Shown here: positions 1 to 39,839 of the stretch, one piece after another
Layout of the letters: every line of letters begins with the position of its first letter
Position numbering within the stretch: the stretch's first letter is position 1
NCBI GenBank assembly: GCA_018812625.1
Contig: JAHJDH010000015.1
Span: forward strand, 1-39,839
DNA length: 39,839 nucleotides
From: Microcaldota archaeon
GTDB taxonomy: Archaea > Micrarchaeota > Micrarchaeia > Anstonellales > Bilamarchaeaceae
Reading direction: 5' to 3'
Notes under the pieces: generated by a model
The model's input: the letters and a program-made list of their open reading frames with translations, nothing else
Told to the model about the DNA's origin: nothing
Databases searched by the model: none
Position numbers and translations under genes: made by a program

Positions 1-180
1 GGATTTTTAGTGAACAGCATCTGGGACATGTCCAAAAAGATGGAATGGCTTGCAAAGCACCCTGATCAATGCAAAAAAATGGGTGAAGTTGGAAGAAGAA
101 AAGTAAAGCGAGACTTTACCTGGGAAAAATTCCTGAAAAGATTTGAAGAAAAAGCAAGGGAAATCAGCTCTTCTTCTTGA
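1..180 (+). CDS. Glycosyltransferase family 1/GT4, C-terminal fragment (5' end outside window)
   Basis: The first reading frame is open from base 1 to a TGA at 178-180 and encodes 59 residues. It begins GFLVNSIWDMSKKMEWL and ends with the helical tail containing FTWEKFLKRFEE. The GFLVN followed by a short helix, then a W-containing C-terminal helix, is the usual end of GT-B fold glycosyltransferases of the GT4 family, which transfer sugars from nucleotide-sugar donors. The catalytic part lies outside the window, so the substrate is unknown. Its 3' end overlaps the convergent gene on the minus strand by 17 bp. The neighbouring epimerase, flippase and GT2 genes support a role in surface glycan synthesis. 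The assignment rests on a short fragment. Confidence 0.6.
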   Translation, partial: GFLVNSIWDMSKKMEWLAKHPDQCKKMGEVGRRKVKRDFTWEKFLKRFEEKAREISSSS

Positions 181-820
181 TTTCCTTCTCAATCCCATCA
201 AGGTCGGTTTCCACTTCCTTTCCAATAGCCTTGACTATCCCTGGAATCTCAAGGTTGTCAATGTGAGCCTCAAGCCCAATCAGACCGATGAATAGCTGCA
301 GGATTTTGGTTATTATCAGGATTATTATCAGAAGAACCACTGCTGCAAGAGCTGTTATATAGTCAGCAGCAACGCTGGCATAAACAAGGCTCATGACAGC
401 GTATACTGAAACGTTTATAGGCGGCGCTGAAAACAGGAAGAATGCCAGCTTTTTAGGAAGGAGATGAAAGTATGTGAAGAACATCAGCAGGAGTCCTGCT
501 CCTATCAGGCCAGCAGCCAGAGCCGAATACAGCCCCCCTGCGAAAATGGCGTCAAAGGTTTCCCCTCCCTGTATGTACATCTCCCTTATGATGGCAACTG
601 CTACGAAAACAAATACCATGGTATTTCCAAATGCAGTATTCCATCCAAGTTCCTCCTTCTTGTATCTGCCAAAATACAATGTCATGAATATTGTGGCAAT
701 GACTAGTGGTATTGCTATCCAAAGCATATTCATGTTATTGATCGGTGCAAGGACAAGCTCAACTGTCCTGTCCCACACCTGCTCTGCGGTTAGTTTTATT
801 GTTTCTTCCAGTTCTGCCAT
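164..820 (-). CDS. Multi-pass membrane protein of unknown function
   Basis: A 218-residue protein with a short charged N-terminus (MAELEETIKLTAEQ), four to six hydrophobic segments between about residues 30 and 180, and a lysine/glutamate-rich cytoplasmic-looking tail (EIEKEIKKKS type). No signal peptide cleavage site or catalytic motif is visible and I do not recognise the family. The ATG at 818-820 lies about 26 bp from the centre of an AT box near 846, as expected for a leaderless archaeal transcript. That same box sits 26 bp from the start of the divergent epimerase gene. The 3' end overlaps the convergent glycosyltransferase gene. The gene is real by coding character. Its function is open. 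Confidence 0.75.
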   Translation of the reverse strand: MAELEETIKLTAEQVWDRTVELVLAPINNMNMLWIAIPLVIATIFMTLYFGRYKKEELGWNTAFGNTMVFVFVAVAIIREMYIQGGETFDAIFAGGLYSALAAGLIGAGLLLMFFTYFHLLPKKLAFFLFSAPPINVSVYAVMSLVYASVAADYITALAAVVLLIIILIITKILQLFIGLIGLEAHIDNLEIPGIVKAIGKEVETDLDGIEKEIKKKS

Positions 821-837
821 AACTCATACTTTTAGGT

Positions 838-855
838 AATTCTTAAAAAAATCAT
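838..855. promoter_or_regulatory. Shared TATA-like box for the divergent membrane-protein and epimerase genes
   Basis: The only AT-rich element in the 51-bp gap is the TTCTTAAAAAA tract centred near 846. It lies 26 bp from both start codons (820 on minus, 872 on plus). This is the spacing expected when a TATA box directs transcription starting at or next to the initiation codon. Whether both directions really use it is inferred from spacing only. Confidence 0.5.
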
Positions 856-871
856 ATGTCAAATCTTTTCC

Positions 872-1771
872 ATGAAAGTTCTAGTTACCGGTGGCCTTGG
901 TTTTATTGGATCAAATCTTGCAGAGCGTCTTCTAAATGACGGGCATGAAGTTTCGATAATCGACAATCTTCATACTGGCAGCCTTGAAAATATATCATCA
1001 ATCAAGGACAAAGTAAAATTCTTTGAGATGAATGCTGGCGATATCGAAAAAACAGGAGAAAAATACGATTTTATCTTCCACCAGGGAATCTATTCCTCCT
1101 CACCTATGTACAAGGATAACCCTCATCTTGTTGCAAAAGCGCAGGATGAATTTATCTCAATTCTTGAATACGCAAGAAAAAACAACAGCAGGGTCATATA
1201 TGCATCCACAAGTTCCATGTACAATGGAATAACCCCCCCGCACAAGGAAGATATTGTTCCTCTTATCAAGGATTTCTACAGCGAGGCTAGAATCTCAATG
1301 GAGAGAATCGCAAAAATCTACAATGAGTTCTATTCAGTACCAATTGTAGCTCTTCGCTACTTCAGCGTTTATGGCCCTCATGAAAAAGCAAAGAAAGGCT
1401 ATGCAAATCTTGTTACCCAGTTCCTTTGGGAGATGAAAGCAGGAAAATCCCCACTAATCTTTGGAGATGGAAGCCAAACAAGGGATTTTACCTATGTTTC
1501 AGATATTATTGAAGCAAACATACTTTCAATGAAATACGATGGCTTTGGAGTTTTCAATGTTGGAGCTGGAAAAAGCACAACCCTAAATGAGGTTATCCAA
1601 AAGCTCAATGAAAAACTCGGAACAAATATTGAGGCAAAATACCAGGAAAATAAAATCAAAAATTATGTCATGTATACTCAGGCAGATACAACAAAGGCAG
1701 AAAAAGAGCTTGGTTTCACTGCAAAGGTTTCCCTTGATGAGGGAATCGAGCGTCTAATTGGGTGCTACTAA
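872..1771 (+). CDS. NAD-dependent epimerase/dehydratase family protein (nucleotide-sugar SDR)
   Basis: A 299-residue extended short-chain dehydrogenase, full length for the UDP-glucose 4-epimerase/dTDP-glucose dehydratase group. The Rossmann motif GGLGFIGSN places Gly7, Gly10 and Gly13, and Asp31 ends the second strand as in NAD-binding members. The catalytic region has STSSMYNG (Ser114/115). The usual YxxxK reads YSEAR, so Tyr136 is present but the lysine is Arg140. The LRYFSVYGP and GDGSQTRDFTYVSD motifs that follow are typical of sugar-nucleotide enzymes. The ATG at 872 is 26 bp from an AT box. The 3' end overlaps the flippase gene by 10 bp, so the two are co-transcribed and probably build or export a surface glycan. 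The substrate cannot be read from the sequence. Confidence 0.88.
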   Translation: MKVLVTGGLGFIGSNLAERLLNDGHEVSIIDNLHTGSLENISSIKDKVKFFEMNAGDIEKTGEKYDFIFHQGIYSSSPMYKDNPHLVAKAQDEFISILEYARKNNSRVIYASTSSMYNGITPPHKEDIVPLIKDFYSEARISMERIAKIYNEFYSVPIVALRYFSVYGPHEKAKKGYANLVTQFLWEMKAGKSPLIFGDGSQTRDFTYVSDIIEANILSMKYDGFGVFNVGAGKSTTLNEVIQKLNEKLGTNIEAKYQENKIKNYVMYTQADTTKAEKELGFTAKVSLDEGIERLIGCY

Positions 1772-3387
1772 TAGAAGAGCTATCTGAAAATACCAAAGAA
1801 GTTGCAAAAGGAAGCATCTGGGGACTTTCCGGGAATCTACTTCTAAAGCTGGTTTCATTTTTCTATGCTATTGTCATTGCGCGTCTTGTTTCACAGGATG
1901 ACATCGGAATTTTCTATCTTACCTTAGGTATTCTTCAGATCATCTCAATGTTCAGCTATCTGGGACTTCCATTTTCCCTTCAGCGGTATGTCCCATTTTA
2001 TGAATCAAGAAAAGAACTTGGAAAAGCAAAGTATCTTCTGAAATTATCCTATCTGATCGTTATACTGGCATCAATCTTCTTTATTGCCGGGCTTTGGATC
2101 TCGGCAGATTTCATAGGAGAACTATATCAAAATGCTCTTCTAGCAGAATCAATCCGGCTTTTCTCTGTTTATCTGTTTTTGTATGGAGTTTCAGTTGTTC
2201 AGATCACATACCTTCAGGGAAGAACAGCAATTCGTTCTATGCAACTTGCTTACAATGTTCAAAATGTATCAAAGCTCCTTCTAACAATCCTGTTCTTCTA
2301 TCTGATGGGACCATCTGTCTTTACCTTGATCTATGCATTTCTCGCTTCATTTGCAATAAGCGACCTTGTATCTCTTTTCCTCCTTTACAGAAGGTCACGC
2401 GATCTGCCAAAAGCATCGCAACCTATTTCAAACAAGGAGCTTTTCAGAGAGGTTATGCCCCTTGGGCTAATCGTTAGTGTAATCGCATCGATTACAGTCT
2501 TTGTTCAGGCAGCAGACAAGATTCTTCTTGGATATCTTCTTCCAAATTCCATGGATATCGTCGGTGTTTATGGGATTGCTACTGCCTTTTCAATGCTGTT
2601 ATTTGTTTTCCCATCAGCAATTGGAATGATTTTCCTCCCGATAATCTCAAGGCTTGTTGGAAAAAATGACCTTTCTCAAATCAGAGCCACAACTGAAACT
2701 GCAATGCGCTGGGCATTTCTGATCAGCATCCCAGTTGCAATTATCATTATTTCCTTCTCTGAGGGCATGCTCGGTATTTTCTATGGAGAACCTTACCGAG
2801 TTGCTGCGGTTGCTATGGCCATCTTTACGCTTGCAGTTCTTGTCAAATCATTTTCACTTATGCTTTCTCTTGCCCTCGCTGCAATGAGAAAAATCCAGCT
2901 TGAGCTTAAAATCACATTAATCCTTGGAATTGTCAATGTAATTTTCAATGTTCTTTTGATTCCCTCTTATGGAATGGAAGGAGCAGCAATAGCCTCATTA
3001 ATTGCATTTATCACTACTTTCTTCCTTCTCAATCATTATTGCAATAAAATCTTCCAGTTCAAATTGCAGCCTGAGAACTACAAGCTCATCATAGCAGGCG
3101 CAACTACCCTGATAATAATGCTTTTTATCTCTCCATATGCATCCATAGATATTCCTTCTATTGGTCCAGAGTCTCTTGCTCCATATATTTCCAAAGTTCT
3201 TTACCTGTTTTTCCTCGGGATCTTTGCCTCAGTAGCATTCACTCTCTTCATACTCTTTGCTCTTGTTCTCAAATGTTTCAAAAATGAGGACAAGCTTCTT
3301 ATGAAGCAGGTTCTCACAAAAGCAAGGCTTCCTGCCCCAATAATCTCTCTAGCTGAGAAAACAGCTGCTCTCGGGGTTTCGGACTAG
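1762..3387 (+). CDS. Polysaccharide flippase of the MOP/Wzx superfamily
   Basis: A 541-residue integral membrane protein with roughly 12-14 hydrophobic segments across its length. The N-terminal stretch with AKGSIWGLSGNLLLKLVSFFY and the following VSQDDIGIFYL are typical of the MATE/MOP oligosaccharide flippases that move lipid-linked glycans across the membrane. A GTG at 1762 overlaps the preceding epimerase stop by 10 bp. This fits translational coupling, although a start slightly downstream is possible. No truncation is seen. Its position between the nucleotide-sugar enzyme and the GT2 gene supports glycan or S-layer glycosylation work. The exact cargo is unknown. Confidence 0.88.
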   Translation: MLLIEELSENTKEVAKGSIWGLSGNLLLKLVSFFYAIVIARLVSQDDIGIFYLTLGILQIISMFSYLGLPFSLQRYVPFYESRKELGKAKYLLKLSYLIVILASIFFIAGLWISADFIGELYQNALLAESIRLFSVYLFLYGVSVVQITYLQGRTAIRSMQLAYNVQNVSKLLLTILFFYLMGPSVFTLIYAFLASFAISDLVSLFLLYRRSRDLPKASQPISNKELFREVMPLGLIVSVIASITVFVQAADKILLGYLLPNSMDIVGVYGIATAFSMLLFVFPSAIGMIFLPIISRLVGKNDLSQIRATTETAMRWAFLISIPVAIIIISFSEGMLGIFYGEPYRVAAVAMAIFTLAVLVKSFSLMLSLALAAMRKIQLELKITLILGIVNVIFNVLLIPSYGMEGAAIASLIAFITTFFLLNHYCNKIFQFKLQPENYKLIIAGATTLIIMLFISPYASIDIPSIGPESLAPYISKVLYLFFLGIFASVAFTLFILFALVLKCFKNEDKLLMKQVLTKARLPAPIISLAEKTAALGVSD

Positions 3388-3388
3388 C

Positions 3389-3400
3389 GTTTATAAAGAC
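3389..3400 (+). promoter_or_regulatory. TATA box of the A24 peptidase gene
   Basis: GTTTATAAAG lies just after the flippase stop codon, and its centre is about 26 bp upstream of the ATG at 3420. This is the archaeal leaderless arrangement. It makes the A24 peptidase a separate transcription unit from the genes before it. Confidence 0.6.
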
Positions 3401-3419
3401 TTGCAACCATGTTTCATTT

Positions 3420-4283
3420 ATGTTAGAAGATGTTATTTTCGGTCAACTCACAATGCCCGGAGAACTGGTAAGAGTTCTTATTGCATTTGTCGGTGTTGGA
3501 ATTGCTGCTTACTATGATCTTTATAACAAGAAAAATGTTCCAAATAATTTCCTATATGGATTTTTGGCAATTGCATTTCTTGTTCATTTGGTTACATCTG
3601 TAATCGCAAATCAATGGGAATTATTCTGGTTCTCTGTTGCAGTTGCAGGATTCTTCGCAGCTATAGGCTATATTTTCTATAGAGTTGGCCAACTTGGCGG
3701 AGCAGATGTTTTTGTTTTGGCATCTATAATATTGCTACTTCCAATCCATCCATCATTTGTTGGAATGTCTTTCAATGTGCCATTCATCTTCTCAGTAATT
3801 GTATTCTCTGGTGTGCTCTTTGCACTGTATGTTATGAGCTACTTTGGATACAAACTCTATCAAGTAGGAGCAAAAGCCAATCTCTTGTATGTGCTTATGC
3901 TTATCCCATACCTGCTATTTGCATACGTCTATGTTAACTCATTTCTTTTCTCTCCAGTCTACTTTGCATTTATCACAATTCTTCTCTTTGCAACTATCTT
4001 CTTCATGATGTTCAAGAAATCTCTGATGCAAGTGCTCTCAGAGGCACTTCCAGTATCTCAGCTTGAAGAAGAGGATGTTCTTGCACTGGATCTTATGAAC
4101 AAGGATTTGGTTGAGAGATACAACCTCCAGAGACTACTTACCAAAAAAGAGATCACTAGACTCAAAAAAACCAAGATCGAGGAAGTTATTGTATATACAA
4201 AGCTTCCGCCATTCATTCCATTTTTATTAATCGGAATGGTATTTGCTCTTTTCTTTGGAAAGAGTTTGCTTTTACTTGGTTAA
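3420..4283 (+). CDS. A24 family prepilin/preflagellin peptidase-like membrane protease
   Basis: A 287-residue polytopic membrane protein. Two aspartates expected for the A24 aspartic peptidases are visible. Asp33 lies in AAYYDLYNKKNVPN, matching the family's cytoplasmic D-x-N/VPN signature after the first helix. Asp96 lies in GGADVFVL, corresponding to the GxGD motif with Ala in place of the second Gly. Such enzymes (FlaK/PibD type) cut signal peptides of type IV pilin-like proteins and archaellins. The protein is longer than minimal FlaK and has a soluble loop around residues 195-245 before a final hydrophobic helix. No pilin genes are next to it. The start is placed by the TATA box at about 3394. 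Confidence 0.82.
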   Translation: MLEDVIFGQLTMPGELVRVLIAFVGVGIAAYYDLYNKKNVPNNFLYGFLAIAFLVHLVTSVIANQWELFWFSVAVAGFFAAIGYIFYRVGQLGGADVFVLASIILLLPIHPSFVGMSFNVPFIFSVIVFSGVLFALYVMSYFGYKLYQVGAKANLLYVLMLIPYLLFAYVYVNSFLFSPVYFAFITILLFATIFFMMFKKSLMQVLSEALPVSQLEEEDVLALDLMNKDLVERYNLQRLLTKKEITRLKKTKIEEVIVYTKLPPFIPFLLIGMVFALFFGKSLLLLG

Positions 4284-4340
4284 TTTTTTATTCTCTTTTT
4301 TATGCTTGTTTTAAATAATTTCTATTAGAAGTGATTTTCT

Positions 4341-5525
4341 ATGGATTTTGTGTCTTTTCTCAATTATGCAATAGCATTCTTCTCATTATTTGTTGCTAAT
4401 GTATTCATTTTACTCTATCTAACTCACAGAAAAGACTACCTCAAAACTCCAGAGCAGACAGACTGGGAGCCATTTATCTCAATTGTACTTCCAGCCTACA
4501 ACGAATCTATTTACCTAAAGGAATCAATTGATACCATCCTGGCAGTTGACTATCCTCGCAACAAGCTTGAAATCATCATTGTTGATGATGGCTCAACAGA
4601 TAATACCTATGAGATTGCAAAGCAGTGTGAGAGCAACATTGTCCATGCTTATCAAAAAAAGAATGGGGGCAAAGGCTCTGCGCTTAACTTTGGAATAAAG
4701 AAAGCAAAGGGAGAGCTCATTGCAACTATGGATGCAGATTCCTATCTGACCAAAGACACCATCCACGAACTTCTTCCATTTTTTACAGATCAAAAAGTTA
4801 TGGCAGTGACTCCTGCAGTTAAGATCAAAACCGACGGTTCAATTCTCAAGGAATTGCAGAGAGTGGAATATCTGATGATCCTCTTCTCAAGAAAGCTTCT
4901 CAGTTTCATTGACAGTGTTCCTGTAACTCCAGGACCTTTCAGTATTTTCAGGGCAAAAGTGTTTGATGAAGTCGGGCTCTTTGATGAGCATAATCTTGTC
5001 GAAGATCAGGAAATTGCCCTTCGAATACAATCCCATAATTACAAAATCAAAAGTTCAATGACTGCAGATGTTTTCACAGAGCCTCCGGATAATCTTCCAG
5101 ATCTTATTCGCCAGAGAGTTCGCTGGCAAAGAGGGGGAGTTCGAAACTTCTGGAAGTATAAGTTTATGATCAATCCTAAATACGGGGATTTTGGAATGTA
5201 TTTTGTTCCTCTTAATTTTGCAACACTTACTGCAATGTTTACTCTTTTTGCACTAATGGCATATTCAGTTATCACAACTCCCTATTACGTTCAATATGTC
5301 TGGACAGAACTGTTTGGAATGAGCGTCGGACTTTTCACCTTTGTCGGAGCATTTGTCATACTCTCAAGCTTAATATTCACATATCTATCAGTCCAAAGTT
5401 TCAGAACTGAAAAAATAGGACTTCATTACATGGTCATGTTCCTGGTATTCTATTGGTATCTGATGATAACCTATAATCTTCTCTTTATCTTCAAGGAGAT
5501 CAAAAGAGAAGGATACTCCTGGTAA
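4341..5525 (+). CDS. Membrane-bound processive glycosyltransferase, GT2 family
   Basis: A 394-residue protein with one N-terminal membrane helix (about 8-27), a cytoplasmic GT-A domain, and three or four helices after about residue 285. The GT2 motifs are all present: SIVLPAYNE (48-55), VDDGSTD (81-87), the metal-binding DAD (131-133), the acceptor-site EDQEIALRI (ED at 221-222) and QRVRWQRG (Q258xxR261W262). The QxxRW motif plus C-terminal helices is the architecture of cellulose/hyaluronan-type synthases and poly-GlcNAc synthases, which polymerise and extrude a glycan. The polymer itself cannot be inferred. The gene sits beside the A24 peptidase and downstream of the epimerase-flippase pair. 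Confidence 0.9.
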   Translation: MDFVSFLNYAIAFFSLFVANVFILLYLTHRKDYLKTPEQTDWEPFISIVLPAYNESIYLKESIDTILAVDYPRNKLEIIIVDDGSTDNTYEIAKQCESNIVHAYQKKNGGKGSALNFGIKKAKGELIATMDADSYLTKDTIHELLPFFTDQKVMAVTPAVKIKTDGSILKELQRVEYLMILFSRKLLSFIDSVPVTPGPFSIFRAKVFDEVGLFDEHNLVEDQEIALRIQSHNYKIKSSMTADVFTEPPDNLPDLIRQRVRWQRGGVRNFWKYKFMINPKYGDFGMYFVPLNFATLTAMFTLFALMAYSVITTPYYVQYVWTELFGMSVGLFTFVGAFVILSSLIFTYLSVQSFRTEKIGLHYMVMFLVFYWYLMITYNLLFIFKEIKREGYSW

Positions 5526-5549
5526 TCATCGGCAAATACCCGATCGAAA

Positions 5550-5562
5550 GTAATATAAATGT
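5550..5562 (+). promoter_or_regulatory. TATA box for the structured RNA at 5585-5712
   Basis: AATATAAAT at 5552-5560 lies about 27-30 bp before the first base of an 11-bp terminal stem at 5585. This spacing suits a dedicated archaeal promoter for a non-coding RNA. It is the strongest argument that the stem is the end of a discrete transcript. Confidence 0.5.
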
Positions 5563-5584
5563 TAACTCCTTTATATCTAGTTCT

Positions 5585-5712
5585 TCTGCAGGATTGTGGA
5601 AGCCGCTTGACTTAGTGACTTATCCGTGAGGAAATGGCAGTACGCTCGGATTGGGTTATCAGCTATGTTCAGAGCCATAGACTTTTGGTTTCGGCCTTGA
5701 AAATCCTGCAGA
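5585..5712 (+). ncRNA. Putative structured non-coding RNA, about 128 nt, family not recognised
   Basis: The ends form a perfect 11-bp stem: TCTGCAGGATT (5585-5595) pairs with AATCCTGCAGA (5702-5712). Inside, AAGCCG (5600-5605) pairs with CGGCCTT (5692-5698, one bulged C). A stem with ATCCG/CGGAT at its core (5617-5626 with 5647-5657, one bulged U) closes a 20-nt loop. AGCTATG (5661-5667) pairs with CATAGACT (5676-5683, one bulged A). This gives a three-way junction. A TATA box precedes it at the right distance and a T-rich tract (ATTTTTCTCTTATTC) follows. I see no match to 5S rRNA, SRP RNA, RNase P RNA, C/D or H/ACA boxes, or a tRNA. Folding is by eye. Confidence 0.55.
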
Positions 5713-5834
5713 TTCATTTTTCTCTTATTCTATTGTTCCAAAATGTCAGTGTATTTTTCAATGTTACTATTCCATTAAGCTATAATCTTTATCTTCAAAG
5801 AGATCAGAGGAGAATATTATTCCTGGTGAATCTT

Positions 5835-6476
5835 ATGAGAAAATTATCCGTTCATTTGTATGCTGGAGCGTTTCTGTTATCCTTACTTATTTTTCTATCT
5901 GGAATTTTTGTTGGCCAGATGGTTGATCTATCCAATATGGAAAACCTTGCAGGTGAAGTTGATAGTGTTTCTCAAAAAGTTTCTTCTGTTCATCTTCTTT
6001 TATTGATGGAAGGCAATTCATCTTCATTTTGTCCAGTATACACTTCAGAACTTGATTCAATTGACAGTGAAGTTGAACTTGTTGGACATAAACTAAGTTA
6101 CCTTGAAGATGAAAGGAATGCATTTGATCCAGAGCTAAAAAAACAATATTTTGTTCTTCAGGCAGAGTCTTACCTTCTCTCAAAAAAAGTAAATGAGATT
6201 TGCGGTGATGATATCACTCTTCTTGTTCATTTCTACTCTAATTCAGATTGTGAAAATTGCAGAGAACAGGGATACGAAATTCTAAAATCACGAGATTCAT
6301 CATCCGAGAAAATCAAACTATATTCATTTGATGGAGATCTTGGAAGTCCTGTTGCAGATGCATTCAAAGAGCAATACAATATCAAGTCCTATCCATCGAT
6401 TGTAATCAATGAAAAAACATATTCTGGCTATAAATCCTCTTCTGAAATTACCCAGATTATCAAGGGAGCAGAATGA
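5835..6476 (+). CDS. Membrane-anchored thioredoxin-fold protein
   Basis: A 213-residue protein with one hydrophobic anchor near the N-terminus (about residues 6-28), a helical region predicted to lie outside (about 30-140), and a C-terminal thioredoxin-like domain. The domain has LLVHFYSNSDCENC, a CxxC redox motif (CENC), and the cis-proline region YNIKSYPSIVINE. This suggests an extracytoplasmic thiol-disulfide exchange role. The frame is open further upstream to 5634, but that extension would lie inside the structured RNA. The ATG at 5835 puts the membrane helix at the N-terminus as expected, and an AGAGGAGA purine tract lies about 20 bp before it. A GTG at 5826 is an alternative. It overlaps the next gene by 4 bp. 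Confidence 0.8.
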   Translation: MRKLSVHLYAGAFLLSLLIFLSGIFVGQMVDLSNMENLAGEVDSVSQKVSSVHLLLLMEGNSSSFCPVYTSELDSIDSEVELVGHKLSYLEDERNAFDPELKKQYFVLQAESYLLSKKVNEICGDDITLLVHFYSNSDCENCREQGYEILKSRDSSSEKIKLYSFDGDLGSPVADAFKEQYNIKSYPSIVINEKTYSGYKSSSEITQIIKGAE

Positions 6477-6718
6477 TTCTTGAACTTACTGTTGTTCCAA
6501 AGTCTAAGAAATTTTCTATTGTCCAAAAAGATGGCAAAATCAAAGTTCATCTAAAAAGTGCTCCAGAACACAATAAAGCAAATCTGGAGCTTATCAAAGA
6601 ACTCTCAAAAGTTCTGGGTTGTCAGGTTCGAATTATATCCGGACTTAAGTCCAAAGCCAAGAAAGTAGAGCTTAATATCTCCCAAGAAGACTTTGATCTG
6701 CAAGTTGGCAAGAATTAA
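6473..6718 (+). CDS. DUF167 (YggU/UPF0235) family protein
   Basis: An 81-residue protein of the usual size for DUF167. The family's core is visible: an N-terminal strand with [10 protein letters not shown], then [22 protein letters not shown], in which the APEHNKAN segment matches the family's highly conserved P-x-x-x-x-A-N motif, and [12 protein letters not shown] near the C-terminus. The molecular function of the family is unknown. The start codon overlaps the stop of the thioredoxin-fold gene (ATGA), so the two are translationally coupled. Confidence 0.9.
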
Positions 6719-6755
6719 ATACTTTGATTACTACCTTTATCCAAGGTGTATATTT

Positions 6756-7319
6756 ATGGCAGGAGAAGAAATTTTAGTTCTTGGATGTGCTGGTTTAGTT
6801 GGTCTTGGGGTTTTGGGCTATGTTGGTCTTACCTATAATCGTCTTGTTACTCTCAGAAACCGGGTTGAAAATGCGTGGGCTCAAATTGATGTCCAGCTAA
6901 AGCGAAGGTATGATCTTATTCCCAATTTAGTTGAATCAGTCAAAGGCTATGTAAAGCATGAAAGAGGGACTTTGGAAGAAATTACAAAAGCAAGAGCCCA
7001 GCTTGTTACTGGTTCTGTTGAAGAAAAAGCCAAAGCAAACAATATGCTAACTCAAACCTTGAAATCTCTATTTGCAGTTTCTGAAAACTATCCAAAGCTT
7101 CAGGCAAGCGAGAATTTCAAAATGCTTCAGGAAGAGCTTGCTGGAACTGAGAACAAAATTTCATACATCAGAACTGCCTACAATGATTCAGTTCTTGCAT
7201 ATGATAATTCGATCGAGATGTTTCCAAGCAACCTAATTGCAAGCATTTTCGGATTCAAGCAAAAGCCATACTTTGAAGCTCCTGCAGAAGAAAAAGAAGC
7301 AGTCAAAGTAAAGTTCTAA
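6756..7319 (+). CDS. lemA: LemA family membrane protein
   Basis: A 187-residue protein, the normal LemA length. One N-terminal membrane helix (about residues 5-26, glycine-rich) is followed by the diagnostic [20 protein letters not shown] and [14 protein letters not shown] motifs and a coiled helical body with [10 protein letters not shown]. LemA proteins are helical-bundle membrane proteins often encoded beside HtpX proteases, exactly as here (12 bp to the next gene). The ATG at 6756 gives the standard N-terminus. The in-frame start at 6693 would overlap DUF167 and add an unrelated leader. An AT-rich TTAAATACT near 6716 may serve as a promoter. Confidence 0.92.
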
Positions 7320-7330
7320 CGTGAACTGCT

Positions 7331-8212
7331 ATGGAAAAGATCAGCTTCTTTGATCAGATCGATAACAACAAGCGTAACTCTGCCATTTTGATGGCCGTTA
7401 TGTTCCTTATTTTTATCGGGCTGGTCAGTGCAATTTCTTATGTCTTTGATATTGGAATTTGCGGACCTGCATTTGGTTTCTTTGCACTGCTTTTCTATTC
7501 TATAGCAGTATTCTTTACTGGAGACAAGGTTATTCTTGCTCTCACTGGTGCAAAACCAGTACAAAAGAAAGAGTATCCATTTCTTTACAATGTAGTCGAA
7601 GGACTAGCACTAGCTTCTCAAATTCCTGTTCCAAAAGTATATGTTATAGACGATCCAAGTCCTAATGCATTTGCAACTGGAAGAGATCCAAAACATGCCT
7701 CAGTTGCCTTTACAACTGGCCTTCTTAGTATGCTGAAAAAAGAAGAGCTTGAAGGCGTTGCTGCTCACGAAATCTCTCATATTGCAAACTATGATATCAG
7801 GTTTTCCATGATTGCAATTGTTTTTGTCGGGGCTATTGCACTTCTTGGCGATTTTGTCTGGAGAATGCTTTTCTTTGGAGGGGGCAGAAGAAGAAACGAC
7901 TCTGGCGGCCCTCTTATCATAATCGCATTGGTATTCATCATACTCTCTCCAATCTTTGCCCAGCTTGTTCGATTTGCAATCTCCCGCCAGAGAGAATATC
8001 TTGCTGATGCAAATGGGGCAAAACTCACAAGATACCCTGCAGGTCTTGCAAGCGCTCTTGAGAAGATCAAAGCAGCAAACATTCCAACTAAAGCTGCAAA
8101 TGACACTACAGCATCCCTGTTCTTCTCAAATCCATTTCCACACAAGATTGGATTTTTGGGCTCAACTCACCCCAAAATAGATGACCGGATTTCAAAGCTT
8201 CGGGCAATGTGA
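7331..8212 (+). CDS. htpX: HtpX-like M48 family membrane zinc metalloprotease
   Basis: A 293-residue protein with two N-terminal membrane helices (about 18-39 and 44-64) and a protease domain. The zinc site is clear: HEISH (146-150) with the third ligand Glu222 in REYLADANGA, the M48 signature. A further helix pair lies around 160-215. HtpX enzymes degrade misfolded or damaged membrane proteins at the cytoplasmic face. The gene follows lemA by 12 bp in one unit, a pairing seen widely in bacteria and archaea, which suggests joint membrane quality control. A short GTGA motif lies before the ATG. Confidence 0.95.
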   Translation: MEKISFFDQIDNNKRNSAILMAVMFLIFIGLVSAISYVFDIGICGPAFGFFALLFYSIAVFFTGDKVILALTGAKPVQKKEYPFLYNVVEGLALASQIPVPKVYVIDDPSPNAFATGRDPKHASVAFTTGLLSMLKKEELEGVAAHEISHIANYDIRFSMIAIVFVGAIALLGDFVWRMLFFGGGRRRNDSGGPLIIIALVFIILSPIFAQLVRFAISRQREYLADANGAKLTRYPAGLASALEKIKAANIPTKAANDTTASLFFSNPFPHKIGFLGSTHPKIDDRISKLRAM

Positions 8213-8276
8213 TGGCAATCCATTTAAAGACGCCCTCACTTAATGATATTAAAATTCTCCTATTGAGGTAATATGT

Positions 8277-8987
8277 ATGTATGGTGTATCCCCACAAGCT
8301 TATGACCGAGCAATTACAGTTTTTAGTCCGGATGGAAGATTATTCCAGGTAGAATATGCAAAAGAAGCAGTAAAGCGAGGAGCAACTGCAATTGGCATCA
8401 CTGCCAAAGACGGCGTTGCCCTTGTTGCCTTTAAGTCTATTCACTCAAACCTTGTAATTACTGATTCTCTTCGAAAAATATTCGAAGTAGATAGTCACAT
8501 TTGCGTTACTGCAAGTGGTTTAATTGCAGATGCCAGGCGTCTTGTTGAAGTAGCTCGAGTTGATTCCCAAAGACACAGGATCACATATAATGAAGAGCCA
8601 ACTGTAGATACAATAGCAAGAAGCGTTTGCGATCTTATGCAAGTATATACCCAGTATGGCGGAATTCGTCCATTTGGTGTTTCTCTACTTATTGCAGGAG
8701 TTGATTCTGATGGCCCTAAGCTATATGAAGCAGAGCCAAGTGGAGCTATGACTGCATATAAGGCCGATTCAATTGGTATTCACAAAAAAGAAGTTGATGA
8801 GATTTTAGAGAAAAAATTCAGCGAAAAAATGGATGTTGATGATGCTATCCATCTTGCTGTTAATGCACTTAGATCTACTCAGGAAGAAAAACTAATTGCA
8901 GAAAATATGGAAATCTCATACGTCACAACAAGAACAAAGAAGTGTGTAACTCTTCCAGACCGGGAAGTTGCCAAGCACCTTAAATAA
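8277..8987 (+). CDS. psmA: 20S proteasome alpha subunit
   Basis: A 236-residue protein with the hallmark alpha-subunit N-terminus YDRAITVFSPDGRLFQVEYA, which forms the gate of the ring. It is followed by KRGATAIGI and the usual IDARRLVEVAR-like helix (here LIADARRLVEVAR). It assembles into the outer heptameric rings of the cytoplasmic proteasome. No beta subunit gene is in the window. The ATG at 8277 is 27 bp from the centre of an ATATTAAAA box (8246-8254), so the transcript is probably leaderless. A GAGGT motif 8-12 bp upstream could also act as a ribosome site. The 3' end overlaps the convergent UMP kinase gene by 8 bp. Confidence 0.97.
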   Translation: MYGVSPQAYDRAITVFSPDGRLFQVEYAKEAVKRGATAIGITAKDGVALVAFKSIHSNLVITDSLRKIFEVDSHICVTASGLIADARRLVEVARVDSQRHRITYNEEPTVDTIARSVCDLMQVYTQYGGIRPFGVSLLIAGVDSDGPKLYEAEPSGAMTAYKADSIGIHKKEVDEILEKKFSEKMDVDDAIHLAVNALRSTQEEKLIAENMEISYVTTRTKKCVTLPDREVAKHLK

Positions 8988-9660
8988 CAACTGTTCCGTT
9001 GTGCTTTTTTCCTTCAATTGCATTTTCTATTTCTTTTTCACTCTTGCCAGAAACAAAGTGAGCTTCCATTTTTGACCGGGCTATTAGTTTGCATGCAAGA
9101 AGATCAAATACAAAATGAGTTCCAGCCTTTCTCTTATCGCTGCTAGTAGCTAAGCTAATTAGCTGCTCATAGCTCATCTTTGAGTATCTTTTAGCGGATT
9201 TGTTTACTCTTGGATCACTATCATAAATAGCATCAACATTGCTTATATTGACTAATCTCGTTGCTCCAATTGCCTCTCCAAGAAGAACTGCATCTGTATC
9301 AGTTGTAATTCCGGGAATTGTTCCTCCCATTACAACTACTTTATTCAAAAGTCCGCGAGCCTCTTCAAAATCATTAATCAGCTTTGGATAAACATCAATT
9401 CCTGCATTTCGAAGGGCTGCAATAACTAGCTGTGCATTTTGTTTTGTTGAAGTGATTGCAATAGAATCTGCTTCATATTCACTAGCTCCAAGAGCTCTTG
9501 CTGCTTTGGCATAAACTCTTGCAATTGAACCGCCACCTGTCAATATTCCGAATTTGTTTTTGCTTTTTTTAATCAATTTTGCAAGTGAGGTTAAAAATCC
9601 AAGATCTGGCTCGCCTTTTGGGTTAATCGAGCTTCCACCAACTGAAAGTACAACATGCAT
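8980..9660 (-). CDS. pyrH: Archaeal-type UMP kinase
   Basis: A 226-residue amino acid kinase-fold enzyme that phosphorylates UMP to UDP with ATP. The short archaeal N-terminus reads MHVVLSVGGSSINP, the nucleotide-binding GILTGGGSIAR is followed by the family helix, and later motifs are VMGGTIPGITTDTDAVLLGE and VNISNVDAIYDSDPR. Length and motifs match archaeal PyrH rather than the longer bacterial form. The ATG at 9658-9660 is about 27 bp from an ATTATAAAAC box on the minus strand, so it is likely leaderless. The gene ends tail-to-tail with psmA. Confidence 0.96.
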   Translation of the reverse strand: MHVVLSVGGSSINPKGEPDLGFLTSLAKLIKKSKNKFGILTGGGSIARVYAKAARALGASEYEADSIAITSTKQNAQLVIAALRNAGIDVYPKLINDFEEARGLLNKVVVMGGTIPGITTDTDAVLLGEAIGATRLVNISNVDAIYDSDPRVNKSAKRYSKMSYEQLISLATSSDKRKAGTHFVFDLLACKLIARSKMEAHFVSGKSEKEIENAIEGKKHNGTVVI

Positions 9661-9787
9661 GAGTATCTCTCTATAATTAGTTTTATAATTATGGAGGCCA
9701 AGAGAATCTGCAACTTTAATGATATTTCGTTAAATACTGAAACAACTCTCTGTTTTAATTTTATCCTATTATCCTATGCAACAATAA

Positions 9788-9801
9788 ATTTCCTAGGAAA
9801 T
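9788..9801. repeat. 14-bp perfect palindrome upstream of tnpB
   Basis: ATTTCCTAGGAAAT is a perfect inverted repeat 49 bp before the tnpB start, in a stretch between the UMP kinase promoter and the transposon gene. It could be an operator, or part of the left end of the element. Neither role is shown by the sequence alone. Confidence 0.4.
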
Positions 9802-9849
9802 AAGGCGTGGTTGTTCATCTTTTTAAGGAAAAAAAGTCTAATTCTTTCA

Positions 9850-10977
9850 ATGATAAGAACAATCCAACTACGTCTTCCAAAAAATGATTCTTTGCTAAAG
9901 ACTCTCAGAATAAATGCTCAAATCTATCAACAAATTGTAAATGCCGGTTATCAGAATAAAACATTCAACAAAAACAAACTACACAGACTTACCTACAAGA
10001 AAATTAGAAAGAAATACTCTAACTTCCCTTCAGCGTTAATCCAATCTGTAAGGGATGTTGCTTCAGAAGCACTGAAGCAGACTAAATTAAAAAAGAAAAT
10101 TAAATCCAGGCCTAATTCTGCTCTACGGTGTGATAAAAGAACGATACGAATTAATCTTAAAGACAATATTGCGACAATGTCCTCAGTATCCGGAAGACAG
10201 AAGCTATACTTTCAGCAAAACAGACAATCCCTCAAATACTCAGATTGGAAACCTATTGCAGCTACTTTATCCTACAAAAAAGGAAATCTTTTCCTTAATA
10301 TTGCTGTTGAAAGGGAAACACCCCCAAAAATCATTGCAAATGATTATGAAATTTTAGGTATAGACAGGGGCATAAAAAATATTCTTGTCTCTTCAAACAA
10401 TCAGTTTTTCAATTCAAAACATTTTAGGAAGGTAAAATGCAAATATCAATATCTAAGAAAGATGTTGCAGTCTAAAGGCACGGCTTCTGCAAGAAGAAAA
10501 CTGAAGAAGATAAGCGGAAGAGAACGTCGGTTTGTGACTGATACAAATCACATACTTAGCAAAATAATTGCTGAGAGTGATTTCAAAGTATTTGCTCTTG
10601 AGAATCTTTCTAAGATAAGAAGACCAAAAAAAGAGATTTGTTTAGGAAAAAAATTCAATAGAAAAATTGGCAATTGGTCTTTTGGTCAGTTTGAGGTCTT
10701 TTTGAAATACAAAACAGAGGTATTAGGTAAGCATGTCTGTCTAGTAAATCCAAGAAACACAAGTAGAAAGTGTTCTGGATGTGGGCATACTGAAACAAAA
10801 AACAGGCATGGCAGTAGTTTTAAATGCAGAAAATGCCTTTTCGAGCTGCATGCAGATTTAAATGCTTCTCGTAACATTGCCATACTTGGTATAACTGAAT
10901 ATGGCAGGCTGTCAGTCAACCCGCCGAATGTAACTGTAGAACTACCAGTTACAAGCCTATCTTTTCAATGTAGGTAG
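9850..10977 (+). CDS. tnpB: TnpB RNA-guided endonuclease (IS605 OrfB family)
   Basis: A 375-residue TnpB with its full set of catalytic residues. RuvC-I is GIDRGIKN (Asp172), RuvC-II is ALENLSKI (Glu251) and RuvC-III is HADLNASRNI (Asp336). Between them is a zinc ribbon of two CxxC pairs (Cys308/311 in CSGCG, Cys326/329 in CRKC). TnpB proteins are RNA-guided DNA nucleases that help single-strand-type insertion sequences persist. The N-terminus MIRTIQLRLPKN is the usual family start. The frame remains open upstream to 9655, but that extension is not TnpB-like. Nothing suggests decay. The lysine-rich composition is typical of the family. Confidence 0.93.
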   Translation: MIRTIQLRLPKNDSLLKTLRINAQIYQQIVNAGYQNKTFNKNKLHRLTYKKIRKKYSNFPSALIQSVRDVASEALKQTKLKKKIKSRPNSALRCDKRTIRINLKDNIATMSSVSGRQKLYFQQNRQSLKYSDWKPIAATLSYKKGNLFLNIAVERETPPKIIANDYEILGIDRGIKNILVSSNNQFFNSKHFRKVKCKYQYLRKMLQSKGTASARRKLKKISGRERRFVTDTNHILSKIIAESDFKVFALENLSKIRRPKKEICLGKKFNRKIGNWSFGQFEVFLKYKTEVLGKHVCLVNPRNTSRKCSGCGHTETKNRHGSSFKCRKCLFELHADLNASRNIAILGITEYGRLSVNPPNVTVELPVTSLSFQCR

Positions 10978-10979
10978 TT
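10930..10979 (+). ncRNA. Candidate omegaRNA 3' end: hairpin plus H-type pseudoknot
   Basis: GTAACTG (10930-10936) pairs with CAGTTAC (10946-10952). The loop sequence AACTAC (10940-10945) can pair with GTAGTT (10974-10979), making an H-type pseudoknot that spans the tnpB stop codon (10975-10977). TnpB guide RNAs arise from the 3' end of tnpB and the element's right end and contain a pseudoknot, so the position fits. The 5' start of the RNA is not visible. The guide would begin shortly after 10979. Base pairing is by eye. Confidence 0.5.
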
Positions 10980-11060
10980 GACAAGGAAATTGCTCTGTAT
11001 AAATTAGGAGTCATTTAAAACCATTCTTTGCAATAAAGTGATCTTCTCAGGTGAAAAACT

Positions 11061-12539
11061 ATGGTTCAACAATTCATACGGACACTTCGTACACTACAGG
11101 TGGATTTCAAGCCCGAAGCAGCTTCAATGTGGCTTGATCCTTTCCAAAGGGAACAAATAACTGCTGATTCTTTTGAAAAAGTACTTTTTGATCTTGTTGA
11201 ACTCAAAAGATGCACTTCCTCAGGCGCCACTGTTCCACTGACCACAAGTTCATTTTCAATTTTATTTGAGAAAATACTCGAATCAGAACAACCTGGTGCA
11301 AATATCTGCAGTGCAATTATGCAAATCATAAGGCAAGATCGCGATCCACGATTTAATGGCGAGTCTAATCCTGCTAAAGCACTTCTGCTATGCAAGATGC
11401 TCGAGCATATCGCCTTAATCGGAGATTCAGAGATTCTTGATTATCAATCTTCAGTAAATGCTCATTATGCCGTGACAGAATTATCAAGGCCCCTTACTCC
11501 TGCATGGAATGCTATTGAGTACCTCCAATTTTCTGATTCTGTACGGCCAATTGCCATTAATTGTCTCTTGCGTGTTCAAACCAATACTTCTGGAGCAATT
11601 TTCAAGCTTGCCACAGAACACCTCATTGAGTCTTTTCTTAATCTGCGCTCTCCCCATCGATCTGCAAATGTCTATTCTCATATGTGGGATCTTGGAGAAG
11701 TTGGAAGCGTTCCACTGGCTCTTTCAGTTCCTCCTGCAGGCCATATTACCGAAGAAACATTCGAGTTAAACTCCAGACTTCTTCAAGTTTCTCCAAACAG
11801 CCTATATGCCAATCTTGCTTTGCTTTTGGATGTTTCCCATCTTTCTCTTCCTCATGCATGGGCTATTGCAGGTCCGGATGGAACGGCAATCCCGCGTCTT
11901 CATCCAAGCGGAATCCAAGCCGCATGTTTCGCTCTTTTAGGCCAGATAAACAATCCTGTTTCTCTTGGTATTCTCACTCGCGGAATGCTCAATCTTATTA
12001 TCCCTCATATTGGAGCAGGAGTTACTGCTACTCGAAATATCGGCCGTGTTCTTCCTCAGGTTGCAGAGTCTTTTGAATCTGTTGCACTATCCTGTCAGGT
12101 TCCTGGAAAAGAATTAACGCGTATTCTTCTGTCTCATCCAAAACCAATGCGCTTATCTGAATTTGTTCGTCATGGGAAATTTGATGCTCTTCTTCCATTT
12201 GTGCTTGGGGCATTTATACAAACATCTCAGCTAGTAGGCATGCCCCCAAGAAGTTGCGAAAATTTATTTTCCCTTGGATATGGATCAGTTATGGAGCTTT
12301 GGAAAAGATCCGGGGAAGGTATGCCGTTGCCAGCACGGCTTGAAAATTTTGATATTTATCTTCAAATCTTAAACGAAACTCAGCCAAAAGGACTTGTGCA
12401 AGCTCGTGATATTGCAGGTCTTCCTGATATTGGAAAAATAAAACAAGACATGCATGATATGGCGCGCAATTCACTACTCAATAGATCAAATCAACTTAGA
12501 ATAGAAAAACAAGTAGCTCGGCGCCTTCAGTTGCGATAG
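11061..12539 (+). CDS. Uncharacterised 492-residue protein
   Basis: A long intact reading frame I do not recognise. It looks soluble and largely helical, with many short leucine-rich helices. No membrane segment, signal peptide, Walker motif, cysteine cluster or catalytic triad stands out. Proline-containing repeats such as LSVPPAGHITEETF and RPLTPAWNAIEYL occur mid-protein. An AGGTGA motif lies 6 nt before the ATG, and TTTAAAA at 11013-11020 may be its TATA box, so the start is well supported. It lies directly downstream of the TnpB element and 31 bp before the translin-family gene. It could be lineage-specific or transferred, but nothing visible decides this. Confidence 0.7.
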   Translation: MVQQFIRTLRTLQVDFKPEAASMWLDPFQREQITADSFEKVLFDLVELKRCTSSGATVPLTTSSFSILFEKILESEQPGANICSAIMQIIRQDRDPRFNGESNPAKALLLCKMLEHIALIGDSEILDYQSSVNAHYAVTELSRPLTPAWNAIEYLQFSDSVRPIAINCLLRVQTNTSGAIFKLATEHLIESFLNLRSPHRSANVYSHMWDLGEVGSVPLALSVPPAGHITEETFELNSRLLQVSPNSLYANLALLLDVSHLSLPHAWAIAGPDGTAIPRLHPSGIQAACFALLGQINNPVSLGILTRGMLNLIIPHIGAGVTATRNIGRVLPQVAESFESVALSCQVPGKELTRILLSHPKPMRLSEFVRHGKFDALLPFVLGAFIQTSQLVGMPPRSCENLFSLGYGSVMELWKRSGEGMPLPARLENFDIYLQILNETQPKGLVQARDIAGLPDIGKIKQDMHDMARNSLLNRSNQLRIEKQVARRLQLR

Positions 12540-12570
12540 AATTAAAGGACAAACCAAACTATGTGATATT

Positions 12571-13119
12571 ATGACAGACCTTGGAATAGATAAAGTTACA
12601 GAAACTCTTTCGACAAAAGAACAGCATTTGGATCAGGTATTACTTGAAAACAGAAAAATCGTTAGATTCTGCTCTAATGCAATCAAAGCAATTCATGCTC
12701 ATGATCTTGATACTGCAAAGAAATTTTTAGATGAGGCTAAAGCCGGACTGGATGAAATTTCCCAGTTTTCTGAAGAGTTTCCTCCTCAGTTGAACCATGT
12801 TTACCAGGAATATGCAGAAGCACTGATAATTCTTTCTGCAGTTGAATCTAAGAAAATCCCAACATTCAGTGAACTTGGGGTTCCGACAATTCCTTATCTT
12901 ACTGGTCTTTTAGACGCTGTTGGAGAACTAAAGCGGGAAATGTATGAATCAATGAGAAAAGACAAGAGGAAAGATGCAGAACAATACTTCGATATGATGG
13001 AAGATATCTATGATAATCTGCTTCCACTTAGATTCTCAAATGCAATCCTCCCTGAATTTAGAAGAAAGCAGGATGTTGCCAGAATCCAGATTGAGCATGC
13101 TCGTGGAGAGCTTCTCTAA
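12571..13119 (+). CDS. Translin-family protein
   Basis: A 182-residue all-helical protein resembling archaeal translin homologues (COG2178). The recognisable parts are the N-terminal helix with ENRKIVRFCSNAIKAIH, the central LLDAVGELKREMYESMRK, and the C-terminal FRRKQDVARIQIEHARGEL, which matches the family's final R-K-x-D-x-A-R helix. Translin and TRAX form oligomeric barrels that bind RNA or single-stranded DNA. Archaeal members may act as nucleases, but the acidic catalytic cluster was not checked in detail here. A GTGAT motif sits 3 nt before the ATG. The next gene begins 12 bp after the stop. Confidence 0.85.
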   Translation: MTDLGIDKVTETLSTKEQHLDQVLLENRKIVRFCSNAIKAIHAHDLDTAKKFLDEAKAGLDEISQFSEEFPPQLNHVYQEYAEALIILSAVESKKIPTFSELGVPTIPYLTGLLDAVGELKREMYESMRKDKRKDAEQYFDMMEDIYDNLLPLRFSNAILPEFRRKQDVARIQIEHARGELL

Positions 13120-13131
13120 TGAGTGATTCTC

Positions 13132-13548
13132 ATGGAAACTGTCAGTGAGCTTTCCACACTTCTAAAAAACATGGATCCAAAGCTCTCTGATACCAAATAT
13201 TTCATGGCATCAGTAGATTCTTCCCAATTGCTTGCACTTGCAAGTTACTCCAGTTTTCTAATGGACATTTTTCGAGAGGAAGAAGGACTCAGTGTTGTTT
13301 TTTCAGATGAAATTCTGGATGAGCTCAAAGGGCTGAGTGAAGTGGATCCTGTTGGTCCTTTTGCACTAATTACTCTCAATGTTTATTCCGATCTTATGGC
13401 AGTTGGCTTTTTGGCAAAAATAACAGATGCACTGGCAAAAGAAGGAATTTCAGTTAATGCATTCTCAGCATATCATCATGATCATCTGTTTGTTCCTTAT
13501 GAGAAACGCGAACTAGTTCTTGAAATCCTGAAAAAAATCTCAAATTAA
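13132..13548 (+). CDS. ACT-domain-like protein
   Basis: A 138-residue protein with two regions that look like ACT-type ligand-binding folds. The second half, with VGFLAKITDALAKEGISVNAFSAYHHDHLFVPYEKRELVLEIL broken here as GFLAKITDALAKEGISV and AYHHDHLFVPYEK, resembles the COG3602-type ACT proteins where a histidine pair precedes the last strand. Such domains bind amino acids or similar small ligands and regulate enzymes. The partner is unknown. I chose the ATG at 13132 because GTGAT stands exactly 4 nt before it, the spacing used repeatedly in this window. A GTG at 13123 is in frame. It is probably co-transcribed with the translin gene. Confidence 0.75.
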   Translation: METVSELSTLLKNMDPKLSDTKYFMASVDSSQLLALASYSSFLMDIFREEEGLSVVFSDEILDELKGLSEVDPVGPFALITLNVYSDLMAVGFLAKITDALAKEGISVNAFSAYHHDHLFVPYEKRELVLEILKKISN

Positions 13549-13582
13549 TCCTTTTAAATTCTTGTTTGAAGATTTATCTATC

Positions 13583-13882
13583 ATGTCACCATTTTCACCC
13601 AAATCCACAAAAGGTCCAAAAAGTTCCTCCAAGGTTCAAAAAAAGACATCCAAGCTAAAGGGCGAATTGCAAAGCCGTGGTATGTCTGTAGAAGATTTAG
13701 CAGGACGAGATGAGATTGATGATGTTGGTTCAGACCTTTCAGATGAAGAGCGCAGTCAGGTTCTTAATTTTCTTATGAATGATAAATCTTCAAGAAGGCC
13801 TTCCAAACGAGGTTCAGATAATTCTAAAGACAAAAAACAAGATGGAAAGACTAAATCAGAAGCTCCAAAACCAAAAGAATGA
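13583..13882 (+). CDS. Small charged, largely disordered protein
   Basis: A 99-residue protein rich in Lys, Ser, Pro and Asp. A short folded segment (ELQSRGMSVEDLAGRDEIDD to QVLNFLMND) is flanked by low-complexity, basic tails (KSTKGPKSSSKVQKKTS at the start, KKQDGKTKSEAPKPKE at the end). No family is recognised. Basic tails suggest nucleic acid or ribosome contacts, but that is inference. A TTTTAAATT box (13552-13560) centred about 27 bp upstream makes the ATG at 13583 a leaderless start. A TTG at 13562 is unlikely. Its stop codon ends at the base before the stop of the convergent TPR gene begins. Confidence 0.7.
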   Translation: MSPFSPKSTKGPKSSSKVQKKTSKLKGELQSRGMSVEDLAGRDEIDDVGSDLSDEERSQVLNFLMNDKSSRRPSKRGSDNSKDKKQDGKTKSEAPKPKE

Positions 13883-14383
13883 TCAGATTCTGTCCGTGTT
13901 TTGAAATATCGCTTCATAATCTATACTTGCATCTCCAGCGAGATTCTTGAGAAATGCAGTTGCAGCATCATTGTTGATTCTAAACATCTCCTTGAAATGC
14001 CTGCTTGTCTCAGGTCCCTTGTCAAGAGCCAGACTAAATAGGAAAAACAGTTGTTCGCTTTCTTCACAAATCCGTATCCTTTCCATTGCTTGAAGCAGTT
14101 CAAAGCCTTTTGCAAATTCCTTTAGCTTGTAATATGCCACACAAGCATGTATCCCGCACATTACCATGTCTTCAGGACTATCTGCCATGTTATATGCAAT
14201 TCTTGCTTCATGGGCTGCTTCCTCGAAGTTCTTTACCCATACTGAGGATTTTGCAAGTAGAAAATGAGCTATCATGTCCTCTGGATATTCAGCTACATAC
14301 TGTTTTGAAAAATCGTATGCCTGCTGATATGATTTATTTTTCAGATATAGTATGAGCTGTCTTTGATATGCACCCTGTTTCAT
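13883..14383 (-). CDS. TPR-like helical repeat protein
   Basis: A 166-residue protein made of helix pairs with tetratricopeptide-like spacing, for example AYDFSKQYVAEYPEDMIAHF, then LLAKSSVWVKNFEEAAHEAR and a third unit with ACVAYYKLKEFAKGFELLQAM. The alternation of small residues and aromatic positions fits three to four repeats. These modules mediate protein-protein contacts, and the partner is unknown. It lies 6 bp downstream of the phosphohexomutase gene on the same strand, so the two are co-transcribed. The 3' end abuts the convergent small protein with no gap. Confidence 0.7.
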   Translation of the reverse strand: MKQGAYQRQLILYLKNKSYQQAYDFSKQYVAEYPEDMIAHFLLAKSSVWVKNFEEAAHEARIAYNMADSPEDMVMCGIHACVAYYKLKEFAKGFELLQAMERIRICEESEQLFFLFSLALDKGPETSRHFKEMFRINNDAATAFLKNLAGDASIDYEAIFQNTDRI

Positions 14384-14389
14384 ATTTAC

Positions 14390-15679
14390 TCAAAGATGCA
14401 TCTCTATCAATGTTTTTATTTCTCCCTTTCTCTTCTCTAATTTTTCCTTTGTTTTGTATTCCATAGTGAGCCTGACAACTGGTTCTGTTCCAGAGGCTCT
14501 AACAAGAAGCCATCCATCCGCTTCATCAATCCGAACCCCATCATCATCCCGGACTTTTCCATCAATATTCAGTGATTTTTTCACTTTTTCAACTGTATTA
14601 TGTTTTTCCTTTGCCTGGAATTTCTCTCTTGCAATGAAGTTTTCCTTATATTTTTTTCTCAGTTCTGAGAACTTTCCCTTTTCGCAGAAAATCTCAACAA
14701 ACTTTGCAACTGCAAGTGGTGCATCTGGAACATGGACCCCGCCACTGTAAATATATTCTCCGCAAGGCTCTCCCCCAAAGAGTGCATTATTTTTCTCAAT
14801 ACTATCTCCTACATAAGTACTTCCAACCGGAGTAATTTCAATTTTCCCGCCATTCTTTTCCACAACTTCGCGAATTGCAAGAGAAGCTTCCACAGTAGAA
14901 ACAATTCTTTTGTTCGAACTGCGCTCAAGCTCGTGCTCAATCATCATAGCAAGTTGTACATCAAATGGCAGCATTGATCCTTTTTCATCAATAATTACAC
15001 ATCGATCTCCATCTCCATCATGACCAATTCCAAAATCTGCTCCAGTTTCTCGGACGATATCAAGAAGGTGTGCAAGATTTGTTTCATTTGGCTCTGATGG
15101 CCTGTTAAAGCATTCAAGAGAAGAATTGACACTTACCACCTTGCATCCAAGTTCTGAAAGCAAATAGGGTGTAATGACTGCAGCAGCCCCATTGCAGTCT
15201 GCAATTATCTTGGGTTTTTTCTTTTCGATTAATTTCCGATCAACCATTCCAAGAATCATTTGTTTATGCTCTTCTATAACTTCGCTATTATGTGAAAAAT
15301 CTCCTATATCTGACCTGATAATTGGCTTATTATATTCTTCAATAACCTCTTGTTCCAGCTTTTTTCCGATTTCTTTTGCATTTTCAACCAGTTTAAGGCC
15401 ATTATATTCAGGAGGGTTGTGAGAAGCAGTGACCATGATTCCCCTGCCGGCTCTTGCAGCATATGCCAAGGTAGGAGTTGGTGCTATTCCAATATCTATT
15501 ACATCAGAACCTGCAGCAAGAGCACCTGCTGAAACTGCGATTGATAGTGTGACCCCACTTTGTCTCAAGTCTCTGGCAACAAATAGATTATCTTTTGAGA
15601 AAACATTACCGATTTTGAGCGCTAGCTCTTCTGTAATATCCTTTCCGTAGATGCCTCTGATGCCAGAAGTTCCAAACAT
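14390..15679 (-). CDS. Phosphoglucosamine/phosphomannomutase family enzyme
   Basis: A 429-residue alpha-D-phosphohexomutase with all four active-site loops: TASHNPPEYNG with the phosphorylated Ser86, the metal-binding DGDGDR (221-226), the sugar-binding GGEPCGEYIY, and the phosphate-binding RASGTEP near the C-terminus. These enzymes interconvert hexose 1- and 6-phosphates (glucosamine, mannose or glucose) and feed nucleotide-sugar synthesis. The archaeal subgroup includes enzymes with mixed specificity, so I give no symbol. The ATG at 15677-15679 lies 27 bp from an AAATAAATA box on the minus strand at about 15706, so it is likely leaderless. It is divergent from the glutamine-synthetase-like gene and probably linked to the surface glycan genes in function. 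Confidence 0.93.
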   Translation of the reverse strand: MFGTSGIRGIYGKDITEELALKIGNVFSKDNLFVARDLRQSGVTLSIAVSAGALAAGSDVIDIGIAPTPTLAYAARAGRGIMVTASHNPPEYNGLKLVENAKEIGKKLEQEVIEEYNKPIIRSDIGDFSHNSEVIEEHKQMILGMVDRKLIEKKKPKIIADCNGAAAVITPYLLSELGCKVVSVNSSLECFNRPSEPNETNLAHLLDIVRETGADFGIGHDGDGDRCVIIDEKGSMLPFDVQLAMMIEHELERSSNKRIVSTVEASLAIREVVEKNGGKIEITPVGSTYVGDSIEKNNALFGGEPCGEYIYSGGVHVPDAPLAVAKFVEIFCEKGKFSELRKKYKENFIAREKFQAKEKHNTVEKVKKSLNIDGKVRDDDGVRIDEADGWLLVRASGTEPVVRLTMEYKTKEKLEKRKGEIKTLIEMHL

Positions 15680-15710
15680 ATGGATAGAACTGTCTTCGAA
15701 ACGTATTTAT

Positions 15711-15722
15711 TTCTATATATAT
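15711..15722 (+). promoter_or_regulatory. TATA box of the glutamine-synthetase-like gene
   Basis: CTATATATAT is centred near 15717, about 26 bp upstream of a TTG at 15743 that gives the expected family N-terminus. A second AT box just beside it (about 15706) is placed for the divergent phosphohexomutase, so the two promoters overlap back to back. Confidence 0.5.
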
Positions 15723-15742
15723 CTAAGAATACAGGTGGTTTT

Positions 15743-17113
15743 TTGTCTGCTATAGATGACGTAATGAAATATATTGCCACAAACGAAGTAAGGTGGATTG
15801 ATTTACAGTTTTTTGATGTTAAAGGTAAGATGCATCGCATTACTGTTTCTAATAGAAAACTTGGCGAAGCAAGCTTTGGAAATGGAATTTATGCAGCTGA
15901 ACTCAGTGAAGTATTTGGCAAAAATGAACAGGGGGAGCTTATTCTACTTCCAGATCCTGACACTTTAGCTAGAATCCCATGGGAACCAGCATCAGTCAGG
16001 CTTATCTGCGATGTTGTTGTTGCACTCAAAAAAGAGAGATACTTGAAAGATCCAAGATATGTTGCTGAGAGGATGGAAACGAATCTTAGCGCTGCTGGAA
16101 TCAAGAATTCACTTATAGGTACTGAAGTGAGCTGTTATCTTTTGGATACGGCAACAGCAGACAAGAAAAACAGAGCACGTGGTGTAGGTGTTTTGATGGA
16201 TTCTCGGGAAGCAACCTGGGGACCTTCTCCACTGTCAAATGATGGTAGTGGTGCGTTTGTTGCAACTCCTCATGATTCAATGTATTCTGCAAGAAATCAG
16301 ATCTGTGAAACAATGGAAGATAATTTTGGTATGCTCATTGATTCTCACAGGCATGGTTCTTCGCCAACAGCACAGCAGACATTTGAGCTCTCACCAAGAG
16401 GCCTTAAGACAGCTGGAGATGCAGTAAATACATTAAAGTTCATCACAAAGAATCTTGCAACTGCAGTCAATGCAGCTGCAACTTTTATGCCATATCCAAT
16501 TGAAGGCGAGGCTGGAAACGGAATGGATGTATCTGTGAGTCTTTGGAAAACCAGTGAAAACAATATCTTTTACGATGGCAAAGAGTCATATGGACAGCTG
16601 AGCCAGACTGGAAGGTACTTCATCGGTGGTCTTCTTGAGCATGCTGGTGCAGTTTCATTGTTTACTGCCCCAACTCCAAACTCATACAAGAGACTTTCAA
16701 TGAAGAACTTTGCAGTTGGATGGAGCGTTACTGATTCCAATGCCCTTGTTCGTGTGCCTCATACCAAGAAAAATGTTAAAGAGGTTAAAAGAATCACATA
16801 TCAGGGAGCAGATCCATCAGCAAATCCCTACCTTGCAAATGCAATAGTATGTGCAGCTGGTCTTGATGGTATAAAGAACAAGATTGATCCTGGAGACCCT
16901 GTAGAAACTGATAGTAAGAAGAAGAGGGTTGAAAAAGATCTTCCAGACAGCCTATATGAGGCAATTGCAGAGCTTGAGAGCGACACCAAGTTCCTCAAAG
17001 GTGTTGTTCCATCAGAACTTCTTGGAGACTATCTTGATACCAAACTTAGACAGCACAAAGAATCTCTTCGTGGAATCAGCGGTCTTGAGCTTCAGAAGTA
17101 CTTTAATGTCTAA
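15743..17113 (+). CDS. Glutamine-synthetase-fold protein, probably catalytically degenerate
   Basis: A 456-residue homologue of type I glutamine synthetase over its whole length: VRWIDLQFFDVKG near the start, ATFMPYPIEGEAGNGM, PTPNSYKRL, ADPSANPYL and the LPDSLYEAI C-terminal helix. By eye the catalytic residues are mostly gone. The DGSS loop reads AAEL. The paired metal glutamates G-x-E-x-E read GTEVS. The HHE...GQxE segment reads RHGSSPTAQQT. M-H-x-H reads MDVS (Asp262). R-I-E reads RIT (Thr352), and the flap glutamate is missing. It may be a regulator or have a different activity. TTG at 15743 is chosen from the TATA box, GGTGGT 3 nt upstream, and the usual 19 residues before WIDLQF. ATG at 15764 or 15680 are alternatives. 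Confidence 0.85.
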   Translation: MSAIDDVMKYIATNEVRWIDLQFFDVKGKMHRITVSNRKLGEASFGNGIYAAELSEVFGKNEQGELILLPDPDTLARIPWEPASVRLICDVVVALKKERYLKDPRYVAERMETNLSAAGIKNSLIGTEVSCYLLDTATADKKNRARGVGVLMDSREATWGPSPLSNDGSGAFVATPHDSMYSARNQICETMEDNFGMLIDSHRHGSSPTAQQTFELSPRGLKTAGDAVNTLKFITKNLATAVNAAATFMPYPIEGEAGNGMDVSVSLWKTSENNIFYDGKESYGQLSQTGRYFIGGLLEHAGAVSLFTAPTPNSYKRLSMKNFAVGWSVTDSNALVRVPHTKKNVKEVKRITYQGADPSANPYLANAIVCAAGLDGIKNKIDPGDPVETDSKKKRVEKDLPDSLYEAIAELESDTKFLKGVVPSELLGDYLDTKLRQHKESLRGISGLELQKYFNV

Positions 17114-17140
17114 TTTTTTCTTTTCCTTTTATTTTTAAAA

Positions 17141-17152
17141 CCTGTACGTCCA
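17141..17152 (+). promoter_or_regulatory. TATA box of tRNA-Val
   Basis: ATTTTTAAAACC is centred about 23 bp before the first base of tRNA-Val at 17169, a usual archaeal promoter position for a tRNA gene. Confidence 0.5.
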
Positions 17153-17168
17153 AAGAACAACTTTACTT

Positions 17169-17287
17169 GGGCTCGTAGTCGAGAGCCTTGAACGGCATTC
17201 TGTTCAAGAATTGCCAGCAAGGCTGACAATGGTTAAGATGTTCGCCTTACACGCGAAAGATCCCCAGTTCGATCCTGGGCGAGCCCA
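17169..17287 (+). tRNA. tRNA-Val (anticodon TAC) with a 46-nt intron in the D-loop
   Basis: The acceptor stem GGGCTCG (17169-17175) pairs with CGAGCCC ending at 17286, with discriminator A at 17287 and no encoded CCA. The anticodon arm is TTCGC-CTTACAC-GCGAA with TAC at 17248-17250. The T-arm is CCCAG-TTCGATC-CTGGG. The D-arm is interrupted. A strict bulge-helix-bulge can be drawn: central helix GTCG/TGAC, bulges AG|A and AA|T, then inner helix GCCTTG/CAAGGC. Cutting there removes 17184-17229 and joins ...GTCGAG to TGGTTAAGAT. This restores A14, G15, G18G19 and A21. The mature RNA is 73 nt. The intron would lie between positions 15 and 16, a noncanonical site. Confidence 0.93.
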
Positions 17288-17381
17288 TATTTTTATTAAC
17301 ATCATCAGTTTCTGGTTTTTTGTTTTGAAAAACATGTTTGAGGATCTAAATCTCCTAATTATTTTGAACAATTCTCACAAG

Positions 17382-17400
17382 TACTACTAACTACTAATTT
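17382..17400 (+). repeat. Direct repeat copy 1, TACTACTAACTACTAATTT
   Basis: This 19-bp sequence recurs exactly at 17460-17478, 78 bp downstream. It is itself built of two ACTACTA units. Two copies do not make a CRISPR array, and no repeat-spacer periodicity continues. Confidence 0.85.
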
Positions 17401-17459
17401 GGGTGTGTTTATTAGTATTTAGTGCTTTTTTTCTAATTATATCGACGATAAAGTCCATA

Positions 17460-17478
17460 TACTACTAACTACTAATTT
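17460..17478 (+). repeat. Direct repeat copy 2, TACTACTAACTACTAATTT
   Basis: Exact second copy of the repeat at 17382-17400, followed like the first by T residues. A shorter inverted relative lies about 20 bp further on. The role is unknown. Protein-binding sites or element ends are possible. Confidence 0.85.
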
Positions 17479-17584
17479 TTTATAGCTTTACTAGTAGTTG
17501 TGCTAAATTAGTCTAAATCTACTAGAAATATACTATACAAAACTGTTCTGAATACTAACAAGAAAACTTAAACTCTGGGAAAGT

Positions 17585-18142
17585 TTATCTGCCATATCTT
17601 GGAAGGGATGGTGGCTTAGTGAATAAGAAGTATTTTTCTTTGCCTTCAAGTTCGTTCTGTATTCTATGTACGAAAATCCCTACTGGATCGGTTAAGCTTG
17701 GAACTCTTTTATGCAGTCCCTCAAATGATTCAAATGGTTTTTCTTCTCTTTCCCGAAGAATGCCTTCCATTGTTTTCTTTCCAATTCCAGGAAGTAGGTC
17801 AAGCATATGAACTCTGATCGAAATTGATTTTGCTCTGTTGATAAATCCAACAAAATCAGTTTCTCTCTCTTTAACTATTTTTTTAAGAATGGTAGGTAAA
17901 ATTTCTCTTGATCCATTAGTGAGTTCTTCATATTTCAGTCTTCCTTTGATGTGGGAAACTTCGTTTCGTCCTTCCTTGCCCACATAGACCTTTTGCCCAA
18001 GAATTACTGATGCGCTTGGGGTCAGTGTTGCTTCAAGTAGTGTGAAAAATTTGGATCCGACGAGCTGTACTACTGGTTCTTTTCGAATTGCCGATGCGTG
18101 ACCTGCTGGCAAATACTCTATAACCCAGGCGTAATCCTCCAT
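17585..18142 (-). CDS. DUF655 family predicted RNA-binding protein
   Basis: A 185-residue protein matching the archaeal DUF655 family (COG1491). The N-terminal half is a small beta domain starting MEDYAWVIEYLPAGHAS. The C-terminal half contains a helix-hairpin-helix-like element, LDLLPGIGKKTMEGILRERE, followed by PFESFEGLHKRVP and DPVGIFVHRIQNEL. The family is encoded with L21e and rpoF in many archaea, as here, which points to a translation or ribosome-maturation role. The ATG at 18142 is chosen because GAGTGAT ends exactly 4 nt before it. An in-frame GTG lies at 18151. The usual following gene (ksgA) is absent and a non-coding spacer follows instead. Confidence 0.9.
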   Translation of the reverse strand: MEDYAWVIEYLPAGHASAIRKEPVVQLVGSKFFTLLEATLTPSASVILGQKVYVGKEGRNEVSHIKGRLKYEELTNGSREILPTILKKIVKERETDFVGFINRAKSISIRVHMLDLLPGIGKKTMEGILREREEKPFESFEGLHKRVPSLTDPVGIFVHRIQNELEGKEKYFLFTKPPSLPRYGR

Positions 18143-18156
18143 ACAAATCACTCTTT

Positions 18157-18474
18157 TTAATTGATTTCTTTTAGGATGCTAGCTGCTTCCTCATCAGATA
18201 TCTCTATTCTATCCTTTGCAAGGATAGTTTTAAGTGTTGCGGGGTTTTCAGGTGCAATGTCAATAATTTTCACTGCAATCTCTTCTGTGATCTTTTCATG
18301 CTTTGTAAGGGTCTCAACAGTTTTTTCAATTTTATTGTTCTTTTCTTTATTGAATTTCTTTGCATGTTCAAGAGCCTGAGCCTGTTCATAGCCAAGTTCT
18401 CCGTCTTTTTCCCTTTTTGAGAGTACTTTCTCGGTATACTCGACTGTTACTGCTTTAGATGATTTAACTTCCAT
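18157..18474 (-). CDS. rpoF: DNA-directed RNA polymerase subunit F (Rpb4-like)
   Basis: A 105-residue protein of the archaeal Rpb4/RpoF family. Motifs are VTVEYTEKVLSKREKDGELGYEQAQALEHAKKF at the N-terminal half (here split: VTVEYTEKVLSKR and LGYEQAQALEHAKKF) and the C-terminal HRDC-like segment with IIDIAPENPATLKTILAK. With subunit E it forms the polymerase stalk that contacts the emerging RNA. The gene lies between L21e and DUF655, the conserved archaeal order. It overlaps the L21e 3' end by 11 bp. A GGTG motif lies 6 nt before the ATG at 18474. A GTG at 18483 is in frame. Confidence 0.93.
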   Translation of the reverse strand: MEVKSSKAVTVEYTEKVLSKREKDGELGYEQAQALEHAKKFNKEKNNKIEKTVETLTKHEKITEEIAVKIIDIAPENPATLKTILAKDRIEISDEEAASILKEIN

Positions 18475-18757
18475 TGGCTGCACCTATAAGTTTAAGATGA
18501 ATTGATCCAACAATGATCTTCTTCGTTGCTTTGATGTCTCTTACTTGGACAAGGTAGCCTCTTCCTCTCTTTTCTACAATGATCCCATGTCTATTTGCAT
18601 ATCTGAGATGAGGTAGTCCTGATCTTCGTGCTTTTGGAGTTATAATAACTTTATCTCCGACCCCGAACGTTCTAACTGCTTGAGTAACACTAACTTTACC
18701 TTTACCGCGTAGTTGTCGTGTTCTTCCACTAAATGCTCCTTTTGATCGTTTAACCAT
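18464..18757 (-). CDS. rpl21e: 50S ribosomal protein L21e
   Basis: A 97-residue basic protein with the family's signature segments: MVKRSKGAFSGRTRQLR at the start, then FGVGDKVIITPKARRSGLPH and NRHGIIVEKRGRGYLVQVRD. The SH3-like fold binds 23S rRNA in the large subunit. The ATG at 18757 is preceded by GTGAT at 4 nt spacing and gives the normal N-terminus. A GTG three codons earlier is part of that ribosome site. It is the first gene of the L21e-rpoF-DUF655 unit. Upstream at about 18790-18840 the AT-rich, TTTATAAA-containing region also serves the divergent TBP gene. Confidence 0.96.
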   Translation of the reverse strand: MVKRSKGAFSGRTRQLRGKGKVSVTQAVRTFGVGDKVIITPKARRSGLPHLRYANRHGIIVEKRGRGYLVQVRDIKATKKIIVGSIHLKLIGAANGS

Positions 18758-18858
18758 TGTAATCACAACATAATTCGTGTCAGAATGATGAGAGAAAGTC
18801 TTTAAAAAGACATTGCTCCCTTTATAAAGCCTTATAAATACTCTGAAAGGTGGTTCAT

Positions 18859-19428
18859 GTGTCTAAAAGTAAAAGTTTTGATTATGTTATTACTAATATG
18901 GTTGCGTCTGCTTCTTTGGGATTGGAGCTTGACCTATATTCACTTGCAAACAAGATTCCAGAAATTGAATACGAGCCAGAACAATTTCCTGGCGCCATCC
19001 TAAAGTATACTGATCCAAAGGCATCACTACTTCTTTTCAAAAATGGAAAAGTTGTGTGTGTTGGTTGTAAAAAGAAAGAAGAAATTGAAAAAACGATCCA
19101 AAAAACAATCAAAAAACTTACTCCGTATGCAAAAAAGATTACCAAAACCAAAAAGCCAAAAATCGAAATCACAAATATTGTTGCTTCTGCAAATTTACAT
19201 ATGGAACTTGACTTGTATAAAATTGCATACAAACTTCGTGATGTTGAATATGAGCCAGAACAATTTCCTGGCGCCATCCTAAAGTTCAAGGATCCAAAGG
19301 CATCACTGCTTCTTTTCAAAAATGGAAAAGTTATTTGCGCTGGTGCTAAAAATGAAAACGAAATCAAACTCGCACTTGCAAAAGCAAAAAAATTGCTGAT
19401 TCCGTATGCAGAAAAAGTAATGCGGTGA
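18859..19428 (+). CDS. tbp: TATA-box-binding protein
   Basis: A 189-residue TBP, the general transcription factor that bends promoter DNA. It consists of two TBP lobes. Each contains VASA, ELDLY, EYEPEQFPGAIL and PKASLLLFKNGKV, and carries the phenylalanine pair that kinks DNA (Phe in EQFPGAIL and in LLLFKNGK). The lobes are unusually alike. 87-bp segments at 18967-19053 and 19246-19332 differ at only six bases. A GGTGGT motif stands 4 nt before the GTG at 18859, which I take as the start. A GTG at 18850 is in frame. The gene is divergent from the L21e operon. Confidence 0.97.
   Translation: MSKSKSFDYVITNMVASASLGLELDLYSLANKIPEIEYEPEQFPGAILKYTDPKASLLLFKNGKVVCVGCKKKEEIEKTIQKTIKKLTPYAKKITKTKKPKIEITNIVASANLHMELDLYKIAYKLRDVEYEPEQFPGAILKFKDPKASLLLFKNGKVICAGAKNENEIKLALAKAKKLLIPYAEKVMR
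18967..19053 (+). repeat. Intragenic TBP repeat, lobe 1 copy
   Basis: This 87-bp segment encodes EYEPEQFPGAIL to the GKV strand of lobe 1. It matches 19246-19332 at 81 of 87 bases, including a 34-base exact run starting GAGCCAGAACAATTTCCTGG at 18973. Confidence 0.9.
19246..19332 (+). repeat. Intragenic TBP repeat, lobe 2 copy
   Basis: Counterpart of 18967-19053, offset by 279 bp (93 codons, in frame). The differences cluster at codons YTD versus FKD, with isolated third-base changes elsewhere. Synonymous sites are almost unchanged, which points to recent homogenisation. Confidence 0.9.
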
Positions 19429-19433
19429 TAACT

Positions 19434-19961
19434 GTGAAATGGCAGTTAGCCTTGATTCTTATTCTTCCCTTTATCCTTTTTGGATGTTCAGATCAGCAGC
19501 GCTCTCCACTTGGATTCAAAACTGTTGGTGAGTGCAATGCACAAACTACCAGAGCCTCAGCAACAATCCAATGTTATCACAATGCAGCAATAACAGCTGC
19601 TTATCTTGATCGTAAATCTGAAGCTATTTCAATATGCAGAAGCATCTGGACCGAGTTTAGAGGTCACCCTGATGATGGAAATGATATTCGAAGAAAGGCA
19701 GAACTTGCTTACAATACCTGCTTTTATGATATTGCAAAAATAACTGTTGATCCTTATCTTTGCAGTTCAATACAGCAACATGATAATCTAGGAACTGGAC
19801 TTCTTGGCGCTCAGGTTACTCAGGATCAGTGTATTGTTGATGTTACTGGTCTTGCTGATTCTGATCCGGAGCATTATTTTGAGACTCACAGTAGCATTTG
19901 TTCAGTTGCTTTCCTATTGCCACTACTAATGCTATTTATTCTTCACAAAGAGCATCCATAA
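19434..19961 (+). CDS. Putative lipoprotein with a C-terminal membrane segment
   Basis: A 175-residue protein beginning with a hydrophobic signal (MKWQLALILILPFILFGC) ending in a lipobox-like LFGC, so Cys18 could be lipid-modified. The outside part carries several cysteines and helix-pair-like segments. A hydrophobic stretch, VAFLLPLLMLFIL, is followed by a short basic tail at the C-terminus. The family is not recognised. The GTG at 19434 is preceded by GGTGAT exactly 4 nt upstream. That motif overlaps the tbp stop, so it is probably translated from the tbp transcript. The 3' end overlaps the convergent DUF1805 gene by 26 bp. Confidence 0.7.
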   Translation: MKWQLALILILPFILFGCSDQQRSPLGFKTVGECNAQTTRASATIQCYHNAAITAAYLDRKSEAISICRSIWTEFRGHPDDGNDIRRKAELAYNTCFYDIAKITVDPYLCSSIQQHDNLGTGLLGAQVTQDQCIVDVTGLADSDPEHYFETHSSICSVAFLLPLLMLFILHKEHP

Positions 19962-20232
19962 TCTCAAGAGCTTTTTTTACGCTCATGCCTTCTCTTATCC
20001 CCAGGTCTTCAGCCCAGGAAGTGGCATGTCTTATTTTTGCTTTCTTAAGATCATCCATGCTTTTCACTCCAGATACAAATGCAGCAACATCGCCCACTTT
20101 TTCAGCAGTATCTTTGTCAATATAACTGCATGCAACGTACCCGTTTTTTGCTTTTATAACAATTAGCGGAAGGTTTCCGATTTCATGTGTGACTGCTATG
20201 TATCTTTTCCCCTCAAAAGATACTTCATTCAT
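19936..20232 (-). CDS. DUF1805 (YunC-like) family protein
   Basis: A 98-residue protein matching DUF1805. The typical core is an N-terminal beta hairpin, then LPLIVIKAKNGYVACSYID, followed by a helix with DTAEKVGDVAAFVSGVKSMDDL and the terminal EGMSVKKALEIM. The family forms small alpha-beta proteins of unknown biochemical role and is common in archaea. The ATG at 20232 overlaps the S26e 3' end, so the pair is translationally coupled. A longer in-frame start at 20280 would lie within S26e and add only its basic-looking frame. Confidence 0.85.
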   Translation of the reverse strand: MNEVSFEGKRYIAVTHEIGNLPLIVIKAKNGYVACSYIDKDTAEKVGDVAAFVSGVKSMDDLKKAKIRHATSWAEDLGIREGMSVKKALEIMDALCEE

Positions 20233-20476
20233 ACATTTCCCTCTCTCTCTTTCTTTTTGCTTGTTCTTTTTTCTTTTCAAATATTTTTGAATGCTTTCCG
20301 CAGCTAATACAATAATGTACTGTATTAAATCCGGTGAATGTTACGTTGTCATCTCCTTTTAGATCTGTAGTAAAATGAGTTCGTTTTGTGTATTCAACAG
20401 CTTTATCGCGCGGTACTGTTCTTCCACAGTTCGCACATGAAACTGATCGTTCACGTCCTCTTCTTTTTTTCCCCAT
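20225..20476 (-). CDS. rps26e: 30S ribosomal protein S26e
   Basis: An 83-residue basic protein with the S26e zinc motif: SCANCGRTVPRDKAVEY at the start and CISCGKHSKIF later give two CxxC pairs. The tail KKKEQAKRKREREMYE is strongly basic. S26e sits at the mRNA exit channel of the small subunit in archaea that retain it. It is present only in some archaeal lineages, so it is mildly informative about affiliation. The start MGKKRRG at 20476 fits homologues. An ATG two codons earlier (20482) is possible. Confidence 0.93.
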   Translation of the reverse strand: MGKKRRGRERSVSCANCGRTVPRDKAVEYTKRTHFTTDLKGDDNVTFTGFNTVHYCISCGKHSKIFEKKKEQAKRKREREMYE

Positions 20477-20495
20477 GTGCATCCCTTTGTTAAAA

Positions 20496-21209
20496 TTATT
20501 GCATGTTTAATTTTCCTAAACATGTTCCATCTAACAAAAATATTATTGCATGGTTGAGTTTAAATAGTTTGTTGTTAAGGAGCGGACCAAGTTGATCTTT
20601 TTTTGAAAAATTGATCGGAAAACCGACGAGCGGATTGAATGCTGGTAGTAAAATTAATTTTATTTTTTCATTAAATTTTTTGTATCGTTTTTTTATCTTT
20701 TCTTTATCTGGCTCTGCAATTATCCAAACAGGTTCGCTATGTTTTTTTCCGATTGTATCAGTAGAACTAATCATTGGATGCTGGTGTCCCATCACTATAT
20801 ATTCACATTCCATAAGCTCATCTGATGGCCAGGAATGTCCATGCAAAAGTCCCAAATTTTCAAATACAAAACCTTCTGCTGGATGAATCTCTATGTCTTT
20901 TATTTTTTCAATTCCACCATCATGATTTCCACGTACAATAGTAACTTTGCAAATTTTTGATAATTTATCTAGTACTTCCTCTGTTTTTCTATCCACTATT
21001 GTGATCTCTTCTTTTACATCCCCAAGAAAAATTACATGCTCAACGTTGTGTTCGGCAATTACTTCCTTTAATTTCTCAAATAATCTCATACTGAAGCTTT
21101 CATCAAATATTCCCTTTGCCCTTAATCTTCGTTCCATGCCAAAATGAGTATCTCCAACTATCAATGTTTTTTTGATCAAAAGTGCAGGTGCATTATAGAT
21201 AAACTTCAT
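20496..21209 (-). CDS. Calcineurin-like metallophosphoesterase (COG1407 type)
   Basis: A 237-residue protein with the five blocks of the metallophosphoesterase fold: GDTHFG, GDVKEE (the usual GDxxD/E), GNHD, LLHGHSWP and GHQHP. Together these bind two metal ions. The short size and the HGHSWP/GHQHP spacing match the archaeal ICC-like COG1407 group, whose genes are often found next to DNA repair helicases. It is divergent here from the XPD gene. The substrate is unknown and could be nucleic acid. The ATG at 21209 is about 27 bp from the AT box centred near 21236. Confidence 0.9.
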   Translation of the reverse strand: MKFIYNAPALLIKKTLIVGDTHFGMERRLRAKGIFDESFSMRLFEKLKEVIAEHNVEHVIFLGDVKEEITIVDRKTEEVLDKLSKICKVTIVRGNHDGGIEKIKDIEIHPAEGFVFENLGLLHGHSWPSDELMECEYIVMGHQHPMISSTDTIGKKHSEPVWIIAEPDKEKIKKRYKKFNEKIKLILLPAFNPLVGFPINFSKKDQLGPLLNNKLFKLNHAIIFLLDGTCLGKLNMQ

Positions 21210-21231
21210 TATGTTCCTAATGAAACATCCT

Positions 21232-21242
21232 GCTTAAATTAT
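21232..21242. promoter_or_regulatory. Shared TATA-like box for the divergent phosphoesterase and XPD genes
   Basis: CTTAAATTAT is centred near 21236-21237. The phosphoesterase ATG (21209) is 27 bp one way and the XPD ATG (21262) 25-26 bp the other. Both would be leaderless from one box. A second AT tract (21247-21256) is too close to the XPD start to act as a TATA box. Confidence 0.5.
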
Positions 21243-21261
21243 TTGTTTTTAATATATCATT

Positions 21262-23094
21262 ATGGCTATTTATTTCAGACACAATTCTGTTAGACCCTCC
21301 CAGAAAGAGCTGATGGAAGATGTCTATGATGCCATTACTAATAATCATAATTTTTTAGCACATGCACCAACTGGCCTTGGGAAAACTGATGCAGTACTTT
21401 CTGCTGCGATAACCTCAGCAATTGAAAATGATCAAACTGTCTTTTTCTTAACTCCAAAAATCTCCCAGCATAAAATTGCAATGGAAGTTGCTAATGGAAT
21501 TGCAGCAAAACATGCGCTTCCAATTCGTTCTGTTGACATGGTTGGAAAATCTCATTGTTGTATTGATCAATCATTACAACAGTTAGATAACGATAGTTTT
21601 CACACAACATGCGCGCGTAAAATCAAAAACAAACAGTGTCTTCCATTTGCAAATGCCAGGGGCAATGGCCGTGTCCAGGAAGCTTTGGCAAACCTGAAAT
21701 TCAAACAAATGCTTGAAGGTTATGGAACAGGCATGCTAAGCCAGGATCTAATAAAGCTTGGCCAAAAGAAAGCCTGTTGTCCCTACGAGTGGCTTATCAA
21801 ACTTGGGGTAATGTCCAATGTAATAATTGGAGACTATTATCACATGCTGATTCCAGGAATTAGAGAAATATTCCTTATGAAAATCAAAAAAAGAATTGAA
21901 GATTCTGTGATAATAATTGACGAAGCGCATAATCTTGCTGGAAGAATAAGAAACTCTCTATCAAGAAGCGTCAATAATTTCACCTTTATCAGAGTTGCAA
22001 AAGAAATGCAAATGATGGGACTCGATGCTGGGCCTGTAGAGGAGGAATTTGGAAAATGGGCAGAAGAGCTTCTTGGAAAAAAACAAGAGATTAACATTGC
22101 TGCTTTTGAATTTGATTTTTTTATTGATAAATTTGGTCTTACTATAGAAGAAGCAACTGAGCGGCTGATTGATGTTGGAACTGAATACGTTGAAAAAACA
22201 AACAAGAAAAGTGCATGTTTGAATCTTGCAAAATTCATGTCTGAGTGGAAAATTGATAGCTATGAATGCGTACGTGTTCTCAAGAAAAAAGGAGACTGGT
22301 TCTTTTTATCAAAAAGACTTTTGGATCCAACTCCAGCAACCAGAGTTCTAAATCAATGCGCATCATCTGTTCTAATGAGTGGGACACTTCTTCCTCTTGA
22401 GATGCATAGGGATACTCTTGGACTCGATCCAGATCGAACTCATTTGAAAACATATGGGTCCCCTTTTAATCCTGAAAATGTCGTCAATATAATAACTGAA
22501 AATCACACTACGAAATATTCCCACAGAAACCCCAGAGCATATGAATCCATGGCAAAAAGCTTGGATAATATCATAGAAAAAACTCCTGGGGGAACAGCAA
22601 TATTCTTTCCATCTTATGGAGTTATGAAGAGCATCACACCTCTAATGCATTCACCAAATATTCTTACTCAAATCTCTGGTATGAAGCCAAAAGAAATCCA
22701 TGAACTAATAGGGAAATTTCAAAATGGCGGTGTTCTTTGCGGTGTTCAAGGCGGTTCTCTTTCTGAAGGTGTTGATTATTCTGGAGGGGAAATCAAAACA
22801 ACTGTGATCGTTGGAGTTGCGCTTGAGGAGATGGATGTTGAAACCAGAGCGTTGATTGATTATTATGATGAAAAATTTGGACGAGGCTGGGATTATGGCT
22901 ATATCTATCCGGGAACAATCAAAGCGCTTCAGGCAGCAGGCAGAGGACGAAGAAAAGAGTCTGATCGAGTTGCTTTAGTATATATGGATGAGAGATTTAG
23001 ATGGGGCAAATATAATTGGATTTTTAATAAGGATGAGCCGATAGTGATAACTGACAAACCTGAAGATATGGTCGGGGAGTTCTGGAAGGATTAA
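21262..23094 (+). CDS. xpd: XPD/Rad3-family DNA helicase
   Basis: A 610-residue superfamily 2 helicase. Walker A is APTGLGKT (35-42) and motif II is DEAH (220-223). Between them are the four cysteine positions of the XPD iron-sulfur domain: Cys99 or 100, Cys117, Cys126 and Cys172 or 173, the last in ACCPYEW. The later motifs SGTLLPL and QAAGRGRRKES are also clear. XPD enzymes unwind DNA 5' to 3' and act in repair. The length is typical for archaea. It precedes rfcL with one base between stop and start, so both are in one operon. Confidence 0.95.
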   Translation: MAIYFRHNSVRPSQKELMEDVYDAITNNHNFLAHAPTGLGKTDAVLSAAITSAIENDQTVFFLTPKISQHKIAMEVANGIAAKHALPIRSVDMVGKSHCCIDQSLQQLDNDSFHTTCARKIKNKQCLPFANARGNGRVQEALANLKFKQMLEGYGTGMLSQDLIKLGQKKACCPYEWLIKLGVMSNVIIGDYYHMLIPGIREIFLMKIKKRIEDSVIIIDEAHNLAGRIRNSLSRSVNNFTFIRVAKEMQMMGLDAGPVEEEFGKWAEELLGKKQEINIAAFEFDFFIDKFGLTIEEATERLIDVGTEYVEKTNKKSACLNLAKFMSEWKIDSYECVRVLKKKGDWFFLSKRLLDPTPATRVLNQCASSVLMSGTLLPLEMHRDTLGLDPDRTHLKTYGSPFNPENVVNIITENHTTKYSHRNPRAYESMAKSLDNIIEKTPGGTAIFFPSYGVMKSITPLMHSPNILTQISGMKPKEIHELIGKFQNGGVLCGVQGGSLSEGVDYSGGEIKTTVIVGVALEEMDVETRALIDYYDEKFGRGWDYGYIYPGTIKALQAAGRGRRKESDRVALVYMDERFRWGKYNWIFNKDEPIVITDKPEDMVGEFWKD

Positions 23095-23095
23095 T

Positions 23096-24271
23096 ATGCT
23101 GTATACTGACAAATACGCTCCAAAAAAAGTCGAAGACTATATTGGTAACAGAGAGAAGCTTGAACACATTAAACAGTGGATACTCCAGTACTTAACAGGA
23201 AAAAAAAGAAAACCTCTTCTTCTTTGGGGCCCACCAGGTGTTGGAAAAACAAGCATAGCATACGTACTCAAGAATCAATTTGACTTAGATCTCGTTGAGA
23301 TGAATGCCAGTGAACTTCGAAATAAAAAAAGAGTTGAGCGTATTCTTGGCGGTTCAGCCCTTGCCGAATCCTTGTTTGGCCGCGGTAAAATTATCCTGAT
23401 TGATGATGCTGATATTCTCGCTGGACGAAAGGACAGTGGAGGTTCTTCTGCAATAAGAAACTTTCTTCGTGATTCAAAGCATCCTGTTATTGTTACTGCT
23501 GGGGATATTTGGGATAAGAAATTTACGCCAATCAGATCTGAATGCGAGCCTATAGAACTAAAACGCATCAATAAAATTTCACTAAAAAATTATCTTCTTA
23601 CAATTGTTAAATCTGAGAATCTTAATATTTCTCCAGAAAAAATCGAAGAGATTGCTGATGGAGCTGAAGGAGATGTTCGAGCCGCACTCAATGATTTACA
23701 ATCCATGCGCTCCAGCTCAAGAAACAAAGAAATGGATATCTTCAAAGCTGTGAGGGGGATATTCAAAGCACGTACCTATAACGAGGCTAAGGAAGCAATT
23801 TCCGGAGATATAGATTATGAAATTCTAAAGCTTTGGATAGATGAAAACATTCCACTAGAATACGATGATCCAAATGATCTATCTGCAGCTTATGACTCTC
23901 TTTCCAAAGCAGATATGTTTGATGGAAGAATCCGAAGAACTCATTGGAAGCTTCTCAAATATTCTATTGATCTTTCAACTGCAGGAGTTGCACTTGCAAA
24001 AGAGAAGGTGTATCATAAATTTACGAAGTATGCATTTCCTGGTTATCTTAGAAATATGGCAAGGACTGTTCAAAAGCGTGCAATGCTCAAATCAATTGGG
24101 AAGAAACTTGGTGTGAAACTTCATGTAAGTAGTAAACTTGCAAGAGATTATCTCCCAATATTCAAAGAACTTGGAAAAAAGTATCCTCAAGATATGATGG
24201 ATTTCTACTCTCTTGAGGAGGATGAGCTTGCCTTTATTCTTGAGACGAGTGTAAGCAAGATAAAAAAATAA
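23096..24271 (+). CDS. rfcL: Replication factor C large subunit
   Basis: A 391-residue AAA+ protein of the clamp loader. YTDKYAPKKVEDYIGN is the RFC box, Walker A is GPPGVGKTS (45-53), Walker B is ILIDDAD, and the sensor region contains the VRAALNDLQ typical of RfcL. With the small subunit it loads PCNA on primed DNA. Many archaeal large subunits are 450-500 residues and end in a PCNA-binding PIP box. This one ends FILETSVSKIKK with no such motif, so it is short. The start overlaps nothing and follows xpd by one base. It ends two bases from the convergent Hef-like gene. Confidence 0.95.
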   Translation: MLYTDKYAPKKVEDYIGNREKLEHIKQWILQYLTGKKRKPLLLWGPPGVGKTSIAYVLKNQFDLDLVEMNASELRNKKRVERILGGSALAESLFGRGKIILIDDADILAGRKDSGGSSAIRNFLRDSKHPVIVTAGDIWDKKFTPIRSECEPIELKRINKISLKNYLLTIVKSENLNISPEKIEEIADGAEGDVRAALNDLQSMRSSSRNKEMDIFKAVRGIFKARTYNEAKEAISGDIDYEILKLWIDENIPLEYDDPNDLSAAYDSLSKADMFDGRIRRTHWKLLKYSIDLSTAGVALAKEKVYHKFTKYAFPGYLRNMARTVQKRAMLKSIGKKLGVKLHVSSKLARDYLPIFKELGKKYPQDMMDFYSLEEDELAFILETSVSKIKK

Positions 24272-24272
24272 A

Positions 24273-25775
24273 CTAGTTAAAATCGCTCATTTTAGTCTGC
24301 CCGCTTAATTCCTTTTTCATTTTTTTAACTTTCTTACCTGCCCTTCTCATTCCACTAATTGGAGTTTCTGATTTTTGCATTCCAGTCAGAATGCTTTTCA
24401 TTCTTTTTTCCTTATTCTGCGAGGCATAATAGTAAAATTCATCTCTGGTTCCTCTTGTCATAAGAACAATAACTTCCCCTTCTTTGAGCCTTGCTGCTCT
24501 TCCCCTTCTTTGTATGCTTCTAATTTCACTTGGAACCGGTTCATAGAATATTACTGCATCAACTGCCGGAATATCCAGGCCCTCCTCCCCTATCATACTC
24601 GCAACAAGAACATCGAATTTTCCTTCCCTGAATTCTGCAATTGTCTGCTCCTGAATCTTTCTTGTTACTCCATCTTTCTTTCCAACAAATTGCTTTGCAC
24701 TTATTCCTTTTTCGTTGAGGACTTTTTCAATTCTTGAAATTTGAGCCCGGTATTGGACAAAAACAATCATTTTCTTTCCATCCAGTTCATTGATTTTTTT
24801 TATCAGAATTGGCATTTTTGGATGATCCTCATCCTTTGAACAAAGCCTTTTTATGTTTGCAAATGTTGGTTCTCTAATTAGAAGCGCAGCTGATTTGCTT
24901 GTTTTTCCTTCTATTTTTTCAATATATCCTCTTATCGGATAAATCCCCTGAGTTTCAAGCAATTCACTCATGTGAAGAACATGAAGAAGAACAGAATATT
25001 GCACCATTGCAGGGAATTTGATGCTATGCCTTGATTCAAGAATTCTTTTTCGAAGTTCCATGAATTTTCCCTTATGTTTAATTGGAGGCGGATAGCCCAT
25101 TGCAGCAAGTCTTTTTGCATATTTGCTAGATAATGAATCAAGTTCTTTTTTTATCAGTTTGAAATGGGGTGATAGGGCAACCTGAACCCACGTAACCGTG
25201 CTTTTTTGAACATATGGCTCGACGTCTGGATCATCTTGGCTTCTTATTTCAACATTTTCTATTTTGAGGGCTTTCATAACTTTTTTTATTCTGTCCATCC
25301 TTCCTCCCGGGGATGCGGTAAGCCCAACAAATAATGTTTTTTTATCATCTAAAACTTCTGCAATATTCGTGTATGCATAATCTCCAATTGCCCTATGGCA
25401 TTCATCAAAAATAACTAATGAAAAATCAGGCTTCAATACTTTTTTTTCAATGTCATTTCGAATTGTTTGGGGAGTACTTACTATCACATCTGTGTTGTAC
25501 ATATCTTTTCTTTTTGCCGGAGTTATCTCTCCAGTAATTAGGGCAACTTGCACCGCGTCCAGCTCAAGAATTTCCATTATTGAGTTTTGGTGCTGCTTTG
25601 CAAGTGGCTTTGTTGGTGTTAAAACAAGGCATCGCCCTTCTTTTATTTTATCTTTGATCAGCATCACTGCAATAAGCGTTTTCCCAAGGCCAGTTGGCAG
25701 TACAACTAGAGTGTTGCCTTTTTCCTTTACTGAATCATAGATTGCCTGCTGGTATTCTCGTGGAGTGATCTTCAC
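24273..25775 (-). CDS. hef: Hef/FANCM-like DEAH-type helicase lacking the nuclease domain
   Basis: A 500-residue SF2 helicase resembling the helicase half of archaeal Hef. Walker A is LPTGLGKT (26-33), motif II is DECH (124-127), motif III is GLTASPGG, and the C-terminal motifs are VLVASMIGEEGLDIP and QRRGRAARL. The FANCM-type insert occupies roughly residues 200-300. Full-length Hef continues into an XPF-type nuclease and HhH domain. This protein stops at QTKMSDFN, a partial PIP-box-like tail that could bind PCNA. It would act at stalled forks. The GTG at 25775 is the only start that keeps the Q-motif ITPREYQQ. Confidence 0.9.
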   Translation of the reverse strand: MKITPREYQQAIYDSVKEKGNTLVVLPTGLGKTLIAVMLIKDKIKEGRCLVLTPTKPLAKQHQNSIMEILELDAVQVALITGEITPAKRKDMYNTDVIVSTPQTIRNDIEKKVLKPDFSLVIFDECHRAIGDYAYTNIAEVLDDKKTLFVGLTASPGGRMDRIKKVMKALKIENVEIRSQDDPDVEPYVQKSTVTWVQVALSPHFKLIKKELDSLSSKYAKRLAAMGYPPPIKHKGKFMELRKRILESRHSIKFPAMVQYSVLLHVLHMSELLETQGIYPIRGYIEKIEGKTSKSAALLIREPTFANIKRLCSKDEDHPKMPILIKKINELDGKKMIVFVQYRAQISRIEKVLNEKGISAKQFVGKKDGVTRKIQEQTIAEFREGKFDVLVASMIGEEGLDIPAVDAVIFYEPVPSEIRSIQRRGRAARLKEGEVIVLMTRGTRDEFYYYASQNKEKRMKSILTGMQKSETPISGMRRAGKKVKKMKKELSGQTKMSDFN

Positions 25776-25804
25776 ACACTTATATCAGATGATTTAGATT
25801 AAAA

Positions 25805-26664
25805 TCATTCCAGTTCATTGTATGCTTCTGAGATATCAACATTTTCAATATCCTGCTCAACCATGGGTTTATCCTTAATCTGAGGCAGAGTTGATTCATA
25901 TGTTGGTTTTTCAACCTTGTAGAACACACCAATTGGAACCTTTTCAAAGTTGGTTTCTTCGTCTTCGGCTGCGTTCTTGAGAGCTGCCCACTTGTCAGTT
26001 ACATCATTGTTCTCAAGTTTGTATACTCTCTTCTGGAACCATGGGTATGTGTTGATTTTGTTGAAGGTCACACAAGGCTGGAATACATCTACAAATGCAA
26101 ATCCTTTGTGCTCTATTGCCTGCTTGAACAATTCCTTTAGGTGCACTGGATCGCCCACATATCCTCTTGCAACAAAAGTAGCGCCGCCATTAATTGCAAC
26201 TGTGAGCGGTTTAAATGGCTCTTCAACAACCCCCCACGGAGTGGTCTTGGTTTTTGCTCCAAGCATTGTAGTTGGAGATGCCTGACCAGTTGTCAATCCA
26301 TATATTTGATTATTGTGCACTATGTATGTCAAGTTGTAATTTCTTCTCATGATGTGGATAAAATGCTGAACTCCAATTCCATATCCATCACCATCTCCTC
26401 CAACTGATACTACATCTAGGTTGTGATTTGAAAGCTTGATTGCAGAAGCAACAGGAAGCCCTCTTCCATGGATGCTCTCAAAACCATAAGTATCTACATA
26501 ATGCGGCAACTTACTAGAACATCCAATTCCTGATACAACTACTGTTTCGTGTTGCTTGAGCTCTAAATCTGCCATTGCTCCTTTGAGTGCTGCAATTAGT
26601 CCAAAATTTCCGCAACCAGGACACCATTGAATCTTTTCTTTTACATCAAAATCTTTTGAATCCA
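25805..26664 (-). CDS. korB: 2-oxoacid:ferredoxin oxidoreductase, beta subunit
   Basis: A 286-residue thiamine-diphosphate-binding subunit. Cluster ligands are visible in WCPGCG, GIGCSSK and FQPCVTFN. The TPP/metal motif GGDGDGYGIGVQHF is followed by VHNNQIYGLTTGQ. With the alpha/gamma subunit it oxidises a 2-oxoacid with CoA and ferredoxin, or runs in reverse. Sequence does not settle whether pyruvate or 2-oxoglutarate is the substrate, so the symbol is by convention. GGTGAT stands exactly 4 nt before the ATG at 26664 and overlaps the alpha gene's stop region, so the two are coupled. A GTG at 26674 is part of that motif. Confidence 0.93.
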
Positions 26665-26674
26665 TAATTATCAC

Positions 26675-28483
26675 CTATAATCCGTGCCTCTGAGGATTGT
26701 AGTATTCAAGATCCTCTTTTTCACAGATTCTAATTTCTGCATCTCCTTTGAATTTTGCCTTTGCAAGTTTTTCTATCTGTTCTGTGATCTGCTCAGCAAA
26801 GAACTGTCTTCCATCATATTTCAGGATTAAGAAATCTGGTTTAACATCACAATACTCCTTGAGCATTCCGGTAAACTGCCCAGTTGAATTATTTTCAATC
26901 ATAACTGTTTTGTTGCAGCTACCAACTAGTTTGCTTATTTTATCCTTATCAAGAGGATAAAGATAGCAGAAGTGCATAGCATTTGCCTTTATTCCTTTTT
27001 CCTCTAGCATAGCAAGTGCATCTAGCGCTGGCAATTTATGGGATCCCCAGCACATAATAGTAACATCTGCACTTTTTGGTCCATAAATTTTTGGTGCTGG
27101 AAGTTCCTTCAAAAGCCCCTTGATTTTTGCGGCTCTTTTATCAACTTGTTTTGTTCTCATAATGAAACTTTCACTGCTAAAGCCGCTTTCATCATGTTCA
27201 TATGAAGTTCCTACATGCATGCCATTAGGTGTTCCCGGAAATACTCTTGGTGAAACCCCATCTTTTGATAATGCATATCTTTTGTATCTTGTATTTGGCT
27301 CAAGTTTTGGTAATTTATCGACTATTTTTCCCCTTTCGATCTTTACTTTGCTCTCATCAAATCTCTCGCAGGAAAAGAATGTTTCTCCGAGGAATTTATC
27401 TGAAATAATTATTACTGGCAACTGGTATTTCTCTGCCCAGTTGAATGATTCTGCTCCAAGCTGGAATGATTCTTCAACATCTCCAGGAGCAAGGATTACT
27501 CTGAGGAAATCTCCTTGGGAAGCATGAAGTGCAAATCGGAGGTCTGCCTGTTCTGTCCATGTTGGCATTCCAGTGCTTGGTCCAACTCTTTGAACAAGAG
27601 CAGCTACTATTGGTGCTTCTGCAAGCGCAGCCATGCCAAGGGCTTCAACCATTAATGCAAATCCTCCACCTGAGGTTCCTGTCATGGATCTAAGTCCAGC
27701 AAATGAGGCTCCAACAGTATAATTCATTGCTGCAATTTCATCTTCGGTTTGTTTTACCAAGATGTTGAACTTTCTCTCATGAGCAAAAAGATAGTGCAGA
27801 ATTGAAGAAGCCGGGGTCATTGGGTATGCAGAGTAAAATTTCATTCCACCCTTGACTGCTCCAAGTGCCACAGCTTCATTTCCGGCAATTAGGATTTTTC
27901 TCTTTTCTGAAATTGGCTTTAGCCTATGTGGAAATTCTCCACTTTGAGAAATTATGTACTCATAGCCTTCTTTTGCTGCTGCAATATTTTTTTCAACAAT
28001 TTCTGCTCCTTTTCTTCCAAATTCGTCTCCAATTACTCCTGCGAGCATTTCAAATGGATAATTGACCAGAGCAAGTGCAGTTGCAAGTGCAACTGTGTTT
28101 TTCATTTTAACATTTCCATTTGCCTTTTCAATCAATTCCATTAGAGGAACTGGTATGGTTCTTACTCCTTTTGGTATTTTGAATTCACTGATATCAAGAG
28201 CACTGTCATAGATAATTATCCCCTCTTTCTCAACAGTATCTTTGTGGTAAAATACTGCATCTTTATTCAGTGCAATTACAGCATGGCATCTTTGCCTTGG
28301 AGACCGAAGATCCTTGTCGCTAACAGCAACTTCAACAACATTGTGTCCTCCTCGAACAAGAGATGGATATTCTGGATATCCAACAACATTATAGCCGCCT
28401 CTGGTGAAGCATTTGGCCATCATTCTTCCCGTAACCATTACACCGGCACCTGCTTGTCCAGCGATTTTACAAATAAAGTCCAT
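26675..28483 (-). CDS. korA: 2-oxoacid:ferredoxin oxidoreductase, fused gamma-alpha subunit
   Basis: A 602-residue fusion. Residues 1 to about 185 are the gamma domain, beginning MDFICKIAGQAGAGVM, with RGGHNVVEV. From about 200 the alpha domain starts with GNEAVALGAVKGGMKFYSAYPMTP, and the GPSTGMPTWTEQADL motif that binds the thiamine pyrimidine region follows. The domain order gamma-alpha and separate beta is the two-subunit archaeal form. The enzyme works with the beta subunit encoded directly downstream. A GTGA motif lies a few bases before the ATG at 28483. A GTG at 28492 is in frame. Confidence 0.94.
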   Translation of the reverse strand: MDFICKIAGQAGAGVMVTGRMMAKCFTRGGYNVVGYPEYPSLVRGGHNVVEVAVSDKDLRSPRQRCHAVIALNKDAVFYHKDTVEKEGIIIYDSALDISEFKIPKGVRTIPVPLMELIEKANGNVKMKNTVALATALALVNYPFEMLAGVIGDEFGRKGAEIVEKNIAAAKEGYEYIISQSGEFPHRLKPISEKRKILIAGNEAVALGAVKGGMKFYSAYPMTPASSILHYLFAHERKFNILVKQTEDEIAAMNYTVGASFAGLRSMTGTSGGGFALMVEALGMAALAEAPIVAALVQRVGPSTGMPTWTEQADLRFALHASQGDFLRVILAPGDVEESFQLGAESFNWAEKYQLPVIIISDKFLGETFFSCERFDESKVKIERGKIVDKLPKLEPNTRYKRYALSKDGVSPRVFPGTPNGMHVGTSYEHDESGFSSESFIMRTKQVDKRAAKIKGLLKELPAPKIYGPKSADVTIMCWGSHKLPALDALAMLEEKGIKANAMHFCYLYPLDKDKISKLVGSCNKTVMIENNSTGQFTGMLKEYCDVKPDFLILKYDGRQFFAEQITEQIEKLAKAKFKGDAEIRICEKEDLEYYNPQRHGL

Positions 28484-28611
28484 AAAATTCACGTCTAATT
28501 TCTATACCATCTTACAAATTCCTAATATAAAATTATCGAATTGGTCTTTGGCAATAGTCGATGTTTATCTGCAGATACATTTTTATACTAACTGCAACGA
28601 TATTGGTTGAT

Positions 28612-28851
28612 ATGGAAAAAAGAAATCCAATCAGATTAGCGCGTTCTCCAAAGCCTAAGAAAAAAAGATTATCTCGAGCAGAGCGAAAAGCAAAGCTTGA
28701 AGCAGCTCAAAAAAATGCATCATCATTATTTGGACAGGATTCTCTTGAAGCTTCTTCGCCACCGCAAAATTCTCAACCATCCCAAGAGTCTCAAAAACCT
28801 GAGGAAACTGATGCTACAAAACCAGAAGAATCAGTTCCTGAGGAAAAATAG
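28612..28851 (+). CDS. Small basic N-terminal, acidic C-terminal protein
   Basis: A 79-residue protein with a very basic first half (RLARSPKPKKKRLSRAERKAK) and a low-complexity Ser/Pro/Glu second half (ESQKPEETDATKPEESVPEE). It looks disordered. No family is recognised. A TTTTTATAC box centred about 28584 lies 28 bp before the ATG at 28612, supporting a leaderless start. The in-frame start at 28561 would lie upstream of that box. It is divergent from korA and its stop abuts the convergent metallopeptidase gene with no gap. Confidence 0.65.
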   Translation: MEKRNPIRLARSPKPKKKRLSRAERKAKLEAAQKNASSLFGQDSLEASSPPQNSQPSQESQKPEETDATKPEESVPEEK

Positions 28852-30426
28852 TTATTGCAGCATATCCTTTGGTTTCATCCCAGTATCTTCAAGAAGTTTT
28901 TTTATTCTAAGTTGCCATGGAACTTCCAATCCAGAATAACAATATTCGTGCAGTATTCGTGCCGTATCATTGTGCATCATTGTTCCTTCTCCAACTGCTG
29001 CAAGACTGCTCATAACTGCACTTACAACACCATAGCCAAGTGCATATTCTATTCTTGCTCCTGGCTGCAATACAAGTCGCTCGTCCGAAGCCCAAGCACC
29101 TGCTAAAGTTTCATCAGGAATTCCAGGAACTCTTCCTGAGATTGAGTGCTGCTCTACTAATTTCAGATATATTTTGTCTATTGCTCCTTCTGGATTTCTA
29201 TATAGTTCCATCTCCAGCAGTCCTCCAACAACAAATTCTCTCATTCGCGTTGCATCAAGGAATCTGGACATTAAAACTACATTATCCAGTTCAGCTTCTT
29301 GCGCGCCACTCATCTCATGAAGTACATATGGGTCTGCAAGAAGTGTTTCTACTACCATTGCCATTCCCTCTCTAAAGGCTTCAGTATCTGTTTTGAAGAA
29401 GTCTGGGCCATTGTTCCTATCAAGTCCATCATAATGAAGGACATGGCCTCCTTCATGGAAAACTGCTGCTGTAAATGCTCTTGGATTGCTGCTATTAAAA
29501 GGATTTACAAGTGCCAGGTATTCTGGGTTTCCTTTTGCAAGTCGCAGTGCTCCTTCTCCAAGTTCATTTGCAGGATCTGCACTTACTTCCAGAACATGCG
29601 GGCTGTTTCCAAAATTGGTTACATCGAAATATTTACTAAAACCGGAAAGATATAGGACATGTTTGAAAAGCGAAAGTGACATATCTCCGCTTGGGAAAAC
29701 ATTCCAAAATTCCATTCTGCTGTAAAATTGATTAACTGCAAGAATGTCATTTAGCGGATTGATTTCTGGTATTCCAAACGCTTCCTTGATATTATCTAAA
29801 AATCCTCGAATATTTGAAGTTGAATATAGCAGCCCTTCAAATCTTGATTTTGCTATAACATCAACCATATCATTTCGAAGCATAATCACTTCTGCAAAAG
29901 ATTTGACATCAAGCCCAAGTTCTGCTCCATATTCTCTTGATTTTTGGTTAATCAATCTAACAAGATCAAGAACTTTTCCTCGAAGCCGTGTTGACTGCTC
30001 CAAATACTCCAGATATATTGCCTTGGATACTGGTCCATATTCTGTTTGCCATCTTGAAACTATCTCTTCCTTTGTCATCTCCACTCCGGCAAATTCATAT
30101 CTAAATGCAGCAAATTCCTTTGCAGTCTGTTCTTTTGCCTCATTAACTTCAGGGTCTCGCATAACTGCATTGTAAAGAGCTTCACTGAGGCGAAGTTCAA
30201 TTTCTCTTTTTTCTTTTGGGTCTGCACTTTGCATGGCTGATTTTAATGTTTTATAATAGTCTTCTGATCTTTGAAGTGCTGCAAGCTCTTCGCTTACTTT
30301 TTTCAAATCTGCATCTCCAGGTCCTTGCCCATGCCAATTCCCCCAGATCATTTTTCCCCTACTAGTAGTAAGTTCTGCTTCTTTTCTGTCAAATCTCTCG
30401 AGTTTTTTCCTAGTTAATCTATCCAT
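28852..30426 (-). CDS. Zinc metallopeptidase-like protein (gluzincin, M3/M32-like)
   Basis: A 524-residue, helix-rich soluble protein. The zinc signature FHEGGHVLH (His324, Glu325, His328) is followed by an acidic segment, TEAFREGMAMVVE, that supplies the probable third ligand (Glu349 or Glu353). The HEGGH form and the long helical N-terminus resemble oligopeptidases of the M3 and M32 type, but the match is loose and I could not place it in one family. It has no signal peptide, so it is probably cytoplasmic. The GAGGC motif 8 nt before the ATG resembles the one before the methionine aminopeptidase gene. Confidence 0.75.
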   Translation of the reverse strand: MDRLTRKKLERFDRKEAELTTSRGKMIWGNWHGQGPGDADLKKVSEELAALQRSEDYYKTLKSAMQSADPKEKREIELRLSEALYNAVMRDPEVNEAKEQTAKEFAAFRYEFAGVEMTKEEIVSRWQTEYGPVSKAIYLEYLEQSTRLRGKVLDLVRLINQKSREYGAELGLDVKSFAEVIMLRNDMVDVIAKSRFEGLLYSTSNIRGFLDNIKEAFGIPEINPLNDILAVNQFYSRMEFWNVFPSGDMSLSLFKHVLYLSGFSKYFDVTNFGNSPHVLEVSADPANELGEGALRLAKGNPEYLALVNPFNSSNPRAFTAAVFHEGGHVLHYDGLDRNNGPDFFKTDTEAFREGMAMVVETLLADPYVLHEMSGAQEAELDNVVLMSRFLDATRMREFVVGGLLEMELYRNPEGAIDKIYLKLVEQHSISGRVPGIPDETLAGAWASDERLVLQPGARIEYALGYGVVSAVMSSLAAVGEGTMMHNDTARILHEYCYSGLEVPWQLRIKKLLEDTGMKPKDMLQ

Positions 30427-30561
30427 TTATATTGCCTCAGAAATAGTAACTATGTCTACAAACATTTTTAACTCTGATTTACCACGTTCAGCCCTGACAT
30501 TTGGCATTAAAACTAGAAAAATTGCGGTTATTATTATATCTTTATAAGAAGCAGTAATATC

Positions 30562-30885
30562 ATGGTCAAGCTGGTTCCTAAAAGCGAGAATATCAAGAAG
30601 AAACTTGATGAAATAGAAGCAGAAATGAAACATCTTGGTATGTGGAGCAAAACTCCTCCGCATAAAGAAGCCTTTGAGGATATGGGAGCATTTGGAATGA
30701 AAACAATGTCCTTTGACCAGTGGCTCCAGTTTGTTTTCGTGCCTAATGTTAGAAAACTTTTGAAGACAGATGGCCCGTGGCCTGATAAAAGTGAGGTTGG
30801 AATCATGGCTGTCCGTGAATTTGATGGTAATCCAGAATTAGGCAATCTGGTTGCGCTTCTTACTGAGTTTGATATGCTTTTCTAA
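30562..30885 (+). CDS. DUF446 (YqcC-like) protein
   Basis: A 107-residue helical protein of the YqcC/DUF446 type. The order of an N-terminal helix (LDEIEAEMKHLGMW), a PP-containing link, FEDMGAFGMKTMSFDQWLQFVFVPN and a final GNLVALLTEFDMLF corresponds well to bacterial YqcC, where the D/E-WLQ-x-V-F-x-P segment is the family core. Its function is unknown. In bacteria it often lies beside the tRNA pseudouridine synthase TruC, which is not present here. Its occurrence in an archaeal context suggests transfer. The start follows AT-rich boxes at 30531-30547. Confidence 0.75.
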   Translation: MVKLVPKSENIKKKLDEIEAEMKHLGMWSKTPPHKEAFEDMGAFGMKTMSFDQWLQFVFVPNVRKLLKTDGPWPDKSEVGIMAVREFDGNPELGNLVALLTEFDMLF

Positions 30886-30926
30886 TTTGAGACTAGAGAA
30901 TCTCATAAAACAGTAGAATTAGAAAT

Positions 30927-31026
30927 CGGGCCCGGAGGGATTCGAACCCCCAGCCTAGCGGTATCTCCAGCAATCAGGAGATGGCTTCCGAAGCCGCTCG
31001 CTATATCCAGGTTAAGCCACGAGCCC
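30927..31026 (-). tRNA. tRNA-Arg (anticodon TCG) with a 25-nt intron at 37/38
   Basis: The gene reads GGGCTCG (acceptor), TG, the D-arm GCTT...TAGC with GG, then the anticodon stem AGCGG/CCGCT, T-arm GGGGG-TTCGAAT-CCCTC, acceptor CGGGCCC and discriminator G73, as in other archaeal tRNA-Arg. The loop CTTCGG ends exon 1 with anticodon TCG (30989-30991 on the plus strand). A strict bulge-helix-bulge exists: CTTC pairs with GGAG (one G-U), bulges GG|A and AT|A. This excises 30963-30987, the canonical 37/38 site. The mature length is 75 nt. No CCA is encoded. Confidence 0.93.
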
Positions 31027-31115
31027 AGTTAGCTAATCTTTATTCCATTATTTTTAATAGATATCTTAAAACTTGCACAGCAAATACATTTAAATAAAGT
31101 TATAATCTATATATA

Positions 31116-31871
31116 ATGATGGTTCAACAGCTCCAGCTAGGAAGCAGGCATATTTTTCCAAAAGGCTCTAAACCTGAAATAAAAATACGAAGAAAGCACC
31201 GAGCATTTCAATTCCGGAAAGACGAGCGTCTGCTGATTTCTAAAATAGCCCGACAAGAGAGGCAAACAGAACTTGGAGATGGAGTTAAGCTATCTGCCCA
31301 TAATATCGAGATTGTTCAGCCATCTGAAGTAGTTATTGATGTGACAGACCTCATGTGGAGTGAATTACTCGGAATCCAAGCAGCAAATAGTGGCAATTCC
31401 AAAGAGGAAGTCAAAGCAAGAGAATCTGCTCTGGTATTGATATCAAGGAACTTCATAATAAGCCAGGATGGGTATGTACTAATTTCACATAAAAGAGAGT
31501 ATACTACCCCTTTGAACGGATTCGTTGATTCTGAAGATATGGTGGGGAATGTGGATTCTGATCTTATTACAACTACTGTACTCAAAGAGCTGGATGAAGA
31601 GTATGCCATTCAGGGAGAAGAAAATATGGTTACTATGCACTCAGTAGAAGCGATTTCACGTCGTTTGAGTGCTGTTTTCGTACTTGGTTCTGTCTCATTA
31701 CCACTTGATTTTGAGGAAATCATGCAATCACAAAAAAATGCAAAGGATGCCTGGGAAAACCAATTTATTCATGGCATCGAACATACTGCGCATGCACTAG
31801 GAAAAGCAGCAGAAAGATTTGGAGAGCCCTTCAAAGGCAGACTTGAAGCATATATTTCAAGGACATTCTAG
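31116..31871 (+). CDS. Divergent Nudix-like protein
   Basis: A 251-residue protein. The mid-region has a Nudix-like strand LISRNFIISQDGYVLISHKR followed by a Gly (PLNGFVDSED) and, after an insertion, TVLKELDEEYAI, which resembles the REL-x-EE part of the Nudix box with Lys for Arg. The spacing between Gly and the EE pair is longer than the canonical box, so activity is uncertain. An AT box (TTTAAATAA, 31089-31097) lies 25 bp before ATGATG at 31116, so the start is leaderless at either ATG. The N-terminal 70 residues are basic and unrecognised. Confidence 0.6.
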   Translation: MMVQQLQLGSRHIFPKGSKPEIKIRRKHRAFQFRKDERLLISKIARQERQTELGDGVKLSAHNIEIVQPSEVVIDVTDLMWSELLGIQAANSGNSKEEVKARESALVLISRNFIISQDGYVLISHKREYTTPLNGFVDSEDMVGNVDSDLITTTVLKELDEEYAIQGEENMVTMHSVEAISRRLSAVFVLGSVSLPLDFEEIMQSQKNAKDAWENQFIHGIEHTAHALGKAAERFGEPFKGRLEAYISRTF

Positions 31872-31874
31872 AAC

Positions 31875-32771
31875 TTATTTTGTCAATACTTCGCAGCCAT
31901 CAGCAGTTACTAATATCGTGTGCTCAGCCTGCGAAACCAATCCTCTGCTTACTTCTCGAAGTACTGGGTATCCTCTGATGAATTGATTTTCAAGCAATTC
32001 CCGAAGAGAAGCGCTTACCAAAAGCTTGGATTTGAATTCTTTTCTAATCCATCGCTCTGCAAAAGGAAGCATCCCATAGTTCTTGATAACATGTTCAACT
32101 ATTTTTCTGGATTGCCTCATCCTTACTTTTGATGGGGCATAAATCGAAAAAATCTCGACCTGATCCAGATCCTCTACATAACCGTTTCCAGTAGTTGCAA
32201 ATGGCTCAACTGCAAAGATTTCTCCTTCTTTGAGTTCGTATGGATCTTGTGTTTTAATATTTGGAATTTCAACTCCGGCATGAAGTTCGTTTGATTTTAT
32301 CATATGTCCTGAAAGATTTGATATTGGCTTGAAGCCATATCCTTTGATTGTTTGTTCAATAACATCTCCTATTTCTCCAACTCTCATGCCTGGTTTTATT
32401 GCAGCAATTGCCTTTTCAAGAGCATCTTCTGATGCTGTTACTAATTTTTCATTCTGATTGCTAAGGTCAATTGTGTATGCTGTATCTGAAAGTCCGCCAT
32501 TAAGTTCAAGACCCATATCAATTTTTACCAGGTCAGTTTCCCCAAGACTTGCTTCCGAACCTGCTTCTGGTGTATAATGCGCTGCAATGTCATTTATTGA
32601 AATATTTACTGGGAATGCCGGCTTTGCCCCGTCTTCTTCTATCATCTGTTCGATAGTTTCTGCAATATCCAGAAGGGATTCACCAACCATGATAAGTCTT
32701 TTACTGTCCTCGCGGATTTTAGAAGCAAGTTTTCCTGACTCCTTAAATGCCTCAATTTCTTCATCGCTCAT
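31875..32771 (-). CDS. map: Methionine aminopeptidase (type II)
   Basis: A 298-residue enzyme of the archaeal/eukaryotic type that removes N-terminal methionine from nascent proteins. The five metal ligands are placed in LVKIDMGLELNGGLSDTAYT (two Asp), SGHMI, FAVEPFAT and the final AEHTILVTADG. The type II insertion lies before the last segments. The ATG at 32771 gives the normal N-terminus MSDEEIEAFKESGKLAS. GAGGC lies 8 nt upstream. An in-frame ATG at 32819 would add a short hydrophobic extension unlike the family. Confidence 0.95.
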   Translation of the reverse strand: MSDEEIEAFKESGKLASKIREDSKRLIMVGESLLDIAETIEQMIEEDGAKPAFPVNISINDIAAHYTPEAGSEASLGETDLVKIDMGLELNGGLSDTAYTIDLSNQNEKLVTASEDALEKAIAAIKPGMRVGEIGDVIEQTIKGYGFKPISNLSGHMIKSNELHAGVEIPNIKTQDPYELKEGEIFAVEPFATTGNGYVEDLDQVEIFSIYAPSKVRMRQSRKIVEHVIKNYGMLPFAERWIRKEFKSKLLVSASLRELLENQFIRGYPVLREVSRGLVSQAEHTILVTADGCEVLTK

Positions 32772-32853
32772 AATGTTAGCCTCAATTAGGATTATTACTA
32801 GAATTGTTATGTGGGACATAGGTTTAAATATTGCTAATTAGATAGTAATATAC

Positions 32854-33090
32854 ATGAAAGAGCGCTTTAGACAACCAAATAAAAAACGATCCAAAATACG
32901 TCTAACCCAAATCGAAATACCACCTCCTTATGTCATTGATGATTGGTTAAAGCGCAACCGTCCAAATAAAAAGCCCAAAAAACCTCTTACAATTGAGCTT
33001 CCAATGCACGAGGGACCTATAAGAGAACGGAAAAAAGATGATAAACCTCGAGATGAAAATCCTGATTATGGAATAGACTATACGATTTAA
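32854..33090 (+). CDS. Small basic protein of unknown function
   Basis: A 78-residue protein rich in Lys, Arg and Pro (MKERFRQPNKKRSKIRL at the start, KRNRPNKKPKKPLTIELP in the middle), with an acidic tail. It is not recognised. Nucleic acid binding is possible but only inferred from charge. GGTTTAAATA at 32820-32829 lies about 29 bp before the ATG, supporting a leaderless start. It is divergent from the methionine aminopeptidase and 28 bp before the Lhr helicase. Confidence 0.65.
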   Translation: MKERFRQPNKKRSKIRLTQIEIPPPYVIDDWLKRNRPNKKPKKPLTIELPMHEGPIRERKKDDKPRDENPDYGIDYTI

Positions 33091-33118
33091 GTTTTGTTAA
33101 TCTCTAATCCTTTATCCA

Positions 33119-35650
33119 ATGTCTACTGTAGCACAACTTGTCCAGGAACGTTTTGGGCAATTAACTCCAATTCAAAAAATTGCAATTCCCAGAGTGCTTG
33201 ATGGACAAAATGTGCTTATTCTAGCACCAACCGGCTCTGGCAAAACAGAATGTGCTCTTCTTCCAGTTCTCGAGAAAATCCACAATAAGGAAAGCGGAAT
33301 TTGCGCTCTATATATAACTCCTCTTCGTGCTCTTTCTCGCGATCTTAAAGAAAGATTTAACTGGTGGTGTGAACGCCTTGATATTAGTCATGATGTTAGA
33401 AGTGGGGATACAACGCAGGCAACTCGAACAAAACATAGAAAAAATCCCCCAAAAATTCTTTTGACTACTGTTGAATCTCTCCAGGCTCTGCTCCTTGGCA
33501 GAGTTATGCGGGAGCACCTCAAGAATATTGATTTTGTTATTCTTGATGAAATCCATGATATTCTAGATAACAAACGCGGTTCCCAGCTTTCACTAGGCCT
33601 TGAGCGTCTCAATGAAATCACTGATTTTCAAAGAATTGCAATAAGTGCAACTGTTGCTGATGAAAAGCAGGCAGCACGGCTTGCATTCGGAAATCGGCCT
33701 TACTCTGTTTGCGAAACAGGAAAAAACCGCCATATGGATATCACTATTGAAAATATTCCTTCTTCGGAAAAAAGGACTGCGAGAATCAAAACCCTAAGCG
33801 AAAAACACCGTTCTCTTATTTTTGTCAATACCAGAAGCACTGCAGAAGAATTGGGCGCCTCTCTTCGAAAGCTCAAAGCTCCTGTTTCTGTACATCATGG
33901 TTCTCTTGCAAAAGATGCCCGCCTTAGTGCAGAAGATCAATTCAAATCTGGAGAAATAAATTCTATCATTTGTACATCTTCGCTAGAACTTGGAATTGAT
34001 ATTGGTGATGTTTCACTTGTTATGCAATATGGATCGCCCCACCAGGCCTTTAGGTTGATACAACGAGTTGGACGATCTGGCCATAGTTTGGACAAAACTC
34101 CCAAAGGAATCATTTTCAGTTCTGATTTTGATGATATGCTTGAATCTTCTGTTCTTTCTGTTTTTGCACAAAATGGGAAAATGGAAAATAAGGTTGTTGA
34201 GAGAGGTGCACTTGATGTTATTGCCCATCAGCTTGTCGGTCTTTGTCTTGATTTTGGAAGAATGGATTTAGCCAAAGCACATGAAATTCTCTCACGTTCT
34301 TTTGCATATGGGATAACCTATGACAAGCTGCGGATGATTGCACTTCAACTATATGGCGAGGGCATTCTCTACTATGATGAGCATGAAAATGGAATTTCAA
34401 TTAAAGCAAAAATGAGGGGACGGGAATATTACTACACTTTTCTCAGTACAATTCCAAAGACAAAAAGATTTTTGATGAAAGATATTTCTGGAAACAGAAT
34501 CATTTCTTCTTTGGATGAGGAGTTTGTTGTTAATCTCGAGCCTGGAACAAGTTTTCTTTCTCAGGGAAAACCCTGGACAGTAATTGATATTACTCAAGAT
34601 GAAGTTCTAGCATCGCCAGTAGCCGGCTCTGAAATTATGGTGCCGTCATGGACTGGGGAAGATATTCCTGTTTCATTTGATGTTGCGCAGGAAGTTGGAT
34701 CAATGCGCTCTGTAAAAAAGATTTCTCCAATTCCAGATAACAAGACAATTATTATTGAAATTATCTCGGATTTGATTATCATTCATGGGTGTTTTGGGCA
34801 CCGGGTCAATTCTGCAATTTCCCGTATTTTTTCAAAAAAATTATCCAAGCTTGTCGGAGAGAGTGTTTGGGCAGTTAATGATCCATACCGAATCATGTTC
34901 AAGCTTCCATTTCCTCTTGGCTCTGAGTACATTGAAAGAGAATTTAGAAATATCCGGAACATAGAAGGGCAGCTATTAGAATCTCTCGAGCAATCTCCTC
35001 TTCTTCGGTTCAAGTTTCTCCATGTTGGGCGTATGTTTGGTTTGCTTTCAGTTGATGCTCTTGTTAGCAATAGGTTCATCCATGCAATGAGAAATTCTGT
35101 TGTTTATGAAGAAACTGTCCGCTCCATATTTTTCAGGTATTTTGATATTGGACGTACTGAGGAGGTATTTAGTAAATTAAGAGCCGGGAAACTGAAACTG
35201 ATTATTGATAAAAAAGAAAAGCCATCATTCTTTTCTGATGTCGGACTTTCCAGAATTTCCGGTGGGGAAAAAATTGGAAGCTTTGAGCCTCGTGAGAGAA
35301 TAATATCTGCCTTCAAGGAAAATGTCCTTTCAAAAACAGTCGAGCTGGTTTGTATAAATTGCCAGGCAACAAGATTTATGCACCTTGCAAGTGCTCCTGA
35401 GCAAATTCTCTGCCATAAATGCAATAAACCTGCATACGGAATCAAGAATTCTGATCTTGAATTTACTTCCGGACTTATCCGAACTTATGGGAAAAAGGCA
35501 CTCATTGCACTTTCAACCTATGGAGTCGGGCCAGCCAATGCTGATCGGATTCTAAAAAGACTTCACAAAAATGAAGAGACGTTTATTCTGGATCTTATTG
35601 AGGTGCAAAAAAACTTTATTAAAAACAAGAAATACTGGAAGCTGGGTTGA
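33119..35650 (+). CDS. lhr: Lhr-type superfamily 2 helicase
   Basis: An 843-residue helicase. Walker A is APTGSGKT (36-43) and motif II is DEIH (143-146). Motif III is ISAT and the C-terminal RecA motifs are ICTSSLELGIDIG and QRVGRSGH. A winged-helix and Lhr-core beta domain follow. Near residue 745-770 two CxxC pairs (CINC and CHKC) look like a small zinc ribbon, and the end (ALIALSTYGVGPANADRIL) has a helix-hairpin-helix-like segment. Archaeal Lhr proteins act on RNA-DNA hybrids and stalled forks. This one is full length. It follows the small basic protein closely and may share its transcript. Confidence 0.93.
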   Translation: MSTVAQLVQERFGQLTPIQKIAIPRVLDGQNVLILAPTGSGKTECALLPVLEKIHNKESGICALYITPLRALSRDLKERFNWWCERLDISHDVRSGDTTQATRTKHRKNPPKILLTTVESLQALLLGRVMREHLKNIDFVILDEIHDILDNKRGSQLSLGLERLNEITDFQRIAISATVADEKQAARLAFGNRPYSVCETGKNRHMDITIENIPSSEKRTARIKTLSEKHRSLIFVNTRSTAEELGASLRKLKAPVSVHHGSLAKDARLSAEDQFKSGEINSIICTSSLELGIDIGDVSLVMQYGSPHQAFRLIQRVGRSGHSLDKTPKGIIFSSDFDDMLESSVLSVFAQNGKMENKVVERGALDVIAHQLVGLCLDFGRMDLAKAHEILSRSFAYGITYDKLRMIALQLYGEGILYYDEHENGISIKAKMRGREYYYTFLSTIPKTKRFLMKDISGNRIISSLDEEFVVNLEPGTSFLSQGKPWTVIDITQDEVLASPVAGSEIMVPSWTGEDIPVSFDVAQEVGSMRSVKKISPIPDNKTIIIEIISDLIIIHGCFGHRVNSAISRIFSKKLSKLVGESVWAVNDPYRIMFKLPFPLGSEYIEREFRNIRNIEGQLLESLEQSPLLRFKFLHVGRMFGLLSVDALVSNRFIHAMRNSVVYEETVRSIFFRYFDIGRTEEVFSKLRAGKLKLIIDKKEKPSFFSDVGLSRISGGEKIGSFEPRERIISAFKENVLSKTVELVCINCQATRFMHLASAPEQILCHKCNKPAYGIKNSDLEFTSGLIRTYGKKALIALSTYGVGPANADRILKRLHKNEETFILDLIEVQKNFIKNKKYWKLG

Positions 35651-35697
35651 TTTTTATGATGTGTTTTCAGTGATCCTGCGGCGAATTTTGTGACAGA

Positions 35698-35710
35698 TGT
35701 TTATAAATAT
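35698..35710 (+). promoter_or_regulatory. TATA box of the 225-residue unknown gene
   Basis: TGTTTATAAATATT is centred near 35704. The TTG at 35728 is 24 bp and the ATG at 35740 is 36 bp downstream, so this marks the promoter but not a unique start. Confidence 0.45.
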
Positions 35711-35739
35711 TCATTATCCGATATCCATTGGCGACCATT

Positions 35740-36417
35740 ATGCAAAACGCACAATTCAGAAAAGCAGATTCATCACTGCAACTTCGAGACGGATTCAAAA
35801 AAGCAGCTCCTTTGAGTGATGGCCTTCAGTCATTATCCAGAGAATCAATTGGGGATGTGTTGGGGCTTTTCTCATCTCGTTCAAAAGCCCGGGATCAGCT
35901 CTTACGTTTCCTCGAGACTCGGGAAAAGCTTTCCAGAGAATTCGGGGCGCGGATAGATCTTGTTAAGGAGCCCGGAAGCGAAAGAGTTTCTGTTAGGGCA
36001 AGGCTTGAGATGCAAACTAGTGACAGGACTTTGGATCTTGATACCGAACAGCTGGTTGTATCAAGGGGCTTCTCATTAATGCTAGCTACAAAACCAGTCA
36101 CTGGCCCGGATTCATTTGAGACCATACTTGTTGATAATGGCGGCTTTGAAAAAACCGAATTCAATAGACAAAGACTTGATGGAGTTTATGTTGTTAGCGA
36201 AAGTCCAACTCATCCGCAAAGTTCTCCTGAGAGGATCTCTGCTTATGCAGAGGCTCTTCTTGCACTTGCAAAAGATCTGGCAGAGCCTCTTGAAGAGTAT
36301 GCTTCTCCAGCATCTTCTAATGTGATTTCAATGCCATCTGCTAGTTCCAGAGAAGTTCCACAAAGCAGTCCTTTTCCTGAGCTTGCAGCCGTAAGCACAC
36401 TAAAAACAAAGTTATAA
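35740..36417 (+). CDS. Uncharacterised protein of 225 residues
   Basis: A soluble protein with a helical N-terminal region (FKKAAPLSDGLQSLSRESI, LRFLETREKLSREFG), a beta-rich middle (about 60-145, with VSVRARLEMQTSDRTLDL), and a disordered Ser/Pro/Ala tail (PASSNVISMPSASSREVPQ). No known domain, signal or membrane segment is recognised. The start is chosen as the ATG at 35740. A TTG at 35728 is closer to the leaderless distance. The next gene begins 23 bp after the stop. Confidence 0.6.
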   Translation: MQNAQFRKADSSLQLRDGFKKAAPLSDGLQSLSRESIGDVLGLFSSRSKARDQLLRFLETREKLSREFGARIDLVKEPGSERVSVRARLEMQTSDRTLDLDTEQLVVSRGFSLMLATKPVTGPDSFETILVDNGGFEKTEFNRQRLDGVYVVSESPTHPQSSPERISAYAEALLALAKDLAEPLEEYASPASSNVISMPSASSREVPQSSPFPELAAVSTLKTKL

Positions 36418-36440
36418 TCTTTTCTTTTCATCTTTATGCT

Positions 36441-36791
36441 GTGTACAAGCAAATCATAGTAATTCGGACTGATCTTGATATGGGCAAAGGAAAACTTGCA
36501 GCACAGTGTTGCCATGCTTCTCTTGGTGCTTATAAAAAAACACTAAGAGAACATCCAGAAATTGTTAAACACTGGGAAATGGAAGGGCAGCAGAAAGTTG
36601 TTCTCAAAGTGACTTCCGGTGAACAATTGATAGAGAATTTTCAGCATGCAAAGGACAAAGGTTTTCCAGTGGATATGATTCGTGATGCTGGCAGAACTCA
36701 AATTGATCCTGGAACAATAACTTGCTTTGCAGTAGGGCCATGGAAAGAAGAAGAACTAGATCAAATCTATGGGCAGTTGAAGCTTCTTTAG
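36441..36791 (+). CDS. pth2: Peptidyl-tRNA hydrolase, archaeal type (Pth2)
   Basis: A 116-residue enzyme that releases peptides from prematurely detached peptidyl-tRNA. The family pattern is complete: VIRTDLDMGKGKLAAQCCHASL (Lys and the Q-x-x-HA helix), later LIENFQHAKDKGFP and VDMIRDAGRTQIDPGTITCFAVGP with the G-R-T-Q-I-x-P-G-T motif. The length is standard. The start is a GTG at 36441. The nearby ATG at 36436 is out of frame, and TTATAATC at about 36412-36419 is placed about 26 bp upstream for a leaderless message. Confidence 0.96.
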   Translation: MYKQIIVIRTDLDMGKGKLAAQCCHASLGAYKKTLREHPEIVKHWEMEGQQKVVLKVTSGEQLIENFQHAKDKGFPVDMIRDAGRTQIDPGTITCFAVGPWKEEELDQIYGQLKLL

Positions 36792-36805
36792 TATTCTCTT
36801 AAAAA

Positions 36806-37075
36806 TTAGTAATCTCTTACTGGTATTTTCTTAGGTAGTTCATGCGGATCCTTGAGTTCATCATGTACTCTTTTAAGTCTATTATCAATATCTGGAGGGA
36901 TGCCTGGGTTTCCATAACCAACATGATCAACTAATATCTTGTATTTCCCTGGAAAAAGCGGAAATCTGAATCCTGTTATGATAGTTCCACCTCTACCCTC
37001 ATTCTCGTTGTATACTTCTACTGTTCTAAAGAAAATATAATTGCGCGATCTGACTGTTAGATTATTTCCACTCAT
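36806..37075 (-). CDS. Small protein of unknown function
   Basis: An 89-residue protein with beta-strand-rich character and glycines (RGGTIITGFRFPLFPGKYKIL, VGYGNPGIPPDIDNR). It has no hydrophobic segment and no recognised family. The ATG at 37075 has GGTGGGG about 6-12 nt upstream. It lies convergent to pth2 and divergent to the RBBP9-like gene. The N-terminal half overlaps in antisense the upstream extension of that gene's frame, which supports the shorter RBBP9 start. Confidence 0.5.
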   Translation of the reverse strand: MSGNNLTVRSRNYIFFRTVEVYNENEGRGGTIITGFRFPLFPGKYKILVDHVGYGNPGIPPDIDNRLKRVHDELKDPHELPKKIPVRDY

Positions 37076-37118
37076 CCTGCCCCACCGTATATTTAATGTG
37101 TTATGTCAAATTGTGTTT

Positions 37119-37667
37119 ATGAAACTTTTCATTTTCCATTGCTGGGGAGGAGATTCACGTGGCTGCTGGAGGGGAAACCTTGCAGACAAATTCAGAGAAG
37201 AAGGAATTGAGGTTGTAAATCCTGATTTTCCAAATACCAATAATCCCAAGCTGATCGAATGGCTCAATAAAACTCGTGCTACTGTTCCAGCGTTTAATTC
37301 AGAGTGGGTTTTGGTTGCTCACAGTCTTGGATGCCCGACCATCCTGCGTCTTCTTGAAACCTTTAGTGAAAATGAAAAAGTCGGAACAGTGATTCTTGTT
37401 GCTGCATTTGCAAAGAATCTTGGAATTCCTGAGATTGCAAATTTTGTTGATACTGAATTTGACTTTGAAAAAATCAAGAAAAGCGCAGACAAGTTCATCG
37501 TAATCAATTCAGATAATGATCCGTTTATTGAACTCAGTGAAGGTGAGCGCCTTGCAAAACTTTTAGGCGCGAAGCTTATTGTTGAGCACAATGGAGGCCA
37601 TATCAATGAAGGATATGGCTATACAAAATATGAAAAACTCCACGAAATAATCAAAAAACTAAAATAA
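37119..37667 (+). CDS. RBBP9/YdeN-type serine hydrolase
   Basis: A 182-residue alpha/beta hydrolase of the small RBBP9 family. The N-terminus is FIFHCWGGDSRGCWRGNL, followed by the nucleophile elbow AHSLGC (Ser69), the acid in NSDNDPFI (Asp134 by position) and His161 in HNGGHINEG. The catalytic triad is therefore complete. The natural substrate of this family is generally unknown. The ATG at 37119 is 27 bp from the centre of TATATTTAA (37088-37096), so a leaderless start is likely. The frame continues upstream to 37041 but without family features. Confidence 0.88.
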   Translation: MKLFIFHCWGGDSRGCWRGNLADKFREEGIEVVNPDFPNTNNPKLIEWLNKTRATVPAFNSEWVLVAHSLGCPTILRLLETFSENEKVGTVILVAAFAKNLGIPEIANFVDTEFDFEKIKKSADKFIVINSDNDPFIELSEGERLAKLLGAKLIVEHNGGHINEGYGYTKYEKLHEIIKKLK

Positions 37668-37673
37668 GAAAAA

Positions 37674-37832
37674 TGCCGCGAGCCTGATTTGAACAAGCGA
37701 CCCCTCCGTTTCCAAGCTTTTTAAAAAAGCTTGACTAAAATGGGTTTTCAGTCAAGAGACTTCAGCTTCACCGGTTTCTTTTGTTTCATCACAAAAAGAA
37801 CCTGGAGTGCTCTCCCACTGAGCTACCGCGGC
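37674..37832 (-). tRNA. tRNA-Phe (anticodon GAA) with two introns
   Basis: Exon 1 starts GCCGCGGTAGCTCAG, as in archaeal tRNA-Phe, and the 3' end GCTTG-TTCAAAT-CAGGC plus TCGCGGC and A73 closes the acceptor. Two strict bulge-helix-bulge sites are present. Site 1: CACT/GGTG with bulges CC|A and AA|G removes 37767-37803 (37 nt) between positions 30 and 31. Site 2: CTGA/TTGG with bulges AG|T and AA|A removes 37710-37759 (50 nt) at 37/38. After removal the anticodon arm is CTCCG-CTGAAGA-CGGAG, perfectly paired, with GAA at 37761-37763. The mature length is 72 nt. Without both cuts no anticodon stem forms. Confidence 0.93.
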
Positions 37833-37862
37833 GCTAATAGGTACTACTTTCATAAAAAAGAA

Positions 37863-37870
37863 TTTATAAA
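37863..37870. promoter_or_regulatory. Palindromic TATA box between tRNA-Phe and a small membrane-protein gene
   Basis: TTTATAAA is its own reverse complement. Its centre is about 34 bp from the tRNA-Phe 5' end on the minus strand and can also serve the plus-strand gene starting at 37938 (a leader of about 44 nt). It is the only clear TATA element in the gap. Confidence 0.5.
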
Positions 37871-37937
37871 CCAATTCGATTTTTCCCTGAAATCACAGCC
37901 AAACATTCTAAAAGCAATTCGAGATAAATTCACAAAC

Positions 37938-38174
37938 ATGTCTTTGTTTGTTAGTTTGGCCGAATACTTATCTAAACTTCATTTTCTATTCAGCCTTGCG
38001 ATGTTTTTCTTTATTGCTATAATGGTTGTTTCTGATGATCTTACTACAAGAGCCTTGCTTCTCTTACCAGTAGTTCTGCTTTTTAGCTTATCAAAAATCA
38101 TGTATTCCATTGATCAAAAAACATCTACGGATGCTATAATTAAAAAATACAAAAAACGAACTCGCAATATCTAA
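37938..38174 (+). CDS. Small membrane protein, two predicted helices
   Basis: A 78-residue protein with two hydrophobic segments (LHFLFSLAMFFFIAIMVV at about 13-30 and ALLLLPVVLLFSLSKIM at about 39-55) and a basic tail (IIKKYKKRTRNI). No family is recognised. The same frame is open back to 37731, but that part lies inside tRNA-Phe and its introns, so the ATG at 37938 is used. It is convergent with the cis-prenyltransferase gene and overlaps its 3' end by 4 bp. Confidence 0.55.
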   Translation: MSLFVSLAEYLSKLHFLFSLAMFFFIAIMVVSDDLTTRALLLLPVVLLFSLSKIMYSIDQKTSTDAIIKKYKKRTRNI

Positions 38175-38854
38175 GTTCCATATCGTCGTTTTCTTTTAGC
38201 AAAAACATCTAGTGCATCCTCAAAATCATCTTTGGAAAAGTCGGGCCAGAGCTTTTCGCTGAAATAAAATTCGCTATAGCAGCTTTGCCAAGGCATCAGG
38301 CCAGATAATCGCTGCTCTCCTGAGGTTCTGATTATCAAATCCGGATCAGGCAATTCAGAAGTGTACATGTGATCGCTCAGCGTCTTTTCATCAACTTTTT
38401 CTATTCCTTCTGAAATGATTTTGTTTACGGCATCTACGATTTCTTCCCGTCCTCCATATGACAAGAGAAGATTAAGCTGGTAATTGTTATTTTTTCCACT
38501 GACCTGCTCTGCTTTTTTTATCATTTCCTGAATTTCTCTTGGAAACAAATGCAATCTTCCAAAAAACCTGACTCTAAGTTCATCCTTGTTTTTATCATCG
38601 CTTTCAATTGCTTTTTTCAGGTTTTCCTTGAAAAGCTTGAATAGGTCCCCAACTTCATTTTTGTCTCTTTTGAAATTATCAGTTGAGAAGCCCCACATAG
38701 TGAGCATTTTGATATCATGCTCTTTGCACCATTTGAGGATATCTCCGATTTTCTTGATTCCAATTGCATATCCTTCTTGACGGTCTATTCCATTCTGCTT
38801 GCTCCATCTGCGATTTCCGTCAGGAATAATGGCTATGTGTTTTGGTGTTTCCAA
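38171..38854 (-). CDS. uppS: Cis-prenyltransferase (undecaprenyl/long-chain polyprenyl diphosphate synthase family)
   Basis: A 227-residue enzyme that condenses isopentenyl diphosphate units to make the polyprenyl carrier lipid for glycan assembly. The catalytic loop IAIIPDGNRRW, the WGFSTDNFKR segment, SYGGREEIVDA, and DLIIRTSGEQRLSG near the C-terminus are complete, including the final SEFYF and WPDF motifs. The chain length of the product in archaea is often C55-C60 and cannot be read here. The start is a TTG at 38854. GGTGAT ends 3 nt before it and sits at the stop of purP. The gene fits the surface glycan genes at the left of the window. Confidence 0.94.
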   Translation of the reverse strand: METPKHIAIIPDGNRRWSKQNGIDRQEGYAIGIKKIGDILKWCKEHDIKMLTMWGFSTDNFKRDKNEVGDLFKLFKENLKKAIESDDKNKDELRVRFFGRLHLFPREIQEMIKKAEQVSGKNNNYQLNLLLSYGGREEIVDAVNKIISEGIEKVDEKTLSDHMYTSELPDPDLIIRTSGEQRLSGLMPWQSCYSEFYFSEKLWPDFSKDDFEDALDVFAKRKRRYGT

Positions 38855-38862
38855 ATTATCAC

Positions 38863-39839
38863 CTAATAAATAATCTCACTAAGTTTTCCCTTTTCAAATG
38901 CAAATTTTAATTCTCTTGCAACTCTTTTTCCAGTGCTCATCTGTTCATTGTAATAATATGTTGAATATGGAGAACCCTCTGGATACATGTTTGTACCAGC
39001 AACTATCCTAGCACTGACTTCAAATGCAAATATCTCAAGATCTTCGTTGATAATCGTCTCGATGCAGTATGGTCCGTATATACCATTGAAAAGGTCAAAT
39101 GAAGCATCACTAATTTTCTTTCCCATTTCCATGTATTCATATAACAAAGATTCGCGCAAGACCATTGGTTGGTTTCCAACTACTGTGAATGCGAGTTTTG
39201 GATTAAGTCCAACTGATACTGCCCTGGCAATCTCATCAGCGCTGCTCTCAACTCGTGTATCAACACCGAGCATTTCTATTCGTCCATGCTTTGTTTCATA
39301 TCCCTGTTCTGAAAATGGAGAGAAGAAAAAATGAGGGTATGCTCGAACTCCTATTATGAATTCTTGGATCATACATTCTTGATCTCCTACTTTTTCTTCA
39401 AATTCTTTATGGCTATTGATAATCAGATATCCCTGGCCTCCTTTTGCACCTGGGAATTTTACCAGAGCAGGTCCATCGACTTCTTCTGGCTCAAGCAGTT
39501 GTGGCTTTTTCACATTTGCCTTTCTCATCCATTCGAACATTCTGTCCCTGCTTCTTTCCCATGCAATGCTGGCACGGTTTCCATAAACAGGTATTTCAAG
39601 ATCATCGAATTTTTTCCCAACATATTCGACAAATGAACCATGCGGAATTATGATTGCGTTTTTTTCTCTAAGCTCTTCAATCGGAAGATCAGAATAATTA
39701 TCTACTTCAATAAATTCATCTGGTCTTCCATATGGAAATGATTCGTAAAGTTTACGTCGCTCTTTTAGCACAATCCCAATTGTTTTGATTCCTTCCTCTC
39801 GTGCCCCTTTGAAAATTTGCAAAGAAGAATGTGAACAAA
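38863..39839 (-). CDS. purP: PurP, formate-dependent FAICAR synthetase (5' end outside window)
   Basis: The frame is open from the stop at 38863 to the right edge. The N-terminal part seen (CSHSSLQIFKGAREEG) is interior PurP sequence, so the true start lies outside. The ATP-grasp domain follows: IIPHGSFVEYVG, LVKFPGAKGGQGYLI, MIQEFIIGV and FEVSARIVAGTN. PurP uses formate and ATP to formylate AICAR in archaeal purine synthesis, in place of PurH. The gene precedes uppS with overlapping signals. A TTG at 39822 is not the start. Confidence 0.95.
   Translation of the reverse strand, partial: CSHSSLQIFKGAREEGIKTIGIVLKERRKLYESFPYGRPDEFIEVDNYSDLPIEELREKNAIIIPHGSFVEYVGKKFDDLEIPVYGNRASIAWERSRDRMFEWMRKANVKKPQLLEPEEVDGPALVKFPGAKGGQGYLIINSHKEFEEKVGDQECMIQEFIIGVRAYPHFFFSPFSEQGYETKHGRIEMLGVDTRVESSADEIARAVSVGLNPKLAFTVVGNQPMVLRESLLYEYMEMGKKISDASFDLFNGIYGPYCIETIINEDLEIFAFEVSARIVAGTNMYPEGSPYSTYYYNEQMSTGKRVARELKFAFEKGKLSEIIY

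Follow-up and report, generated by a model that had tools for sequence, protein, structure and literature searches.

The window analyzed here, a stretch of micrarchaeal DNA of 39,839 nucleotides, carries on its forward strand a gene (15743–17113) whose product has the fold of glutamine synthetase (GS) but is neither a GS nor a gamma-glutamyl ligase. It is a selected pseudoenzyme, because the positions that serve as ligand sites in GS evolve fast in it, whereas conservation extends to the motifs of the fold and to the stacking helix at the C-terminus, and dN/dS is low. The protein would be an old paralog of the type I enzyme GlnA that two related families of micrarchaea have kept after loss of the chemistry of GS and of the gamma-glutamyl ligases. 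We consider it probable, though by no means certain, that it performs a non-catalytic job under selection, likely as a scaffold built like the ring of GS.

The gene and the fold of its product

The open frame encodes 456 residues and begins with a TTG codon at 15743, 4 nt upstream of which lies a Shine-Dalgarno-like AGGTGG (15733–15738, forward strand). Homology to the orthologs starts at SAIDDVMKYIATNE, and an in-frame GG-x-L-SAIDD pattern at the Shine-Dalgarno sequence and start is found again in many of them. An alternative ATG start at 15680, directly adjoining the start of a divergent glmM gene, was rejected; its 21 extra codons have no counterpart in the orthologs. A scan for promoters and terminators around the gene yielded consensus matches only, near the level of chance. 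Downstream, positions 17114–17584 form a long gap without an ORF of 80 aa; GTTCGATCCTGGGCGAGC at 17267 looks like the T-arm of a tRNA, and ARAGORN detected no tRNA in the window.

Pfam recognizes a beta-Grasp N-terminal domain (Gln-synt_N, PF03951; 15788–16018, forward strand; 43 bits) and the GS catalytic domain fold (Gln-synt_C, PF00120; 16046–17101, forward strand; 250 bits, E 3.5e-74), which together span the whole protein. The score against the GlnA equivalog model TIGR00653 is 318 bits and thus below the cut-off of 429, and that against NF045547 (GGputSyn) is 198 bits as compared with a cut-off of 650. An AF2 model computed from an alignment of 24 orthologs only (pLDDT 79, pTM 0.83; confidence low at residues 135–175 and at the C-terminus, 444–455) found its best PDB matches by Foldseek in chains of GlnA dodecamers (E 4e-35, TM 0.84). 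Type I glutamine synthetase, GlnA, is represented in the PDB by 2gls, 3ng0 and 9n4x. Pfam, AF2 and Foldseek hence agree that both the N- and C-domain fold of GS is present, as a preliminary description of this DNA had proposed. With type I GlnA the protein shares the full-length two-domain architecture, the overall length, the motifs NSYKR and AGLDGIKNK, and the C-terminal helix; the closest intact relative that we found, at 41% identity, is the GlnA protein of G033, which belongs to a different family in this order.

Loss of the catalytic residues

Residues were assigned, in Salmonella numbering, from an alignment that combined some 115 GS sequences with the GlnA of Salmonella. Only one of the six metal ligands is retained in the window protein. 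Glu129 is present in an E-V-S motif (16124–16132, forward strand, as are all other positions in this paragraph) in which Glu131 is replaced by Ser; Glu212 is replaced by Gly and Glu220 by Thr at the two ends of a stretch (16355–16381) within HRH-G...QQ-T; His269 is replaced by Asp (16511–16528, a segment that begins with the replacement of Asn264, a residue of the phosphate and glutamate sites, by Ala); and Glu357 is replaced by Thr. The last of these lies in a stretch (16736–16804) in which two phosphate- and glutamate-site arginines are lost as well (Arg339 to Ser, Arg359 to Gln), while Arg344 is retained here and variable in relatives. His271 is Ser; Arg321, Gly265 and Ser273 are kept. The ammonia site and the flap are not GS-like either: Tyr179 is Ala, and at the site of the flap (PGYEAP in GS; 16694–16711) a three-residue deletion has removed Glu327. 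All of these metal-ligand replacements and the missing flap glutamate had been read correctly in the preliminary description. Its statement that the DGSS loop, the Asp50 latch, is replaced by AAEL (15893–15904) holds for Gly51, Ser52 and Ser53, which are lost; however, Asp50 is replaced by Glu, and this column is mostly still acidic, with Asp in most orthologs.

With one exception, the losses of metal ligands are not peculiar to the window protein. The change of Glu212 to Gly, the loss of Glu220, His269 and Glu357, and the flap deletion are family-wide, save for His at position 269 in genome G017; the Ser at position 131, in contrast, is specific for the window species, and 40 of the 41 family orthologs carry Asp or Glu there. 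At most two of the six metal ligands are found in any of 51 orthologs, as opposed to six in all 56 canonical GS proteins, and the two ATP arginines, both present in each of the 56, occur together in none of the 51. The positions conserved in GS yet lost in the pseudoenzyme are nearly all in the active site, while every group conserves H211, Q218, NSY (317–319), D380-G381, E461 and Y465. The alignment thus demonstrates, at the level of residues, that the ligand set is dead and that the motifs of the fold and of the C-terminal stacking helix persist.

The gamma-glutamyl ligases (PuuA, 4HPP, Streptomyces GlnA2/3 and Haloferax GlnA-2) are GS paralogs in which D50, E327 and Y179 are also changed. 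In 4HPP, a distant ligase, however, only the ammonia-site residues are lost, and all metal ligands and arginines are retained (PMC6478659). The pseudoenzyme has lost both the metal ligands and the ATP arginines, which at least this member of the gamma-glutamyl ligases keeps.

A metal-dependent ATP ligase requires both the metals and the arginines. Judged by its residues, the pseudoenzyme clade is very unlikely to conduct catalysis by the GS route, because metals and arginines are both lost and no other fixed catalytic set replaces them. It could be argued that misalignment has hidden the ligands of what is a divergent yet active GS or gamma-glutamyl ligase, given that the alignment is full-length and the identity to the intact GS of G033 is 41%. 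We regard this as highly improbable: the alignment of the motifs is unambiguous, there are no Glu or His substitutes nearby, and the same losses recur throughout the clade.

Selection on the protein body and fast evolution of the old pocket

Loss of active-site residues could also signal a gene in decay, but we give this explanation practically no credence. None of the 51 aligned reading frames contains an internal stop, and the gene is retained in strongly reduced genomes of 0.5–0.6 Mb. The closest pairs, to which the dN/dS estimate was confined (dS below 1; older pairs are saturated), yield dN values of 0.05–0.09 and dS values of 0.4–0.8, hence a dN/dS ratio of about 0.07–0.15, well below 1. 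Comparison of these coding sequences demonstrates purifying selection on the gene, in keeping with the earlier suggestion that it is not decaying and is selected for another role.

The ligand positions of the former active site evolve fast. We examined 17 ligand positions, chosen from knowledge of Salmonella GS and not from their rates. Their relative rate is 1.44 in the genus, 1.49 in the family and 1.33 in the second family; in the family they are faster than the background (p = 0.0017), the other positions of the pseudoenzyme averaging 0.95, and in canonical GS the same 17 sites have a relative rate of 0.19. Conversely, N12, R76, E80, N114, A117, R154, Q194 and K431-G432 are slow in the pseudoenzyme and fast in GS; these sites may mark a new contact surface.

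The fast evolution of the pocket could instead mean adaptation to differing ligands. A remodelled pocket might bind a new small molecule, either as a sensor or in a ligase-like reaction that dispenses with the GS metals. Changes of substrate are frequent among GS paralogs, and Haloferax GlnA-2, a glutamate-putrescine ligase, retains only 10 of 18 GS residues (PMC8394153). Moreover, G212, Q219 and G265 are fixed in the family, and Lys or Arg is near-fixed at position 264 (37 of 41 family orthologs). Nevertheless, we consider this explanation unlikely: positions 264, 269, 339, 344, 357 and 359 are fast and variable even inside a single genus, and the arginines for ATP are never both retained, in contrast to 4HPP with its complete set of metal ligands and arginines. 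The new ligase-like activity that had been suggested for the window protein does not, therefore, serve as a general explanation, and the fast ligand sites also disfavor a sensor that uses the old pocket. PII, the usual archaeal partner of GS, turned up in one of the 40 relatives and nowhere in the family of the window, which makes a sensor in the old pocket less likely still and led us to reject regulation by PII.

Retention of the pseudoenzyme independent of canonical GlnA

In the family of the window (f1), 42 of 43 genomes carry the pseudoenzyme gene, as do all 10 genomes of a second family (f8), with partial genes scored as present; in genome G021 it is a fragment at a contig edge, and only G065 lacks it. 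The named contigs carrying orthologs belong mostly to Candidatus Micrarchaeota. Three more families in this order (f5, f7 and f11) yield matches in the canonical range only, and those that were fully read are canonical GS proteins.

The window genome itself also possesses a canonical GlnA with every ligand intact, encoded on contig C4 next to a gene for an Lrp-type regulator (named from its sequence); a second glnA, for which the preliminary description had advised to search, hence exists. Since the two proteins share a fold and 24 further genomes of the family carry both genes (25 of 43 in total, partial genes included), the pseudoenzyme could serve the canonical GlnA of the same cell as a regulator or as a subunit without catalysis, for instance in mixed rings. 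We think this improbable, and even less likely than a new ligand in the old pocket. Canonical GS was not found in any of the 10 f8 genomes or in 18 of the 43 f1 genomes, and 27 of the 52 genomes that bear the pseudoenzyme yielded none; among f1 genera, it was found in none of five g24 genomes and in one of six g8 genomes, and the pseudoenzyme is retained in nearly all of them. Missing data are an unlikely cause of these absences, because at about 84% completeness ten consecutive absences would be extremely unlikely. In addition, the canonical copies fall into two GlnA clades, neither of which is sister to the pseudoenzyme. The idea of a partner of a true GS thus fails as a general explanation, and these gene counts demonstrate that retention of the pseudoenzyme is independent of canonical GlnA.

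Genomic neighborhood

A glmM-like gene (14390–15679, reverse strand) is divergently oriented and starts 63 bp from the start of the pseudoenzyme gene. This divergent pair is kept in most of genus g1 and also in g6 and g7. In genus g8 (L159–L162, L182), the pseudoenzyme gene has pdxS, and pdxT, as divergent neighbors; a thermosome gene is located within a few genes of it in g2, g6, g7, g8 and g24, and thermosome, PCNA, uppS or purP genes are near it in other genera. We therefore rejected a conserved operon as a functional clue; no partner is common across genera, and neighbors that differ between genera indicate no single pathway. Elsewhere, the window contains a gene for a TnpB-type RNA-guided nuclease (9655–10977, forward strand; NCBIfam guided_TnpB, 169 bits) and two ORFs without a Pfam match (11061–12539, 492 aa; 28852–30426, 524 aa).

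Origin of the clade and its apparent intermediates

In trees of 115 and 53 GS sequences, calculated without lengsin, the proteins of f1 and f8 form one clade (support 97–99% overall, 98–99% by SH-aLRT) that branches beside archaeal type I GlnA. Between this clade and canonical GS sit the long-branched G026 as well as G097 and G098, which stem from families of the class other than f1 and f8. A branch supported at 95% separates all degenerate sequences together from the rest, and a narrower degenerate group without G026 was rejected (p-AU 0.03), so that the placement of the single sequences G097, G098 and G026 is not firm. The G097 protein has lost E212, E220 and H269 and retains E129, D131, E357 and the arginines; that of G098 shows the same losses and, in addition, that of the flap. 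They look like stages in the loss of the metal site. Both partly degenerate proteins (L188 and L190, respectively) keep the ATP and glutamate arginines, and each of the two genomes has another GS.

A further unusual GS group was noticed in family f19 of the same class (L207–L210 and L212; G103–G107). It retains all six metal ligands, Arg321 is replaced by Asp or Glu, the Arg339 region is missing and Pro-Met replaces N264-G265; this group probably represents a ligase for a substrate other than glutamate or ammonia.

A proposed ring without catalysis

In GS, the C-terminal helix inserts into the opposite ring (PMC6076278). The conservation in all groups of E461 and Y465 within this helix is a hint that the pseudoenzyme has kept the assembly of GS into rings, probably double ones. 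A contact between Asp/Glu at 129 and 131 and Lys/Arg at 264 may, in most relatives, replace the metals and keep the empty site closed; acids at both positions plus Lys/Arg264 co-occur in 31 of the 41 family members. The window protein, the sole member without an acid at 131, is also devoid of Lys264, a joint loss that, as one event, gives weak evidence for such a salt bridge. The protein body is what stays constrained, and we therefore favor a ring-shaped scaffold or protein-binding platform. It would act through the protein–protein contacts of the assembled ring, for scaffolding, sequestering or regulation, and not through the old pocket.

Function of this kind would resemble moonlighting by GS itself. 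Fusarium GLN1 is an active GS with a regulatory role that is separable from catalysis (PMC3829961), and in the GS–GlnR system of Gram-positive bacteria the body of an active GS provides a regulatory platform (PMC9249791). Unlike the pseudoenzyme, these are active enzymes; common to them is the idea of the GS body as a platform.

Another analogy may be offered by lengsin, a GS-like protein of the vertebrate lens, which reportedly reuses the GS fold without catalysis. In both cases the fold is retained and catalysis is lost, with the gene of the pseudoenzyme being under selection; lengsin, however, belongs to another GS class and lineage, has a tissue-specific role in eukaryotes, and its structure (PDB 2j9i) is matched only weakly by the pseudoenzyme (E 1.4e-5). 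Among the open-licence papers searched for GS pseudoenzymes of archaea or Micrarchaeota, none dealt with this protein, and we found no prokaryotic, family-wide case that is independent of glnA. It is conceivable, at what we judge to be slightly below an even chance, that a catalysis-free GS ring of single origin belongs to the non-enzymatic core equipment of two genome-reduced families of Micrarchaeota, with surviving intermediates in G097 and G098, that it has outlasted GS in several lineages, and that it is a prokaryotic counterpart of the lengsin type.

Few enzymes are as old and as conserved as glutamine synthetase. Our data suggest that in these Micrarchaeota the body of this old enzyme was reused for a non-enzymatic job, because the dead copy is near-universal and is kept in several lineages where the real enzyme is apparently gone; such reuse would have its precedent in lengsin. 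A clade that holds the dead copy more widely than the live one, and whose relatives form a graded series from intact to fully dead GS, presents a clean case for studying roles of GS beyond catalysis. Annotation at the level of the protein family would assign glutamine synthesis to Micrarchaeota that are probably incapable of it by means of this gene, an error that matters for modelling how far DPANN archaea depend on their hosts.
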